DNA of 64,000 nucleotides. It comes from Streptomyces canus (lineage in GTDB: Bacteria; Actinomycetota; Actinomycetes; Streptomycetales; Streptomycetaceae). The position numbers were made by a program, and so were the translations under genes. Of this stretch, positions 1 through 64,000 are shown one piece after another. Numbering within the stretch: position 1 is the first letter of the stretch; each line of letters starts with the position of its first letter. The notes beneath the pieces were generated by a model, which was given only the letters and a program-made list of their open reading frames with translations, searched no databases and had not been told where the DNA came from. The stretch lies in the NCBI RefSeq assembly GCF_030816965.1, contig NZ_JAUSYQ010000002.1, positions 7,864,001-7,928,000 on the forward strand. The letters are read 5' to 3'.

Positions 1-102
1 TCTCCCCCTGGGAACAGCGGCAACACCGACGGAAACCGGTTCCCGAGCGGAGGCTAGCAGGGGGAGAGGGGCACTGGCCAAGGGGCAGGAGCAAGGAATC
101 TA

Positions 103-123
103 GGGGGCGCGCAGCGCACCCCC
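103..123 (-). terminator. Hairpin downstream of mmuM
   Basis: A G5/C5 stem (103-107 with 119-123) continues inward through a GCG/CGC core around a short loop. It lies 90 bases past the stop of the minus-strand mmuM gene, so it is a plausible factor-independent terminator. There is no T-run, as is common in Streptomyces. Confidence 0.4.
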
Positions 124-153
124 AGGGGCGCGGGGAACTGCGCGAGCAACCAC
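124..153. repeat. Dispersed intergenic repeat, copy 1
   Basis: This short unit is built around GCGCGGGGAACTGCGCGA. A second copy in inverse orientation lies at about 61902-61932, where the matching core reads TCGCGCGGTTCCCCGCG. Units of this kind recur between genes in many Streptomyces genomes (recalled, not searched here). The two short CGCG arms can pair. Confidence 0.5.
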
Positions 154-213
154 AACGAAACCCGCAGTCGCAAGGCACCAGAAGCCATACGGAGAGAAGG
201 CGCACCGCCCCCG

Positions 214-1155
214 CTAACGCACCGCCCCCGAGATCCCGGAGATCGCCTCAGGCCCTACCCGGCAGCACCCCCCGATCAGCCGCGCCCCCGACTTCCGCCA
301 CCTCGTGACCTCCTCCGACGTGAACGAGGACCGTCCCTCCCAGCGGCGCGCCTCCGCGTTCCAGGACTCGCCGCTGTTGGGGTAGACCACGACCGGCTTG
401 CCGGTGACCCGCGCGGCCGTCTCGATCGCGTGGTCCACGTCCTTGGGGACACAGCAGTTGACGCCGACCGCGATGACCTCGTCCACGTCGGCGGCCAGGG
501 CGAACGCCTCCTCCAGGGGCTGGCCGGCCCGGGTGCGGTCGCCGGCGACGGAGTAGGAGAGCCAGGCCGGGACACCGAGACCACGGATGGCGCGCAGCAG
601 CGCCTGCGCCTCGTCGCTGTCGGGGATCGTCTCCAGGGCCAGGACGTCGGGCCCGGCCGCCGCGAGCACCTCGAGCCGGGGCCGGTGGAAGGCCTCCAGC
701 TCGGTCACGCTCAGGCCGTACCGGCCCCGGTACTCCGAACCGTCCGCGAGCATCGCGCCGTACGGCCCGACCGAGGCCGCCACGTACAGCGGCCGCCGGA
801 CCCCCTTCGCCCACGCCTGCCGCGTCGCCTCGCGCGCCAGCCCGACGCTCAGGGCAAGCAGTTCCGCCGCCCGCTCGCGCGCGATCCCGCGCTTGGCGAA
901 CCCCTCGAAGGTGGCCTGGTAGCTGGACGTGATCGCCACGTCCGCGCCCGCCTCGTAGTAGGCGAGATGCGCCTCGGTGATCGCCTCGGGCCGCTCCGCG
1001 AGCAGCCGCGCCGACCACAGCTCGTCGCTCAGATCGTGCCCGGCGGACTCCAGCTGGTTGGACATCCCGCCGTCGAGGACGACAGGGCCCGCCGCGAGGG
1101 TGTCGGCGAGGGGGCGGGAGAGGGCGTCGGGGACTTCCGGGGTGTCGCTGGTCAT
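214..1155 (-). CDS. mmuM: Homocysteine S-methyltransferase
   Basis: The 313-residue protein probably transfers a methyl group from S-methylmethionine (or S-adenosylmethionine) to homocysteine to make methionine. It has the pfam02574 signature: an N-terminal VLDGGMSNQLE segment, GVNCC near residue 233 and a C-terminal GGCCR. These Cys residues bind the catalytic zinc. The length is normal for MmuM. A TAGCGT hexamer sits 6 bases upstream of the ATG and no Shine-Dalgarno is obvious, so the mRNA may be leaderless. No methylmethionine permease gene lies beside it here. Confidence 0.9.
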   Translation of the reverse strand: MTSDTPEVPDALSRPLADTLAAGPVVLDGGMSNQLESAGHDLSDELWSARLLAERPEAITEAHLAYYEAGADVAITSSYQATFEGFAKRGIARERAAELLALSVGLAREATRQAWAKGVRRPLYVAASVGPYGAMLADGSEYRGRYGLSVTELEAFHRPRLEVLAAAGPDVLALETIPDSDEAQALLRAIRGLGVPAWLSYSVAGDRTRAGQPLEEAFALAADVDEVIAVGVNCCVPKDVDHAIETAARVTGKPVVVYPNSGESWNAEARRWEGRSSFTSEEVTRWRKSGARLIGGCCRVGPEAISGISGAVR

Positions 1156-1298
1156 GCCTCGACGCTAGCCGACGGGACGGGAGACGGCCGCAGCCGTCCG
1201 GTACGCGAACACCGGGACCAGCGTGTGGGCGGACAACTCAAGGCCCTCACCCGCACCAAGGACGTCACCGGACCGTGGGCGGCCTGCGCCGGCACCGA

Positions 1299-3389
1299 TC
1301 AGTGCGCCGCGTGCCGTCCGCCCTCATGTCGCTTGCCCCGCCTGCGCACGGTCGGCGGGACCACCAGCCCGCCCAGCAGACCCAGCGCCAGAATGTACGG
1401 CCACCAGCCCAGCCCCTCCGTCTCCGCTCCCGTCGTGTGGGGTGCCGCTGCCGGAGCCTTCGACGCGGTATCGGCACGGACGCCCGGCGAGGCGCTCGCC
1501 GTTGCCGCGGCCAGTACGACGTCGTTGCCGTCCCCGCCCCGATAGGTGATCCGGTACGTCGTGTCGGCGAGCTGGAGCCGCGTGCCCTCCTTCAGGCCCT
1601 TGAAGGCGCCCGTGGTCTTCGACGTGCCCTTGTTGTCCAGCACGGTGATCCGGCGGGCGGGGTCGGTGCCGACGGCCGAGAAGTCGAGCTCACCGGCAAG
1701 CCGAACCGGGCCCGTCACCTTCAACGGACCGTCTCGCAGGACCAGTTCACCCTTCGAGGTCTGCGTGTAGCGGCCGGAAACGGTGAGTCCTCCCGTGACC
1801 ACGCCCTCGTTGGTGACCGCGCCCTTCACCGAGCCCTTGCCGGACAGCGAGGAGACCACGCGAAGACCGGTCGTGCCCGCGTCCAGCCGTGCGGCCGTCG
1901 AGGTGAGCCGGATCCCCTTGCTGCGGGCGAGAGTTGCTCCGCCCCGCAGGGCGAGCGTCCCCTTGCGGACCGTCGTCGTCCCCGTGTACGTCACCGCGCT
2001 TCCGGTCAGGGTCGTCGTCGCCCCGCCCGCCTGGGTGAGGGAGCCGCTGCCGCTGATCCGGGGCAGGGTCAGGGGCTTGGTCGTGTTGTCGACGATCAGC
2101 GAGCCGTTGTTCACGAGCTTGTAGAGACCGCCGCCGGTGTAGAGCCCGCCGTCGCCCCCCGGCTTGCCGCTGCCGAGGCGGAGCACGGCGCCCTTCTCGA
2201 CCGTCGTGGAGCCGTCGTAGTACTGGACGGCCGCGAAGGTGACGTCATTGCCCTTCGTCCCCTTGATGACGATGTCACCCGCGCCGGGCGCGGACAGGGT
2301 GTCGTGGAAGCGGCCACCGCCGATGGGGGCGCCCAGGGTGACGGGTCCGTTGTAGTCGAAGGTCAGCAGGGAACGGGAGCGCGCCGCCAGCAGGTTGATG
2401 TACACCGTCTTCGCCGTGCCGGGCATGAAGATCCTGCTGGTCGTCCCGTCTCCCCACTGGACGTTCGCGCCCTTGATGTTGGTGCCGCGCTTGTTGACGT
2501 TCTTGGTGGCCGGCGTCCAGTTCAGGGCGGGGTCGCTCAGTGAGGGGTTGGTGTCACCGCCCTGGTTCGACCAGCTGTACTGGCCGGTGAGGACCACCTT
2601 GCCGCCCGGCCGGGACTGGACGTTGATGTCGCTGCCGTACTCGCGCTGGTAGAAGTCCATCCGCTGGGTGACGGTCTGGCCCAGCGGGGTGTCCACGGTC
2701 CAGGTGCCCTGGTTGAGCACCTTGCGCGCGTTGGGCAGCGAGGTCGCGTACTCGGGCCGCCCGGCGTTGGCCTGGGTGCCGTTGTCGATGACCCCGGAGA
2801 ACGGGCCTGAGGTCAGGTCCCACGTGCCCCAGAGGAAGCGTGGCTGGGTGATCAGGCCGGAGCCGCTGACGGTGCCCAGGTTGTAGGCGCTCTTCAGGGA
2901 CAGCCGCAGGGTGCCGTCGACCCGGATGTTGTCCTGGTTCAGCCGGAACGCCGGGGTGCCGTACGGGAAGTGACCGATCAGGCCTGTCGTCCCGCCGTTG
3001 CCGTACTGGAGGGTCGCTCCGCGCTCGACCGTGATCGCGGGCGGGTCCGGGCGGGTCGTGGTGACGTAGGGGTGGTTGCCGCCGAGTGTCCGCACGGACT
3101 GCCGCTGGCGGGACCGGGGCAGCGTGAAGTCGCTGTCCCTGGTCAGGATCAGCGTCCCGCTGCCGCGCACGGTGAGCGTGCCCTCGCCGCGGAACACCCC
3201 GTCGTACGTCGTCGACCCCGCGGGCACCGTGACGACGGTGTCGCCGGTCAGGGTGACGTCCCGGTCCGCGAGGACGTCGGCCGTGACGTCACGGGAACCG
3301 GCGGCCGCCGCCGGGGGAGCGGTGACCAGGAGGGCGGCCGCCGCCAGGGCTCCGGCCGCGGCTGCTGTCTTGTGGAAATGGCTGCGCAC
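1299..3389 (-). CDS. Exported beta-strand-repeat (PATR-like) surface protein
   Basis: I start this 696-residue protein at the GTG at 3389, because it gives a clean Sec signal peptide (basic start, Ala/Leu core, PPAAAAG). The mature part repeats short beta-rich units with G-S/T-G-T-L turns, like the autotransporter-associated beta-strand repeat family. This predicts a right-handed beta-helix, the fold of many pectinolytic proteins. The C-terminus has a hydrophobic helix (WWPYILALGLLGGLVV) followed by a basic tail, so the protein should stay cell-anchored. It is divergent from a GH43 gene, which suggests cell-surface binding or cleavage of plant polysaccharide. No catalytic residues can be assigned. 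The open frame extends further upstream, but without signal-peptide logic. Confidence 0.75.
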   Translation of the reverse strand: MRSHFHKTAAAAGALAAAALLVTAPPAAAAGSRDVTADVLADRDVTLTGDTVVTVPAGSTTYDGVFRGEGTLTVRGSGTLILTRDSDFTLPRSRQRQSVRTLGGNHPYVTTTRPDPPAITVERGATLQYGNGGTTGLIGHFPYGTPAFRLNQDNIRVDGTLRLSLKSAYNLGTVSGSGLITQPRFLWGTWDLTSGPFSGVIDNGTQANAGRPEYATSLPNARKVLNQGTWTVDTPLGQTVTQRMDFYQREYGSDINVQSRPGGKVVLTGQYSWSNQGGDTNPSLSDPALNWTPATKNVNKRGTNIKGANVQWGDGTTSRIFMPGTAKTVYINLLAARSRSLLTFDYNGPVTLGAPIGGGRFHDTLSAPGAGDIVIKGTKGNDVTFAAVQYYDGSTTVEKGAVLRLGSGKPGGDGGLYTGGGLYKLVNNGSLIVDNTTKPLTLPRISGSGSLTQAGGATTTLTGSAVTYTGTTTVRKGTLALRGGATLARSKGIRLTSTAARLDAGTTGLRVVSSLSGKGSVKGAVTNEGVVTGGLTVSGRYTQTSKGELVLRDGPLKVTGPVRLAGELDFSAVGTDPARRITVLDNKGTSKTTGAFKGLKEGTRLQLADTTYRITYRGGDGNDVVLAAATASASPGVRADTASKAPAAAPHTTGAETEGLGWWPYILALGLLGGLVVPPTVRRRGKRHEGGRHAAH

Positions 3390-3438
3390 ATGACCGGAGA
3401 CGGGCGAGGCGCGGGCCGATAACAGAAAACCGAAAACA

Positions 3439-3450
3439 GAAAGCGCCTTC
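3439..3450. promoter_or_regulatory. Putative operator GAAAGCGCCTTC
   Basis: This is one base away from the palindrome GAAAGCGCTTTC. Related sequences occur in the other divergent gap of this cluster (7818-7833 and 7876-7887). The central CG and A/T-rich flanks fit a LacI-family site. It sits 50 bases upstream of the PATR-like gene. Confidence 0.4.
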
Positions 3451-3520
3451 TTTTGGTCTCGTCCGACCCGTTGACCTCCGGGTTCCCCAGCCTTACCTTT
3501 CGGCTGTTCGCAATAACAAC

Positions 3521-3544
3521 AGATGTTCTCAATATCGAACATCT
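3521..3544. promoter_or_regulatory. Putative operator, 8-bp inverted repeat
   Basis: AGATGTTC and GAACATCT form a perfect inverted repeat with an 8-base A/T-rich spacer, in the gap between the divergent PATR-like and GH43 genes. It ends 34 bases before the GH43 ATG. It is a good candidate for control of both genes, though the protein family that binds it is not known from sequence alone. Confidence 0.5.
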
Positions 3545-3578
3545 CTCTCAGGACACCCCCCTCCGAGAGGCAGTCCGT

Positions 3579-4655
3579 ATGAGCCGCGCCGCCGACGTCC
3601 CCCACCGACGACTGCTGCTGAAAGGTGCCCTGGCCGCGGGCGCCCTGGCCGCGACCCCCGCAGTCGCCGAAGCCGCCCCGCGCCCGAAGAAGGCCGCCCC
3701 CTTCGTGAACCCGCTCGTCCGCAACCGCGCGGACCCGTACATCCACCGTCACTCCGACGGCTACTACTACTTCACGGCCACCGCCCCCGAGTACGACCGC
3801 ATCATCCTGCGCCGCTCCCGCACCCTGCGCGGCCTCGCGACCGCCGACGAGTCCGTCATCTGGACCAAGCACCCGACCGGGGTCATGGGCGCCCACATCT
3901 GGGCGCCGGAGATCCACCGCGTCGGCGGCAAGTGGTACATCTACTTCGCCTCCGCGCCCGCCGAGAGCGTGTGGGACATCCGTATCTGGGTCCTGGAGAA
4001 CGCCAACCCGAACCCCTTCAAGGGGACTTGGGTGGAACGAGGCCAGATCAGGACCGCCTGGGAGACCTTCTCCCTGGACGCCACCACCTTCACCCACCGC
4101 GGCAGCCGCTATCTCGCCTGGGCCCAGCACGAGCCCGGCCTGGACAACAACACCGGCATCTTCCTGTCGAGGATGGCGAACCCGTGGACCCTGACGGGTC
4201 CTCAGATCAGGCTCTCCACCCCGGAGTACGACTGGGAGTGCATCGGCTACAAGGTCAACGAGGGCCCCTCCGTCATCGCCCGCAACGGCCGGCTCTTCAT
4301 GTCGTACTCGGCGAGCGCGACCGACTGGCACTACTGCATGGGCCTGCTGACGGTCGACGCGGACGCCGACCTCATGAACCCGGCGAGCTGGTCCAAGTCA
4401 CCGACCCCCGTCTTCACCAGCAACGACACCACCAGGCAGTACGGCCCGGGCCACAACTGCTTCACCGTCGCCGAGGACGGTCGCAGTGACGTCCTCGTCT
4501 ATCACGCCCGCCAGTACAAGGAGATCGTCGGCGACCCGCTGAACGACCCCAACCGCCACACCCGCGTCCAGAAGCTCGGCTGGCACGCGGACGGCACCCC
4601 GAACTTCGGCATACCGGTGGCGGACACCGCCACGGACACGGAGGTTGCGTCGTGA
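3579..4655 (+). CDS. Exported GH43 exo-alpha-1,5-L-arabinofuranosidase (GH43_26-like)
   Basis: The 358-residue secreted glycosidase probably removes arabinose from the ends of 1,5-linked arabinan. The N-terminus is Tat-like (HRRLLLKGALAAGALAA). Catalytic positions of the five-bladed propeller are visible: base Asp in NRADPYIH, modulator Asp in SLDATTF, acid Glu in NEGPSV. The overall pattern resembles the Streptomyces avermitilis Araf43A type. The ATG at 3579 follows GAGAGG and leads directly into the signal peptide, so I prefer it to starts further upstream. Its stop overlaps the GTG of the next GH43 gene by four bases, indicating translational coupling. Confidence 0.85.
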   Translation: MSRAADVPHRRLLLKGALAAGALAATPAVAEAAPRPKKAAPFVNPLVRNRADPYIHRHSDGYYYFTATAPEYDRIILRRSRTLRGLATADESVIWTKHPTGVMGAHIWAPEIHRVGGKWYIYFASAPAESVWDIRIWVLENANPNPFKGTWVERGQIRTAWETFSLDATTFTHRGSRYLAWAQHEPGLDNNTGIFLSRMANPWTLTGPQIRLSTPEYDWECIGYKVNEGPSVIARNGRLFMSYSASATDWHYCMGLLTVDADADLMNPASWSKSPTPVFTSNDTTRQYGPGHNCFTVAEDGRSDVLVYHARQYKEIVGDPLNDPNRHTRVQKLGWHADGTPNFGIPVADTATDTEVAS

Positions 4656-6061
4656 GGCGTGCTTACGCGGTACTGCTCGCCCTGTGTCTGGCCCTGGCCG
4701 GCGCCCTGGCGACCGCCGGACCGGCCCAGGCCGCTCCGCTGACGATCCCCAACGGCGTCCAGTTCACGGACACCTCGGGCAACGCCCTGCACGCCCACGG
4801 CGGCGGGGTCATCAAGGTCGGCTCCTACTACTACTGGTTCGGCGAGGACCGCAACTCCGACAACACCTTCCGGTACGTGGACGCCTACCGCTCCACCGAC
4901 CTGAAGAACTGGGAGTTCAGGAACCACGTCCTGACCCAGTCCAGCGCCTCGGAGCTCGCCACCGCCTACATCGAGCGGTCCAAGGTCGTCTACAACGCGT
5001 CCACCGGCAAGTTCGTGATGTGGATGCACAAGGAGAACGGCACCGACTACAGCGAGGCCCGCGCCGCCGTCGCCGTCTCCTCCACGGTCGACGGGAGCTA
5101 CACCTACCAGGGCAGCTTCCGCCCGCTGGGCGACAACATGTCCCGCGACATCACGACGTTCGTCGACACCGACGGCACCGGCTACATGGTCTCGGCGGCC
5201 AACGAGAACTACGACCTGCACATCTACAAACTCACCGCCGACTACACCGGCATCGCCGCTCTGGTCGCCAACCCGTGGGTGGGCGGACACCGCGAGGCCC
5301 CGGCCCTGTTCAAGCGGGGCGGCGTCTACTTCATGCTGACGTCGGGCGCCACCGGCTGGAGCGCCAACCAGCAGCAGTACGCCACCGCCACCTCCCTCGC
5401 CGGACCGTGGACCTCGATGGCGAACGTCGGTGACTCAACAACCTACAACTCGCAGACCGCGTACGTCCTTCCGGTGCAGGGCACTTCGGGCACCTCGTAC
5501 CTCTACATGGGCGACCGCTGGGGCAACTCCTTCGGCGGGACCGTCAACGACTCCCGGTACGTGTGGCTGCCGTTGACCTTCCCCACCTCCACCACGATGT
5601 CCATGTCCTGGTACCCCCAGATCACGATCGACGCGGCGGCCGGGACGATCAGCGGCACGAGCGCCACGTACAACACGCTGGTCTCCCGCAACAGCGGCAA
5701 GTGCGCGGACGTGGCCAGTCAGTCGCTGTGGCAGGGCATCGCGATCAGCCAGTACACCTGCAACAGCGGTGCCAACCAGAAGTGGTGGTTCAAGGACCTC
5801 GGCACCGGCTACTACCAGCTGGTCGGCCGCGGCAGCTCCCTGTGCCTCCAGGAGAACGCCACCAACGTCACCCAGGAGAACTGCGGCAGCGCGACCACCC
5901 AGCAGTGGTCGGTGGTCACTTCGGGCTCGTACGTGAACATCAAGGCCAGGTCCACCGGCGAGTGCCTGGACGTGAACGGCGCGTCCACCGCCAACTCCGC
6001 AGCGATCATCACGTACGCGTGCAGCGGAGCGACCAACCAGCAGTGGACGCGCGGGACCTGA
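4652..6061 (+). CDS. Exported GH43 exo-beta-1,3-galactanase-like enzyme with CBM13
   Basis: The 469-residue protein has a Sec signal peptide (residues 1-27, ending AQA), a GH43 propeller (about 30-335) and a ricin-type beta-trefoil CBM13 (about 345-469) with repeated QxW units. Segments such as HAHGGG, WFGEDRN and NMSRDITTF match GH43 subfamily 24, the exo-beta-1,3-galactanases that cut the backbone of type II arabinogalactan. The substrate is inferred from that resemblance. It starts at a GTG inside the stop of the preceding arabinofuranosidase, so both enzymes should be made together. It converges with the PL4 gene, with two bases between their stops. Confidence 0.8.
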   Translation: MRRAYAVLLALCLALAGALATAGPAQAAPLTIPNGVQFTDTSGNALHAHGGGVIKVGSYYYWFGEDRNSDNTFRYVDAYRSTDLKNWEFRNHVLTQSSASELATAYIERSKVVYNASTGKFVMWMHKENGTDYSEARAAVAVSSTVDGSYTYQGSFRPLGDNMSRDITTFVDTDGTGYMVSAANENYDLHIYKLTADYTGIAALVANPWVGGHREAPALFKRGGVYFMLTSGATGWSANQQQYATATSLAGPWTSMANVGDSTTYNSQTAYVLPVQGTSGTSYLYMGDRWGNSFGGTVNDSRYVWLPLTFPTSTTMSMSWYPQITIDAAAGTISGTSATYNTLVSRNSGKCADVASQSLWQGIAISQYTCNSGANQKWWFKDLGTGYYQLVGRGSSLCLQENATNVTQENCGSATTQQWSVVTSGSYVNIKARSTGECLDVNGASTANSAAIITYACSGATNQQWTRGT

Positions 6062-6063
6062 CG

Positions 6064-7746
6064 TCAGGCCAGCAGATCGATCGCGTCGATCGACGTGCCC
6101 GCACTGAGGAAGGACGTCGACCCCGAACCGCTCGCCACGTAGATCTTCAGCGTGTTGTAGGCGCTGGTGTCCGTCAGCCAGGCGGACGCCGGCACGCTGT
6201 AGGTGAACGTGTAGTTGTTGCCCCGGTACGAGCCCACGGTCAGCGACCGGGTGCTCGGCTGGGTGGGCGGGGAGGGGACGGCGGAGGTCCAGGTGTCGTT
6301 GACGACGACCTGCGGGCGGCCGTTGGCGTAGGCCGTCGTCACACCGATGCGCAGGGTGTGCGCGGCGGCGGCCTGCGCGGCCGTCAGCTTGAAGTAGACG
6401 ATGATTCCGCTGTTGACGTCCTTCCACAGGTAGCAGGGGAAGCCCGAGGTCTCGGTGCCGCTGCCGATGACGACGTTGCCGGTCCAGGAGGAGGCGCGGA
6501 CGTCGGACGGATGGGCGTACGTCATCAGGTCGGCGTTCTTGAAGCCGCCGGGCGTGCCGTCCCAGTTGTTGATGCGCCAGATCGCGCTCGCGTTGCCCGG
6601 ATCGTTCGAGGAAGGGATCGCTATGGAGTTCAGGGTGGTCGTGCCGCCCGCGCTGACGCTCACCGAGCCGGTGTAGACGGCGAGTTCACCCTTGAAGACG
6701 GTCAGCGTGTACGTCCCCGGCAGCACACCCCCGATGGAGAAGTAGCCGTCCGACGACCGCGCCGAACCCCAGTACTGGGCAGCGGAGTTGGCGAGTCCGA
6801 CCGTGTAGGTGTACGCCGTGTTCCGGCCCGTGATGCCGACGCCGGCGACCTTGCCCCGGCCGCTCGCGGGGACGTAGCCCGAGATGCCGAGCGAGTCCGC
6901 CCACGAGGTGGTGAGGGTGCCCGGGTACAGCGCGGAGGAGGGGGCGCCGCCGTCGGTGAAGGCGATGACGTAGGGGCCCTGGAGGCCGAAGCGCTGGGCC
7001 TCCGTCTGGTTCTCGCCGTAGTACAGGATCTCGTACAGGCCGCCGCCGTCCGCGCTCTGGTGGCGCAGGAGGGAGCGGTAGAACGGGCCGCCGGAGGCCT
7101 TCTCGTGGTTGGAGCGCACGATGTACAGACCAACGCTGCCGGTGGTCCAGCCGACGTAGTTGTAGTCGATGACCCGCGCCTTCGCGTAGTGCTTGGAGCG
7201 GGTCTGGCCGTCGGACTTCGCGAAGACGTCGGAGGCCTCGATGGTGGTGGGCGCGTAGGTGTACGAGTCGGGCTCGTCGTTGAGGAACTTGCCCGCGTTG
7301 ACGCGCAGGATGTAGCGGGTCGCCGAGACCGAGGCGTCGGCCTTGTTGGTCCACAGGTACACGTTGTTCTCGCCGCTGCGGGCCGCGTAGTAGTGCTTCA
7401 GCGTGCCGTAGGCGACCGAGATCAGGATCGTCGTACCGGACTGCTTGATGCTCACGGTGGACGTGCCGAGCCCGGACTCGATGTGCGAGTTCTTGCCGCC
7501 GTAGCCCTGGTACTGCGTGCCCTTGTAGACCAGCGAGGTCAGGTCGCCGTTGGTCTTGCTGACCTTGAAGACGAGGCTGGCGCCGGTGTCGACGACGTAG
7601 TTGGAGCCGTCGTCGCTCCAGCCGAAGCTCGCGGCGGACGCGGTCTCCGCGAGCGGCCCGGCGAGCGCGGCCGTCCCTGCGGCGGCCGCGGTGCCGAGGA
7701 CGAAGGTACGGCGTCCGACCGGTCTGTTCACGGTGGATTCGGACAT
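6064..7746 (-). CDS. Exported rhamnogalacturonan lyase, PL4
   Basis: The 560-residue protein probably cleaves rhamnogalacturonan I by beta-elimination. It has a Tat-like signal (GRRTFVLGTAAAAGTAALAG), a beta-sandwich catalytic domain starting with ASFGWSDDG, an fn3-like middle domain and a C-terminal CBM-like sandwich, the usual PL4 three-domain order and length. The ATG at 7746 has a strong GGAGGAGG upstream. The gene is divergent from the acetylesterase that would deacetylate the same polymer, and candidate LacI-type operators lie in the shared gap. Confidence 0.85.
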   Translation of the reverse strand: MSESTVNRPVGRRTFVLGTAAAAGTAALAGPLAETASAASFGWSDDGSNYVVDTGASLVFKVSKTNGDLTSLVYKGTQYQGYGGKNSHIESGLGTSTVSIKQSGTTILISVAYGTLKHYYAARSGENNVYLWTNKADASVSATRYILRVNAGKFLNDEPDSYTYAPTTIEASDVFAKSDGQTRSKHYAKARVIDYNYVGWTTGSVGLYIVRSNHEKASGGPFYRSLLRHQSADGGGLYEILYYGENQTEAQRFGLQGPYVIAFTDGGAPSSALYPGTLTTSWADSLGISGYVPASGRGKVAGVGITGRNTAYTYTVGLANSAAQYWGSARSSDGYFSIGGVLPGTYTLTVFKGELAVYTGSVSVSAGGTTTLNSIAIPSSNDPGNASAIWRINNWDGTPGGFKNADLMTYAHPSDVRASSWTGNVVIGSGTETSGFPCYLWKDVNSGIIVYFKLTAAQAAAAHTLRIGVTTAYANGRPQVVVNDTWTSAVPSPPTQPSTRSLTVGSYRGNNYTFTYSVPASAWLTDTSAYNTLKIYVASGSGSTSFLSAGTSIDAIDLLA

Positions 7747-7817
7747 GTGGGGGTGCCTCCTCCGGGAGGTGTGGGGGTGGTGCGGGTGCTTTGGAGAGTG
7801 ACAGTTGAATCGATTTC

Positions 7818-7833
7818 GCGAAAGGGCTTTCGC
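7818..7833. promoter_or_regulatory. Putative operator, 7-bp inverted repeat
   Basis: GCGAAAG and CTTTCGC are perfectly inverted around GG, within the PL4/acetylesterase divergent gap. The arms resemble the GAAAGCGC motif at 3439 and 7876, which suggests one shared regulator. Confidence 0.4.
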
Positions 7834-7875
7834 TCGCTGGAAGTTGGCAATCTTGTGAAAACGGTCCAAGGTCTA

Positions 7876-7887
7876 GAAAGCGCTTGC
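7876..7887. promoter_or_regulatory. Putative operator GAAAGCGCTTGC
   Basis: This near-palindrome with an AAGCGCTT core lies 55 bases before the acetylesterase ATG. It is the closest copy in the window to the GAAAGCGCTTTC consensus I propose for this cell-wall gene set. Confidence 0.4.
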
Positions 7888-7941
7888 AGATGGCGGTACG
7901 GTCCGGCGCCAGGTGTTGTCCCCCTGACGGAGGAACCACGA

Positions 7942-8982
7942 ATGAGACGTTTCAACCTCGCCGTCCTCGCGGCGGTGGCGCTGGCCTCGGGCCTGACGGC
8001 CGTACCGGCGCAGGCGCATGCCGGCCGCCCCCTCGGCATGGAGAACTGCACCGCGGCCGGCTGCCACTTCGACGTCCCGCCGGGCACGTACGACGTGAAG
8101 GTGCTGCTCGGTGGTGACGCGGAGTCGCACACCGCGATCAGCGGCGAGACCCGGCGTTCCCTGCTGCCGGAGACGGCGGTCGCGGCCGGCGAACGGGCCT
8201 CCCGCAGCTTCACCGTGAACGTCCGCACCCCGGAGGGCGAGCCCACCGGCCCCGACGGCACGCCCGGCCTGGACCTCGCCCTGGGCGGCTCGGCCCCCGC
8301 GCTCGCCGGCATCGAGGTCACCCCCGCCCGGCACGCGCGCCAGATCTTCCTGGTCGGCGACTCCACGGTCTGCGACCAGCCCGGCGACCCGTACTCCGGC
8401 TGGGGCCAGCAACTGCCCCAGTACCTGCGCAAGGGCGTGTCCGTGGCCAACTACGCCGACTCCGGCGAGAGCACGGTGACGTATCTGTCCGAGCCGCGCC
8501 TGTGGGCCACGGTCCAGCCGCTGATCCGCCACGGAGACCTCGTCCTGATCCAGCTCGCCCACAACGACAAGACGACGGACGAGGCGACGTACCGGGCGAA
8601 CCTGGAGACTCTGGTCGCGGGTGTGAGGGAGAAAGGCGGGAACCCTGTCCTCGTGACGCCCATCGTGCGACGCTGGTTCAACTCGGACGGCACGCTGAAC
8701 AACGGGACGGCCCTGCTGGTCAACGGCCTCGGGGTGGACCATCCCGCGGTGATCCGCTCGGTGGCCGCAGCAGAGGACGTCCCGCTGATCGACCTGACGG
8801 CGAAGACGAAGACGCTGGTGGAGTCCTTGGGAGTGGAGGGCTCGAAGGCGATCTACCTCTACAACGAGAAAAGGGACAACACCCACACCTCCGTACACGG
8901 CGCCACCGTGTACGCGGGCCTGGTCCGCGACGAACTGGTCGCACAGGGGCTGGTGCCCGCAGGGCTGGTGCGGGTGGGATAG
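7942..8982 (+). CDS. Exported SGNH/CE12 rhamnogalacturonan acetylesterase
   Basis: The 346-residue protein probably removes acetyl groups from rhamnogalacturonan so that PL4 can act. After a Sec signal (to AQAHA) there is a beta-rich domain of about 110 residues, then an SGNH hydrolase core. The nucleophile motif is GDSTVCD, the block III-like motif is LAHNDK and the Asp/His block is DNTHTSVHG. This is the CE12 pattern. The ATG has GGAGG 9 bases upstream, which fixes the start. The DUF2264 gene follows in the same direction after a gap of about 70 bases, so co-transcription is likely. Confidence 0.85.
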   Translation: MRRFNLAVLAAVALASGLTAVPAQAHAGRPLGMENCTAAGCHFDVPPGTYDVKVLLGGDAESHTAISGETRRSLLPETAVAAGERASRSFTVNVRTPEGEPTGPDGTPGLDLALGGSAPALAGIEVTPARHARQIFLVGDSTVCDQPGDPYSGWGQQLPQYLRKGVSVANYADSGESTVTYLSEPRLWATVQPLIRHGDLVLIQLAHNDKTTDEATYRANLETLVAGVREKGGNPVLVTPIVRRWFNSDGTLNNGTALLVNGLGVDHPAVIRSVAAAEDVPLIDLTAKTKTLVESLGVEGSKAIYLYNEKRDNTHTSVHGATVYAGLVRDELVAQGLVPAGLVRVG

Positions 8983-9051
8983 ACGCCTGGGGCGTCCCGA
9001 CCGGAACCGGGGCGCCCCAGGTCTGTGATGTGAGCCGAAGAAAGAGAACCG

Positions 9052-10743
9052 ATGCAGCTGCCTCCTGAGGACCGCACCCTCAGTCCGTACACCGGCTACA
9101 CGCGCGCCCATTGGGAGGCCGCGGCCGACGCCCTGCTCGCCGCGGTGGAGCCGTACGCCACTGAGGACCGCGCCCTCTACCACCTCCCCGGCGACCGGCA
9201 GAGCTGGTCCGGCCACCTCTCCGACGGCCTTGAGGGCTACGCCCGTACGCTCCTGCTGGCGGCCCTCCGGCAGGACGGGACCGCACTGGAGCGGTACGCG
9301 GACGGTCTCGCCGCCGGAGTATCGGGAGTCTGGCCCCGTATCGAGGACCGCAGCCAGCCGTTGGTGGAGGCGGCGTCGATCGCGTTCGCGCTGCGGATCA
9401 CGAAGCCGCTGCTCTGGGACCGGCTGGACGACGCCGTACGGCAACGCGCCGCGGCCTGGCTCGGCGACGCGCTGACCGCGGAGGCCTGGCCCTGCAACTG
9501 GGAGCTCTTCCCGGTCACGGTGGCCGGCTTCCTGGAGTCCGCCGGATATGAGCCGGACGCCTCCCGCAAGGCGATCGACCGCGGGCTGGAGCGCATCGAG
9601 CAGTGGTACGTCGGCGAGGGCTGGTACACCGACGGCGACGGCCGCAAGTTCGACTACTACAACGGCTGGGCCATGCACCTCTACCCGGTGCTGCACGCCT
9701 GGCTGGCCCAGGACGACGGGTTGACGGACCTGTACGGCGGCCGCCTCTCCCGCCATCTCGAGGACTACGCCCGCCTGTTCGGCGCCGACGGTGCCCCGAT
9801 GCACCAGGGCCGCTCCCTGACGTATCGCTTCGCGACGACGGCCCCGCTGTGGCTGGGCGCCCTGACGGGCCACACCCCGCTGCCCCCGGGCGAGACCCGG
9901 CGGCTGGCCTCCGGGGCCCTCAAGTACTTCCTGGACCGCGGCGCGGTGGACTCCCACGGCCTGCTCACCCTCGGCTGGCACGGCCCCGACCCCGCTGTCC
10001 TTCAGGGCTATTCGGGCCCTGCGTCCCCGTACTGGGCGAGCAAGGGCTTCCTCGGCCTGCTCCTCCCGGCCGACCACGAGGTGTGGACGGCGGTGGAGGA
10101 GCCGGGTCCGGCCGAACGCTCCGACGCGGTCACCTCGATCACCGCCCCCAACTGGCTCCTTCAGTCCACGAGTTCCGACGGCCTCGTCCGCCTCCACAAC
10201 CACGGCAGCGAGGACGTGCGCTACGACCCGTACTACACCCGCCTCGCCTACTCCACGGTGACGGAGCCCTCGACGTCGTACGACAACAGCGTGATCGTGA
10301 ACGGCGATCCGAGCCGTACGGAGATCGTGCCGTTGGGGGTGGGGGACGGGTGGGCGGCCTCCCGGCACACGGCGGCCTCCGGCGCCCGGGTGACGAGTGT
10401 GGTGATCGCGCGCCGTGCCGCGGAGGTGCGCGCCTTCCTCGTGTCCGGGGCCGAGCCCGGGACACCGGTACGAGTGACCGGGTGGGCCGCGCGGCACGGA
10501 GTCCGGGCCGAACTGCTGGCTGCCGTGGGACTGGACGAGACGTTGTCCGGCGTCACCGGCACGGACGAGACGCTCTTCGTGGCGCTGGGGATGCTGACCG
10601 GGGAGCCGGACCACCCTCCGCTGGCGGACACCGTGAGCGTACGGGCCGACGGAACCGGGGAGTTGACGGTCCTTTGGAGCGACGGGACCGAGGTGCGGGT
10701 CCGTCTGGACGGCTCCGGCGTGGAAATCGCCGGGGAGGGCTGA
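9052..10743 (+). CDS. DUF2264 protein, probable intracellular glycosidase-like enzyme
   Basis: The 563-residue protein has no signal peptide. It has an N-terminal (alpha/alpha) helical toroid region with motifs such as NWELFPVT, YNGWAMHLY and MHQGRSLTYRF, followed by a beta-sandwich-like C-terminal third. This is the DUF2264 architecture. As I recall, DUF2264 proteins were linked to family GH154, which includes a Bacteroides enzyme acting on arabinogalactan-protein glucuronides, but I could not confirm that here. Its place behind the CE12 gene supports a role in processing imported cell-wall oligosaccharides. The reaction is not established. Confidence 0.7.
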   Translation: MQLPPEDRTLSPYTGYTRAHWEAAADALLAAVEPYATEDRALYHLPGDRQSWSGHLSDGLEGYARTLLLAALRQDGTALERYADGLAAGVSGVWPRIEDRSQPLVEAASIAFALRITKPLLWDRLDDAVRQRAAAWLGDALTAEAWPCNWELFPVTVAGFLESAGYEPDASRKAIDRGLERIEQWYVGEGWYTDGDGRKFDYYNGWAMHLYPVLHAWLAQDDGLTDLYGGRLSRHLEDYARLFGADGAPMHQGRSLTYRFATTAPLWLGALTGHTPLPPGETRRLASGALKYFLDRGAVDSHGLLTLGWHGPDPAVLQGYSGPASPYWASKGFLGLLLPADHEVWTAVEEPGPAERSDAVTSITAPNWLLQSTSSDGLVRLHNHGSEDVRYDPYYTRLAYSTVTEPSTSYDNSVIVNGDPSRTEIVPLGVGDGWAASRHTAASGARVTSVVIARRAAEVRAFLVSGAEPGTPVRVTGWAARHGVRAELLAAVGLDETLSGVTGTDETLFVALGMLTGEPDHPPLADTVSVRADGTGELTVLWSDGTEVRVRLDGSGVEIAGEG

Positions 10744-10834
10744 GCCGGCTCGGGGAGGAAGAGGATCACCGGTCTCGCTACCTGCCTCCACGGCCGGCTG
10801 CTGTTCCCGGAGTCCGGTGGCTTCGGCGCCCGGG

Positions 10835-12235
10835 TCAACCCGACCGGCCCGGGCCGTTCCTGGCCACCGAGACGATGAGTTCCCGCAACTGCTCGGCGTA
10901 CAGTTGCATGTTCTTGCGCGCGATGTCGGTGTCCGGGTAGCGGCTCACGAAATGCAAGCCTTCGTGGAGCCTGTTGAACCATGCGCACACCTTGTCGCCG
11001 TACGACATCCTGCCCAGGATGTATGCCTTCCACTCGACCCAATGCCCGGATCCGGGGAGGTCCCGGGCGTCGACGAACGAGACCAGCGAGTACAGGTCGA
11101 GCGACGTCGGGCGAAAGTCCGAGTCGAGCAGGCGCAGTATCCGGGCGACGGGCACACGGGCCATGCGCCTGTTGGACTTCAGCGCGGTGCGCACCATCTT
11201 CAGGGCGCTCTGGAAATCGGGTGCCTGCGCAATGGGAATCTCGACCGGCACGCAACCTACGAACCAGCCCACGGAGTCCCGCCATTCGGGCTTCCCCCTT
11301 GTGTGGAAGGGCACCATCGTCCGGAAGACGGGCTCCCCGCCGATCTTGTGGACGGCGATGCTCGTGGCAGCCAGGACGCCGACCATGCTCCCGCCGAAGG
11401 GCCGGCAACACGCCTCGAACGCGGCGGCGTCGTCGGCATCCACGAGCATCCCGTGGATGCCGTTCTGTGCGGGCAGTTCGCCGCCGGGATCCAGGCCGAG
11501 ATCGACAGGGAAGTTCGGCAGCGTCCCGCCGCACCGGTCCATGAACTCCCGCCAGTATGCGGCGATCTCGTGAGTGGCGTCGATCTGGTCCGCGTCCGTC
11601 CGTTCGATGTCGCAGAAGTCGACGTAGCTGCTGGGCGCCCTCTCCACGGCGCGGCCCTCGGCACCCGCCGTGCAGAGTTCGTGGATGTCGGCGGGGATAC
11701 GCTGAATGGAGTACGAGTCGACGTTGCTGTGATCGAAGGCCATGTACACGCTCGTGCAGTCGTCCCGGACGACCGCCGAGTAGATGAAGTTCGGCCAGCT
11801 GAGGGCGTTCGCCGCGACGTCGAACCGGTCCTGGAGATGCTGGGCCAGTCTCTCCGCGTCGGAGAATTCGCCGACCGTCTCGCGACGCAGCGACACGGCC
11901 TCGGCGTCCAGCGTGAACCGGCGCATTTCACCGCCGCTCCAGCGGAAGCCGCTGCGCAGCGTCTCGTGCCGGAGAGTCCAGCACCGCAGCGCTTCCTGCA
12001 GTACCTGGAGATCGACCCCGCCCGGAATGTCGAATGCCGTGCCGACCCACGTCGGCATGAACAGGCCGTCCTCGCGGACCGATCGAGCTGTTCGGACGTG
12101 CGACTCCTGGACATACGCCGGCGGCCGGCTATCCGCAGGCAGGCCTTTCGCAGTCTCGATGGCCTCCTCATCGAGAGTCCACTCGATGAGGAGTCCGGGA
12201 CGGACCTCACAGTGCTGGATGTCGGTAATTCGCAC
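10835..12235 (-). CDS. Stand-alone condensation-domain (acyltransferase-like) protein
   Basis: The roughly 466-residue protein spans one condensation-superfamily fold (NRPS C domain / PapA-type acyltransferase). The catalytic segment reads AFDHSNVDSYS, so the second His and the Asp of HHxxxD are kept while the first His is Asp. DSVGWFVGCVPVEI matches the latch/floor-loop region. No carrier or adenylation domain is attached and none lies nearby. I start at the GTG at 12235, which has AAGGA about nine bases upstream. The ATG at 12244 is also possible but almost touches that site. It may acylate a diffusible or carrier-bound substrate. Confidence 0.75.
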   Translation of the reverse strand: MRITDIQHCEVRPGLLIEWTLDEEAIETAKGLPADSRPPAYVQESHVRTARSVREDGLFMPTWVGTAFDIPGGVDLQVLQEALRCWTLRHETLRSGFRWSGGEMRRFTLDAEAVSLRRETVGEFSDAERLAQHLQDRFDVAANALSWPNFIYSAVVRDDCTSVYMAFDHSNVDSYSIQRIPADIHELCTAGAEGRAVERAPSSYVDFCDIERTDADQIDATHEIAAYWREFMDRCGGTLPNFPVDLGLDPGGELPAQNGIHGMLVDADDAAAFEACCRPFGGSMVGVLAATSIAVHKIGGEPVFRTMVPFHTRGKPEWRDSVGWFVGCVPVEIPIAQAPDFQSALKMVRTALKSNRRMARVPVARILRLLDSDFRPTSLDLYSLVSFVDARDLPGSGHWVEWKAYILGRMSYGDKVCAWFNRLHEGLHFVSRYPDTDIARKNMQLYAEQLRELIVSVARNGPGRSG

Positions 12236-12244
12236 GGCAGGCAT

Positions 12245-13068
12245 TCCTTTCGCATGGAGCGCGGAGGGGACGGGAAGGTCCGGGAGCCCGAGGAGGTCGC
12301 GGCCGGCGTGACGGGAGCGGGGTGTCCGCGACGCTGACGCCGGTCCCGGGCCCCCACGGCCGGGCGGATCTGTTCCCCCTGCCGCTGGGCAGCGGTCCCA
12401 CGCCCGGGCGACCGCCTTCCGGTGGTAGAGGCGGGTGTCCGTGTCAGTGACGGCCTCAATGGTCCGGTTTCGGTGGGGTCGCATGCCCAGGGCCATGCGG
12501 GCCGTGCATCCGCGACGGTGTCTCCCGCCGCATCACGCGGTCGGAGCAGAACCGACCGAGGACCTGCACCGCCAAACGGGCCGGCACGAGTATCGCCGGC
12601 CCGGCGCTCGATCACGGGCGGGCCGGCTGCCAGGCGGCGTGATGGCCCCACCGGCCCGGCAGCCGGTTCAGGACGGCAACACGAGCTTGCGTACATCTCA
12701 GGGACGGCCGACGGCACGACCCGTACGGCCCCGCTCCCGTGCTCCCCGCCCGCTCGGTGACCGATGGCGTGACCAGCCGGAGCTGCCGGGCCCTGCCTGG
12801 AACGAGCACGTCCGTCATCACTGCCATGAGCTGCTCCTGAAGGGGCTGTCGGGTGGAGGACCGCCGCGCACGAGACTCGTCCGCCCACGGACCGGTCACG
12901 GAGCCGGGCAGCCATCACCATTCTGCGAGAACCGAACCAAGATCGCCCGGCGAGCCAGCCGTCCAGGGGGCTCACGCCAGATTGCCGGCTGGGCGGCGCA
13001 CGCCTGTTGCAGATCCCTGCGCACATGGCCCGAGCGGTATGGGCACGACGTCGAGAATCAGCTGCTTC
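12245..13068. other. 824-bp gap without a convincing gene
   Basis: The stretch holds several GC-rich inverted repeats, including an 8-bp stem at 12578-12602. The only ORF with a reasonable ribosome site is a 71-codon minus-strand frame, 12612-12826, with AGGAG six bases before its ATG. Its second half has poor third-position GC bias, so it looks like decayed coding sequence, not an intact gene. The gap may be the remains of genes once beside the condensation-domain protein. Confidence 0.4.
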
Positions 13069-14499
13069 TCAGGGGGTGAGCCGGGCGATCCGCAGGCTCG
13101 TCGAGGTCGGGGACGCACCGGTCAGCGGCTTCGTGTACGACGGCGTCACCGGGACGTACGCCCACGTCAGCGTCCCGTCTTTCTGGACCGCGATGTCGCC
13201 CGTGATCCGCGCCGACACCACCTTGTCCGCGCTCTGGAACCTGCCGTTCCAGTCGATGAGCCGGAAGTGCGTGCCGGTGAAGGTGCCGGTGCAGGTGCCG
13301 CTCGCGCACTTGGCGTTCTTCAGGGACTCCCAGGACACGAGAAGGCGGTTCTTGCCGTACGGCGCCACGTGCACGTCGACATGCTCGGTGCCCGGCGCGT
13401 TCGTGAGGTAAATGGCCTTGCCCGGGCCGGAGTTGCGGTTCTTCAGGAAGGCCACCGCCACCTGGTGGGTGCTGGTCTTCGGCTTGACCGTCCAGCCGCG
13501 GCCGCTCGAGTCGTCCGGGTTCTTCTTCGCGGACGCGGCACCGCGCGAGGCGAATGCGGTCGCGTAGCGGCCGGTGGAGGACTTCACCAGGTCGCCGGTG
13601 CGGCTCGCGAACGTACCGCCGCAGTACCCCGCCCAGCACTGCTCGCGCTGCACCACCGGAGCCACGTCCGGGGCGCCGATGCCCGTCGACACGAACAGTC
13701 CCGAACGCCAGTCGTCGAAGCAGAGGGAGGTGAAGTCACCAGTGGTCTCGGCGTGCAGCGCCACGCCCTCGTTGTGGCTGCATCCCCAGCCCCACCCCCG
13801 GCTGAGCTTCGCGCCCTTGGCGCCGACGTACGACAGCTTGTCGCCGAAGTGGCCGTCCGCGAAGCCGCCCGCGCCGTGCACCACGAAGTAGGCGCCGTAC
13901 TTCTTGCCGTTCCAGGTGAGTTGGCCGTCGAGGGTGGGGGAGGTGTCGTGGGAGGCGGTGCCGGTGAGCTTCGTACGGAACGTCTGCTTGCCGTTCGTGT
14001 ACCGGACGATCGCGGCCGCCGTCTCCTTCCACGTGTTGGTGTCGGTGACCCGGGTGAGCAGCGCGAAGCCGTCGTTGTGCGCGACCAGACCGCCGACCTC
14101 CTTCGCCCCCTTGACGACGGTGTCCGTGCCCGAGCGCTTTCCGGCGGACGTCAGCGGGGTGACATGGATGCCGTCCGAGGCGGGCCAGGCGACGCGCAGG
14201 GTGCCGTTCGGTGCCGCCGCCGTCGCCGTCCGGGTCCACTCGCGGGTGTTGTTGTAACCGGCGGACAGGTAGGGGAACTTGGCGGCCAGGGGCACGGCCG
14301 TGGTGGCGGGGGTGAGTGTGGGAGCCGTGGCCGCGCCGGCGGTGGCGTACCAGGCGCCGACGAGCGCGGTCGTCGCGGCGAGACCGGCGATGACGGGCTT
14401 GCGGGCGGCGCGGACCCGGCGGTGGCCGGCGCGAGGGGTGTCGCGAGTGGTGTCGCGGGGGGTGTCGCCGTCGCGCGGTGTGCGTCTTGCGGAAGTCAT
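13069..14499 (-). CDS. Membrane-anchored exported protein of unknown function
   Basis: The 476-residue protein has a basic, Arg-rich cytoplasmic start, one hydrophobic segment at about residues 35-55 (KPVIAGLAATTALVGAWY) and a long extracellular part. The extracellular part has repeated Trp/Gly strands and several Cys pairs, such as GWGCSHNEG and EQCWAGYCGG. It looks like a beta-propeller with disulfides. No catalytic motif is recognised. The ATG at 14499 has GGAGG only one base away, so the true start is uncertain. It is divergent from the interrupted VOC gene. Confidence 0.65.
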   Translation of the reverse strand: MTSARRTPRDGDTPRDTTRDTPRAGHRRVRAARKPVIAGLAATTALVGAWYATAGAATAPTLTPATTAVPLAAKFPYLSAGYNNTREWTRTATAAAPNGTLRVAWPASDGIHVTPLTSAGKRSGTDTVVKGAKEVGGLVAHNDGFALLTRVTDTNTWKETAAAIVRYTNGKQTFRTKLTGTASHDTSPTLDGQLTWNGKKYGAYFVVHGAGGFADGHFGDKLSYVGAKGAKLSRGWGWGCSHNEGVALHAETTGDFTSLCFDDWRSGLFVSTGIGAPDVAPVVQREQCWAGYCGGTFASRTGDLVKSSTGRYATAFASRGAASAKKNPDDSSGRGWTVKPKTSTHQVAVAFLKNRNSGPGKAIYLTNAPGTEHVDVHVAPYGKNRLLVSWESLKNAKCASGTCTGTFTGTHFRLIDWNGRFQSADKVVSARITGDIAVQKDGTLTWAYVPVTPSYTKPLTGASPTSTSLRIARLTP

Positions 14500-14575
14500 A
14501 CCTCCAGGTCGCCGCAGGCGGTGCGAACGTTGCCGCCGATCTTGCGGTGGTCGACCGGACCCCGAGAATCCCCGC

Positions 14576-14596
14576 ATGACCTCGACCATCCGCCAG
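14576..14596 (+). pseudogene. 5' fragment of VOC-family gene split by IS200/IS605 insertion
   Basis: The ATG opens a short frame (MTSTIRQ) that ends at the insertion junction. Joined to the frame resuming at 16241 (VTIDCA), it gives a typical start of a VOC/glyoxalase-like protein. The continuation past 14597 belongs to the element and meets a stop at once. Confidence 0.6.
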
Positions 14597-14616
14597 CCGA
14601 TATCTAGCGGCTCCAC

Positions 14617-14991
14617 GTGGTGTGGTGCCCGAAGTACCGCCGTCCGGTCCTCGGTGGCAGGGTCGCGTCACGCCTGGATGAGTTGATCCGGCAGAAGGCC
14701 GACGAACGGGGGTGGGAGATCCTGGCGCTTGAGGTGATGCCTGACCACGTCCACTTGTTCGTCAAGCATGACCCGAAGTCGTCGGCCTCGTACGTGGCGA
14801 ACCAGTTCAAGGGCTTCACCTCGCGCGTGCTGCGCTCGGAGTTTCCGCACCTGAAATCGCGGATGCCCACGCTGTGGTCGTCGTCGTACTTCGCCGCCTC
14901 CATCGGCGCAGTCTCGGCCGCGACGGTGCAGCGGTACATCGACACTCAGTGGGAACGACCCTGGAAGAAGAACCAGGTGGACGACGCATGA
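14617..14991 (+). CDS. tnpA: IS200/IS605 transposase TnpA (HUH, Y1)
   Basis: The 124-residue single-strand DNA transposase carries WCPKYRRPVL at the start, the HUH motif in MPDHVHLFVK and the catalytic Tyr in VQRYIDTQW. An in-frame TAG lies four codons upstream of the GTG, so the N-terminus is short compared with the usual 130-150 residues, but the catalytic parts are intact. It would cut and rejoin the element ends. Its stop overlaps the ATG of tnpB. Confidence 0.85.
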   Translation: MVWCPKYRRPVLGGRVASRLDELIRQKADERGWEILALEVMPDHVHLFVKHDPKSSASYVANQFKGFTSRVLRSEFPHLKSRMPTLWSSSYFAASIGAVSAATVQRYIDTQWERPWKKNQVDDA

Positions 14992-16195
14992 TCCGCGCGT
15001 ACACGTTCCTCCTGCGTCCCACCGTCCGCCAGGAGCGGGCTCTGACGGAGATGCTGCGGGACCACTGCTCCCTGTACAACGGCGCGTTGCAGGAGCGCCG
15101 GGACGCCTACCGGCACACCTCGAAGACGAGCATCAAGTATCCAGACCAGTCGGCCCAGCTTCGCGAGATCCGGGCGTTCGACCCGGAACGCCAAGGCCGC
15201 TGGTCGTTCTCCAGCCAGCAGGCCACGCTGCGCCGCCTGGACAAGGCATTCCAGGCATTCTTCCGCCGCGTCAAGGCCGGACAGACACCCGGCTACCCGC
15301 GATTCAAGGGCGTCGGGCACTTCGACACCGTCGCTTTCCCCAAGGATGGCGACGGCTGCCGCTGGGACTCCACCCCGCACGACCCCCACACCCGCGTCCG
15401 CCTCCAGGGTGTCGGACACGTCCGGGTCCACCAGCACCGGCCCGTGCGCGGCCGGGTCAAGACGATCTCGGTGAAGCGGGAGGGCAACCGCTGGTACGTC
15501 ATCCTCGCCTGCGACGAGGTACCCGCTGAGGAACTTCCTCCGACAGGCGCGGTCGTCGGGATCGACATGGGCATCACGCACTTCCTGACCACCTCGTACG
15601 GCGCACACGTGCCCAACCCACGCTTCCTCGAAGCGGCGGCCGGGGAACTGGCCGAGGCCAGCGGCACCTGGCGACGTTCCCCAGGCGGACGAAGCGGCGT
15701 ACGAAGGCACACCGCGCCGCCGCCCGGGCGGTTGCCAAGATCCACGCGAAGATCCGGCGCCAGCGCCTGGACCACGCGCACAAGACCGCCCTCACCCTGG
15801 TGCGCGACCATGACGCGATCGCGCACGAGAAACTGAACACGGCGGGCATGACCCGCACCTCGACCCCCAAGCCCGACCCGGAACGGGACGGCAGCTTCCT
15901 CCCGAACCAGCGGGCCGCGAAGGCCGGGCTCAACCGCAGTATTCTCGACGCGGGTTGGGGGGTGTTCCTCGCGATCCTCGCCAACAAGGCTGAAAGCGCC
16001 GGTCGGACCGTCGTCGCGGTGGACCCCCGCAACACCTCCCGCATCTGCCCGTCCTGCGGGCACGTCGCGAAGGAGAACCGCGCAACCCAAGCGAAGTTCC
16101 AGTGCACGGCGTGCGGGATGACCGCCAACGCAGACCACGTCGGTGCCCTGAACATCCTCAATAGGGCCGGGCTGGCCCTCTGCGACGTGGCCTAG
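14988..16195 (+). pseudogene. tnpB: TnpB RNA-guided nuclease gene with one frameshift
   Basis: The first frame encodes the N-terminal and RuvC-I part (GIDMGITHF, with the catalytic Asp). One missing base near 15659, in a short C run of GAGGCCAGC, moves the sequence into another frame. That second frame continues with QRHLATFPRR, the RuvC-II Glu (IAHEKLN), the zinc finger (CPSCGH and CTACGM) and RuvC-III (NADHVGALN). The joined protein would be about 402 residues, normal for TnpB. Apart from the shift all catalytic residues are present, so this is a recent lesion or a base-calling error. Confidence 0.8.
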
Positions 16196-16240
16196 CCACT
16201 GACACAGGAAGCCCGCGCGTTTGCGCGTAGGTGGAGTCAC

Positions 16241-16593
16241 GTGACCATCGACTGCGCCGCCGACGCGCCTACGCGGTCGCCGCATTCTGGTCCCAGGCCC
16301 TCGGACAGCCGCTGCACGAGGAGGACCGGCCGGGCGACGAGGAGGCGCTGATCGAGGACGCGGGCCTGCTCTTCGTGACCGTCCCGGAGACCAAGACCCT
16401 CAAGAACCGGCTCCACTTCGACCTCCAGCCCCAAGACCGCACCCGCGACGAGGAGGTCGCCCGCCTCCGCACCCTGGGCGCCACGCTCATCGACGACCAG
16501 CGCACGGGCGACGGCATGGGCTGGGTGGTCCTGGCCGAACCGGAGGGCAACGAGTTCTGTGTGGAGGGGAGTGCGGCGGAACGGGAGAACTGA
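16241..16593 (+). pseudogene. 3' part of VOC (glyoxalase-like) gene
   Basis: The frame resumes at the element's right end with VTIDCA, then needs a frameshift at about 16258-16275 to reach the conserved AYAVAAFWSQALG and the C-terminal VLAEPEGNEFCV of VOC-fold proteins. The gene is therefore broken twice: by the IS insertion and by a small indel close to the junction. The family includes glyoxalase and resistance-like dioxygenase folds. Metal ligands and substrate cannot be assigned. Confidence 0.7.
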
Positions 16594-16677
16594 GGCCGGC
16601 CCGGCCCCTCGGGGACACCACCCTTCGGTCACCACACTTCGGCCGGCACCGAAACGACACCCGCCTAGCGTGCCCGC

Positions 16678-17136
16678 ATGACCGAACACCCGCAGCAGAC
16701 GCCCGCCCACGCCGTGACCGGCATGGTCCACCACGTGCTGGTCCTGGCCGATACCTGGACCGCCTGGGACGGCAAGCCCGTCCATGTCGACGACCGCGTT
16801 TACACGCCGCACAAGGCGATCCGCCGGGTCGCCGACCATCTGATCGACCACCTCGCCGAGTTGGAGGCGCGGCTCGCGGGCGAGACTCCACAGCCCGACC
16901 ACTGGCACGCGTCCACGACGACCACCGCGGCCGACCTCGCCCCCTTCACCCACGAAGACCTGGACGAGGCCCGCAGCCGTCTCACCCGGCTCGCCCGCAT
17001 CTGGGCCAACCGCCTCGACGCCCTCACCGAACACCAGCTCGACCACTCACCCGGCGAGGGCTGGACCTTCCGCGAACTCGCCCTGCACCTCAAGGGGTCC
17101 ACGTACTACGCCGACGCGCTCGGCGACCTGTCATGA
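16678..17136 (+). CDS. DinB-like hypothetical protein
   Basis: The 152-residue protein looks all-helical, with His residues spaced as in DinB/YfiT-like four-helix bundles: VHHVL early, DHLIDHL in the middle and LALHLKG near the end. Such proteins often bind a metal and some act on small thiols. No specific reaction can be named. A TAGCGT hexamer sits 6 bases before the ATG, suggesting a leaderless mRNA. Its end overlaps the convergent hydrolase gene by six bases. Confidence 0.6.
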   Translation: MTEHPQQTPAHAVTGMVHHVLVLADTWTAWDGKPVHVDDRVYTPHKAIRRVADHLIDHLAELEARLAGETPQPDHWHASTTTTAADLAPFTHEDLDEARSRLTRLARIWANRLDALTEHQLDHSPGEGWTFRELALHLKGSTYYADALGDLS

Positions 17137-17922
17137 CCGCACGCCGGTCCCGAGCAGCGTCCGCGTGAGCCGGTCGGCGAAGTCCACCGGGTGGTGGAGG
17201 ATGCCGAGATGACCGCCGGGAAACTCGACGAAGTCGGCCTGTTGCGCCTTCGCGAGGAACTCGGCGGACCGGTGAAGGAGTTGCCCGCGGGAGTCGGTCC
17301 CCGCGGCGACGGTGAGGCGGGCCTGCGAGGGGCTCGCCCCGGGGACGTACGACGTGAAGGGCCCAAGGACATGCGCGAGGGAGACCGCCATCGGGTTGGT
17401 CAACTCCTCCTCGCGGGACAGAGGTTGGCCCTCGGGCAGCTCTCCCGCATCCCGCTCCTCCAGTACGGCGGTCATCAGCGCGCCCGCCGCCGCGAGCCCC
17501 TTGGCCCGGTAGACCTCACAGATCTCCCGGAACGCGGCCTGCTGGCGTGCCCCGTCCGGCAACACCCCGACGCACGGCGGCTCGTGCGCGACGACGTGCC
17601 GCAGCCGCTCCGGGTGCCGGGCGACCAGATCCAGCGCGGCGATGGCCCCGGCGCTGGTGCCGAAGACGTACGCCGACTCGCCCTCGGGGAGCGTCGCGTC
17701 GAGCACCCGCCGCGCGCCGTCGCTCCAGTCCTGGGGCCGTTGGTCCTCGACGGGCAGGCCGAGTCGGCCATGGGCGAGGCCCAGGGGGTCGTAGGTGACG
17801 ACGGTGAAGTGCCCGGCGAGCGCGTCCGTCATCGGGCCGAGGCCCATCGGGTGTCCGGCGCCGCCGGGGAGCAGCAGGAGTAAGGGGCCGTGGCCGGTGA
17901 TGTCGTAGTGCGGGTCAGTCAT
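17131..17922 (-). CDS. Alpha/beta-hydrolase
   Basis: The 263-residue cytoplasmic protein has the alpha/beta-hydrolase fold: an LLLPGGAGHP oxyanion segment, the nucleophile elbow FGTSAGAIA (Ser near residue 91) and a C-terminal catalytic His in PGGHLGILHHP. The substrate is unknown. The ATG has GAGGAG upstream. Its start overlaps the end of the TetR-family gene by eight bases, so regulator and enzyme are co-transcribed. This suggests that the hydrolase substrate, or a related small molecule, is the ligand of the regulator. Confidence 0.85.
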   Translation of the reverse strand: MTDPHYDITGHGPLLLLLPGGAGHPMGLGPMTDALAGHFTVVTYDPLGLAHGRLGLPVEDQRPQDWSDGARRVLDATLPEGESAYVFGTSAGAIAALDLVARHPERLRHVVAHEPPCVGVLPDGARQQAAFREICEVYRAKGLAAAGALMTAVLEERDAGELPEGQPLSREEELTNPMAVSLAHVLGPFTSYVPGASPSQARLTVAAGTDSRGQLLHRSAEFLAKAQQADFVEFPGGHLGILHHPVDFADRLTRTLLGTGVRS

Positions 17923-18502
17923 CGGTGTTCTCCTCTTGGGGCCAGTTCTCGAGTGCCACGTGCAGGGCGTCGACCGCCCTGTCCCAGGACTTCTGTACGT
18001 CGCGGGGGGCGCCGAAGCCGCCCGCCGACTCCAGGGCGCAGTAACCGTGGAAGGTGGCGCGCAACAGGCGTACCGCGTCGGTGAGATCGGGTTCGGCGAG
18101 GCCGTAGGCCCGGAGCATGCCGTAGGTGATCTCGGCGGTGCGCCGGAGCGCGGGGGTGTCGGCGATCAGCGACTGGTCGATCCGGATCTGCGTGGCCGCG
18201 TACCGCCCCGGCCGCTCCAGCGCGTACGCCCGGTAGGCGCCGGCGAAGGCGGCCAGCGCGTCCTTCCCGGCGCGCCCCGCCACCGCGACGGCGATCCGGT
18301 CGATCATCTCGCCGCCGGCGAGCAGGGCGAGCCGGGTGCGCAGGTCCTGGAGGCTCCTGACATGCGAGTACAGGCTGGCGTCCTTCACGCCGAAGCGTTT
18401 GGCGAGGGCGGCCAGCGTGATGTTCTCGAAGCCGATCTCGTCGGCGAGATCGGCGGCGGCCTCGGTGAGGCGGTCGGCGGTGAGGCCTGCTCGGGGGACC
18501 AT
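17915..18502 (-). CDS. TetR/AcrR-family regulator
   Basis: The 195-residue protein has an N-terminal HTH (about residues 10-55; ITLAALAKRFGVKDASLYSHV) and a ligand-binding C-terminal half of the WHG/TetR_C_33 type (YAATQIRID, LLRATFHGY). It probably represses itself and the overlapping hydrolase gene. A CCTAGG-ATT-CCTAGG palindrome 15 bases upstream of the start is the likely operator. Confidence 0.85.
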   Translation of the reverse strand: MVPRAGLTADRLTEAAADLADEIGFENITLAALAKRFGVKDASLYSHVRSLQDLRTRLALLAGGEMIDRIAVAVAGRAGKDALAAFAGAYRAYALERPGRYAATQIRIDQSLIADTPALRRTAEITYGMLRAYGLAEPDLTDAVRLLRATFHGYCALESAGGFGAPRDVQKSWDRAVDALHVALENWPQEENTDD

Positions 18503-18516
18503 GCGTGCTCCGTAAA

Positions 18517-18531
18517 CCTAGGATTCCTAGG
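18517..18531. promoter_or_regulatory. Probable TetR operator CCTAGG-ATT-CCTAGG
   Basis: Perfect 6-bp inverted repeats with a 3-base spacer lie just upstream of the TetR-family gene, within the expected promoter. This is the usual arrangement for autoregulation. Confidence 0.55.
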
Positions 18532-18555
18532 CAGGTTACTGGATCCCGTAGGAAA

Positions 18556-18584
18556 AGGCCCCGGACTTTTCGAGTCCGGGGCCT
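18556..18584 (-). terminator. Factor-independent terminator of the esterase gene
   Basis: A perfect 12-bp stem (AGGCCCCGGACT with AGTCCGGGGCCT) has a 5-base loop and is followed on the minus strand by TTTTCC. It is one of the clearest terminators in the window and ends the minus-strand esterase transcript before the TetR promoter. Confidence 0.8.
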
Positions 18585-18605
18585 GGGCATGCGGTGGTCG
18601 GGAGA

Positions 18606-19571
18606 TCAGGAAGCGGTGAAGGCCGTGCGGAGCGTGCTGACCGCCTGGGTGATGGCGGCCTCGGCGGCGTGGGTCTCGCGCAGGGCGTTGAGCATCACGA
18701 AGTCGTGGATGATGCCCTGGTAACGGACCGCGGTGACCGGGACTCCGGCCTCGCGCAGCCTGTTCGCGTACGCCTCGCCCTCGTCGCGCAGGACGTCGGC
18801 CTCGGCGGTGATGACCAGGGCCGGGGGCAGGTCGCGCAGCTGGTCGACGGAGGCGCGCAGGGGGCTCGCGGTGATCTCGGCGCGCTGCTTCTCGTCGGTC
18901 GTGTACTGGTCCCAGAACCACTGCATGGCGTCGCGGCGCAGGAAGTAACCCTCGGCGAACTGGCGGTAGGAGCCGGTGTCGAAGCTTGCGTCGGTGACCG
19001 GGTAGAAGAGGACCTGCTGGACGAGCGGGACGTCCCCGCGCTCCTTGGCCATCAGGGTCAGCGCGGCGGTCATGTTGCCGCCTACGGAGTCCCCGGCCAC
19101 GGCGATGCGCGTGGCGTCCAGACCCTTGGCCGCGCCCTGCTCCACCACCCACTGGGCGACCGTGTAGTTCTGCTCGATGGCGACCGGGTAGCGCGCCTCG
19201 GGGGAGAGGTCGTACTCCGGGAAGACGACCGCGGCGCCGGTGCCGACGGCGAGTTCCCGGACCAGCCGGTCGTGCGTGTGGGCGTTGCCGAAGACCCAGC
19301 CCGCGCCGTGGAGGTAGATCACCACGGGGAGGGTGCCGGTGGCGCCCGCGGGCTTCACGATCCGCGTCCGGACGCTGCCGGTCGGGCCGCCCTGGACGGT
19401 CACCCACTCCTCGTCGACGGCGGGCTTGTCGATCTCACCCGACTGCACCTCGTCGACCGTCTTGCGGCCCTCGACGGGGCCCAGGTCGAAGAGGTACGGC
19501 GGGTTCGCGGTGGCCTCGGCGAAGGCCTGGGCGGCGGGTTCCAGTACGGGGCGGGGGGTGCTGTCGGTCAT
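18606..19571 (-). CDS. Alpha/beta-hydrolase fold-3 esterase (HSL family)
   Basis: The 321-residue esterase/lipase-like enzyme has HGAGWVFG as its oxyanion-hole motif (HGGG variant), nucleophile GDSVGGN, the acid in EADVLRDEG and His in GIIHDFVML, the complete hormone-sensitive-lipase pattern. No signal peptide is seen. The ATG at 19571 follows GAGGAG at good spacing. It is divergent from an OhrR-like MarR gene, so its expression may respond to organic peroxides or related signals. That link is an inference from position only. Confidence 0.85.
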   Translation of the reverse strand: MTDSTPRPVLEPAAQAFAEATANPPYLFDLGPVEGRKTVDEVQSGEIDKPAVDEEWVTVQGGPTGSVRTRIVKPAGATGTLPVVIYLHGAGWVFGNAHTHDRLVRELAVGTGAAVVFPEYDLSPEARYPVAIEQNYTVAQWVVEQGAAKGLDATRIAVAGDSVGGNMTAALTLMAKERGDVPLVQQVLFYPVTDASFDTGSYRQFAEGYFLRRDAMQWFWDQYTTDEKQRAEITASPLRASVDQLRDLPPALVITAEADVLRDEGEAYANRLREAGVPVTAVRYQGIIHDFVMLNALRETHAAEAAITQAVSTLRTAFTAS

Positions 19572-19744
19572 GACGATCTCCTCGGATCGGGTGCCGGGGG
19601 CGCGCTCAGTCTGCGGGCTCGGCCGAGTGGCGGCATGGCGAGAACAGTAGCGCACTATTAAGTCGTGCACAATCGATTAGGGGTCGATAGAATCGAGGGG
19701 ACTCGAAGCCGTACGGTGGAGGGCCCGGCGAAGGGAGCCGTTCC

Positions 19745-20200
19745 GTGAGTACATCCGCACGCAGCAGGGCCGAGCAGACCCTGCTCCTGGACGACCAGCT
19801 GTGCTTCGTGCTCTACGCGGCATCGCGAGCGGTCACCGCGCGCTACCGCCCGCTCCTCGACGAACTCGGGCTGACCTATCCCCAGTACCTGGTGATGCTG
19901 GTGCTCTGGGAGCAGGACTCGATCTCCGTGCGCGATCTGGGTACGGCTCTCCAGCTGGAGTCCAGCACGCTGTCGCCGCTGCTGAAGCGACTGGAGGCGG
20001 CCGAGCTGCTGCGCCGCGAACGCCGACCGGACGACGAGCGTTCGGTGGCCATCCGGCTCACCGAGGAGGGGATGGCACTGCGGGAGAGGGCTCGGGCGGT
20101 GCCGTCGGCGATGGGCGACGCCATGGGGCTGACGCCGGAGCAGGATGCCGTGGTGAAGCAGCTGCTCCGGTTGATCACGAGCAATGTGGGGGCGGGTTGA
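19745..20200 (+). CDS. OhrR-type MarR-family regulator
   Basis: The 151-residue winged-helix repressor begins with LLDDQLCFVLYAASRAVTARYRPLL and then LTYPQYLVMLVLWE, close to the OhrR signature. The Cys in QLCF corresponds to the peroxide-reactive Cys of OhrR. The wing segment is RRPDDERSVAIRLT. The start is GTG. OhrR normally controls a neighbouring ohr gene. Here the neighbour is an esterase and no ohr is in view, so the target set may differ. An A/T-richer stretch at 19652-19695 in the shared gap is the likely operator region. Confidence 0.8.
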   Translation: MSTSARSRAEQTLLLDDQLCFVLYAASRAVTARYRPLLDELGLTYPQYLVMLVLWEQDSISVRDLGTALQLESSTLSPLLKRLEAAELLRRERRPDDERSVAIRLTEEGMALRERARAVPSAMGDAMGLTPEQDAVVKQLLRLITSNVGAG

Positions 20201-20345
20201 GGGTGCCGGTCCGGCGGAAGTGGGTGAGGTCGTTGGCGCAGCAGATGAGGAGCTGATCGCCGACGGCCCTCGTGGTCCGGAGGGGGAGGTACAGGGCCTC
20301 CGTGGACTCGCCTGTCCGCAGGTCCCAGTGGGGTCGTGTGCCGAC
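20175..20345 (-). pseudogene. Remnant of a WD40-protein C-terminus
   Basis: The minus strand reads WDLRTGES... then GDQLLICCANDLTHFRR and a stop at 20175. This tail resembles the end of WD40 or NTPase proteins. It has no start and is out of register with the large nSTAND-WD40 gene that ends 10 bases upstream on the same strand. It may be a relic of a second such gene or of an older, longer C-terminus. Confidence 0.35.
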
Positions 20346-20354
20346 TGACTCCTC

Positions 20355-23300
20355 CTATGTCGGGGCCCGTCGACAGCCGGTTTCCGTGGACTGGTCGTGC
20401 AGGTAGCGGGACTGCTCCTGAGGGGTGAGGTTGGTGTCGACGGCCGCGCAGATGTCGTGGATCGCGCGGGCCGGGTCGGGCAATTCGACGTTCCACAGGT
20501 CGACGGAGCCGCCTGTGCCGATGGCCAGGGTGCGTCCGTCGGGGCTGAACGCGGCCGCTTCGGGTGAGCGCGTCGGCAGGGTGAGTCTGGTCTGGCCGGT
20601 GGCGAGGTCCCACAACTGGACGCCTCTCGCGCTGCTCGCGGCCAGGGTGCGCGCGTCGGGGCTGAAGGCCAGCGACGCCACTTCACCTTCGACACGGAAG
20701 CTGTCCTGGAGCCGGCCGGTGCGCGCGTCCCACATCGTCACCGATCCGCGACTGCCGCTCACGGTGGCCAGGGTGCCCCCGTCCGGGCTGAACGCGAAGG
20801 CCGACAGGAACTGGGCGCTCGGGTTGATGGTGCGCTGGGTGCGTCCCGTCGTGGCGTCGAGCAGCCTGACCTGGTCACCGCCGGCCTCGATGTCCACGAC
20901 GGCGAGTGTGCGTCCGTCCGGGCTGAACGCCACTCGCCGGACGGGGCCGCCGTGGCCGGGCTGAGCCGCGGTGTGCAGTGCGCCGGTGGTGAGGTTCCAG
21001 AGGTGTACTGTCCCCTGCCAGTCGACGACGGCGAGCCGTGTCCCCTCGGGACTGAAAACCGCCGTGTAGACGGCGTCCAGGGCCCGGCTCAGGCGAAGTC
21101 GGCCCGTGGCGACGTCCCGGACCTCGATCACCCCCTTCTTGACGGACCTGGCAGCCAGGACACGGCCGGTCGGGTCGACCCCCACGGCTGCGAGGCGGCC
21201 AACCGGGACGGCCAGCTGCTGTCCTGTGGGACCCGGATCCGTGTCGAGCGCCAGGGTGGCTTCGCGATCGCCGGTCGCGGCATCCCAGAGCTGTACCGAC
21301 CCACGGCCCGGCGGGCCTTGGCGAACCGTGCCCACCGTGCGTCCGTCCGGGCTGAAGGCCACGTCGCCGATGTACGTGCCGGCAGGGCCGGGCAGAGTGG
21401 TCTGCGGGGGATCGGCGGGCAGGCGGTGGACGCGGATGGTGGGGTCCGCATTGCTGCCGGTGACCAGGGTACGGCTGTCCGCGCTGAGGGCCACTCTCAC
21501 GGTTCCCCGTCCGTGGTGCCCGACGGTCACGGTGGCCCGTCGCGCACCGGAGGCGGTGTCCCACAGTCGCACCGTGTCCCCCGGGCCCGGAATGGCGAGG
21601 GTCCGCCCGTCCGGGGTGAAGGCCACCTCGTTCGACCCGATGAAACCGTCCCGGATGGTGCGCCGGACGACGCCGGTGGCCACCTCCCGCAGTTGCACCG
21701 AACCGTCGGCGAGGACAACCGCGTACGTCCGGCCGTCATGGCTGAGAGCCACCCCTGCGCCGTGAATGCGGCTGTCGTGGGTGGTCCGCGTGCGGCCGGT
21801 GGCAACGTCCCACACCCGCACCAGTCCGCCGAGGCCCACCGCGGCGAGGGTCCGTCCGTCAGGGCCGAAGGCGACCGATTCCGGGTCGGGGTAGCCGGTG
21901 AATCCGCGCCGCTTGCGGCCGGTGGCCACGTCCCACACCCGTACACCCGCCCAGGAGGCGGCGGCCACGGTACGACCGTCAGGGCTGAAGGCGATCCCGC
22001 GTATCGCACCGCCGGGGAGGGTGAGGGTTCCAAGTTGCCTGCCGGTGACCGGATCCCACCTGCGGATGACGCCGTCGGTGGCTACGGCGAGGGTGCGTCC
22101 GTCGGGGCTGAACGCCGCGACTTCGCCGCTGTCGTCGGGGCCGGTGAACGTGTGTCGGAGCCGACCTTCTGGCAGATCCCAGATCCGCACTTTGCCGTCC
22201 CTCGTTTGGTCGGCGACGGTGTGCCCGTCCGGACTGAGGGCGAGGGAATCCACCGGTTCGGTGCCGCCGGTCAGGCGCTTGCGCAGCGGTAGCGCCGCGG
22301 CGGCGTACAGGGCGGCGGTGGCCTCGCGGGTCGGGCTGGTCCGGTAGGCGTGGACGGCGAGCAGTGCCGCGAGGTCGGGGTCGGAGTCCAGCAACGCACC
22401 GGACTGGCCCGCCAGTTGCCGCGACTGGGCCAGGTGCTGGGCGGTGACTGCGCTCTGCCACTGCCCCACGGCGAGGCCGGCGGCGACGAGGGCAAGGCAC
22501 AGGGCGGCGGTGACCGCGGTGAGCACCAGCCGGGACCGGCGACGGCCCTTGTGCTCGTGATCGCGGCTGGCGTCGAGGTAGGCGTGCTCCAGGTCGGTCA
22601 GGTCCTCGCGCGGTGTGCCGCCGAAGTGTTCCTGGGTGGCGGCGAGCCGGCTTCCCCGGTACAACGCGCCCTCCTCACGACCGAGTTCCTGCCAGGCGTG
22701 GGCCGCTTCGGTCAGGTTCCGGTGCACACGCAGGCGTTCGCGGTCCTCCTCGATCCACCCGCGCAGCCTGGGCCAGGCTGTGAGCAGTGCTTCGTGGGCG
22801 ATCTCGACCGTGTCGCCGTCCAGGGTGAGCAGCCGCGCTCCGGCGAGCGCCTCCACCACCTGGGCGGTGTCGCCGAGTTCCTCGCGCTCGACGGGACGGC
22901 GGGTGTCGGGCGTGCCGTCCCCGGGGGCGACCATGCGCAACAACACCCGGCGGGCGGCGGCCGCCTGGTCCTCGGTGAACCGGCCGTAGATCTCCTCGGC
23001 GGTCTTGGCGATCGCGCCGTCCAGGCATCCGGCCGCCTCGTACCCCGCCACGGTCAGTGTCTTGCCGCGGCGGCGGCGCCAGGTCTCCAGCAGCGCGTGA
23101 GACAGCAGCGGCAGCCCGCCCGGCGCGTCGGCGACCTCTTCGACCAGCCGGGTGGTGAGGGCGCGTTCCACGGTCAGTCCGGCGGCCGTGGCCGGCCTGA
23201 CCACGGCGTCGCGTAGTTCCGTGCGGCTCATCGCTCCGGTCAGGAGGTTGGCGTCGCGCAGTGCGTCGGCCAGCTCACGGTGCTCGGCGCAGCGGCCGTA

Positions 23301-24053
23301 GAAGTCGCCGCGCACTGCCAGCAGCACCCGCAGACGGCTCTCGGGCCGGCGGGCCGTCAGCAGCAGATCGATGAAGCGGGCGCGCTCGGCCGCGTCGTGG
23401 CAGAGGGTGAAGACCTCCTCGAACTGGTCGACGATCACGAACGTGTCCGCCGCGGCGTCGCCGTCGCGGGGAATCGCGGGTGTGAGGAGCGGTGCGTGGC
23501 TGCGGGCGGGGCGTTCGCCCGGGGTCAGGATGCGGATCGCGGCCGGGCGCGGGCCCGGCTCCTGAGCGCGCCGGAGGACGGGTATCAGGCCGGCCCGCAG
23601 CAGGGAGGACTTGCCGCTGCCGGAGGGGCCGAAGACCGCGGCGAACCGTCGGCGGCGCAGTAGGTCGACCAGGTCTGCGGTGAGCTGTTCCCGGCCGAAG
23701 AACAGGTCGCTGTCCCCGGTCTCGAACCGTGCGAGACCCCGATACGGCGCGAGTGATCCGTCCTCGTCCCGAGAGCCGTCATCGGCGGACTCCTCCACCG
23801 CCGCCTTCCAGCGGGCCTCCCATTCCGCCGGGTCCGCACCGCACGCCCCCGCATAGGCCAGCACCACCGGGAGCGTCGGCAACTGCTCGCCCGCCGCGGC
23901 CTGCGACAGCGTGGTCACGGAGTAACCCGCCCGCTGAGCCAGGGACCGGTAGGTGATCCCGTCCGCCTCCAGCCTCAGCTTGCGTAACTCGAACGCGAAC
24001 CGCTGCACCGGACCCGCCGCCGGATCCACCGGCACCTCATGACGCCCCGCCAC
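20355..24053 (-). CDS. HTH-nSTAND-WD40 signal-transduction NTPase
   Basis: The 1232-residue protein has, in order, an XRE-type HTH (about 20-65), an nSTAND/AAA NTPase with P-loop GPSGSGKSS (142-150) and Walker B-like FVIVDQFEEVF (about 210), and a helical region. One hydrophobic helix follows near 510-530, then roughly 14 WD40 blades to the end, with repeated FSPDGRTLA and VRLWD units. STAND proteins are switch NTPases: the propeller senses a partner and the N-terminal domain acts. Here the HTH could bind DNA, but the hydrophobic helix would place the propeller outside the cytoplasm or at the membrane. The start is GTG with a weak GGTGAGG. No obvious effector gene adjoins. Confidence 0.8.
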   Translation of the reverse strand: MAGRHEVPVDPAAGPVQRFAFELRKLRLEADGITYRSLAQRAGYSVTTLSQAAAGEQLPTLPVVLAYAGACGADPAEWEARWKAAVEESADDGSRDEDGSLAPYRGLARFETGDSDLFFGREQLTADLVDLLRRRRFAAVFGPSGSGKSSLLRAGLIPVLRRAQEPGPRPAAIRILTPGERPARSHAPLLTPAIPRDGDAAADTFVIVDQFEEVFTLCHDAAERARFIDLLLTARRPESRLRVLLAVRGDFYGRCAEHRELADALRDANLLTGAMSRTELRDAVVRPATAAGLTVERALTTRLVEEVADAPGGLPLLSHALLETWRRRRGKTLTVAGYEAAGCLDGAIAKTAEEIYGRFTEDQAAAARRVLLRMVAPGDGTPDTRRPVEREELGDTAQVVEALAGARLLTLDGDTVEIAHEALLTAWPRLRGWIEEDRERLRVHRNLTEAAHAWQELGREEGALYRGSRLAATQEHFGGTPREDLTDLEHAYLDASRDHEHKGRRRSRLVLTAVTAALCLALVAAGLAVGQWQSAVTAQHLAQSRQLAGQSGALLDSDPDLAALLAVHAYRTSPTREATAALYAAAALPLRKRLTGGTEPVDSLALSPDGHTVADQTRDGKVRIWDLPEGRLRHTFTGPDDSGEVAAFSPDGRTLAVATDGVIRRWDPVTGRQLGTLTLPGGAIRGIAFSPDGRTVAAASWAGVRVWDVATGRKRRGFTGYPDPESVAFGPDGRTLAAVGLGGLVRVWDVATGRTRTTHDSRIHGAGVALSHDGRTYAVVLADGSVQLREVATGVVRRTIRDGFIGSNEVAFTPDGRTLAIPGPGDTVRLWDTASGARRATVTVGHHGRGTVRVALSADSRTLVTGSNADPTIRVHRLPADPPQTTLPGPAGTYIGDVAFSPDGRTVGTVRQGPPGRGSVQLWDAATGDREATLALDTDPGPTGQQLAVPVGRLAAVGVDPTGRVLAARSVKKGVIEVRDVATGRLRLSRALDAVYTAVFSPEGTRLAVVDWQGTVHLWNLTTGALHTAAQPGHGGPVRRVAFSPDGRTLAVVDIEAGGDQVRLLDATTGRTQRTINPSAQFLSAFAFSPDGGTLATVSGSRGSVTMWDARTGRLQDSFRVEGEVASLAFSPDARTLAASSARGVQLWDLATGQTRLTLPTRSPEAAAFSPDGRTLAIGTGGSVDLWNVELPDPARAIHDICAAVDTNLTPQEQSRYLHDQSTETGCRRAPT

Positions 24054-24176
24054 ACCCTCACCCCGTTCAATGTTCGGCCGCCAGAACGGTACTGCCGAAC
24101 AATGCGCCGGCCGGTGAACTCGGTGATCAGCGCACCCGACCGGGGCCCGCCTGATCGAAGAGGACTCTGCTCACGC

Positions 24177-25400
24177 ATGGAATCCCCACCCCCCGTCCCC
24201 CTTCCGGCGAAGCTGGGCTGGCTGGACGCGTTGCGCGGTATCGCCGCACTCGTCGTGGTGTTCGACCACTCCTCGTACACCTTCATGGCGGACTTCCGGC
24301 GGGAGTTGATGCCGCAGTTCAACACCAGCCGTTACGGCATCATGGTGTTCTTTCTGGTGAGCGGCTACATCATCCCCGCGTCGCTGGAGCGGCGCGGCTG
24401 CGTCCGGACGTTCTGGATCGGGCGGATCTTCCGTGTGTACCCGCTGTGGACGGTGGTCGTCATGGTGCTCCTCGCCGCCAACCTCTCGGGTGTCGCGGAA
24501 CTGCACGACTTCGGCCGGCAGAGCGCTGCCACCGTGGTGGTCGCCCACGCCACGATGCTCCAGGAGTTACTGGGAACGCCCAATCTCCTGCTGGTCCTGT
24601 GGACGCTCTCCTACGAGATGTCCTTCTACCTGCTGGTCGTCGCCCTGTTCACGGTTCGCCTGCACCGGCAGTCCGCGGCGATCGCGGTCACCCTGGCAGT
24701 GCTCTCCGCCGCGAGCGTGACGGCGGGCGCGGTACTGCCCGCCTCCGCACTGTCAGGCCTGGTCGGCACCGGCCCGCTGATCGTGTGCGCTTCGATCGCC
24801 ATGGGGCTCGCCATCTGCTGTGCGAGCGTCGGCTCACCCGTGATCCGGGTGTTCGGGGGTGTGTTGGGCGGGGTGCTGGCGCTCGTCCTGGTCGCGTTCA
24901 ACGGCACGGTCCCGCTGTGGGAGGGCCTGGTGATCCTCGCCGTGATGTTTCTCGGCACCGCCGTTTACCGTGCCGAGCACGGTCAGAGCACGTGGCGCCG
25001 TACCGCTGCCGCGGCTGTCCTGGTGGTCGTCTGTGCCGTGGGGAGTGCGTACTGGTCCGGCACCGACGACCACTTCGCACGGCGCGGCTGGATCGTCGCG
25101 TACCTGCTGGCTGTGCTCACCTTCGCCGTCGGACTGGCGTCGCGCGGGCGGCGCGTACCGCCGATGCTGACCGGACTGGGGACGATCAGCTACTCGGTGT
25201 ATCTGGTGCATCCGGTCCTGTTGGCGGTGATCGACGGCATGGTCGGCCGACGGCGGCAGGACAGTCTCGTGCTCGAAGTGGCCTTCTTCGCGGTGCTGTT
25301 GCCCGTCTGCCTGCTGACCCACCGTTGCGTCGAAGCGCCGAGCCAGGCGTGGGGCCGCAGAGTGGCGGGCCGTCTGCAGCCGTCGCGTACCGGACGCTGA
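24177..25400 (+). CDS. Membrane acyltransferase (OafA/YrhL, Acyltransf_3)
   Basis: The 407-residue protein has about ten hydrophobic segments. It shows family motifs LDALRGIAALVVVFDHSS (with the active-site His), RYGIMVFFLVSGY, and RIFRVYPLW, plus the late YSVYLVHPV segment. Such proteins move acetyl or other acyl groups onto cell-surface glycans or natural products across the membrane. The acceptor is unknown. I start at the ATG at 24177, which places the conserved N-terminal helix correctly. AGAGGA lies somewhat far upstream. Confidence 0.8.
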   Translation: MESPPPVPLPAKLGWLDALRGIAALVVVFDHSSYTFMADFRRELMPQFNTSRYGIMVFFLVSGYIIPASLERRGCVRTFWIGRIFRVYPLWTVVVMVLLAANLSGVAELHDFGRQSAATVVVAHATMLQELLGTPNLLLVLWTLSYEMSFYLLVVALFTVRLHRQSAAIAVTLAVLSAASVTAGAVLPASALSGLVGTGPLIVCASIAMGLAICCASVGSPVIRVFGGVLGGVLALVLVAFNGTVPLWEGLVILAVMFLGTAVYRAEHGQSTWRRTAAAAVLVVVCAVGSAYWSGTDDHFARRGWIVAYLLAVLTFAVGLASRGRRVPPMLTGLGTISYSVYLVHPVLLAVIDGMVGRRRQDSLVLEVAFFAVLLPVCLLTHRCVEAPSQAWGRRVAGRLQPSRTGR

Positions 25401-25424
25401 CAGCCCTGGCAGATCTGAGAGTTG

Positions 25425-25905
25425 ACTCAATATGTGAGGGCTTCGGGCTGGTCCGGGACGCCGTCGAAGGCGGGGCGGACCGGCGGGAGCACCCTGTGGG
25501 GCGTCAACCGTCGCAAGAAGGGCGCCGCGAACACCCTGGCCGCGCTCAGGTCGATCCGGGCCGCTCGCCCGGACGGCGCCCCGATCTACGTCATCCTGGA
25601 CAACCTGTCCGCCCACCAGGGCGACACCATCCACCCTGGGCGAAGAAGAACAAGGTCGAGCTGTGCTTCACGCCGACCTACGCGTCCTGGGACAACCCGA
25701 TCGAAGCCCACTTCGGGCCGTTGCGACAGTTCACCATCGCCAACTCCAACCACCGCAACCACACCACACAGACCCGGGCCCTCCACGCCTGTCTCCGCCG
25801 GCGCAACCCCAACGCCCGCCACCCCGACGTCCGTGCCGCCCAGCGTCGAGAGCGCGCCTGCAGCCGCAGTGAGAAGGGCATCCGGCCGCAGCACACCCCG
25901 CGGAC
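25425..25905 (+). pseudogene. IS630-family transposase remnant
   Basis: Only the DDE catalytic half is left. LWGVNRRKKG, IYVILDNLSAH (catalytic Asp) and, after a one-base deletion near 25638, WAKKNKVELCFTPTYASWD with NPIEAHFG (catalytic Glu) match IS630 transposases. The N-terminal HTH half is missing and the frame is broken, so it is inactive. It marks the left edge of an accessory island. Confidence 0.75.
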
Positions 25906-25973
25906 GACTCCACGCCAAACTCGGACGCGACGGCACCTTGATCCTTTCGGTTCCGTGCCTGTCCAATCGGCAG

Positions 25974-26849
25974 ATGACTGAGACCGATGCCGACCTTGGC
26001 ACCGTCACCGCGCCCTCCGGAATGCTCGTGCTGGGGATGGCGGGCTGGATCGACTACTGGCCGCAGGTGGGACGGCCGCTGTCCGAGCGGGCTCGGACAG
26101 CAATGGCCACCGGCGGCGGCCACCTGCACGGACCCGAGGACTGTGAGCCGTCCGCTTGGATGTGCGAGGCGATCGCTGTAGCAGCCGCTGCAGACCGGCC
26201 CCTGCAGGTTCGGGCCCAGACATCGGCCTCACCCTTCGACGGGGAACCGACGATCGCCGTCCTGGAGGTCGACCTCGGCCTGCCGTGGCCCGGCCCCGAT
26301 GACGGCGAACCCGTGCAGCTCGGCGATCTGCCGGTCGACCGATGTGGCATGGTCCTCGGTGACGCTCAGGCGCTGGACGACTTCACCGGCCTGGACGGAC
26401 AGTCCACCGACGGCTTGGCGGACGTCACCTACTGGGGCAAGTACGAAGACACCGTCCATGCGCAGTTCGGCGGTGACCGCATCCCGCAGCACCCCAGCGG
26501 ACACGGGCCGCGCGGATGGCTCGACCTCCCCCTGGTCGAGGCTGAAGCGGTCGCCGAACGGCTCCGAACCTGGACCCGAGAAGGGCCTGGCAATGGCCTG
26601 ATGGTCTCCGTGGACGCCCACACCGACTTCCACCGATTCAACCGAGCCGGCTGGAGCCACCCACTGCTGGCGGGTGTCGTCGACCTCGGCGGTTGCCCAG
26701 TGCTCGGTCTCGGCTGGGATCCCGGGGACCACTCCATACGCCACCGCGGAGAGCGAGCCCACGGACAGGTCTACCCCGCCACCCTCGAAGCCCGCGCAGG
26801 CAACGCGGTACTGCGCTGGACCATCCCGCCCTACGCTCCCGCCCTGTGA
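25974..26849 (+). CDS. Hypothetical protein
   Basis: I do not recognise this 291-residue protein. It is acidic, soluble and without signal peptide or membrane helix, and contains WIDYWPQVGRPLSERAR near the start and HRFNRAGWSHPLLAG near residue 220. The ATG at 25974 lies inside the tail of the IS630 remnant's second frame and has no clear ribosome site. Codon use is normal for the genome, so it is probably real. The island setting would fit an accessory role, which cannot be specified. Confidence 0.5.
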   Translation: MTETDADLGTVTAPSGMLVLGMAGWIDYWPQVGRPLSERARTAMATGGGHLHGPEDCEPSAWMCEAIAVAAAADRPLQVRAQTSASPFDGEPTIAVLEVDLGLPWPGPDDGEPVQLGDLPVDRCGMVLGDAQALDDFTGLDGQSTDGLADVTYWGKYEDTVHAQFGGDRIPQHPSGHGPRGWLDLPLVEAEAVAERLRTWTREGPGNGLMVSVDAHTDFHRFNRAGWSHPLLAGVVDLGGCPVLGLGWDPGDHSIRHRGERAHGQVYPATLEARAGNAVLRWTIPPYAPAL

Positions 26850-26946
26850 GCCGCACTCAGCTGATCGCTTCGAAGGGCCCTGCCTGGCTGGGATGATCAA
26901 CCTACGCCGGCGTCTCATTGAGGGTGTCCGGTGATGTCTCCGTTGA

Positions 26947-27195
26947 ACGGGGGCTCACCGTACGCTGCCGGACACGGGCGAACGCGTCGGCTACGCGAGA
27001 TGCAGTCTGGACAAGCAGGGCCTCGCCGCCCAGCGCGAGATCCTGCTCAGCCTGGACGCCCCGGAGGACCGGATCTACTTGGACCACGGACTGACCGCAA
27101 CCAACCGCGACCGGCCCGGCCTGGCCCAGGCCCTCGCGGCCGTGCGCTTCGGCGACACCCTCCTCGTCCCGAAGCTCGACCGCCTCGCACGCTCA
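26947..27195 (+). pseudogene. 5' half of serine recombinase (resolvase/invertase)
   Basis: The frame reads GERVGYARCSLDKQGLAAQRE and LLVPKLDRLARS, the start of a serine recombinase catalytic domain. VGYAR is the usual first strand, but no good start codon precedes it and the usual S of the VSTxDQ motif is degraded. It stops exactly at the left terminal repeat of the 27196-30869 segment. The 3' half resumes at 30870 and completes the domain. Confidence 0.75.
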
Positions 27196-27199
27196 GTAG

Positions 27200-27525
27200 G
27201 TGTTTTTCTTCTTCCTTTGCTTTAACCGGCAGCGCGCGGCGCCAGCCAAGGATTCGGCGTATTCGGGTGCTATCCGATTCACGCTGACTTACCGCGCCTC
27301 GCGGTGCTCCGAGAGCGGGGTGGGCACATGTATCCACTCCTTGGCCAGCAACAATGGTCCTCCTGGACATTTTCTTGAGATCCACGCGCCCCTCAGGGAA
27401 GCACCAGTTGGTCCGGAAGGTTGCTATCCCTTCCCGTGGATCGACCAGGTCAAAGACTTTTTCTTACCAACTCATAGGAACGATCACCCTCCGGTACCAA
27501 AATTCACACTGCTAGCATCCGCGGC
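27200..27525. other. Non-coding left arm of the cargo element
   Basis: This 326-bp stretch is clearly lower in GC than its surroundings (runs such as TTTTTCTTCTTCC and GACTTTTTCTTACC) and has no ORF with coding bias. A TAGCAT hexamer at 27513-27518 lies about seven bases before the AtpF-like ATG and may be a -10 box of a near-leaderless transcript. The base composition suggests foreign origin. Confidence 0.45.
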
Positions 27526-28035
27526 ATGGGACCCCTGACTCCACGCCTTATGGACCTTGCTATCGGTTTGATCTGTTTCCTCCCGACCTTCGCAATCTTC
27601 GCAAAAGTCCTGCTGCCGCGCATCGAGAAGACCCTCAAGGCCCGCGAAGACGCGATCGACGGCACCGTCGAGCGGGCAAGAGCGGTTCACGAGGAAGCCC
27701 GACGCATCCACGCTGAGTACCAGGCGGAACTTGGCGCCGCTCGTCACGAGGCGGCACGAATCCGGCAAACCGCCGCAGAGGAGGGAGCCGCACTCCTCGC
27801 CAGTGTGCGCGCAGAGGGGCAGGAGCAGCGCGACCACCTCGTGGCGGCAGCAAGGGCACAGCTGGAAGCCGACCTGATCATCGCGGAAGCGGAACTGCGC
27901 GAGGACGTCTTCAACTTGGCCACCGCACTCGCAGGTCGCATCGTCGGTGAACCCCTCATCGATCTGCCCAAGGCCCGCGCCATCTCCGACGAATTCTTCG
28001 CCACGGCAGACATCAAGTCTTCCGCGACGAAATGA
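27526..28035 (+). CDS. Orphan ATP synthase F0 subunit b-like protein
   Basis: The 169-residue protein has one N-terminal membrane helix (about 10-28), a tether LLPRIEKTLKAREDAIDG, a long Ala/Glu/Arg coiled coil (about 35-130; YQAELGAARHEAARIR) and a C-terminal LATALAGRIVGEPL. This is the full layout of actinobacterial AtpF, which is usually 170-185 residues long and lies in the atp operon. Here it stands alone in a mobile segment, without other atp genes. It could enter the peripheral stalk of the host enzyme, compete with it or have taken another role; the sequence does not decide. A possible -10 lies close to the ATG. Confidence 0.75.
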   Translation: MGPLTPRLMDLAIGLICFLPTFAIFAKVLLPRIEKTLKAREDAIDGTVERARAVHEEARRIHAEYQAELGAARHEAARIRQTAAEEGAALLASVRAEGQEQRDHLVAAARAQLEADLIIAEAELREDVFNLATALAGRIVGEPLIDLPKARAISDEFFATADIKSSATK

Positions 28036-28621
28036 CCTGATCGCCCGCCGCAGGACATCCAAACTCAGCCCGGATCCCAAAAGATGGCGCGAACCCCGCC
28101 TCCTGGCCCCAGTCGGCCGAAGACGGCGGCTTCGGTACCTTGTGCGTCCGCCCAGCGGTACGCAGTTTCTCGACGTCCGTCAGTGGCGTGTTGTGGAGGG
28201 CGGGCCGAGAGCGAAGGAAGCTCCCGTCTTGGGCGAGGAAATCGTCGACTCTTCAGTGAGTTGCCAGTCATCCGGGAGCATGCTTCATGATCCCGGATGT
28301 ACTCGACTGGGGGACACATGCTCAGAGAGGTGCTCTCGCTATCACTGGTCGAACGCCTTTTAGTCACGTGACGTAGCTGCCCCTGCTATAGGCAGGAGTC
28401 TTCCTCGTCCACTGACTGCCACCATCGACTGCGGCAGCGGATCACCACACTCCCGGCAGTACCGCCGAGCCGTTCCGCCAGCTCCCACACCACAGATCAT
28501 CCAGCCGTATGGCTCGGTTGGGCGCATTCTCGCCGTCCCCTCCGGGCCGCCGCAAGTCCGACATGGCGGTCACCCATGGTGACGCAAGTCGGTAGAGCGA
28601 TGGCTTCCGGGCTCTGCGCGG
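28036..28621. other. 586-bp gap between the convergent cargo genes
   Basis: No ORF here has convincing coding bias. Two hairpins are visible: CCTGC-TATAG-GCAGG (about 28385-28400) and GTCACC-CAT-GGTGAC (28569-28583). The second lies just past the S9 stop and may end that transcript. The region has mixed base composition and may contain older insertion debris. Confidence 0.4.
28569..28583 (-). terminator. Possible terminator of the S9 peptidase gene
   Basis: A perfect 6-bp stem with a 3-base loop lies 39 bases downstream of the minus-strand peptidase stop. The stem is short and lacks a T-run, so this is tentative. Confidence 0.3.
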
Positions 28622-30652
28622 TTACAGCAGGCCGGGTTGCTGCCATTCGGTGCCGAGGACGTGGTGGTCGAGGAAGTTGAGGCATGTCTCGTACCACAGG
28701 CGCGCGTGGTTCGGCTGCAGGATCCAGTGGTTCTCGTCCGGGAAGTAGAGGTACTTCGCGGGGACTTCGTGGCGCTGCAGTTCCTGGAAGAGCGTGGCGC
28801 CCTGCCCGACGGGCACGCGGTAGTCCTTCGCGCCGTGGATGACCAGCATCGGGGTGCGGATCTTCGCGACGTCCAGGTGCGGGGAGTCGGCCTCGTACCG
28901 CTCGGGGCGGGTCAGCGGGTCGCCGAAGATCCGCTGGAAGTACCAGGGCACATCGGTGTCGCCCTGAAACATCCGCAGGTCCCACAGACCCGCATGGCTG
29001 ATGATCGCCTTGAACCGGTCCGTGCTGGTGGCGGCCCGGTTGGCCATGTATCCGCCGTACGAGCCGCCGGCGAGCGCCGTGCGTGAGGCATCGATGTCGT
29101 GGCGGGCCTCGGCCGCGTCGGTCAGCGCGATCACATCCGTGTAGGGGCGTCCGCCCCACTGCCCCCACCCGCGCTGGTGGTTGATCTGCCCGTAGCCGGT
29201 CGACAGGGCTGGATCCGGCAGCAGCACGGCATAGCCGCGCGCGGCGAACGGCCACGGGTTCCACCGCCAGGTCCAGCCGTTCCAGCTGGACTGCGGTCCG
29301 CCGTGGACGGCGACGAGCAGCGGAGCGGGCTGCTCGGCGGATGCGCCTTCTGGCAGGACGAGCCAGCCGCGCAGCAGGAACCCGTCGTCCGCCTCCGCGT
29401 GCACCTCGGTGAGTGTGCCGGGCAGCTGGCCGACGCCACCCGGGGCGGGCAGCACGGCCGGAGTCTGGTCGGCGACGTCGGCGTCGATCCGGACGGGCGT
29501 CGGCGGCGCGTCGACCGCATGGCGCAGGGCGTAGAGCGTCCGCCCGTCGGGGGCCACGGTCAGCGAGCCGTACGCACCCGAAGCGGTCAGGCGTGTGACG
29601 CCGCCGTCCGGGTCGCGCCGGAAGACGGGCGCGTGCCCCTGCTCGTCGGACGTGAAGAACAGCGTGTCGTCCACCGGTGAACAGGCCACGCCACCGGGCC
29701 AGTTGTCGAACCCGGGCAGCAGGTCCCGCACCGCGCCGTCGGCCAGGTCGATCCGGACGAGGGTCGCTTCCCAGGGGTCGTTGTACGTCGGGTAGCGCAT
29801 CCGGCAGCACACGACGGCCGAGCCGTCGTGTGTGAACCGCGGCGCCTCGTAGAGGTGCTCCAGGTCACCGACGACGTGGATCTCCTCACCGCTCACCGCG
29901 TCGGCCACCACCACGGCGGTGCGATGCTCGTCCGGGACCCGCCCGGGCACGAACCGCCGGTACGCGACCCGTGTGCCGTCCGGCGACAACGCCGTGTCCC
30001 CCGGATCCTCCAGACCGATCCCCTGCCCGCCGGCGACGACCGGCTCCGCATCGGCATCGGCACCGGCACCGGCACCGGCACGGACGAAGGTGTGCGGCTC
30101 CGCCGGGCCGAGGTCGTGGTCCCAGGCACGGGTCGGCCCGGCCTCATACAGGATCGCGGTGACCTTCGCGTCCTTGCGCGCCGCGCGCAGCTTGCCGTGC
30201 TCATCGGCGTCGGCGGCACCCGGCAGCAGTCCCGCGGTGTGGCACAGCGCGCCGGAGTTACGGGCGACGGTGACCGCAGCGATCCCGCCTGGATGCCGGG
30301 CCACGACAACGGCCTCCCCGCGCGGCGGCAGCGCCCACAGAGCGGCACCCTCGTCCTCGTCGCCGTCACCGTCCGCAGCGCGGCTGGACAGGAAGTACAG
30401 CGTCCCGTCCGGACCGAACACCGGACCCGACTCACCCTTGTCGGACCGCGTCAGCCGCAGCGCGTCGCGCTCCCCGGCCGGATCGATCTCCCACAGACCG
30501 GACACGAACCGCGTCCCGTCCCCGGACAGCGACTGCACGGCGGCTACGAGACGAGTGCCATCGACGGACAGGGCAAGGGAGTTGATACGGGGGCAGGCGA
30601 CGAAGGCGGACAGGTCGCGGAAGGCGGACGGGCCACCTGAGGACTCGATCAT
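28622..30652 (-). CDS. S9-family prolyl-oligopeptidase-like serine peptidase
   Basis: The 676-residue cytoplasmic protein has an N-terminal beta-propeller (about 20-400, with LSPDGTRVAY-type units) and a C-terminal alpha/beta-hydrolase peptidase domain. The nucleophile is GGSYGGYM (Ser near 532), with Asp in HGAKDYRVP (near 609) and His in DENHWI (near 641). The acyl-aminoacyl peptidase/dipeptidyl-peptidase type fits, and the propeller admits only short peptides. There is no signal peptide. The ATG at 30652 is chosen from the family start, but no strong ribosome site supports it. It lies convergent to the AtpF-like gene in the same cargo segment. Confidence 0.85.
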   Translation of the reverse strand: MIESSGGPSAFRDLSAFVACPRINSLALSVDGTRLVAAVQSLSGDGTRFVSGLWEIDPAGERDALRLTRSDKGESGPVFGPDGTLYFLSSRAADGDGDEDEGAALWALPPRGEAVVVARHPGGIAAVTVARNSGALCHTAGLLPGAADADEHGKLRAARKDAKVTAILYEAGPTRAWDHDLGPAEPHTFVRAGAGAGADADAEPVVAGGQGIGLEDPGDTALSPDGTRVAYRRFVPGRVPDEHRTAVVVADAVSGEEIHVVGDLEHLYEAPRFTHDGSAVVCCRMRYPTYNDPWEATLVRIDLADGAVRDLLPGFDNWPGGVACSPVDDTLFFTSDEQGHAPVFRRDPDGGVTRLTASGAYGSLTVAPDGRTLYALRHAVDAPPTPVRIDADVADQTPAVLPAPGGVGQLPGTLTEVHAEADDGFLLRGWLVLPEGASAEQPAPLLVAVHGGPQSSWNGWTWRWNPWPFAARGYAVLLPDPALSTGYGQINHQRGWGQWGGRPYTDVIALTDAAEARHDIDASRTALAGGSYGGYMANRAATSTDRFKAIISHAGLWDLRMFQGDTDVPWYFQRIFGDPLTRPERYEADSPHLDVAKIRTPMLVIHGAKDYRVPVGQGATLFQELQRHEVPAKYLYFPDENHWILQPNHARLWYETCLNFLDHHVLGTEWQQPGLL

Positions 30653-30758
30653 GCAGGCGATTGTCGCCCTTGCACGATACGGACGGCCAGGGAGCATGAC
30701 GTGGTGCGCCCGTCTGTCAGCAGCCCTTCCCACATAACCGACCGTACATACACGGATG

Positions 30759-30773
30759 TAACGCCATTCGTTA
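30759..30773. promoter_or_regulatory. Putative operator TAACG-N5-CGTTA
   Basis: An inverted repeat with a 5-base spacer lies about 107 bases upstream of the S9 start, inside the right arm of the cargo element. A further CGTTAC just downstream extends the symmetry (GTAACG...CGTTAC). It may control the peptidase gene. Confidence 0.35.
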
Positions 30774-30869
30774 TCGCCGTTACCGAGACGCTTTCGCGGA
30801 ACGGCCACTCCTGCCCCAGAAGCCCCATGACGGAACTGACCTGCCGCGTTGAGGAAGGAAAACACCTAC

Positions 30870-31244
30870 GTTCCCGACGCCCGCGACATCGGCGACTCGC
30901 TCATCGCCCGCGACGTCAAGTTCTCGCTCGGCGGCACTCTCTACGACCCCGCCGACCCGATGGGTAAGATGTTCTTCAACATCCTGGCCACCTTTGACGA
31001 GTTCGAGGTCGTGCGCATGCGTACCCTCGAAGGCATGGCGGTGGCGCGGGCCAAGGGCAAACTCAAGGGAAAGCAGCCCAAGCTCAGCGCACACCAGCAG
31101 ATGCACCAGGTCCGGCAGCACCAGTCCGGCGAGCACGCCATCGCCGACCTCGCGGAGCTCTTCTCCGTCAGCGGCCCCACCATCTACCGCGTCCTCGAAC
31201 GCCACCCGAGCGCACCGGCGCCTCCGCCCTCTGTGGGGCAGTGA
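30870..31244 (+). pseudogene. 3' half of serine recombinase
   Basis: The frame resumes with VPDARDIGDSL and continues through LGGTLYDPADPMGKMFFNILATFDEFE, the long helix of serine recombinases. It ends with an HTH of the resolvase type (IADLAELFSVSGPTIYRVLER). With the 5' half it would give a protein of about 205 residues. Without its N-terminal catalytic part it cannot act. Confidence 0.75.
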
Positions 31245-31245
31245 C

Positions 31246-32751
31246 GTGCTGCCCTACGTCTACCGGGTCACCAAGTACGACCCCGCCGACCGCAATGAGC
31301 ACGGCCACTACACCGGCGCCGAGCCCGTGACCAGTGATCACGGGCCGGTCGAAGCCGCCTACCTGCGGGCCGTCGCCGCCTTCGCCGAGGAAACCGGAGT
31401 CAATTGGCTGGCAATCCGTGAGCCGCAGATCGGCGGCTTCGCCCACTTCGGCCTGGAGCCACCGGTCGACGGTTACGGCCTGGGCAGCCTGTTCCCGGCC
31501 GGCCTCACCGGATTCCACGACGGTGCGCTGGTGCCGATCCCCGTCGGCCTGGAACTCGTCCGGGCCATGCTCCGCGACAACGGCGCCTGGTGCCGCCTGG
31601 AGGCGGAGGGAGCGTTCGCGGTCCACATCGGCTGGGACCAGTACCTCTATGTGGGCAGTGGCAGCCCCTGCGACGCGGCGCTGAACCGCACCCGCTCGCT
31701 CGGCCTGTTCCCGGAACGCCTGCACGCATCGCCGTACGACTTTGCCCCCGACGACCCACAGCATGTGCAGCGTCCGGCCGACGCCGACTTCTGGCGCCGC
31801 CTGCACTGGGCGGTCAGCGCCCACCGTGCCACCTTCCTGGAGGAGATTTACGCCGCGAACGCCTCCAGATGGCACCGCCTCACCCGTGACAACATCGAGG
31901 CGGTGCGCGCACAGCTGACCCCTCGCGCACAGCTGGCGGTCTGGCCAGACCTGCTCACCGACGCCGACGCCGCCATTGCCTCTCTGCCCGACGAGGGTCT
32001 GGTGGAAATCATCTGGGAGGACGCTGACGGGCGGATCACCAGCACGGTCGCGGACGAGTCGCAGTTCGAGGCAGTGACCTCCCAGCTCGCCAGCGCGTCT
32101 GCTGCCGGCGTCGTGTCCCCGGCTACCGATGAGCGGCACCCGCTGTTCACCGCTGTACTGCCCGACAGCGACGGGGTCCTCCGAGCACGCTGGCAGACCG
32201 AGCCGACGCCCAGCGACCGGGACTGGGCCTTCCTGAAGACGCTGCGGCGCGGACAGGTCGTCACCGGCACGGTGACGTCCATCGCCGGCTTCGGCGTCAC
32301 CTTCGTGGACATCGGCGGCTTCACTGCGATGATCAATATTCCGGAGCTGTCCTGGCGGCCGATCAACCACCCGTCCGATGTCGTCAGTGTCGGCCGGGAG
32401 ATCACGGCCGAGGTCCTCGACGTCGACATGGTCCGGGAACGGGTTCCGCTATCGCTCCGAGCCGTGCAGGAAGACCCGTGGCCGCAGGTAGCGCAGCGGA
32501 TCGGGCAGGTGGTCACCGGACCGGTCACCAAGATCATGCCGTTCGGCGTCTTTGTGCGCATCGAAGAACGAGAGGACGGCTTCGAAGGGCTTGTGCACAC
32601 TAGCGAGCTGGACGAATCAACCGGAGACGTTGTCGAGGTCGGCGACATCCTTACCGTGAAGATCACCGATGTCGATCTCACCCGGCGTCGCATCGGCTTG
32701 TCTCAGACGCAGGCCCGTACACCGCGCCACGAGGGAGATCGCCATTCCTGA
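31246..32751 (+). CDS. Protein with unknown N-terminal domain and two S1 RNA-binding domains
   Basis: Of the 501 residues, about the first 330 form an unrecognised domain that includes YVYRVTKYDPADRNEHGHYTG near the start and AVHIGWDQYLYVGSG. The C-terminal part has two S1/OB folds (about 335-410, GQVVTGTVTSIAGFGVTFVDI; and 415-490, GQVVTGPVTKIMPFGVFV). S1 repeats bind RNA or ribosomes, so a role on mRNA or in translation is likely. The GTG start is set by the recombinase stop one base before it. The next gene overlaps its end. Confidence 0.7.
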   Translation: MLPYVYRVTKYDPADRNEHGHYTGAEPVTSDHGPVEAAYLRAVAAFAEETGVNWLAIREPQIGGFAHFGLEPPVDGYGLGSLFPAGLTGFHDGALVPIPVGLELVRAMLRDNGAWCRLEAEGAFAVHIGWDQYLYVGSGSPCDAALNRTRSLGLFPERLHASPYDFAPDDPQHVQRPADADFWRRLHWAVSAHRATFLEEIYAANASRWHRLTRDNIEAVRAQLTPRAQLAVWPDLLTDADAAIASLPDEGLVEIIWEDADGRITSTVADESQFEAVTSQLASASAAGVVSPATDERHPLFTAVLPDSDGVLRARWQTEPTPSDRDWAFLKTLRRGQVVTGTVTSIAGFGVTFVDIGGFTAMINIPELSWRPINHPSDVVSVGREITAEVLDVDMVRERVPLSLRAVQEDPWPQVAQRIGQVVTGPVTKIMPFGVFVRIEEREDGFEGLVHTSELDESTGDVVEVGDILTVKITDVDLTRRRIGLSQTQARTPRHEGDRHS

Positions 32752-33841
32752 CGAAACGACTGCCCGTACACGCAAGGAGCAGAGGTACAAGTCCGGTGCT
32801 GAGCCAGATGAGTTGACCCCGCACATACTCTCCTTGTCCCATCCCGAGGCAACCGTTCGAAGGGACGCTGTGAGCGGCATCGAGTCGCACGGGGCAGGAG
32901 ATCCCCGGGCCGTGGCGGCCCTGCTCCCCCTCCTTCGTGACCCCGATCTCAGGACCGGGATTCGGGCTCGGTACATCCTGACCTCCTGGAGCCCGTCCAT
33001 CGTGCCGTTGCTCCAGGAGATCCGCCGCGGGGGGCCAGGACGGCTGCGAGCTGCGGCCCTGACGGTCCTTGCAGAGATTGCCGGCGAGGATGGCCTGTCT
33101 GCCCGAGATCGGGCAGCTGTCGAACGTCTGATCCGTATCAAGCTTCTCGGTGACCGCCCCGAGCCGCTGTCAGGCTGCTGGATCCACTGGATCGCAGTCC
33201 CTACCGGAGATCAGCGGGGAATCATGGATCTCCTCGGCCTGGCCCGGCCGCGACCAGTCACCTTCGCGCTCGCCAACGATGTCGTGGAGGCAGACAGCCA
33301 TGACGGCCCGGCAGATGGCCCCGGGTGCTTCGCCCGAGTATTCGTCAGCCCCGAGCTCGACGGCTGGACCTTCGTGGCCGGCCGGTGGTGCGACCCCATC
33401 GACGACGAACGCGCGGACGAAGTACTCCGGGCCTGCGAGAGACTCAGCGCCCGTTACGGCCGAGCGCAGGCGTACTACTACGGCGCCCAAGGGGACGGAT
33501 CCGCGTGGGTCGTCGCCGAGGGCGGTGCCGTCATCCGTCGCTACAGCGAGACCGGCGACGGCGATGACCACCTGCTGACCATCGGCGCCCCCCTGCCCTT
33601 CGAACGGGACCGCCGCGTCGAACTGGGACTGGCTCCCGATTGGGACGCGGCCCACGCCTCGGAAGACGAGGAAGACGAATGGAAGTGGGCGGTGTTCGAT
33701 ATGGCTCCGGCCCTCGCCCAAGCCATCGGCCTCAGCCCTCTGACCATCGGCTCCGACACCCCGATGCGCGGAACGGGGGTACTGGCCCTCACTGAGTACG
33801 GCACTGCCAACGGAGTACCGCCGGGTGCCTACAGCATCTGA
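32744..33841 (+). CDS. HEAT-like repeat protein, probable ATT start
   Basis: The 365-residue soluble protein has helical HEAT-like repeats at about 20-130 (HPEATVRRDAV, DPDLRTGIRARYIL, GRLRAAALTVLAEIAG), followed by an unrecognised mixed domain. That domain carries WTFVAGRWCDP and YYYGAQGDGSAWVVAEGG, also seen in immunity-like SMI1-type contexts. No ATG or GTG fits its beginning. An ATT at 32744 has GAGGGAG six bases upstream and gives IPDETTAR, overlapping the S1 gene's end by eight bases. If ATT is not used, a GTG near 32870 would trim the repeats. Function unknown. Confidence 0.55.
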   Translation: MPDETTARTRKEQRYKSGAEPDELTPHILSLSHPEATVRRDAVSGIESHGAGDPRAVAALLPLLRDPDLRTGIRARYILTSWSPSIVPLLQEIRRGGPGRLRAAALTVLAEIAGEDGLSARDRAAVERLIRIKLLGDRPEPLSGCWIHWIAVPTGDQRGIMDLLGLARPRPVTFALANDVVEADSHDGPADGPGCFARVFVSPELDGWTFVAGRWCDPIDDERADEVLRACERLSARYGRAQAYYYGAQGDGSAWVVAEGGAVIRRYSETGDGDDHLLTIGAPLPFERDRRVELGLAPDWDAAHASEDEEDEWKWAVFDMAPALAQAIGLSPLTIGSDTPMRGTGVLALTEYGTANGVPPGAYSI

Positions 33842-34019
33842 CCAACCATGACGTAGCGGGCGCGAGGAAGCTGCGCAAGCTGTCGATCACACAGGGCTAC
33901 TTGTCACTTTGCGGCAGCTTCGGGAGTGCTGGGCCGACTCCCGGCGCACCAGATCCCGCGACGCCCGGGGCGCGGGGCGAGGGCGCCAAAAGTCGTTTCC
34001 GGGCCGGCGTCGGCGGCCC

Positions 34020-34025
34020 TAAGGT
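34020..34025 (+). promoter_or_regulatory. Possible -10 box TAAGGT of the MFS gene
   Basis: TAAGGT lies 31 bases before the MFS ATG. The same hexamer appears upstream of the rsgA leader ORF. No clear -35 partner is visible. Confidence 0.25.
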
Positions 34026-34056
34026 GGCCCAGGTTGTCCGGGACCTGGGGAGGGGC

Positions 34057-35319
34057 ATGGCGTACGAGGCGCGGCGGGACGGAGAGTCCGACGGCCGTAC
34101 GGCTTCCCCGAAGTCCGACGACGAGCCGCGCCCGCTGTGGCGGCAACGGGACTTCGCCGTCTTCTGGGCCGCACAGACCCTCTCCGTCCTCGGTGACTCC
34201 TTTGCCCTGATCGCCCTGCCCCTGCTGGTGCTGGAGGCCACGGGCTCCCTCGCGCGGATGGGGCTGCTGACGGCGGTGGGAGGGGCGGCCGCGGTCGTGG
34301 CGGCGGTGTTCGCCGGGGTCGTGGTGGACCGGGTCGACCGGCGCCGGCTGCTGATCGGCTGCGACCTGGTGCGCCTGGTGCTGTACGGCGTGATCCCGCT
34401 GGTGTGGCTGTTCGGGCCGCAGGTCTGGCTGCTGTACGCGGTCCTGCCGCTGTGCGAGGCCGTCGGCACACTGTTCGCCGTCGGCTATGTCACCGTCGTA
34501 CGGAGTCTCGTCGGGACCGGGCAACTGACCGAGGCCAACGGGCGGTTGAACGCGACCGCGGCGGCGGCCGGCGTACTGGGCCCGCTGTGCGCGGGCATGG
34601 TGGCCGCCTGGACCGGACCGGCCGCCGCCGTCGGGGTGAACGCCGCGAGCTTCGGAGTGTCGGCGCTGTGTACGGCCTTCGTGCGGTTCCGGGCGCGGCC
34701 CGTCGGAGCCGACGGCGAACGCCCCGGCCTGTGGCGGGACTTGCGCACCGGAGCGGCTTTCCTGCGCGGCCACCCCGTCCTGCGTACGCTCACCGCCCTG
34801 CTGTTCGTCTTCAGCTTCCTCACGTTCGGCCTGAACGACCTGATCATCTACCACCTCAAGCACGACCTGGGCCACGGCGACGACACGGTCGGCACCGTCA
34901 TGGCCGTCGGCGCGCTCGGAACGATCACCGGCGCCCTGCTGGTGGCCCGGGCCCGCCGCCGGCTCGGCTTCGGCGTGACCTGGTCGGCCGCGGTCGCGGT
35001 GTGCGGGCTCGCTTTCGCCGGCATGGGCTGGGCGCGGGACGTGCCCGTCGTCGCGGCCCTGAGCGCCGCCTTCCTGGCCTGCGTCGCCGTGGCGGGTACT
35101 TGCTCCATGTCCCTACGTCAGGAGGTCACCCCGGAACCGCTCCTGGGCCGGGTCACCGCCGCCTTCTGGACCCTGCACTACTCAGCGGCCCCGATCGGCG
35201 CGGCCGTCCTGACCTGGGCGGCGGAGCACCGGGGCACGGCCCCGGTCGGTGTGGCCGCCGGCGCGTGCTGCGTACTGATCGCGATCGCGGCTCTGTTCAC
35301 CCCCGTCCGGCGGGCCTGA
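34057..35319 (+). CDS. MFS transporter (MFS_3 exporter type)
   Basis: The 420-residue protein has about 12 membrane helices. It shows the enterobactin-exporter-like start FAVFWAAQTLSVLGDSFALIALPLL, a loop-2 motif VVDRVDRRRLLIG and the central loop FRARPVGADGERPGLWRDL. Likely a drug or metabolite exporter; the substrate is unknown. The ATG at 34057 has GGGAGGGG directly upstream, so I reject the longer open frame that begins at 33901. A TAAGGT hexamer lies 31 bases before it. Confidence 0.85.
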   Translation: MAYEARRDGESDGRTASPKSDDEPRPLWRQRDFAVFWAAQTLSVLGDSFALIALPLLVLEATGSLARMGLLTAVGGAAAVVAAVFAGVVVDRVDRRRLLIGCDLVRLVLYGVIPLVWLFGPQVWLLYAVLPLCEAVGTLFAVGYVTVVRSLVGTGQLTEANGRLNATAAAAGVLGPLCAGMVAAWTGPAAAVGVNAASFGVSALCTAFVRFRARPVGADGERPGLWRDLRTGAAFLRGHPVLRTLTALLFVFSFLTFGLNDLIIYHLKHDLGHGDDTVGTVMAVGALGTITGALLVARARRRLGFGVTWSAAVAVCGLAFAGMGWARDVPVVAALSAAFLACVAVAGTCSMSLRQEVTPEPLLGRVTAAFWTLHYSAAPIGAAVLTWAAEHRGTAPVGVAAGACCVLIAIAALFTPVRRA

Positions 35320-35347
35320 GACCACGTCCGCCGGGCAGGGCCCGACG

Positions 35348-36148
35348 TCACCCGTTCACCCCCGCATAATGCCGAAGACTCCACCCCCACAGCACCCGCG
35401 ACCCCAGGTACGCCACCACCCCCAGCAGCGGCGACACCGCCGCCAGCCAGTACGGGACGCCGGTGTCGTGGCCGTGGCCGGTCAGGACCGCTGCCGGGAA
35501 GTAGGCGACGAACGCGAGGGGGAGGCCGTAGGTGAGGAGGCCGCCGACCGCCTTCGGGAGGACGTTGAGGGGATAGCTGCCGAAGGTGCCGAGGAGTTCC
35601 TCCAGCCAGCGGCTCCAGTAGTCGGCGGCAGGGAAGCGCAGCGCAGCGCAGGTGATCGCCGTGAAGAGGGCCGCTTCCAGGAACATGCCGCCGATGATCG
35701 CGGCGATCAGGTAGGAGATGCGGCCCGGTGTCCAGTCCAGTTGGCTGCGGCTGAGCGCGCCGACCATCAGGCCCACCGCGACCGTCAGGTCGCCGATCGC
35801 GTTGGTGGGGAAGAAGGCCAGCTGGAGTTGGCGGTACACCGGCATCGGGCGGGTCAGGTAGATGTCGATCCTGCCCTCCTGGATCTGCCGGCCCGCGCCG
35901 TGCACCCGGCCCAGCAACAGGACGAACAGTCCGTGCGCGAGCATCCTCGTCGCCGGGATCAGCAGCACCTCCGAGCTGTCCCAGCCGCCCATCCCGGTGA
36001 ACCGGGTCAGCAGCACCGTGGCGAACACGATCACCGACACCTGCCAGATCGCGCCGATCGCGATCATCAGCAGGAACTCGGTGCGGTACTCCAGCTGGGC
36101 ACGGAAGTTGAGACGCGTGACGCGCCACGCGATCCGCATGCCGTTCAC
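35348..36148 (-). CDS. ABC-2 type permease subunit
   Basis: The 266-residue membrane protein has six predicted helices, including the stretch GRIDIYLTRPMPVYRQL that marks the ABC2_membrane_6 family. It pairs with the next permease and the ATPase upstream in one minus-strand operon. The GTG at 36148 lies 11 bases from AGGAGG and is preferred to the ATG at 36139. It most likely forms a heteromeric exporter; the substrate is not known. Confidence 0.8.
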   Translation of the reverse strand: MNGMRIAWRVTRLNFRAQLEYRTEFLLMIAIGAIWQVSVIVFATVLLTRFTGMGGWDSSEVLLIPATRMLAHGLFVLLLGRVHGAGRQIQEGRIDIYLTRPMPVYRQLQLAFFPTNAIGDLTVAVGLMVGALSRSQLDWTPGRISYLIAAIIGGMFLEAALFTAITCAALRFPAADYWSRWLEELLGTFGSYPLNVLPKAVGGLLTYGLPLAFVAYFPAAVLTGHGHDTGVPYWLAAVSPLLGVVAYLGSRVLWGWSLRHYAGVNG

Positions 36149-36153
36149 TGGCC

Positions 36154-36957
36154 TCAGCCTCCTTGGGAGATGACGCGGCGGGCGGCCCGCCGCCACAAGA
36201 AACGGGTGAACAGGAAGAGCGCCACGACCCAGAACGCCTGGATCGCCAGCTGCTCGAAGGCGTCGGAGAGCGGGATGCGCCCGATGTAGAGGGACAGCGG
36301 CACGCTCAACGTGGCCTGGAACGGCAGGAATCCGCTCAGCGTGATGAACCAGTCCGGGAAGAACCACAGCGGCGCGTACACACCGGACAGCAGGTTCTGC
36401 GCGAAGATCAGGATCAGCATCGCCGCGTTGTTGCGGACCGTCCAGAAGCACAGCTGGTCCAGGGTGAGCAGCACGAAGTACAGGACACACTGGCCCAGGA
36501 GCAGGCTCAGCGCGAACACCCCTGCCACGGCTGCCGACCTGGGCGGGTCCACCACCCCGGCCGCCAGACAGACCAGATAGCCGCCGAGCGCCCACGCGAA
36601 GCCGTACACCTGCTCGCCGAGGGCACGCAGAGCGTGGTAGCGCTGGGGCGGCAGCGGGCGCAGATACCAGTAGACGATCGTGCCGAAGTGCATGTGCTGG
36701 AGCACGGTGTCCCGGCCCGCGTACTGGTCCAACTCCCTGAGGCGGGAGGCGAGTACGGCCAGCACGGCGTACGTGACGGCCTGGCCCTCGGTGAGGCCCG
36801 CGGTGGTGCCGGTGTGTGCGTACAGGCCGTGCCACAGAGAGGCCACCAGAACCACCTGGACGGCCAGGCGGGCCAGGACGGCCGTCATCCGGGGCGGCGC
36901 GTGCAGCTCACCGAGCGGGGTGACGCGGGCGGCGCGCCAGGCGTGCAGGACGGCCAT
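36154..36957 (-). CDS. ABC-2 type permease subunit
   Basis: The 267-residue six-helix membrane protein carries VYWYLRPLPPQRYHAL in the loop equivalent to that of its partner permease. It starts one base after the ATPase stop and ends five bases before the next permease start, so the three genes are tightly coupled. It forms the second half of the transport channel. Confidence 0.8.
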   Translation of the reverse strand: MAVLHAWRAARVTPLGELHAPPRMTAVLARLAVQVVLVASLWHGLYAHTGTTAGLTEGQAVTYAVLAVLASRLRELDQYAGRDTVLQHMHFGTIVYWYLRPLPPQRYHALRALGEQVYGFAWALGGYLVCLAAGVVDPPRSAAVAGVFALSLLLGQCVLYFVLLTLDQLCFWTVRNNAAMLILIFAQNLLSGVYAPLWFFPDWFITLSGFLPFQATLSVPLSLYIGRIPLSDAFEQLAIQAFWVVALFLFTRFLWRRAARRVISQGG

Positions 36958-36958
36958 G

Positions 36959-37975
36959 TCAGACCACCTCGGTCGCGGGTTCCGCGTGGACGTAGGCCGC
37001 CCGCATCACGTCTTCGAGGTCGGCCTCGTCGATGGCGACGCCCGTCACCTCGTACCGCTCGATGACCGCCTTGAGGGCCTGGTGCACGGTGGGGGAGTCC
37101 GGTCCGTCGGGGCTCTCGGGGCCGAACACGACCTGGGGGCCCTCCTTGCGCAGCACCGCGATCCCCGGCAGCGGGACGACGTCCGTGTGCGCGTCGGCCA
37201 GGGTCGCCCGGACCTGCCAGGTGGAGCCGAACCTGCGGCGGATCTCGTCGAGGCTGCCGTCGAGGACGAGCCTGCCGTGGTTGATCAGGACGACCCGCTC
37301 GGCGAGCCGCTCGACCTCGGTCATGTCGTGGGTGGTCAGCAGGACCGTACGGCCGCGCTCCTCCACCTGGTGGCGCAGGAACTCCCGCACCTGCTCCTTG
37401 ACCACCACGTCCATGCCGATGGTCGGCTCGTCGAGGAAGACGACCGGCGGGTCGTGCAGCAGCGCGGCCGCGAGGTCGCAGCGCACGCGTTGGCCGAGGG
37501 AGAGATGACGGACCCGGGTGTCCCAGAACGTGGACAGTTCCAGGATGTCGTCGAACTCCTTGAGCCGCGCGGCGTGTTCGGCCTTCGGCACCTCGTAGAT
37601 GTCCCTGAGGATCGAGAACGACTCGCGCACCGGCAGGTCCCACCACAGCTGGGTGCGCTGCCCGAACACCGCGCCGATGTTACGGGCGTTGCGTTCGCGA
37701 TCCTGGTACGGCACCACGCCCGCCACCCGCGCCTCGCCGGAGGTGGGCGTGAGGATGCCGGTGAGCACCTTGATGGTGGTGGACTTGCCGGCGCCGTTCG
37801 GGCCGAGCAGGGCGAGGAGTTCGCCGGGCGCCACGTCGAAGGTGATGTCCGAGACGGCGTGCTTGGCGACCCGCTCCGGGTTGACCAGGGAGCGCAGGGT
37901 GCCGGCGAGGCCGGGGCGACGGACGGTGGTGTGGAAGGTGCGGGACAGGCCGCGAACCTCGATGCTTCCGGGCAC
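36959..37975 (-). CDS. ABC transporter ATP-binding protein
   Basis: The 338-residue NTPase has Walker A GPNGAGKST, a Q-loop near VFGQRTQLWW, the signature LSLGQRVRCDLAAALLHDPP, Walker B VVFLDEPTIGMD and switch His in LLTTHDMTEVE. The order and C-terminal extension resemble DrrA-like ATPases of ABC-2 exporters. The GTG at 37975 follows GGGAG by eight bases. It energises the two downstream permeases. A 10-bp inverted repeat at 38084-38112 lies in its promoter region. Confidence 0.9.
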   Translation of the reverse strand: MPGSIEVRGLSRTFHTTVRRPGLAGTLRSLVNPERVAKHAVSDITFDVAPGELLALLGPNGAGKSTTIKVLTGILTPTSGEARVAGVVPYQDRERNARNIGAVFGQRTQLWWDLPVRESFSILRDIYEVPKAEHAARLKEFDDILELSTFWDTRVRHLSLGQRVRCDLAAALLHDPPVVFLDEPTIGMDVVVKEQVREFLRHQVEERGRTVLLTTHDMTEVERLAERVVLINHGRLVLDGSLDEIRRRFGSTWQVRATLADAHTDVVPLPGIAVLRKEGPQVVFGPESPDGPDSPTVHQALKAVIERYEVTGVAIDEADLEDVMRAAYVHAEPATEVV

Positions 37976-38006
37976 GCTGTGAACTCCCTTGTTGCGAACA
38001 AGAGTT

Positions 38007-38039
38007 GCGGCCGGTCGGCTTGGAAGGCCGACCGGCCGC
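38007..38039 (-). terminator. Terminator after the beta-galactosidase operon
   Basis: A perfect 13-bp stem (GCGGCCGGTCGGC with GCCGACCGGCCGC) has a 7-base loop and lies 82 bases past the lacZ stop. It separates the galactan operon from the ABC-2 transporter operon on the same strand. Confidence 0.75.
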
Positions 38040-38083
38040 GGGTACACCATGACCGTCGCAGAATTCCGATCACACTGGCAATG

Positions 38084-38112
38084 GATTAATCCACCGGTGT
38101 ATTGGACTAATC
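38084..38112. promoter_or_regulatory. Putative operator upstream of the ABC-2 operon
   Basis: GATTAATCCA and TGGACTAATC are inverted with one mismatch around a 9-base spacer. The region is A/T-rich for this genome and sits about 110 bases before the ATPase start, in the lacZ/ABC gap. It is a candidate binding site for an unlinked regulator. Confidence 0.4.
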
Positions 38113-38120
38113 GATCACTG

Positions 38121-41012
<2,892 letters not shown>

Positions 41013-41882
41013 TCAGCCCTTGATGCCGGTCTGCGCGATCCCCTGGACCAGCCAGCGCTGGAGGAAGAGGAACACGAACAGCAGGGGCAGGATGGAAATG
41101 GCGGTGGCCATGAAGATCAGGTGGAAGTTGACGGTCTGGTTGGTCGTGAAGGAGGACAGTGCGACCTGGACGGTCCAGGAGCTCGGGTCCTGGCCGATGA
41201 CCAACGGCCACAGGAAGGCGTTCCAGCCGCTGATGAACGTGATCGTGGCCATCGCCGCGAAAAAGTTCAGCGAGTTGGGTACGACAATGCGCCAGTATGC
41301 GCCCCAGTAACCGAGCCCGTCCACGCGTGCCGCCTCCTCCAGCTCCTTCGGAAACCCGAGGAAGTACTGCCGGAACAGGAAGCAGGTGAAACCACTGAAC
41401 AGGCCCGGGATGATCAGACCGCGGTAGGTGTCGATCCAGCCGAGGGACGAGACCAGAACGAAGCTGGGCACGAAGGTGACGGCGGTTGGGACCATCAGGG
41501 TCACGAGGACGACGTAGAAGACCTTGTTGGCGTGCTTGTAGGGGATACGCGCCAGCCCGTAGCCGGCCAGGGAGCAGATCAGCAGGGTGCCGATGGTCAT
41601 GGAGACGGCGATCACCGTCGAGTTCCACATGGACCTGGCGAAGTCGACCGTCGGGTCGTCGAACAGCTCGCTGATGTTGCCCCACTGGAAGGAGGGGAGC
41701 AGCTTCCAGTTCTCGCCCGTGATCTCCGGGTCCGTGGAGAGGGAGTTGCGGAGGATCAGGTAGAAGGGGAGCAGGAAGAGCAGGGCGGCGACGCTGACGC
41801 CGACGTACAGGCCCGTGTTGCCGAGGACGCCTCCGCGCTTCTTGCGGCGCTCCTTGCCCACCTGAGGTGCGGTGGTGGTCAC
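41013..41882 (-). CDS. Carbohydrate ABC permease (MalG type)
   Basis: The 289-residue inner-membrane protein has six helices and the EAA motif ELEEAARVDGLGYWGAYWRIVVP that contacts the ATPase. Its GTG overlaps the stop of the partner permease as GTGA, and GGAGG lies eight bases upstream. It should import galactooligosaccharides with the lipoprotein and the other permease. No ATPase gene is present, so it presumably shares MsiK, as Streptomyces sugar importers do. Confidence 0.88.
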   Translation of the reverse strand: MTTTAPQVGKERRKKRGGVLGNTGLYVGVSVAALLFLLPFYLILRNSLSTDPEITGENWKLLPSFQWGNISELFDDPTVDFARSMWNSTVIAVSMTIGTLLICSLAGYGLARIPYKHANKVFYVVLVTLMVPTAVTFVPSFVLVSSLGWIDTYRGLIIPGLFSGFTCFLFRQYFLGFPKELEEAARVDGLGYWGAYWRIVVPNSLNFFAAMATITFISGWNAFLWPLVIGQDPSSWTVQVALSSFTTNQTVNFHLIFMATAISILPLLFVFLFLQRWLVQGIAQTGIKG

Positions 41883-42847
41883 TTGGAGTCCTCCCCCCTT
41901 CCGAAGCCCATGAACTTGCCCTGAAGGAGCGTGACGAGGCAGATCAGCAACGTGAGGATGACGGCCCCCGCGCTGCCGGCGCCGTAGTCCTGGTTCTCGC
42001 CGAGGGCGGTCTTGTACAGGACCATGAGCGGTGTCTGACCCCAGGTCGCCTTGGTCGTGACGATGTTGTAGAACTCGTCGAACGCCTGGTAGGCGGCGAC
42101 GAGCAGCAGCAGAATCACCGCGGTGGAGGTGGCGCGCAGCTGCGGCAGCGTGATGTACCGGAAGGTCTGCCAGCCCGGCTTGGCGCCGTCGATCGCGGCG
42201 GCCTCGTACAGCTCCGCCGGGATGTTCTGCAACGCGGCCAGGAACAGGATCATGTAGAAGCCGGACTGCAGCCACAGGCGTACGGTCACGATGACCAGCC
42301 AGTACCAGGGCGGGTTCGGGTCGGACAGGTAGGCGATGTTCTCGACGCCGAACCAGCCGAGCACCGTGTTCATCAGGCCGAAGCGGACACCGGTGAAGAT
42401 GGACATCTTCCAGATCAGCGCGGCGGCGACGTAGGACACGGCGGTCGGCAGGAAGAACACCGACCGGAAGAACGCCCGCATGAACCGCAGCCGGTGCACC
42501 AGCATCGCCAGGCCCAGGGACAGGGCCCAGGTGAGCGGCACGATGAGCGCGGCGAACACCGTGAACGTCACCAGGGAACCGGTGAAGTTGGAGTTCGTCA
42601 GCATGCTCTTGTAGTTGTCGAGGCCGATGAACTTGCTCGGCGTGACGGTGAAGCGCGCGTCGAAGAAGCTGAGCCAGATGCTCCAGACGATCGGCACGAA
42701 GACGAAGATCACCAGGCCGATGAGGAACGGCCCGGTGAAGAGCCAGAAGTTGAAGGTCGGGTTGCCCCGTAGACCCCGCCGCGGCCGGGCCGGTGAGGCC
42801 TTGGCCGGGGCGGGCTGGGCGACCCCGCGCGTGGTGGTGGTCGACAT
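41879..42847 (-). CDS. Carbohydrate ABC permease (MalF type)
   Basis: The 322-residue permease has a short cytoplasmic N-terminus, six or more helices and the EAA loop ELYEAAAIDGAKPGWQTFRYITLP. It lies between the solute-binding lipoprotein (20-base gap) and the MalG-type partner (4-base overlap). It forms half of the transport pore. Confidence 0.88.
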   Translation of the reverse strand: MSTTTTRGVAQPAPAKASPARPRRGLRGNPTFNFWLFTGPFLIGLVIFVFVPIVWSIWLSFFDARFTVTPSKFIGLDNYKSMLTNSNFTGSLVTFTVFAALIVPLTWALSLGLAMLVHRLRFMRAFFRSVFFLPTAVSYVAAALIWKMSIFTGVRFGLMNTVLGWFGVENIAYLSDPNPPWYWLVIVTVRLWLQSGFYMILFLAALQNIPAELYEAAAIDGAKPGWQTFRYITLPQLRATSTAVILLLLVAAYQAFDEFYNIVTTKATWGQTPLMVLYKTALGENQDYGAGSAGAVILTLLICLVTLLQGKFMGFGRGEDSK

Positions 42848-42867
42848 GTCGTGGTTTCTCCGTCGAC

Positions 42868-44130
42868 CTATCCGAAGAGCTTCTTGAGCTCGGCGTTGAC
42901 CTTCTTCTCCGCGGTGGCGAGCGCGGCGTTCGGGTCGCCGTTCTTACGGACGCTGTTGGCGAACGCGTCGGTCAGAGCGGTGATCATGGCCTGGGTCCAG
43001 CCGATGTTGTCGAAGTGCCCGAACTCGTTGAAGAGCTTGACGCCCTCGGCCGGCAGACCCGACTTGAGCTTGGTGGCGGACTGGGCGATGGAGGTGCGCG
43101 GCGGGATGTGGAAGCCGTACGAGGTGGCCCAGTCCTCCTGGTACTGCTTCTGGTCGATCCACAGCCACTTCACGTATTCCTTGGCCGCGTCCACGTTCTT
43201 GCCCTTGGCGTTGACGAACATCGACCAGCCGCCGTTGTAGACCGACTGCTTGCCGTTGTCCCCGACCTTGGGGAAGGGGAAGACGCCGAGGTCGTCGCCG
43301 AGCGCCTGCTGCATCGCGGGCATCGCCCACATGCCGCAGAACTGGATGGCGCACAGGCCCTGGTTGATCGCGGACGGGTCCCAGTAGTCGGCCGGGGCGT
43401 CAAGGAGCAGGTTGCCGCTGGTGAACAGCTGGCGCAGCTGCTTCATGCCGGCGACGACCGCGTCCGTGTGGAAGGCGGGCTTGTTGTCGGCGGTGAGGGT
43501 GTCCGCGCCTGCCGACCAGAGGAGCGGGTTGATGGCCGGGGTGAGGTCGTTGCCGAGGAAGACGCCCTTGACCTTGCTGGTCGTGAGCTTCTCCGCCGCC
43601 TCGAGCAGCTCGTCGAGGGTGGTCGGCACGTCGACCTTGGCCTTCTCCAGCATCGACTTGCGGTAGAAGAAGAACTGCGGGTCGTCGATCATGCGGACGC
43701 CGTATATCTTCCCGTCCACGGTGTGCGACTTGATGTCGGCCGGGTTGAAGTCGTCCTTGACCGGGTTGATGATGTCGCTCAGGTCCGCCACCTGGCCGCT
43801 CTTGACCATCTGGATCTGCGGGTGGAACTCGAAGACGTCGGGCGCCTTCTTGGTGAGCAGGGCCGCGAAGAGCGCGGACTCGAAGTTGCTGCCCGTGATC
43901 CAGTTGGTCTTCACGTCGGCCTTCTTGTAGGCCGCCGCATACCGCTTGATGGCCTGCTCCGTGCCCGCCTCGCCGTAGGCGTGGAAGTACTGGGTGAGCG
44001 CGTCGCCCGATCCTCCGCCGCTGCGCCCGGTGTTCCCGCCGCACGCGGCCAGCCCGCCGGCGGCGGCCAGGCCCATCGCGGCCTGCAGAACGTTTCGACG
44101 GTTCCAGTTGCTGTTGCTCAATGCCGACAT
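42868..44130 (-). CDS. Sugar-binding lipoprotein of the galactan ABC importer
   Basis: The 420-residue extracellular solute-binding protein (family 1) starts with NRRNVLQAAMGLAAAGGLAACGG, a Tat-like signal with lipobox LAAC, so it is anchored to the membrane by a lipid. It is followed by WNRSAG-free, typical SBP_bac_1 lobes. I start at the ATG at 44130, which has AAGGAC upstream; the open frame extends 24 codons further without a ribosome site. By operon context it should capture beta-1,6-galactooligosaccharides released by the GH30 enzyme. Confidence 0.88.
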   Translation of the reverse strand: MSALSNSNWNRRNVLQAAMGLAAAGGLAACGGNTGRSGGGSGDALTQYFHAYGEAGTEQAIKRYAAAYKKADVKTNWITGSNFESALFAALLTKKAPDVFEFHPQIQMVKSGQVADLSDIINPVKDDFNPADIKSHTVDGKIYGVRMIDDPQFFFYRKSMLEKAKVDVPTTLDELLEAAEKLTTSKVKGVFLGNDLTPAINPLLWSAGADTLTADNKPAFHTDAVVAGMKQLRQLFTSGNLLLDAPADYWDPSAINQGLCAIQFCGMWAMPAMQQALGDDLGVFPFPKVGDNGKQSVYNGGWSMFVNAKGKNVDAAKEYVKWLWIDQKQYQEDWATSYGFHIPPRTSIAQSATKLKSGLPAEGVKLFNEFGHFDNIGWTQAMITALTDAFANSVRKNGDPNAALATAEKKVNAELKKLFG

Positions 44131-44306
44131 GCTGACGTCCTTGTCTCGAATACGGCTGCGGCTCTGTGCCATGGCTCTGCGGCTCAGCGCCAGGTGGCTC
44201 AAATGGACCTGCGGTGCGGGACGTTAACCTTCGGCTAAGGCTTCGGCAAGGGGTTGGACGAAGTCTGCTCGAAGCGTTGTGCGACGTTCGGAATACCGGA
44301 CGCCCC

Positions 44307-44343
44307 GGGGTTGCGGGCCGCCGCACCAGCGGCCCGCAACCCC
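44307..44343 (-). terminator. Terminator of the galactanase gene
   Basis: A perfect 15-bp stem (GGGGTTGCGGGCCGC with GCGGCCCGCAACCCC) has a 7-base loop and lies 18 bases past the GH30 stop. It suggests that the transporter operon downstream has its own promoter within 44131-44300. Confidence 0.8.
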
Positions 44344-44360
44344 CTTGCAGTTGTGACGTG

Positions 44361-46199
44361 TTACTGCTTGAACCAGGCCTGGTTGGTCCCGCCGTTGCAG
44401 GACCACAGGCCGACCTTGCTGCCCTCGGCCGTCGCCTGTCCGCCGACGTCCAGGCAGGTGCCGGACGCCTCGCTGACGACTTGGCCGTTGGAGTTCAGCA
44501 GCCATTGCTGGCTGCCGTCACGGGTCGCTTCCGGGCTCGTCGTGAGCCCCGAACTCCCCGCAGTCAGATAGCCGTTCACGCCCTTCAGGCGGCCCTTCGC
44601 GTCGTACGACCACACCTGCTCGGACCCGCCCGTGCAGTTGCTGATCGCCGCACCCGAGGCGTTGGCGGTCAGGCACTTGCCGGACTGCTTGCCCTGGAGT
44701 GCGCCCGTGACCGCCGACGTGCCGTGACCCTTGTGGTCGAGGACGTACGTCGTGATGGACCGGGCCGGCAGGGTCGCCGAGGCGGTGCCACCCTTGACCG
44801 ACGGCTTCGCGACGTTCGCCCAGCTCTCGGTCGCCGAGGTCCGCACGGCCTTGCTCGCGCGGACCGGCGCCTTGCTGTTGAAGTGCAGGTTCACCGCGGT
44901 GTCGGTGGTGTTGTGGTTGTTGACCACGACGACCCACTTGCCGTGGTCGTCGTACGTCGACACCTCGACGCCGTCCGGTACGCCGGTCACGTTGTGGGCG
45001 ACCGAGCCCGGCCGGACGAACTTGCTGTACTGGCCGAGCGCGTAGTAGCGCTTGGTGTAGTACAGGGTCTGGTTGCCGTTGGTGGCGTAGTTCGGGTCGT
45101 AGTAGATCAGGCCGTCGTTCCAGCCCTCGGAGTTCTTCGCGAGGGGGTCGGAGCCGATCTGCTCCGACAGGGCGACCCACCACTGGAACGCCGAGTCGTG
45201 CGCGGTCGCGAAGTCCTTGTAGATGATCCGGGAGAGGTTCAGACCACCGTCGATCGTGGGGTCGTACTCCTGCGCCCAGCCCGTGCCGCCGTTGCCGAAG
45301 CAGCAGATCTCCGTGGACCAGGACTGCTTGCCGACCGACTTGGACGTCTCGTAGATCTTCGCCCGCTGGTCGTCGCCCGGGTTGTTGTACGTGTGGTGGG
45401 CGAGCTTGTCGACGTACTGGGCGGTGTCCGGCTGCGAGATCCACTGCGGGACCTCGGTGTTGAAGCTCACCGTGCTGCTGGACTCGTCCGCGATGATGCC
45501 GGTCTTCTGACCGCGGGTCTGCTGCTCGGCGCCCAGCGCCCGCACGATGTCGTCGCGCTGGTCGACGGGCACCAGCATGCCCTCCTGGCCGCAGCTGTCG
45601 AAGCTGTTGGTCGGCTCGTTGAAGGGGCTGATGTAGTCGAACCGCACGCCCTGCTCGGCGAAGTGGTCCGTGACGTCCGCGACGTAGTCCGCGAAGTCCT
45701 GCGTGTTCTCCGTCTTCAGATAGCCGCCGCAGCTCTTGGCGTTGGTCTTCCACTGCGCGGGCGCGCTGTTGACGAAGGCGATCAGGTCCTTCACGCCGTA
45801 CTGGGCGGCCGCGTACAGGAACGTACGACCCGCCTTGTCCTTGCTCCAGTCGTACGACCCGTCGTCCTTCAGGAAGTCCTCGGGAGCGCGCGGCGCGTAC
45901 GTCACGCCGGTGCCGCCACCGCCGATGTTGTAGCGGTAACTGCTCAGCGCCAGGCCGTCCTTGGAGAACAGCAGCTTGGACACCCGGGCCTGGACCTTCG
46001 GGTCGAAGTTCTTCAGGTCGTTGACCCACCAGGCGCCCGAGGCACCGATGTTGTCGATGGTCTGGGCGGCGTGCGGGGACACCTCGGCCACCGTGGGGGT
46101 GGCGGCCGAGGCGGGCGGGGCGGATATCAGGGGTCCCGCGACAGCGAACGCGGCTGCGGCTGTCAGCAGGGCCGATCTCGTGCGGTGGGGGTGAGACAC
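44361..46199 (-). CDS. Exported GH30 endo-beta-1,6-galactanase with CBM13
   Basis: The 612-residue protein has a Sec signal (ending PPASAA), a GH30 (beta/alpha)8 barrel plus side beta-domain (to about 475) and a C-terminal ricin-type CBM13 with QxW repeats. The acid/base Glu is in SPFNEPTNS and the nucleophile Glu in WSTEICCFG. The composition matches the endo-beta-1,6-galactanase of S. avermitilis, which cuts the side chains of type II arabinogalactan. I prefer the GTG at 46199, seven bases from GGAAGG; ATGs at 46205 and 46220 are also possible. The ROK regulator lies 42 bases upstream. Confidence 0.85.
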   Translation of the reverse strand: MSHPHRTRSALLTAAAAFAVAGPLISAPPASAATPTVAEVSPHAAQTIDNIGASGAWWVNDLKNFDPKVQARVSKLLFSKDGLALSSYRYNIGGGGTGVTYAPRAPEDFLKDDGSYDWSKDKAGRTFLYAAAQYGVKDLIAFVNSAPAQWKTNAKSCGGYLKTENTQDFADYVADVTDHFAEQGVRFDYISPFNEPTNSFDSCGQEGMLVPVDQRDDIVRALGAEQQTRGQKTGIIADESSSTVSFNTEVPQWISQPDTAQYVDKLAHHTYNNPGDDQRAKIYETSKSVGKQSWSTEICCFGNGGTGWAQEYDPTIDGGLNLSRIIYKDFATAHDSAFQWWVALSEQIGSDPLAKNSEGWNDGLIYYDPNYATNGNQTLYYTKRYYALGQYSKFVRPGSVAHNVTGVPDGVEVSTYDDHGKWVVVVNNHNTTDTAVNLHFNSKAPVRASKAVRTSATESWANVAKPSVKGGTASATLPARSITTYVLDHKGHGTSAVTGALQGKQSGKCLTANASGAAISNCTGGSEQVWSYDAKGRLKGVNGYLTAGSSGLTTSPEATRDGSQQWLLNSNGQVVSEASGTCLDVGGQATAEGSKVGLWSCNGGTNQAWFKQ

Positions 46200-46241
46200 G
46201 TGCATCCCTTCCGTCGTCATGAAGGTGGTGCGGTACGGCTC

Positions 46242-47486
46242 CTAGCGGGGGTTGTGCGTCTTCGTCCTTGCCGGGGTGGTGCGTTTCGCAGACCTCTGCC
46301 CGACCGACTGGAGCGCCCCTTCGAGCGCGAACGTCGCCGCGCCCAGACACGCCGGGTCCGTCGGGATCGGGGAGAGGACGATCTCGGTGGCGGCCATCGG
46401 CCGGGGCAGCGCGTGCCGGGCGACGGCCTCGCGCACCTCCGCGACCAGGGGCTCGCCGAGGGCGGCCGCTACCCAGCTGCTGAGCACGACCACCTCGGGG
46501 TTGAACAGGTTGACCAGGTGTGCGATGGAGGCGCCCAGATAGCGGGCGGTGTGCCGGACGACCTTGACCGCCACGGGGTCCTGGGTGAGCATCCCCCGGG
46601 CCAGCGCGGCGATCGTCGCCGTCTGGTCGCCCGGGTGCAGCAGCTCGCTGTCGGGGCTCAGCTCCCGCAGGTTCAGCATGATCCCGGGCGCGCCCACGTA
46701 CGTCTCCACGCAGCCGTGGTTGCCGCAGCGGCACAGGCGTCCGTCCAGGACGATCGTGTTGTGGCCCCACTCGCCGGCGCTGTTGGAGACACCGCGATGC
46801 AGTGCGCCGCCCAGGACGAGCCCGGCGCCCACACCGGTCCCGAGGGTGACCACCACGGCGTTCCCGCTCCCGCGCGCGGCCCCGAACCACAGCTCGGCCA
46901 CGGCGACGGCACGCAGCGGGTTGTCCAGGTAGAGCGGGTAGGCGATGTACTCGGAGAGCAGGTCGACCAGCGGCACGTCGTGCCAGTCCCAGTTGGGCGC
47001 GTACTCCGAGATGCCGGTGGCGCGGTCCACCTGCCCCGGCACGCTCACGCCGACACCGAGCACCCGGGCGCCCTCGATCCCGGCCTGAGTGACCACCGAG
47101 CCGACGGCGGCGGCGACATGGCCGACCACCTGCTCGGGGAGGCTCTCGCCGGGGCGGACGTCCTCCTCCGCGCGGGCCAGCACGTTCAGCGCGAGGTCGA
47201 ACAGCTCGACATGGACGTACGTCTCCGCGATGTCCACGCCGATCAACGCGCCCCCCGACGCGTTGACCGCCACGAGCCCCCGGGGGCGCCCGCCTGCCGA
47301 CTCCTCGAACCCGACCTCCGTGATCATGCGGAGGTCGAGCAGCTCGCCCACGAGCGTGGCGACCGTGGCCAGGCTCAGCCCGGTGGCCGCCGCCAGTTCC
47401 TGCCGGGAGGTGGGCGACTCGGCGATGATCTGGCGCAACACCTCGTAGCGGTTCGCGGTGCGGATGTCACGTGATGTGCGCTTCAT
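46242..47486 (-). CDS. ROK-family transcriptional regulator
   Basis: The 414-residue protein has an N-terminal MarR-like HTH (about 10-65; TSRQELAAATGLSLATVATLV), then a ROK sugar-kinase-like fold with LGTGVGAGLVLGG and the zinc motif CRCGNHGCVE. The kinase acid is not clearly kept in a catalytic setting, as in NagC/XylR regulators. It probably represses the galactan operon until a galactose-type sugar binds. Palindromes at 47566-47576 and 47592-47601 upstream of its ATG may be autoregulatory sites. Confidence 0.88.
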   Translation of the reverse strand: MKRTSRDIRTANRYEVLRQIIAESPTSRQELAAATGLSLATVATLVGELLDLRMITEVGFEESAGGRPRGLVAVNASGGALIGVDIAETYVHVELFDLALNVLARAEEDVRPGESLPEQVVGHVAAAVGSVVTQAGIEGARVLGVGVSVPGQVDRATGISEYAPNWDWHDVPLVDLLSEYIAYPLYLDNPLRAVAVAELWFGAARGSGNAVVVTLGTGVGAGLVLGGALHRGVSNSAGEWGHNTIVLDGRLCRCGNHGCVETYVGAPGIMLNLRELSPDSELLHPGDQTATIAALARGMLTQDPVAVKVVRHTARYLGASIAHLVNLFNPEVVVLSSWVAAALGEPLVAEVREAVARHALPRPMAATEIVLSPIPTDPACLGAATFALEGALQSVGQRSAKRTTPARTKTHNPR

Positions 47487-47565
47487 CGGGGCCGGCCCCC
47501 ATCCCTTCGCTCATGCCGGGACGACAGTGGCACCGGCGCGGCGCAAGATTATGGGCAGCGGGGGA

Positions 47566-47601
47566 CTTTGTACAAGGGGTTAGGAAAGGGGCTTTATAAA
47601 G
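47566..47601. promoter_or_regulatory. Paired palindromes upstream of the ROK gene
   Basis: CTTTGTACAAG (47566-47576) and CTTTATAAAG (47592-47601) are two short A/T-rich palindromes, centres 26 bases apart, in the gap before the ROK regulator. The second touches the end of aldO. They suit a dimeric regulator or overlap its promoter. Confidence 0.4.
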
Positions 47602-48909
<1,308 letters not shown>

Positions 48910-48914
48910 CTACC

Positions 48915-48932
48915 GTAGAGAGCGGTTTCTAC
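48915..48932. promoter_or_regulatory. Putative LacI-type operator
   Basis: GTAGAGAGCGGTTTCTAC is an imperfect 18-bp palindrome (14 of 18 positions symmetric) with a central CG, the usual LacI-family layout. It sits 42 bases before the TTG start of the hydroxyacid dehydrogenase and 60 bases from aldO. Confidence 0.45.
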
Positions 48933-48946
48933 AACGGTTTCTGCAA
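48923..48946. repeat. Tandem 12-bp repeat
   Basis: CGGTTTCTACAA is followed directly by CGGTTTCTGCAA (11 of 12 identical). The first copy overlaps the LacI-like palindrome, so a half-site has been duplicated next to the full site. Confidence 0.6.
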
Positions 48947-48973
48947 CTTTCCGCAGTCTGGAGGATCACCACC

Positions 48974-49981
48974 TTGCCCGAGCGACCCCAGGCGCTGTTC
49001 GCCATGACCGCCGAGAACGTGCCGCTCGTCTTCCCACCCGAGGTGCTGGCACGGCTGCGGGAGTCCGTGGACATCGATCCCGGGCTGGTGGCCGAGGACC
49101 TCACCGACCCGGCGCTCGCGGACGTCCTGGCCCGCACCGAGATCCTCGTGACCGGCTGGGGCTGCTCCCGCCTGGACGCGGCCGTCCTCGACGCGGCACC
49201 GAAACTCCGGGCCGTCCTGCACTCGGCCGGCTCGGTCAAGGGCTTCGCCACTCCCGAGATCTGGCGGCGCGGGATCGCCGTGTCCTCGGCGGCCGAGGCC
49301 AACGCGGTGCCCGTCGCCGAGTACACGCTCGCCGTGATCCTGCTCGCAGGCAAGGACGTCTTCGTGCGCCGGGAGCGGCTGCGCGCCGAGCGGGCGTCTC
49401 CCGGCTGGGGGATCGTGCCCGGCATCGGCAACCACGGACGGCGAGTCGGTGTGATCGGGGCGTCCCGGATCGGGCGGAAGGTGATCGAGCTGCTGCGGCC
49501 GTTCGACCTCGCGGTGAGCCTGACCGACCCGTATGTCGACGAGAGCGCGGCCTCGGGGCTGGGCGTCCCGCTGCTGCCGCTGGACGACCTCCTGCGCACC
49601 TGCGAGATCGTCACCGTGCACGCCCCGGAGACCCCTGAGACCCGGCACCTGATCGGTCGCCGCGAACTGGCCCTCATGCCGGACGCGGCGGTGCTGATCA
49701 ACACCGCGCGGGGAGCTCTGGTCGACACGGACGCCCTCGTCGACGAGCTGCGTACTGGCCGCCTGTCCGCGGTCCTCGACGTCACCGACCCGGAGCCGCT
49801 GCCCGCCGACTCGCCTCTCCATGACCTCCCGGGCGCTTTCGTCACCCCGCACCTCGCGGGGTCCCAGGGCAACGAGCTGGCGCGGCTGGGGCTGGCGGTC
49901 GCCGAAGAGGCGGAGCGGGTGGTGTCCGGGACAGGGCTCGCGTGTCCGGTGGACTACGCCGGGCTGGAGCGAACGGCCTGA
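48974..49981 (+). CDS. D-2-hydroxyacid dehydrogenase family protein
   Basis: The 335-residue NAD(P)-dependent enzyme has the glycine-rich VGVIGASRIGRKVIELL (Rossmann motif), the catalytic Arg in NTARGALVDTDAL, Glu in DVTDPEPLPADSPL and His in VTPHLAGSQG. The substrate is not predictable. I choose the TTG at 48974 because TGGAGG lies nine bases before it; the ATG at 49004 would remove the first strand. An upstream LacI-like site suggests sugar control. Confidence 0.85.
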   Translation: MPERPQALFAMTAENVPLVFPPEVLARLRESVDIDPGLVAEDLTDPALADVLARTEILVTGWGCSRLDAAVLDAAPKLRAVLHSAGSVKGFATPEIWRRGIAVSSAAEANAVPVAEYTLAVILLAGKDVFVRRERLRAERASPGWGIVPGIGNHGRRVGVIGASRIGRKVIELLRPFDLAVSLTDPYVDESAASGLGVPLLPLDDLLRTCEIVTVHAPETPETRHLIGRRELALMPDAAVLINTARGALVDTDALVDELRTGRLSAVLDVTDPEPLPADSPLHDLPGAFVTPHLAGSQGNELARLGLAVAEEAERVVSGTGLACPVDYAGLERTA

Positions 49982-50061
49982 GCTACGGATTTCGTTGTTG
50001 TTCGGCTATTTCACGGTCTAACAGGACAGGGGACTGGTCTCAGAACCGCTGAATCCGTAGC
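49982..50061. repeat. Separated 10-bp inverted repeat
   Basis: GCTACGGATT (49982-49991) and AATCCGTAGC (50052-50061) are perfect inverted repeats 60 bases apart. They flank the intergenic space between the dehydrogenase stop and the split-barrel gene. They could loop the promoter DNA or form a long-range RNA stem. The right arm ends in TAGCAT, a possible -10 for a near-leaderless mRNA. Confidence 0.4.
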
Positions 50062-50071
50062 ATCCTGGTTC

Positions 50072-50734
50072 ATGGATTCTGATCAGCTTCCCGAGACCGG
50101 CCTCACCCGTCACCGGCGCCTGCGTGACCAGGGCAGCCTGGACCGGGCCGACCTGGAGGCGATCCTCGACGCGGGGTTCGTCTGTCATCTCGGGGTCGTG
50201 GTCGAGGGGCGGCCGCTGGTCGTGCCCACCGTGTACGGGCGGGACGAGCGGCACCTCTATGTGCACGGCTCGGTGGCCAGCCGCAGTCTCGCGGGCGGTA
50301 CGCCGGTCTGTGTCACGGTCACGCACGTCGACGGACTGGTCCTCGCGCGGTCCGTCTTCGAGCACGGCGTCAACTACCGCAGCGCCGTGATCCACGGCGA
50401 GGCCCGCAAGGTGACCGACCCGGAGGAGAAGCTGGCGGGCCTGCGCCGGCTGACCGAACACGCGACCCCCGGACAGTGGTCGTACGCCCGGCAGCCGAGC
50501 CGGAAGGAACTCGCGGCCACCACCCTGCTCGCGCTCAGCCTCGACGAGGCCTCCGTCAAGATCCGCACCGGCGCGCCCGACGACGGGGACGGACCCGACG
50601 CCGAACTGGGGCTGTGGGCCGGTGTGCTTCCGCTCACCTCGGTGTGGGGTGCGCCCGTTCCCGACCCGTCTCTGCCTCCGGAAACGCCCATTCCGTCCCA
50701 CATCGCACGCCGTGAGGGGACCCGGCACGGGTGA
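50072..50734 (+). CDS. FMN-binding split-barrel (PNPOx-like) protein
   Basis: The 220-residue cytoplasmic protein has a pyridoxamine-phosphate-oxidase-like split barrel: FVCHLGVVVEGRPLVVPT, LYVHGSVASRSL and VCVTVTHVDGLVLARS. The pattern is near that of NimA/5-nitroimidazole-reductase-like flavoproteins. It probably binds FMN or F420. It is followed after 63 bases by a radical SAM gene in the same direction and may supply or use a related flavin reaction. Confidence 0.75.
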   Translation: MDSDQLPETGLTRHRRLRDQGSLDRADLEAILDAGFVCHLGVVVEGRPLVVPTVYGRDERHLYVHGSVASRSLAGGTPVCVTVTHVDGLVLARSVFEHGVNYRSAVIHGEARKVTDPEEKLAGLRRLTEHATPGQWSYARQPSRKELAATTLLALSLDEASVKIRTGAPDDGDGPDAELGLWAGVLPLTSVWGAPVPDPSLPPETPIPSHIARREGTRHG

Positions 50735-50797
50735 TGCCGGTGCGAGGGCATACCGTGAGGAGTCGGTCGTACGTCTGAGCCGGGAGGAGACACGGGA

Positions 50798-52117
50798 ATG
50801 GGCAGCCGTACCGCGCTGGTCGAGGATCTGATGGAGCGGTTTCCGCAGGTGCCGCGGGAAGCCGTCTTCAAAGAGGACCTGCTGCGAGGTGGCGTGGCCT
50901 TCGACCCGTCCGCCCTCAGCGACAACGAGTCGGGGGAGATGAAGCCCAAGTCGTACTTCATCTTCTCCTTCGACCACGGCACCCTGCCGGAGCTCGGCGA
51001 GGCCGCGCTGCGGCGCCCGCCGGAGGAGATCATCCTCACCGGCGGGCCGTACGACCTCAGGCGCACCGTGGTGTCGGTGCGGGTGAACCCCGCCTCGCCC
51101 TACCGCGTGGCTTCCGACGACTCCGGCATGCTCGGGCTCTACCTCGACGGCAAGCGGATCGCCGACGTGGGTGTGCCGCCGATGCCGGAGTACTACCGGC
51201 ACAAGCTCTCCAACGGGAAGTCCGTGATGGAGGTCGCCCCGACCATCCAGTGGGGCTACCTGATCTATCTGACGGTCTTCCGGGTGTGCCAGTACTTCGG
51301 CGCCAAGGAGGAGTGCCAGTACTGCGACATCAACCACAACTGGCGCCAGCACAAGGCCGCGGGGCGGCCGTACACGGGCGTCAAGGACGTGGACGAAGTC
51401 CTGGAGGCGCTCGAGATCATCAACCGGTACGACACCGCCAAGGTCTCCACCGCCTACACGCTCACCGGCGGCGCGATCACCTCGAAGCTCCAGGGCCGGG
51501 ACGAGGCCGACTTCTACGGCATGTACGCGAAGGCCATCGAGGAGCACTTCCCGGGCCGCTGGATCGGCAAGGTCGTCGCCCAGGCGCTGCCGAAGGACGA
51601 CGTGCAGCGCTTCAAGGACCACGGCGTGCAGATCTACCACCCCAACTACGAGGTGTGGGACGAGTATCTCTTCAAGATGTACTGCCCGGGCAAGGAGCGG
51701 TACGTCGGCCGGGACGAGTGGCACAAGCGGATCCTTGACTCGGCGGAGGTCTTCGGCGCGCGCAATGTGATCCCCAATTTCGTGGCGGGCGTGGAGATGG
51801 CCGAGCCGTTCGGCTTCAAGACGGTCGACGAGGCGATCGCGTCCACGACGGAGGGCCTGCGCTTCTTCATGTCGCACGGCATCACGCCCCGCTTCACCAC
51901 ATGGTGCCCGGAGCCCACGACGCCGCTCGGCAAGGCCAACCCGCAGGGCGCGCCGCTGGAGTACCACATCCGGCTGCTCCAGGCCTATCGCCGGACGATG
52001 GACGACTTCGGACTGTCCTCGCCTCCCGGCTACGGCCCGCCCGGACCCGGCCGTGCCGTCTTCTCCGTGAGTTCCTTCATGGACAGCCTTCCGGCGCAGG
52101 AGCCCGTCGAGGTGTAA
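50798..52117 (+). CDS. Radical SAM protein with CX8CX2C cluster motif
   Basis: The 439-residue protein has VCQYFGAKEECQYCDINHNW, with Cys 164, 173 and 176. The spacing CX8CX2C differs from the classical CX3CX2C, but the final CxYC and the following barrel pattern (STAYTLTGGAITSK, IGKVVAQALPKDD, PNFVAGVEMAEPFGF) are radical-SAM-like. It should bind a 4Fe-4S cluster and cleave SAM. The N-terminal 150 residues form a separate domain. The reaction is unknown. GGGAGGAG precedes the ATG, and a strong hairpin follows the gene. Confidence 0.75.
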   Translation: MGSRTALVEDLMERFPQVPREAVFKEDLLRGGVAFDPSALSDNESGEMKPKSYFIFSFDHGTLPELGEAALRRPPEEIILTGGPYDLRRTVVSVRVNPASPYRVASDDSGMLGLYLDGKRIADVGVPPMPEYYRHKLSNGKSVMEVAPTIQWGYLIYLTVFRVCQYFGAKEECQYCDINHNWRQHKAAGRPYTGVKDVDEVLEALEIINRYDTAKVSTAYTLTGGAITSKLQGRDEADFYGMYAKAIEEHFPGRWIGKVVAQALPKDDVQRFKDHGVQIYHPNYEVWDEYLFKMYCPGKERYVGRDEWHKRILDSAEVFGARNVIPNFVAGVEMAEPFGFKTVDEAIASTTEGLRFFMSHGITPRFTTWCPEPTTPLGKANPQGAPLEYHIRLLQAYRRTMDDFGLSSPPGYGPPGPGRAVFSVSSFMDSLPAQEPVEV

Positions 52118-52143
52118 CTCCTCACTCCCGAAACGGACGGGGC

Positions 52144-52178
52144 GCGGGCCGCGGAGACCTTTGGGGTCCGCGGCCCGC
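52144..52178 (+). terminator. Terminator after the radical SAM gene
   Basis: A perfect 12-bp stem (GCGGGCCGCGGA with TCCGCGGCCCGC) has an 11-base loop and lies 27 bases past the stop codon. Confidence 0.75.
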
Positions 52179-52185
52179 TCTGATG

Positions 52186-52205
52186 TGTCGAAGAATTTAT
52201 CGACA
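52186..52205. promoter_or_regulatory. Putative operator TGTCGA-N8-TCGACA
   Basis: A perfect 6-bp inverted repeat has an A/T-rich 8-base spacer, directly after the radical SAM terminator and in front of the sigma-CBM2 fusion gene. Confidence 0.35.
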
Positions 52206-52470
52206 AGGTGACCGGAGTGGCCGCTGCTCCGCACATTTCGCGATGAGATGCACCCGGTGTCGAGATTTCCCGGCGTTCTTTCCGTATAACTCTCGTAACA
52301 GCGCTCCCGGTCATGCGCTCCGACCACTGGCGCGAACCCTCGGTAACTGATTTGAATAGCCTGCTTGTCAGTTGTGTGGGAGGCGTGAAAGGCTCCTGTC
52401 CTGCCGCGAGGTTCCCCCCAACTCCTTTGCCAGTATGGCGAGTTGACCTCGCTTTGGATGCAGGAGACCC

Positions 52471-53949
52471 ATGCCCGACCTGCCGACCCCCCAGGACGCC
52501 GCCGAGGCCGCGCTGTTCTCCGAGTGCTGGGATGCCGTGCTGTCGTACGCCGATCTGTGCACGGCCGGCTCCACCGCCGCCACCGAACTGGCCACGGAGG
52601 CGTTCTCCCTCGGCACACGCGAGGCCCGTGAGGCGGAGGCCGCCACCCGCGGCGCCGGCCGCCGTCCGGCCCGGCTGCCCCGAATACCCCTGCTGCTGAC
52701 CGCCGTTCGCACGACGGCGGCGGACTGGGAGACACGCGGTCTGGGCCACCGGCTCGACCCCGATCTGCGGCTGTGGCTCAACTCCGACAAGGCCGCCCGC
52801 TACACCGGTCCGCCGCTCCAGCGGCCGATCGCGCTGCGCGGACTGCGCGATCTGCAGGCGGCGGACGCCGAACTGCTGTGGCTGGCCGAGGTGGAGGCGC
52901 TGCCGCTGTCCGCGGTGGCCCGCCGGCTCGGCCTCGACCCGGCCACCGTGGGCGACGAACTCGCTCAGGTGCGCGGCCTGTTCCGGGACCGCAGCCACCG
53001 CAACCATCTCGACATGCCGATGGACACGCAGTGCCGCAGCTACGCCCGGCTGCTGGACGCGGTCACCCGATCCACCTCCGGCGAGACCCCGGACGACCTC
53101 TCCCGGCACCTCGCGACGTGCCGGCAGTGCGCGGAGGCCGCCGCCTGTCTTCGACTGCACGGCGGCGGGCTGCCCGCGGCCCTCGCGGGCGGGGTGATCG
53201 GCTGGGGCGGGCTCGCCTATCTGGAGCGCCGCCGCCGGGCCGCGGAGGTCCGCCTTGGCGCGGGGCGCCCGGAGGCACTGGAGAGCGGGCCCCCGAACCC
53301 CGGCGCGCACAAGGCGAAGGTCGTGCGCAACGGACTGCTCGTCGCGGCCGTCCTCGTCTCCCTGCTCGCCCTCGCGGTCTCGATGATGCCGGGCGACGAC
53401 ATGGAGAACGGCGCCGCCAAGCCCGGCACCGATACCTCCGCCGACAGCCAACCGGTGGCCAACCCCACCTCGTCCGTCCCCGCCGCCACGTCCCGGGCGC
53501 CCGGCTCGGCGGACCCGTCGCAGACGCCCGGCGGGAACCCGTCCGAGTCCACGGGTGCGAAGAACTCCGACCCGGAACCCCAGGGGACCTCCTCCGCCGG
53601 TGCCGAGGAACCGGAGCCCGGCGACAGCGTCACGCCGTCCTGCCAGGTCGAGTACACCCTCGTCAACCAGTGGCCCGACGGCTTCCAGGGCGCCGTCACC
53701 GTCACGACCACCGAGGCGCTCAGCGACTGGCGGGTCACCTGGTACTTCAAGGACGGCCAGAAGGTGACACAGATGTGGGACGGGAGCTTCACCCAGAGCG
53801 GCGCGAAGGTCACCGCGAGCGCCGCCGACTACAACAAGTCGGTCCCCGCGGACGGCTCGCTCTCCCTCGGCTTCCTCGCCTCCTGGCAGGGCAAGAACGC
53901 CCCGGCGTACGACTTCTCCCTCAACGGGCGGAAGTGCGCGAAGTCCTGA
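52471..53949 (+). CDS. Sigma-like / zinc anti-sigma-like / membrane / CBM2 fusion protein
   Basis: The 492-residue protein has an ECF-sigma-like cytoplasmic half ending in a sigma-4-type HTH (about 140-170; LPLSAVARRLGLDPATVGDEL). A ZAS-like zinc motif H213-x3-C217-x2-C220 follows, then one membrane helix (about 287-308), a Ser/Thr/Pro-rich linker (about 310-388) and a CBM2 domain (391-489). The CBM2 is closed by Cys at both ends and has conserved Trp positions (NQWPDGFQ, DWRVTWYF). CBM2 binds crystalline cellulose or xylan. The layout predicts that polysaccharide binding outside controls a sigma activity inside. The sigma-2 part is weakly conserved. AGGAG precedes the ATG. It resembles the ECF52-type fusions as I recall them. 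Confidence 0.8.
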   Translation: MPDLPTPQDAAEAALFSECWDAVLSYADLCTAGSTAATELATEAFSLGTREAREAEAATRGAGRRPARLPRIPLLLTAVRTTAADWETRGLGHRLDPDLRLWLNSDKAARYTGPPLQRPIALRGLRDLQAADAELLWLAEVEALPLSAVARRLGLDPATVGDELAQVRGLFRDRSHRNHLDMPMDTQCRSYARLLDAVTRSTSGETPDDLSRHLATCRQCAEAAACLRLHGGGLPAALAGGVIGWGGLAYLERRRRAAEVRLGAGRPEALESGPPNPGAHKAKVVRNGLLVAAVLVSLLALAVSMMPGDDMENGAAKPGTDTSADSQPVANPTSSVPAATSRAPGSADPSQTPGGNPSESTGAKNSDPEPQGTSSAGAEEPEPGDSVTPSCQVEYTLVNQWPDGFQGAVTVTTTEALSDWRVTWYFKDGQKVTQMWDGSFTQSGAKVTASAADYNKSVPADGSLSLGFLASWQGKNAPAYDFSLNGRKCAKS

Positions 53950-53980
53950 CACCCTCGGTCGAGTTCTCGGCGGCGGTCCG

Positions 53981-54673
53981 TCACCTCGCCGCCCACAGCC
54001 CCCGGACGTGTCCGATGTGCCGGGTCATCACCGCGTGGACCGCCCTCTCGTCGCGGGCGATCAGCGCGTCGAGGAGTTCGAGGTGCTCCTCGGCAGAGGC
54101 CAGCAGGCGACCGGACTTCACCAGCGGAGTGAGGCCGTAGAGCCGTGACCGCTTGCGGAGGTCGCCGACCACCTCGACCAGGTGGGCGTTGCCCGCGAGG
54201 GCGAGCAGGCCGAGGTGGAAGCGGGTGTCGGCCTCGACGTACGCGATGAGGTCACCGGACACCGCTGCCTGGACGATCTCCCGGGCGGCGGGACGCAGCG
54301 CCTCCAGGGAGACCGGGTCGGCGGTCGAGGCCAGCTCCACGATGGTCGGGACCTCGATGAGCGAGCGGATGTGGGTGTACTCGTCGAGCTGTTTCTCGGA
54401 GACCGCGGTGACCCGGAAACCCTTGTTGGGGACGGTGTCGACCAGGCCCTCCTTGGCGAGGTCGAGCATGGCCTCGCGCACCGGCGTGGCCGATACACCG
54501 AAGCGGGCGGCGAGCGCGGGTGCCGAGTACACCTGGCCCGGGAGCAGTTCGCCCGCGATCAGTGCGGCCCGCAGGGCGTCGGCGACCCGCTCCCGGTAGC
54601 TGCTCTTCTTGCCGCCGAGGACGGGCAGGGCGGGGGCAGCGGCGGCGGGGGCGCTGGGTCGCCGGTCGGCCAT
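53981..54673 (-). CDS. GntR-family (FCD) regulator of the hydroxyproline operon
   Basis: The 230-residue protein has an N-terminal winged helix (YSAPALAARFGVSATPVREAMLDL) and a C-terminal FCD domain with metal-binding His positions in RFHLGLLAL and MTRHIGHVRG. I choose the ATG at 54673 because AGGAG lies nine bases upstream; the ATG at 54682 touches that site. It is the last gene in a minus-strand cluster for D-hydroxyproline use and probably represses it. ATGTCAC sequences occur before this gene, before the DapA-like gene and before the first gene of the operon. Confidence 0.88.
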   Translation of the reverse strand: MADRRPSAPAAAAPALPVLGGKKSSYRERVADALRAALIAGELLPGQVYSAPALAARFGVSATPVREAMLDLAKEGLVDTVPNKGFRVTAVSEKQLDEYTHIRSLIEVPTIVELASTADPVSLEALRPAAREIVQAAVSGDLIAYVEADTRFHLGLLALAGNAHLVEVVGDLRKRSRLYGLTPLVKSGRLLASAEEHLELLDALIARDERAVHAVMTRHIGHVRGLWAAR

Positions 54674-54690
54674 GAGGGGCATCTCCTAGT

Positions 54691-54703
54691 GGTGCAATGT
54701 CAC
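54691..54703. promoter_or_regulatory. Candidate GntR site (ATGTCAC) before the regulator gene
   Basis: GGTGCAATGTCAC contains the ATGTCAC half-site also found at 56677-56683 (other strand) and 59544-59550. It lies about 25 bases upstream of the GntR ATG, consistent with autoregulation. Confidence 0.4.
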
Positions 54704-54738
54704 GCGACACCCGGCATTATCCTCGACGCGCTCAGCGC

Positions 54739-55740
54739 TCAGAGGACGAATCCCGCCGGGAACGGATCGGTCGGGTCGAGCAGGTACTGGGCCGTGCCGG
54801 TGATCCACGCGCGCCCGGTGAAACTGGGCAGGACGGCGGGGCGGCCCGCCACCTCGGTGGTGCCGAGGAGCCGGCCCGTGAACCGCGTACCGATGAAGGA
54901 CTCGTTCACGAACTCGGTGTGCAGCGGGAGTTCGCCGCGCGCGTGCAGCTGGGCCATGCGCGCGCTGGTGCCGGTGCCGCAGGGGGAGCGGTCGAACCAG
55001 CCGGGGTGGATGGCCATCGCGTGCCGGGAGTGGCGGGCGGTCGCGCCGGGCGCGATCAGGTGGACGTGGTGACAGCCGCGGATGGACGGATCCTCGGGGT
55101 GGACGGGCTCCTCCTCGGCGTTGATCGCCTCCATGAGCGACAGCCCCGCCTTCAGGATGTCGTCCTTGCGGGCCCGGTCGAAGGGCAGCCCGAACTGGTC
55201 CAGCGGCAGAATGGCGTAGAAGTTGCCGCCGTACGCCAGGTCGTATGTCACCGTCCGCCCGTCGGCCAGTGCGGTCCTGCGGTCGAGGGCGACGGCGAAG
55301 GACGGCACGTTCTGCAGCGTGACGTGCTTCGCCCTGCCGTCCTCCACCGCGACCTCGGCGACGACCAGGCCCGCCGGGGTGTCGAGCCGGATCGTGGTGA
55401 CCGGCTCGACGACCTCGACCATCCCGGTCTCCACCAGCACGGTCGCCACGCCGATCGTGCCGTGTCCGCACATCGGCAGATAGCCCGAGACCTCGATGTA
55501 CACGACACCCCAGTCGCAGTCCGGGCGGGTCGGCGGCTGGAGGATCGCGCCGCTCATCGCCGAGTGCCCGCGCGGCTCGTTCATCAGGAGCTGCTTGATG
55601 TCGTCACGGTGCTCACGGAAGTACAGCCGCCGCTCGTTCATGGTCGCGCCCGGGATCGTGCCGATGCCGCCGGTGATCACGCGGGTGGGCATGCCCTCGG
55701 TGTGCGAGTCGACGGCGTGCAGGACGAGTTTGCTGCGCAT
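54739..55740 (-). CDS. 4-hydroxyproline 2-epimerase / proline racemase family
   Basis: The 333-residue enzyme probably interconverts trans-4-hydroxy-L-proline and cis-4-hydroxy-D-proline. Both catalytic cysteines of epimerases are present: LPMCGHGTIG (near residue 91) and RSPCGTGTSAR (near 255), so it is not a dehydratase variant. Its neighbours (D-hydroxyproline dehydrogenase subunits and a deaminase) support hydroxyproline rather than proline as substrate. It lies 20 bases after the DapA-like gene in the operon. Confidence 0.88.
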   Translation of the reverse strand: MRSKLVLHAVDSHTEGMPTRVITGGIGTIPGATMNERRLYFREHRDDIKQLLMNEPRGHSAMSGAILQPPTRPDCDWGVVYIEVSGYLPMCGHGTIGVATVLVETGMVEVVEPVTTIRLDTPAGLVVAEVAVEDGRAKHVTLQNVPSFAVALDRRTALADGRTVTYDLAYGGNFYAILPLDQFGLPFDRARKDDILKAGLSLMEAINAEEEPVHPEDPSIRGCHHVHLIAPGATARHSRHAMAIHPGWFDRSPCGTGTSARMAQLHARGELPLHTEFVNESFIGTRFTGRLLGTTEVAGRPAVLPSFTGRAWITGTAQYLLDPTDPFPAGFVL

Positions 55741-55760
55741 GGTCCGCTCTCCTTGACGAG

Positions 55761-56654
55761 TTACGCGAGTCCCGCGGCGACGGCCTTCTCCGTGGCGGCC
55801 CGCACGACGGCCTCCTGCTCGGGCAGCAGGGGGACGCGCGGCGGACGCACGGGCCCGCCGTGCCGGCCGACGATGTCCATCGACGTCTTGATGGCCTGCA
55901 CGAACTCGACCTTGGAGTCCCAGCGCAGCAGCGGATGCAACTGTTCGTACAGCTTCTTCGCGGTGGCGAGGTCGCCGGCCACGGCCGCCCGGTACAGCTC
56001 GACGGAGGCCCTGGGCAGCGCGTTCGGGTAGCCGGCCACCCAGCCCTTGGCCCCCGCGATCGCGAGCTCCAGCAGGACGTCGTCCGCGCCGATCAACAGG
56101 TCCAGTTCCGGGGCGAGTTCGGCCAGCCGGTAGGCGCGGCGGACATCACCGGAGAACTCCTTGACCGCGTGGATGCACCCCTCGGCGTGCAGGGTGGCCA
56201 GCAGCTCCGGCACCAGGTCGACCTTGGTGTCGATGGGGTTGTTGTACGCCACGATCGGCACACCCGCCTTCGCGACCTCGGCGTAGTGCGCGAGGACCGA
56301 CCGCTCGTCGGCGCGGTAGGCGTTGGGCGGCAGCAGCATCACGGACGCACAGCCCGCGTCACGTGCCTGCTCGGCCCATCGCCGGGACTCCGCCGAGCCG
56401 TACGCGGCGACGCCCGGCATCACCCGCTCACCGCCGATGGCGGCCACGGCCGTCTCGACGACCTTGGCCCGCTCCTCGGGGGTCAGCACCTGGTACTCGC
56501 CGAGCGAGCCGTTCGGTACGACGCCGTCGCAGCCGTTCTCGACCAGCCAGGCGCAGTGTTCGGCGTACTTGTCGTAGTTCACCGACAGGTCGTCGTTCAA
56601 CGGGAGGGCGGTGGCGACGAGAACTCCGCGCCACGGACGAAGGGTGGTGGTCAT
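55761..56654 (-). CDS. DapA-family lyase, probable pyrroline-4-hydroxy-2-carboxylate deaminase
   Basis: The 297-residue TIM barrel has the Schiff-base Lys in HAVKEFSGD (near 162), the Tyr in IVAYNNP and the pocket segment NGSLGEYQVLT, where true DapA has a GTTGE motif. In hydroxyproline operons this family member turns pyrroline-4-hydroxy-2-carboxylate into 2-oxoglutarate semialdehyde and ammonia. The assignment rests on the operon. A GTGACATATCAC site lies just upstream. Confidence 0.82.
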   Translation of the reverse strand: MTTTLRPWRGVLVATALPLNDDLSVNYDKYAEHCAWLVENGCDGVVPNGSLGEYQVLTPEERAKVVETAVAAIGGERVMPGVAAYGSAESRRWAEQARDAGCASVMLLPPNAYRADERSVLAHYAEVAKAGVPIVAYNNPIDTKVDLVPELLATLHAEGCIHAVKEFSGDVRRAYRLAELAPELDLLIGADDVLLELAIAGAKGWVAGYPNALPRASVELYRAAVAGDLATAKKLYEQLHPLLRWDSKVEFVQAIKTSMDIVGRHGGPVRPPRVPLLPEQEAVVRAATEKAVAAGLA

Positions 56655-56676
56655 GTGGATCCCCTCTCAACAAGGT

Positions 56677-56688
56677 GTGACATATCAC
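56677..56688. promoter_or_regulatory. Candidate GntR site GTGACATATCAC
   Basis: This near-palindrome (10 of 12 positions symmetric) lies in the 30-base gap between the alpha-subunit gene and the DapA-like gene. It contains the inverse of the ATGTCAC half-site seen at two other places in the cluster. Confidence 0.4.
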
Positions 56689-58082
56689 TGGTCCTCTGTC
56701 TCTCCGGCCCGGGCCAGTACGCCCAGCGGCACCGGCCGGGCGAACGGCCTGCGGCCCGCCGACTCCGCGCACCCGGCGACACCGGCCACGCCGGGCCCGC
56801 ACACCCGGCCCTGGCACCAGCCCATCCCGGCCCGCGTCAGCAGCTTCACGGTCCTCAGGTCACCGGCCCCCAGCTCGCGCACCGCCTCCCGCACCGCACC
56901 GGCCGACACCTCCTCGCAGCGGCACACCACCGTCCCGTCGGTGACCTGCTCGGCCCAGTGCGCGGGCGGCACGTAGACGGAGTCGACGGCGGTGAAGAAG
57001 GCCCGCAGCCCGGCCCGGGTGCGCGCGGCGGCCGCCCACTCACCGGGATCCGGCGCCCGCCCGGCCAGCCGCGCCGCGATCGACCGCCCGGCGATGTGTC
57101 CCTCGGTGAGTGAGAGGGCGGCGCCGCCGATGCCGGTGGTCTCGCCCGCCGCCCACACACCCGGCACGTCGGTGCGCTGCTCGTCGTCGACGTACACGTC
57201 CGTCCCGTCGACCCGGCAGCCCAGCGCGTCGGCGAGGTCGGTGTGCGGCAGCATGCCGTGACTCACGGCCAGGGTGTCGCAGACGAGGCGTCGGCGGGTG
57301 TCCTGGCGCAGCCGCCCGTCCCGGTCGAGGGCCGCGATCGTCACCGCCTCCAGCCGCTCGGCGCCGTGCGCCGCCACGACGGTGTGATGGAGGAGAGTGC
57401 GTACCCGGTGCCGGAGCAACTGCCCCGCGTACTGGGCCCCTTCGGCCACCTTGACCGGTCGGCCCGCCAGCGCCCGGGACCGTCGTACGAACGACTTCGG
57501 GTCGGCCGAGTCCACCAGCGCGGCGACCGTCGCGCCCGCCGCTGCGAGGCCGGTGGCGACGGGCAGCAGCAGCGGCCCGGTCCCGGCGACGACGGCGGTA
57601 CGGCCGGGCAGCACGAGCCCGCCCTTGAGCATGGCCTGCGCCCCGCCCGCCGTGACGACACCGGGCAGGGTCCAGCCGGGGAAGGGCAGCACCTTCTCGT
57701 AGCCGCCGGTGGCGAGGAGGACCGCCGTCGCGCGTATCTCGGCCGGCTGCTCCTGCTCGGGGCCGGTGAGGGCGTGCACGGCGAACCCGACGGTGTCCCG
57801 GCGCTCGACGAACCAGACATGATGATCCGTCACCTGCCTTACGGTGCCCGCCTGTACGTGGGCGCGCAAGCCGTCCCGCAGTCGCTCCCAGGCCCTCCAC
57901 TGGTGATGCAGTGCCTGCGGTCGGCGGGCCCCGAGCCCTGGTGCGGGCTGCCGGTAGAACTGTCCGCCCGCCTCCGTGGCCGAGTCGATCAGGGTGACCC
58001 GGATGCCCCGGGCGGCCGCCGCGAGGGTGGCCGCGAGTCCGGCCGGACCCGCGCCGATCACCGCCAGGCCCGGCTCAGTCAT
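56685..58082 (-). CDS. D-hydroxyproline dehydrogenase alpha-like FAD/Fe-S subunit
   Basis: The 465-residue flavoprotein has an N-terminal FAD motif GAGPAGLAATLAAA, a second nucleotide motif near residue 165 and a C-terminal BFD-like 2Fe-2S domain with VCRCEEV and WCQGRVCG. With the small 2Fe-2S protein and the DAO-type flavoprotein upstream it forms a three-part dehydrogenase for cis-4-hydroxy-D-proline, of the type known from hydroxyproline operons. Its start overlaps the small subunit gene by eight bases. Confidence 0.85.
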   Translation of the reverse strand: MTEPGLAVIGAGPAGLAATLAAAARGIRVTLIDSATEAGGQFYRQPAPGLGARRPQALHHQWRAWERLRDGLRAHVQAGTVRQVTDHHVWFVERRDTVGFAVHALTGPEQEQPAEIRATAVLLATGGYEKVLPFPGWTLPGVVTAGGAQAMLKGGLVLPGRTAVVAGTGPLLLPVATGLAAAGATVAALVDSADPKSFVRRSRALAGRPVKVAEGAQYAGQLLRHRVRTLLHHTVVAAHGAERLEAVTIAALDRDGRLRQDTRRRLVCDTLAVSHGMLPHTDLADALGCRVDGTDVYVDDEQRTDVPGVWAAGETTGIGGAALSLTEGHIAGRSIAARLAGRAPDPGEWAAAARTRAGLRAFFTAVDSVYVPPAHWAEQVTDGTVVCRCEEVSAGAVREAVRELGAGDLRTVKLLTRAGMGWCQGRVCGPGVAGVAGCAESAGRRPFARPVPLGVLARAGETEDQ

Positions 58083-58374
58083 CGTGGCCCGTTCCCTCCT
58101 GCGTGCGGATCGCGTCGCCCGGCTGCAAGGGCATCAGACAAGCCCGTTGGTTCGGGCGGTCGTTGACGGTCACCAGGCAGTCGAAGCAGACGCCGATGCC
58201 GCAGAAGATCCCGCGCGGGCGTCCCTCGCCGCGGGTGGTGCGCCAGGAGGTGACGCCCGCCGTCCACAGGGCGGCGGCGACGGTCTGGCCGGGCAGGGCT
58301 TCGATCTCCCGCCCGTCGAGAGTGACGGTGAAGGCGGGACCGGGCTCGGCGCGCACCAGTTCCAGCGGGTTCAT
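58075..58374 (-). CDS. 2Fe-2S ferredoxin-like subunit of D-hydroxyproline dehydrogenase
   Basis: The 99-residue protein has FCGIGVCFDC, with a fourth Cys in RACLMP, a plant-type 2Fe-2S binding pattern. It passes electrons between the two flavin subunits. It overlaps the DAO-type gene by four bases (ATGA) and the alpha gene by eight, so the three are made together. GAGGAGG precedes the ATG. Confidence 0.88.
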   Translation of the reverse strand: MNPLELVRAEPGPAFTVTLDGREIEALPGQTVAAALWTAGVTSWRTTRGEGRPRGIFCGIGVCFDCLVTVNDRPNQRACLMPLQPGDAIRTQEGTGHDD

Positions 58375-59534
58375 GAGGCCTCCTCGGAGTCGGAAGCGGG
58401 GAAACGGTCGGGACGGAAGGGTGCGAGATCGAGCTCGGGAGCGTGCCCGGTCAGTACCTGGGCGATCAACTGCCCTGTCCCGGTGGACAGTCCGATGCCC
58501 GCGCCCTCGTGCCCGCAGGCGTGGAACAGCCCCGGCACCCGCGGATCGGGGCCGATCGCGGGCAGGTGATCGGGCATGTACGGCCGGAAGCCGAGGTACG
58601 TCCGCATCGCGCGCACCCGCTCCAGGAACGGGAACAGCCGGGTCGCGCCCGCCGCCAGCGCGCGCAACGCGGGCAGCGACAACGACCGGTCGAAGCCCAC
58701 CCGTTCACGGGTCGCGCCGATCAGGACGGGTCCGGCCGCCGTTCCCTCGACGACCGGTGAGGTCTGCAGGGCCGCCGAGTCGCTGGCCACGTCGGCCACG
58801 TAGTCGGCGGCGTACACCTTGTGGTGGACCAGGCGGGGGAGCGGCTCGGTGACCAGGACGAAGCCGCGCCGGGGGAGCACGGGCAGGCTCACTCCCGCCA
58901 GCGCGGCCAGCTCACCGCCCCAGGTCCCGGCGGCGTTGACGACATGCGGGGCATGGATCTCGCCCCGGCCGGTCCGCACCCCGCGTACGGCACCGTCGGC
59001 GCCGCGCAGCACCTCGGTCACCGCCGCGCCGGTGAACAGCCGGGCACCCGAGGCCCGTACGAGATGAGCGGCGGCCAGCGTCGGCATGACCTGGGCGTCC
59101 TGGGGATACAGCACACCGCCCGTGAGTCCGGGCGCCAACCGGGGCTCCAGCTCCCGGAGCCGGCCTGCGTCCACCCGCACCGCCTCGACGCCTGCGGCCC
59201 GTTGCCCGGTCGCGAACTTCTCCAGTGCTTCGAGGCCGTCGGGCGTGGAGGCCACGACCACGCCGCCCTTGAGTTCGTACTCGATGGCGTCGCCGACCTC
59301 CTCCGCCAACTCGGTCCACAACCGGCCGGACAGCAGGGCGAGTTCGAGCTCGGGTCCCGGCTCCTTGTCGGAGACCAGGAGATTGCCCTCACCGGCGCCG
59401 GTCGTACCGCCGGCCACCGGACCGCGGTCGACGACGATCACGTCGAGGCCCGCCCGGGCGGCGTACAGGGCACAGGACGCGCCCACCATCCCGGCTCCGA
59501 CGACCACGACATCGCAGGTCAGTCGCTTGCTCAC
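58371..59534 (-). CDS. D-hydroxyproline dehydrogenase beta-like subunit (DAO family)
   Basis: The 387-residue FAD enzyme begins VVVVGAGMVGASCALYAARAG, the dinucleotide motif of the D-amino-acid-oxidase/glycine-oxidase family, and ends with GFRPYMPDHLPAIGP and HACGHEGAGIGLS. It is the catalytic subunit that should oxidise cis-4-hydroxy-D-proline to the pyrroline. The start is GTG with a possible -10 (CATAGTAC) very close, so the mRNA may have almost no leader. It is the first gene of the operon. Confidence 0.85.
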   Translation of the reverse strand: MSKRLTCDVVVVGAGMVGASCALYAARAGLDVIVVDRGPVAGGTTGAGEGNLLVSDKEPGPELELALLSGRLWTELAEEVGDAIEYELKGGVVVASTPDGLEALEKFATGQRAAGVEAVRVDAGRLRELEPRLAPGLTGGVLYPQDAQVMPTLAAAHLVRASGARLFTGAAVTEVLRGADGAVRGVRTGRGEIHAPHVVNAAGTWGGELAALAGVSLPVLPRRGFVLVTEPLPRLVHHKVYAADYVADVASDSAALQTSPVVEGTAAGPVLIGATRERVGFDRSLSLPALRALAAGATRLFPFLERVRAMRTYLGFRPYMPDHLPAIGPDPRVPGLFHACGHEGAGIGLSTGTGQLIAQVLTGHAPELDLAPFRPDRFPASDSEEAS

Positions 59535-59556
59535 ATCAGTACTATGTCACATGCCG
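59531..59556. promoter_or_regulatory. Candidate GntR site and promoter of the hydroxyproline operon
   Basis: TCACATCAGTACTATGTCAC contains two TCAC half-sites and the ATGTCAC motif (59544-59550) shared with 54697 and 56677. It covers the likely -10 region just upstream of the first gene, the right place for repression. Confidence 0.45.
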
Positions 59557-59621
59557 CTGTGCCGGGGAACACCCCGACATCGGACCGCCGGGGCTGGAGG
59601 ACGGACGGGACTCACCGGCCG

Positions 59622-60446
59622 TCAGTCGATCTCACTCGGGTCGGCGGACGGGGTCCGGCCCGCCTGGACGTCCTCGAGACGTGCCGCGCCCAGCTTCGCC
59701 GCCTGCTCGGTGGTGTCGTCGTCGGCTCCGTCGAGGCCGCCGTTGGTGAAGGTGATCGCGTCCCTGCCGAACCGCAGGGCCGCGACGTCGAGGGTGAGGG
59801 TGGTGGGCGCCCCGCCCGAGGTGCCCTGGACCGTGACCTGCAGCCCCTGCCGGGCATCGCCCTCCTTGGGAAGGGAGGTCGCGACCACCTGGACCGTGCG
59901 CTGCCCGCCCGAGCTGTCCTTCGCCGTGAACTGGTCGCACTTGACCGGCAGGCTCTTCAACCAGGCGAAGGACGTGTCCAGCCCGGCCTTGTCATAGGCG
60001 GCCACCTGGTACAGCAGCCGGGAATCGCCCTCCTTGAAGCCGGTGAGCGCGGACGCCCCGGACGGCTTGCCCAGGAGCTCGTCGTCGTAGAGCCGGTCGA
60101 GCAGCTTCTGGCAGTCGGCCGCGTCGGCCTTGGCGGTGAGGAAGTCGGCGACGTCCACCTGGCCGACCAGCAGGCTGTCGCGCCAGGTGGCCGCGTTCTT
60201 GACCTGCGTCCAGTCGTCCTCCAGATCCGCCTCCGTCACCAGCGCGGCACGCGCCCCGGCCGGGGTGAGCGCGGCCGGGGACTGCTGTGCGAGCGGCGAG
60301 GAGGAGATCTCCGTGGTGATCTCCGTGGGGTTCGCGCGGTCCGGACCGCTGTCGTCACCGTCCGAACACGCGGCGGTCGTCAACAGGGCTCCGGCCGCCA
60401 GAGCCGAGGCGAGGACGCGGAAGGGGCGGGACGGACGGTGGGTCAT
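59622..60446 (-). CDS. Lipoprotein of unknown function
   Basis: The 274-residue protein has a lipoprotein signal (VLASALAAGALLTTAAC) with Cys near residue 27, then a soluble domain rich in Asp and Gln with two further Cys (ADCQKLL and PVKCDQF) that may pair. AGGAG lies eight bases before the ATG at 60446. Such lipoproteins are common in Streptomyces and no function is evident. It is divergent from the rsgA leader. Confidence 0.75.
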   Translation of the reverse strand: MTHRPSRPFRVLASALAAGALLTTAACSDGDDSGPDRANPTEITTEISSSPLAQQSPAALTPAGARAALVTEADLEDDWTQVKNAATWRDSLLVGQVDVADFLTAKADAADCQKLLDRLYDDELLGKPSGASALTGFKEGDSRLLYQVAAYDKAGLDTSFAWLKSLPVKCDQFTAKDSSGGQRTVQVVATSLPKEGDARQGLQVTVQGTSGGAPTTLTLDVAALRFGRDAITFTNGGLDGADDDTTEQAAKLGAARLEDVQAGRTPSADPSEID

Positions 60447-60662
60447 CACGAGATCTCCTGGAGATGAGGGTGGCTTCCATGCCACAACCGCTCCTCCCGT
60501 ACGACCAGCGCACCGGGCTGTTCGAGTGAGGGGGGCGAGGCCACCCGGGGTCCGGAAAACCGGTGGCGCCCCCGACGCCGGCGCCTCTAAGGTGAGAGCG
60601 CTTCGCACGGCGGCTCATGGCTGCCGTGCCCCGTGAGCGAGGAATGAGGGAGGTGTCGACCG

Positions 60663-60731
60663 ATGGCTGTCTTTGCGATGAGCGCTGCTCGCATCCAGAT
60701 CATCAAGTCCACCTCCGTGGCCGTCGGCTGA
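60663..60731 (+). CDS. 22-codon upstream ORF (possible leader peptide) before rsgA
   Basis: The ATG at 60663 has a strong GGGAGG nine bases upstream and encodes MAVFAMSAARIQ..., ending at TGA 60729-60731. The frame is too short for normal gene calling. Two hairpins follow before rsgA, the second covering the rsgA ribosome site. The arrangement looks like translational attenuation or coupling, but the peptide has no run of one amino acid that would reveal a signal. Confidence 0.5.
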   Translation: MAVFAMSAARIQIIKSTSVAVG

Positions 60732-60769
60732 CACCAACTCCTGGTGCCGGGGCCACCCTTGTGAAGGGT
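60732..60769 (+). promoter_or_regulatory. Two leader hairpins masking the rsgA ribosome site
   Basis: CACCA-actcc-TGGTG (60732-60746) and ACCCTT-GTG-AAGGGT (60755-60769) are perfect short stems. The AAGGG arm of the second (60764-60768) is the likely Shine-Dalgarno for the TTG at 60775, so folding would hide it. Ribosomes ending the 22-codon ORF stop right at the first stem. Confidence 0.5.
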
Positions 60770-60774
60770 CTCCC

Positions 60775-61875
60775 TTGACTTCCAGCTCCACTTCTCGTGT
60801 TTTCTCCGCTCTCGCTCCCTACGGCTGGGACGAGGCGTGGGCGGAGGAGTTCGCCCCCTACGAGCCCGAGGGTCTCCTGCCCGGACGTGTGGTCCGGGTC
60901 GACCGCGGGCAGTGCGACCTCGTCACCGCCGAAGGGATGATGCGGGCCGACACGGCCTTCGTCACCCCGCCCGATCCGATGCGGGTCCTGTGCACCGGTG
61001 ACTGGGCCGTCGTCGAGCCCGCGGGCAACCCTCGCTATGTACGGACGTATCTGCCACGCCGTACCGCTTTCGTGCGCTCCACCTCCTCCAAGCGGTCCGA
61101 GGGGCAGATCCTCGCGGCCAACGTCGACCACGCGATCGTCGCCGTGTCGCTGGCCGTCGAACTCGACCTCGGCCGCATCGAACGGTTCCTGGCCCTGGCC
61201 TGGGAGTCCGGCGCACAGCCGGTGGTCGTGCTCACCAAGGCCGACCTCGTGCCGGACGCGGTGACGCTCTCGCATCTCGTGCAGGACGTGGAGACGACGG
61301 CGCCGGGCGTCCCGGTGCTGACCGTCAGCGCGCTGGACGGGGAGGGACTCGACGTACTCGTCGCGGTCGTCTCCGGCGGTACGACCGTGCTGCTCGGGCA
61401 GTCCGGCGCGGGGAAGTCCACACTGGCGAACGTACTCATCGGCGAGGACGTGATGGCTGTGCAGGCCGCACGGGACGCGGACGGGAAGGGACGCCACACC
61501 ACCACGACCCGCAACCTCCTCGCCCTGCCGGGCGGGGGCGTACTGATCGACACGCCCGGCCTCAGGGGCGTGGGGCTGTGGGACGCCGAGACCGGTGTCG
61601 GACAGGTCTTCTCCGAGATCGAGGCACTGGCCGAACAGTGCCGCTTCCACGACTGCGCGCACGAGAGCGAGCCGGGGTGCGCGGTGCTGGCCGCGATCGA
61701 CTCCGGTGAGCTGCCCGAGCGGCGGCTGGAGAGCTACCGGAAGCTGATCCGGGAGAACCAGCGGATCGTGGCGAAGACGGACGCGCGGCTGCGTGCCGAG
61801 ATCCGCAAGGACTGGAAGAAGAGGGGAGCGGAGGGGAAGGCGGCGATGGAGGCGAAGCGGGGGCGCTGGGCGTAA
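60775..61875 (+). CDS. rsgA: Ribosome small-subunit-dependent GTPase A
   Basis: The 366-residue GTPase helps mature the 30S subunit. It is circularly permuted as in RsgA: an N-terminal OB-fold region, then G4 TKADLV, then G1 GQSGAGKST (near residue 210), G2/G3 HTTTTR and DTPGLRG, and a C-terminal zinc-binding CRFHDCAHESEPGC. The start is TTG, following AAGGG by six bases. Residues before the OB fold make it slightly longer than the E. coli protein. Two terminator-like hairpins lie downstream. Confidence 0.92.
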   Translation: MTSSSTSRVFSALAPYGWDEAWAEEFAPYEPEGLLPGRVVRVDRGQCDLVTAEGMMRADTAFVTPPDPMRVLCTGDWAVVEPAGNPRYVRTYLPRRTAFVRSTSSKRSEGQILAANVDHAIVAVSLAVELDLGRIERFLALAWESGAQPVVVLTKADLVPDAVTLSHLVQDVETTAPGVPVLTVSALDGEGLDVLVAVVSGGTTVLLGQSGAGKSTLANVLIGEDVMAVQAARDADGKGRHTTTTRNLLALPGGGVLIDTPGLRGVGLWDAETGVGQVFSEIEALAEQCRFHDCAHESEPGCAVLAAIDSGELPERRLESYRKLIRENQRIVAKTDARLRAEIRKDWKKRGAEGKAAMEAKRGRWA

Positions 61876-61878
61876 GGG

Positions 61879-61900
61879 CCGTCCGGCCGCGGCCGGACGG
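61879..61900 (+). terminator. 22-bp palindrome after rsgA
   Basis: CCGTCCGGCCGCGGCCGGACGG is a perfect palindrome that begins three bases past the rsgA stop. As RNA it forms a 9-bp stem with a 4-base loop and should act as terminator. Confidence 0.7.
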
Positions 61901-61901
61901 G

Positions 61902-61932
61902 GGCTGGTCGCGCGGTTCCCCGCGTCCCTGAG
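61902..61932. repeat. Dispersed intergenic repeat, copy 2
   Basis: This is the inverse-orientation copy of the unit at 124-153, with core TCGCGCGGTTCCCCGCG. It lies between two hairpins in the rsgA/ada gap, so it may belong to a compound terminator. Confidence 0.5.
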
Positions 61933-61965
61933 TGGGTGCAGTCGCGTCTGCCTGGCTGCACCCAC
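61932..61965 (+). terminator. Second hairpin in the rsgA/ada gap
   Basis: GTGGGTGCAG (61932-61941) and CTGCACCCAC (61956-61965) are perfect 10-bp inverted repeats with a 14-base loop. The hairpin may back up the rsgA terminator or, because it lies 73 bases before the ada start, serve in regulation there. Confidence 0.5.
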
Positions 61966-62038
61966 GCGACTTCCCTCCATCACCGTGTCCGATTTCCGCC
62001 AGCGGCATCGTCGCCCACGGCGGAAACTGGAACACGTG

Positions 62039-63418
62039 ATGGACGAAGACACCAGGTACGAAGCCGTCCGCAGCCGGGACGCCCGGTTCGACGGGGAGTT
62101 CTTCTTCGCTGTCGAGACGACCGGGATCTACTGTCGGCCCAGCTGTCCCGCGGTGACCCCGAAGCGTCGCAACGTCCGCTTCTACGCGACGGCCGCCGCC
62201 GCGCAGGGCTCCGGGTTCCGGGCCTGCCGGCGGTGCCGCCCGGACGCGGTCCCCGGTTCCGCGGACTGGAACGTACGGGCGGACGTGGTGGGCCGGGCGA
62301 TGCGCCTGATCGGCGACGGTGTCGTCGACCGGGAGGGCGTCGCCGGGCTCGCCGGCCGCCTCGGCTACAGCGCCCGCCAGGTCCAGCGCCAGCTCACTGC
62401 CGAGCTCGGCGCCGGCCCCGTCGCCCTGGCCCGCGCCCAGCGGGCCCACACCGCGCGTGTCCTGCTCCAGACCACCGGCCTGCCGGTCACGGAGATCGCG
62501 TTCGCCTCGGGCTTCGCCAGCGTGCGGCAGTTCAACGACACGGTCCGGGAGATCTACGCCTCCACCCCCAGCGACCTGCGGGCCGCCGCCCGGACCGCAC
62601 GCCGCGCGGCCACCCCCACGGCGGGCATTCCGCTACGACTGGCCCACCGCGGCCCCTACCGGTCCGGCGCCGTCTTCGACCTGCTGGAGAGCGAGGCCGT
62701 ACCCGGCGTCGAGGAAGTGAGCGGGGCATCAGGGCGGCGCACCTACCGCCGTACCCTCCGCCTCCCGCACGGCACCGGCATCGTCGCCGTCCACGAACGC
62801 ACCGGTACGACCGGAACCACCTCCGGCGCCAACCCCGGCGGCTGGCTCGACGCCCACCTGCACCTCACCGACCCCCGTGACCTGACCACCGCCGTCGGAC
62901 GGCTGCGGCGGCTCTTCGACCTCGACGCCGATCCCTACGCCGTCGACGAGCGGCTCGGCGAGGACACCCGGCTCGCTCCCCTGGTCGCCGCCCGCCCAGG
63001 ACTCCGGTCGCCCGGCGCCGCCGACCCCGAGGAGTTCGCCGTACGGGCACTGGTGGGCCGTAGCGCATCCGAGCGGCTCGTCCGGCGATACGGCAAGACC
63101 CTGGACGCACCCTGCGGCAGCCTCGCCCACCTCTTCCCCGAGCCCGCGGCCCTTTCGGAGGCGGCCGGCCCTCTGGGCACGCTGGCCACCGCCCTGGCCG
63201 ACGGGGCCGTACGACTCGATCCGGGCGCCGACCGCGACGAGGCGCAGCACGCACTCCTCGCCCTGCCCGGCCTGGACGCCCGTACGGTCGCCGTCATCCG
63301 CACCCGCGCCCTCGGTGACCCCGATGTCGCCCCACCGGGCCTCGACACCCCCGACACCTGGCGCCCCTGGCGCTCCTACGCCTGGCAACACCTGCGCACA
63401 GCAGGAGAGTTGGAGTAA
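62039..63418 (+). CDS. Ada-AlkA fusion: alkylation sensor and DNA glycosylase
   Basis: The 459-residue protein has, in order, an Ada N-terminal zinc domain with Cys in CRPSC (about 32 and 36) and ACRRC, an AraC-type double HTH (about 85-185; LAGRLGYSARQVQRQL and VTEIAFASGFASVRQF), and an AlkA-type N-glycosylase (about 200-455; LPGLDARTVAVIRTRALGDPD). Methyl transfer to the first Cys cluster should turn it into an activator, while the C-terminal domain removes 3-methyladenine. The methyltransferase function is supplied by ogt, two bases downstream. The ATG at 62039 and GTG at 62036 are both possible. Confidence 0.9.
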   Translation: MDEDTRYEAVRSRDARFDGEFFFAVETTGIYCRPSCPAVTPKRRNVRFYATAAAAQGSGFRACRRCRPDAVPGSADWNVRADVVGRAMRLIGDGVVDREGVAGLAGRLGYSARQVQRQLTAELGAGPVALARAQRAHTARVLLQTTGLPVTEIAFASGFASVRQFNDTVREIYASTPSDLRAAARTARRAATPTAGIPLRLAHRGPYRSGAVFDLLESEAVPGVEEVSGASGRRTYRRTLRLPHGTGIVAVHERTGTTGTTSGANPGGWLDAHLHLTDPRDLTTAVGRLRRLFDLDADPYAVDERLGEDTRLAPLVAARPGLRSPGAADPEEFAVRALVGRSASERLVRRYGKTLDAPCGSLAHLFPEPAALSEAAGPLGTLATALADGAVRLDPGADRDEAQHALLALPGLDARTVAVIRTRALGDPDVAPPGLDTPDTWRPWRSYAWQHLRTAGELE

Positions 63419-63420
63419 TC

Positions 63421-63903
63421 ATGGCCATCCGCTGGAACCGTCTCGACAGCCCCGTCGGCACCCTGCTCCTCACCGCCGACGAGACCGGCGCGCTGACCTC
63501 GCTGTCCGTTCCGGAGCAGAAGAAGGGCCGTACCGTCCAGGAGGGTTGGATCCACGACCCCACCCCCTTCCGGGATGCGGAGGAGCAGCTCGCCGCCTAC
63601 TTCGCCGGTGAACTCAAGGAGTTTCAGCTCGAGTTGCGTCCTGAAGGCACCGAGTTCCGGACCCGAGTCTGGGACGCCCTCGACGACGTTCCGTACGGGG
63701 CGACCACGACGTACGGCGAGATCGCCGCCCGCGTCGGTGCCTCCCGCGTCGCCGTCCGTGCCGTAGGGGGCGCGATCGGCGCGAACCCCCTGCTGATCCT
63801 CCGCCCGTGCCACCGGGTCATCGGCGCGAACGGCCTGCTCACCGGGTACGCGGGCGGCCTGGAGCGCAAGACGGCCCTGCTCACCCTCGAAGGGGCCCTC
63901 TAG
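63421..63903 (+). CDS. ogt: Methylated-DNA--protein-cysteine methyltransferase
   Basis: The 160-residue suicide enzyme repairs O6-methylguanine. The acceptor Cys is residue 130 in RPCHRVIGANG, preceded by the DNA-recognition helix TTYGEIAARVGASRVAVRAVGGA with its Arg finger. It lies two bases after the ada-alkA gene and is surely in one operon with it. Together they form an adaptive response to alkylation. Confidence 0.93.
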   Translation: MAIRWNRLDSPVGTLLLTADETGALTSLSVPEQKKGRTVQEGWIHDPTPFRDAEEQLAAYFAGELKEFQLELRPEGTEFRTRVWDALDDVPYGATTTYGEIAARVGASRVAVRAVGGAIGANPLLILRPCHRVIGANGLLTGYAGGLERKTALLTLEGAL

Positions 63904-64000
63904 GACTCCTCGAGCCCCCAGCTGTGGATCCGTCGTGGATGGATGCGGATCAGTTCCTCGCTGAAGTGCGGGCCCAACTCGTGTGGGCCCGTGAGGAGTT
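63900..64000 (-). CDS. C-terminal end of a probable PPOX-class oxidoreductase (partial)
   Basis: The minus strand encodes about 32 residues up to the window edge, reading LLTGPHELGPHFSEELIRIHPRR and ending WGLEES. This tail resembles F420/FMN-dependent PPOX-class proteins. The stop overlaps the end of the convergent ogt gene by three bases. The N-terminal part lies beyond the window, so the family call is tentative. Confidence 0.55.
   Translation of the reverse strand, partial: LLTGPHELGPHFSEELIRIHPRRIHSWGLEES

Follow-up and report, generated by a model that had tools for sequence, protein, structure and literature searches.

The 3.7-kb segment at 27196–30869 of the window (the whole 64,000-nucleotide stretch of Streptomyces canus DNA that was analysed) interrupts a serine recombinase gene and is very probably a non-autonomous element derived by internal deletion from a Tn5714-like transposon. 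It has the GTAGGTG/GTGAGTG-type ends of Tn5714-like transposons, while the set of DUF6192 gene, small ORF and IS5-type transposase gene is deleted from the window copy and only relics at 28388–28509 are left of it (Table 1). The sequence-only reading had found the class of element unfamiliar; the occurrence of the same ends around an IS5-type transposase points instead to a Tn5714-like deletion derivative. The kind of element is already known and its details are somewhat new.

The ends of the segment form inverted repeats matching at 17 of 19 positions, as had been read from the sequence, compared with a best match of 15/19 among 300,000 random position pairs within the window. A search of the host genome with the end consensus at up to three mismatches returned two matches, both of them the segment ends, while a reversed control pattern gave four. 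Beyond the 19-bp repeat the left end has little in common with the other ends compared, and the segment has two right-type ends. Intact copies of the recombinase were sought in related strains and found at four loci in three genomes (L093, L094, L095 and L097). All four of these site-spanning loci are uninterrupted and, aligned to the window minus the segment, show no base gained or lost at flank identities of 76–91%, a seamless empty site that bears out the exact borders proposed earlier. That the inverted ends are coincidental and the interval ordinary chromosomal DNA is next to impossible and was rejected, given the excess over the random pairs, the exact coincidence of the borders with the gene interruption and the recurrence of paired ends at other loci. 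The interrupted recombinase gene is itself decaying: its 5′ part is missing the ATG start of the relatives and its 3′ part is two residues short compared with them.

Table 1. Features in and around the segment, with positions in the window; the slash marks the point of insertion.
Feature	Position	Strand	Basis or remark
Recombinase 5′ part, Resolvase domain (to ...RLARS)	26980..27195	+	Pfam PF00239; comparison with L094/L093
TCA, left half of CTCA/G target site as in Tn5714-like insertions	27193..27195	+	
Terminal inverted repeat on the left, of right-end type (GTAGGTGTTTTTCTTCTTC)	27196..27214	+	
Small-gene 5′ fragment	27365..27459	+	Homology stops at 27459; longer homologues in G227, G263
AtpF-like passenger gene (ATP-synt_B, 169 aa)	27526..28035	+	
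GNAT acetyltransferase fragment, frameshifted and truncated	28157..28281	-	
Remnant of Tn5714-like IS5-type transposase gene 3′ end (last ~30 bp)	28388..28418	-	
Relic of Tn5714-like core left arm, about bp 34–125 (92 bp)	28418..28509	-	
Passenger gene for an S9 family peptidase (open, about 676 aa)	28622..30652	-	
Element right-end region, common to G366, G090 and (last 74 bp) G246	30747..30869	-	
Right terminal inverted repeat, GTAGGTGTTTTCCTTCCTC reading inward	30851..30869	-	
Recombinase 3′ part, remaining Resolvase domain and HTH_7	30870..31244	+	

Searching genomes for the segment ends recovered the same ends around other cargo in Streptomyces. Ends of the form GTAGGTGTTTT bound relatives of the SCP2 plasmid transposon Tn5714, in which a DUF6192 gene, a small ORF and an IS5-type DDE transposase gene are followed by variable cargo. 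The S. coelicolor SCP2 element annotated as Tn5714 (AL645771), whose first gene encodes DUF6192, is 74% identical in its core to the relatives that share the ends of the window copy. The end consensus at up to two mismatches had at least one match in 86 of 392 genomes; most single matches are probably due to chance, since the reversed control pattern also matches often. Fifteen places were picked by eye, mostly starting GTAGGTGTTT; G123 and G255 differ there by one base, and G246 starts GTAGGTGTC or GTAGGTGTG. A scan of genome contigs for exact ends gave 33 stretches, of which six are in Streptomyces, one (L160) is in Mycobacterium and 26 come, to go by their titles, from outside the actinobacteria. 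Scoring covered L137, L141, L148, L157 and L160; L138 and L154 repeat the S. apricus L076 and S. acidicola L075 contigs. Loci with one convincing end (including L071–L075, L077, L080, L137, L141, L157, L163 and L169–L172) were omitted from the duplication count given below, and L164, which spans to both contig ends, stood outside that scoring.

Remains of the transposition core were found inside the segment. The earlier reading that it holds no transposase or integrase stands in so far as no intact one was found; the transposase and core relics and the GNAT fragment had been overlooked. The transposase remnant and GNAT fragment match the transposase–GNAT junction of S. glaucescens plasmid pSglau1 (L217), and an intact GNAT gene adjoins the transposase gene both there and in L072. 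The core left-arm relic is 85–93% identical in six elements. Against Tn5714 of SCP2 itself the relics gave no match at E 1e-3, all matches being to Tn5714-like relatives. An S. canus plasmid carries the S9 gene, the right end and a longer core left-arm relic, at 92% identity over window positions 28418–30869. At the deletion junction, close to 28418, the two parent homologies share a 9-bp overlap (common CAGTG).

From this arrangement we infer a parent that, read leftward from 30869, would have comprised an outer end, the S9 gene and a core with its own left end already broken, followed by the DUF6192 gene, small ORF, transposase, GNAT and AtpF-like genes and an outer end at 27196. A Tn5714-type IS5-family DDE transposase would have joined the ends to a CTCAG target within the recombinase gene. 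Deletion at the short CAGTG-like homology would have removed the transposition module, from about position 125 of the core up to the final ~30 bp of the transposase gene, so that passenger genes remained between two right-type ends. The full parent element was found in no genome searched.

The target site was examined across the family. A 3-bp TNA target duplication is present in 14 of 16 tabulated elements and in 9 of 11 (the exceptions being L165 and L220) after dropping five whose weaker end had been chosen with the help of the duplication (L070, L082, L168, Tn5714 and L223); the best-scoring end of L223 gives no duplication. CTNAG occurs at 7 of the 14 insertions with a duplication, three of which (L070, L082 and L223) belong to the duplication-aided group, compared with 6.3% of the window's TNA sites. 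The junctions of the segment read CTCA on the left, which fits CTNAG, and GTTCCC on the right, without the TCA duplication. The four spanning relatives read TCG rather than TCA at the site, so that one silent base must have changed. The lack of a clear target duplication noted earlier is thereby borne out, and the missing right-hand TCA counts against the deletion-derivative reading, which does not account for it. Also against that reading are the TCG of the four relatives, the failure to find a full parent in the genomes searched, the lack of a match between the relics and Tn5714 of SCP2 itself and the scant similarity of the left end beyond its repeat. GT at both junctions, together with the absent TNA duplication, would suit insertion at a 2-bp GT core by a serine recombinase, at which the sequence-only reading had hinted (or by an IS607- or integron-like system). 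This is very improbable and was rejected, as in relatives with these ends the transposase encoded is a DDE enzyme and 3-bp duplications prevail, and no recombinase gene was found within the segment.

The cargo had been described as an ATP-synthase-b-like gene convergent with one for an S9 peptidase, with a low-GC left arm, which was confirmed (the first encodes an ATP-synt_B protein; GC 56% in the arm versus 70% for the window). The AtpF-like protein shares 48% identity with the other match in the host, presumed to be the host atpF product. Its relatives, at 61–71% identity, occur in 6 of 294 other genomes, with G330 added by DNA search, and a query with the S9 end matched 14 other genomes. 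The S9 gene has 92% DNA identity to the copy on the S. canus plasmid, and its combination with the right end is seen again in S. canus and, in fragmentary form, in S. acidicola. No genome other than the host appeared in both the AtpF-like and the S9-end lists, and elements with the same ends carry very different cargo; the pairing therefore seems to have come about by chance in mosaic assembly, and a conserved AtpF/S9 functional pair is unsupported. A conserved AtpF–GNAT unit, hinted at by a plasmid of Streptomyces sp. NBC_00158, is unsupported as well, as neither of the two GNAT proteins detects the other. An anti-phage role was rejected, no PADLOC model matching the AtpF-like, S9 or DUF6192 proteins.

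The core may have been lost before or after insertion; both courses refine the deletion-derivative reading and do not compete with it. There is about an even chance that a complete transposon inserted and lost its core in situ, in line with the short homology at the junction, as in illegitimate deletion, and with the decay of the surrounding recombinase gene; no full-length copy was found at the recombinase site, and this course does not account for the missing duplication either. Somewhat less likely than not is that the core was lost first and the transposase-free cassette, a mobile insertion cassette (MIC), was then moved in trans by a Tn5714-type transposase. L070 and L082 have window-type ends and a 3-bp duplication with no transposase found (the sole ORF of L070 encodes a HAD hydrolase, and L082 has no tblastn match to the transposase or DUF6192). 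The host also carries relics of a close transposase (89–92% identity over 204–213 bp and 91–94% over 93 bp), meaning that a source of the enzyme once existed. However, deletion in situ after insertion of the full transposon fits just as well, screens of the host and, with each end region, of 382 genomes turned up no second copy, and no close intact host transposase exists now, the best full-length match being 49%. As had been anticipated, any movement of the segment would depend on a transposase from elsewhere, only a ~30-bp remnant lying inside.

The deletion derivative is a clear anatomical case of a transposase-free passenger cassette arising from a full transposon, and the analysis places a cargo segment that had no label with the Tn5714-like elements. 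We tentatively suggest that Tn5714-like ends may form a general gene-capture system of Streptomyces, in which one transposase moves any two ends of either type, with or without a transposase gene between them. If so, the genus would hold a passenger-only pool (S9 peptidase, AtpF-like protein, HAD hydrolase, transporters) alongside transposase-bearing cassettes (terpene synthase, acetyltransferase and others), DUF6192 would assist the transposition machinery as an accessory factor, and the window cassette, with its pair of right-type ends and its missing duplication, would be among the products. Should the ends be active in trans, they would offer metabolic and transport genes a plain route between Streptomyces chromosomes and plasmids. 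The open-licence literature searched yielded no account of the DUF6192 gene of Tn5714-like elements, of their variable cargo or of derivatives with passengers only.

Among known systems, Tn5714 of SCP2 has related ends (GTGAGTGTTTG versus GTAGGTGTTTT) and a TNA target; unlike the window copy it keeps the DUF6192 gene, small ORF and transposase gene and has a TCA duplication, and its length is 3512 bp by the ends as placed. The pSglau1 element (L217, 5001–8978) has window-type ends, and its transposase–GNAT stretch and left arm are the sources matching the window relics (76% and 86%). In contrast to the window segment it is complete, with one GNAT cargo gene, a TCA duplication and no AtpF-like or S9 gene annotated within. 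The term transporter IS, an IS with passenger genes, fits the relatives L076, L081, L162, L167 and L217, which encode a transposase whereas the window segment does not. L086 and L087, simple IS5 copies in the host genome with ends GTGGGCGGTT or GAGGGCGGTA, encode homologous IS5-type transposases and show TCA/TGA duplications; unlike Tn5714-like elements they have no DUF6192 gene within 1.5 kb, and their transposases are 34–36% identical to the Tn5714-like one. By analogy the segment resembles a MIC, having two IS-type inverted terminal repeats around passenger genes and a transposase remnant only, without the target-site duplication that the accounts cited describe as usual (PMC3129680, PMC3913671). 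In those accounts MIC231 of Bacillus cereus, a cassette of IS231, is described as being mobilised in trans; passengers between IS-type inverted ends, no transposase and an expected trans-acting transposase are common to that type and the window segment (PMC3129680, PMC3913671). The ends of MIC231 belong to IS231, whereas those of the window segment are of the Tn5714/IS5 type and its mobility is putative.

On sequence comparison the segment is an exact insertion in a serine recombinase gene. Its ends are inverted repeats identical at 17 of 19 bases, as the sequence-only reading had stated, and the best of 300,000 random position pairs within the window reached 15 of 19. At up to 3 mismatches the end consensus was found in the host genome at these two sites only; a reversed control pattern gave 4 matches. 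Pfam placed a Resolvase N-terminal domain in the left recombinase half and its remainder plus HTH_7 in the right half, which was matched in 5 of 199 genus genomes, host counted. Uninterrupted copies, which the reading had proposed seeking in related strains, span the site in three genomes (loci L093, L094, L095 and L097); both loci of genome G107 align from residue 28 onward only. All four spanning loci read ...CGCTCG/GT..C... (slash, insertion site) with zero bases gained or lost relative to the joined flanks of the window, and this base for base agreement bears out the exact borders that had been claimed. The recombinase also decayed independently of the insertion, meaning that the ATG of its relatives is altered and two residues are absent further down. 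Degenerate remains upstream of it resemble an IS630-type transposase, which we take to be indicated by an LDNLSAHQG-like motif; Pfam at E 0.001 gave no match for the one frame of this stretch that was submitted.

Coordinates and contents of the segment, neighbouring remains and related elements
Feature	Locus	Position	Strand	Description
Segment	window (10.5-Mb host contig G000 C2)	27196-30869		inside serine recombinase gene
Core relic	window	28509-28418	minus	~bases 34-125 of core; 85-93% in six elements (L076, L081, L148, L162, L164, L167)
IS630-type remains	window	25422-25980		upstream of recombinase
Element	L167	5891-10085		both ends left-type; terpene synthase gene between transposase and second end
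Element	L070	5165-6642		1478 bp, GC 62%; same end type; TGA duplication; one ORF, HAD hydrolase; no transposase ORF seen
Cargo beyond core	L162			MFS transporter
Cargo beyond core	L167			terpene synthase
Cargo beyond core	L168			NucA/NucB-type nuclease
Cargo beyond core	L081			DsbA-like and dioxygenase genes
Cargo beyond core	L072			GNAT

The 19-bp end consensus was matched at up to 2 mismatches in 86 of 392 genus genomes. Single matches mean little because the reversed control pattern also matched often, and paired ends were obtained by fetching 15 chosen places. An element of 3385 bp in S. apricus (L076) carries a DUF6192 gene and a transposase with DDE_Tnp_1 and DUF4096 domains that scores above the NCBIfam IS5 model cut-off. 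The same ends bound L081, L148, L162, L167 and L168. A core of ~2.85 kb is common to L076, L081, L162, L164 and L167 (80–95%), beyond which these diverge; L148 is a 933-bp version truncated within the DUF6192 gene and L168 a remoter relative (~65%). The same ends do recur around other cargo, but the class, described earlier as unfamiliar, is not so, as the relatives are Tn5714-like with an IS5-type transposase. The family core is 74% identical to the annotated Tn5714 of S. coelicolor plasmid SCP2, whose first gene encodes a DUF6192 protein and which, with ends as placed here, spans 3512 bp with a TCA duplication.

In a search of 246 genomes, a DUF6192 match lay within 1.5 kb in the fetched flank of 22 of 30 transposase loci (L099–L128), and at two of the remaining eight (L119, L125) the upstream side ends at a contig end. 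DUF6192 was absent from the fetched flanks of five IS5-type loci of the host. Its usual adjacency to Tn5714-like transposases suggests a putative accessory role in transposition for this uncharacterised family, of which no mention was found in open-licence literature. The host loci L086 and L087 are ordinary IS5-type copies with ends GTGGGCGGTTCGTGAG and GAGGGCGGTATGTGAC and TCA and TGA duplications; L088 is another, with L086-like ends and flanks TCA/TTA.

The earlier statement that the segment holds no transposase stands insofar as no whole module is present, but relics of the core and of the transposase 3' end were found. Near 28418 the core relic switches to the transposase 3' end and then to DNA 76% like S. 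glaucescens plasmid pSglau1; at this junction 9 bp belong to both homologies, and CAGTG is common to the two parents. The DUF6192 gene, the small ORF and nearly the whole transposase are thus absent as a single block. Beyond it lies a GNAT acetyltransferase fragment split over two reading frames. On pSglau1 an intact GNAT gene adjoins the transposase within an element of 3978 bp that has a duplicated TCA, and the GNAT protein of L072 is 94% identical to its product.

Target sites were tabulated for 16 members of the family in which both ends could be placed, the window excluded. A 3-bp duplication was present in 14 (13 TNA, 1 CTA) and absent in L165 (TGA/TTA) and L220 (TCA/TGA). A TNA duplication fits the IS1031 subgroup of IS5. 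The duplication helped choose the weaker end in five elements (L070, L082, L168, Tn5714 and L223, the last showing none at its best-scoring end); outside this group 9 of 11 have it. CTNAG accounts for 7 of 14 empty sites of duplicated elements (4 of 9 outside the helped group) as compared with 6.3% of window TNA sites. The left junction of the segment, CTCA/G, fits the family target, and at its right junction the right-hand TCA duplication is absent. All four spanning relatives have TCG at the site, so that the host lineage must have gained the A before, or at, insertion.

When 382 genomes were searched with the final 470 bp of the segment, 15 matched, host counted. S. acidicola (G366) alone covers this stretch with the terminal repeat included (90%), and its similarity to the window ends within S9. 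The end region is also present in G090, where S9 is absent. The remaining matches lie within the S9 gene and the DNA upstream of it and diverge at ~30771 or earlier, and in G291 (L208/L196) the 95 bp of 30744-30838, which are next to S9 in the window too, adjoin S9 in opposite orientation, as if flipped. An S. canus plasmid carries window 28418-30869 at 92%, followed at the window's deletion point by a longer core relic (bp 39-197), and no second end was found in this copy. The junction between S9 and a core broken at its left end thus predates the deletion seen in the window. With the other match in the host, taken as host atpF, the AtpF-like gene shares 48% identity; relatives at 61–71% occur in 6 of 294 other genus genomes, with no consistent neighbour gene among the loci compared. 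Its protein has an ATP-synt_B domain, scores below the cut-off of the best NCBIfam subunit B model (138 of 156 bits) and narrowly passes TIGR01144 (65.9 against 65.5). In the AT-richer left arm lies the initial portion of a small gene, with homology up to 27459 and longer homologues elsewhere.

Taken together, the best reading is that a Tn5714-type transposase would have inserted the element into the recombinase gene and an internal deletion would have removed the transposition module, in either order. That a complete transposon inserted and its core decayed in place has about an even chance. A cassette already without its core may instead have moved in trans into the gene, which we hold possible if somewhat doubtful: L070 (HAD hydrolase) and L082 have the same ends, a duplication and no transposase found, suggesting that such movement is possible, although in both the duplication helped place the weaker end. 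The host today has the close transposase as relics only, plus IS5-type copies 34–49% identical, some with different ends, and the cassette is therefore probably stranded.

The segment is real and largely explained as a non-autonomous Tn5714-like derivative, a known kind of element; its two right-type ends and missing duplication are unusual. Tn5714 is named in one paper of the open-licence literature searched, in which nothing specific on Streptomyces cassettes of this type came up. The ISsaga paper (PMC3129680) names mobile insertion cassettes (MICs) and transporter ISs and describes such derivatives as activatable by a cognate transposase. The qnrD paper (PMC3913671) describes a MIC as having inverted repeats but no transposase and, as a rule, a duplicated target; it states that the IS231A transposase mobilises MIC231 in trans. 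The segment is without this usual duplication but shares with MICs both the inverted repeats and the absence of a transposase.
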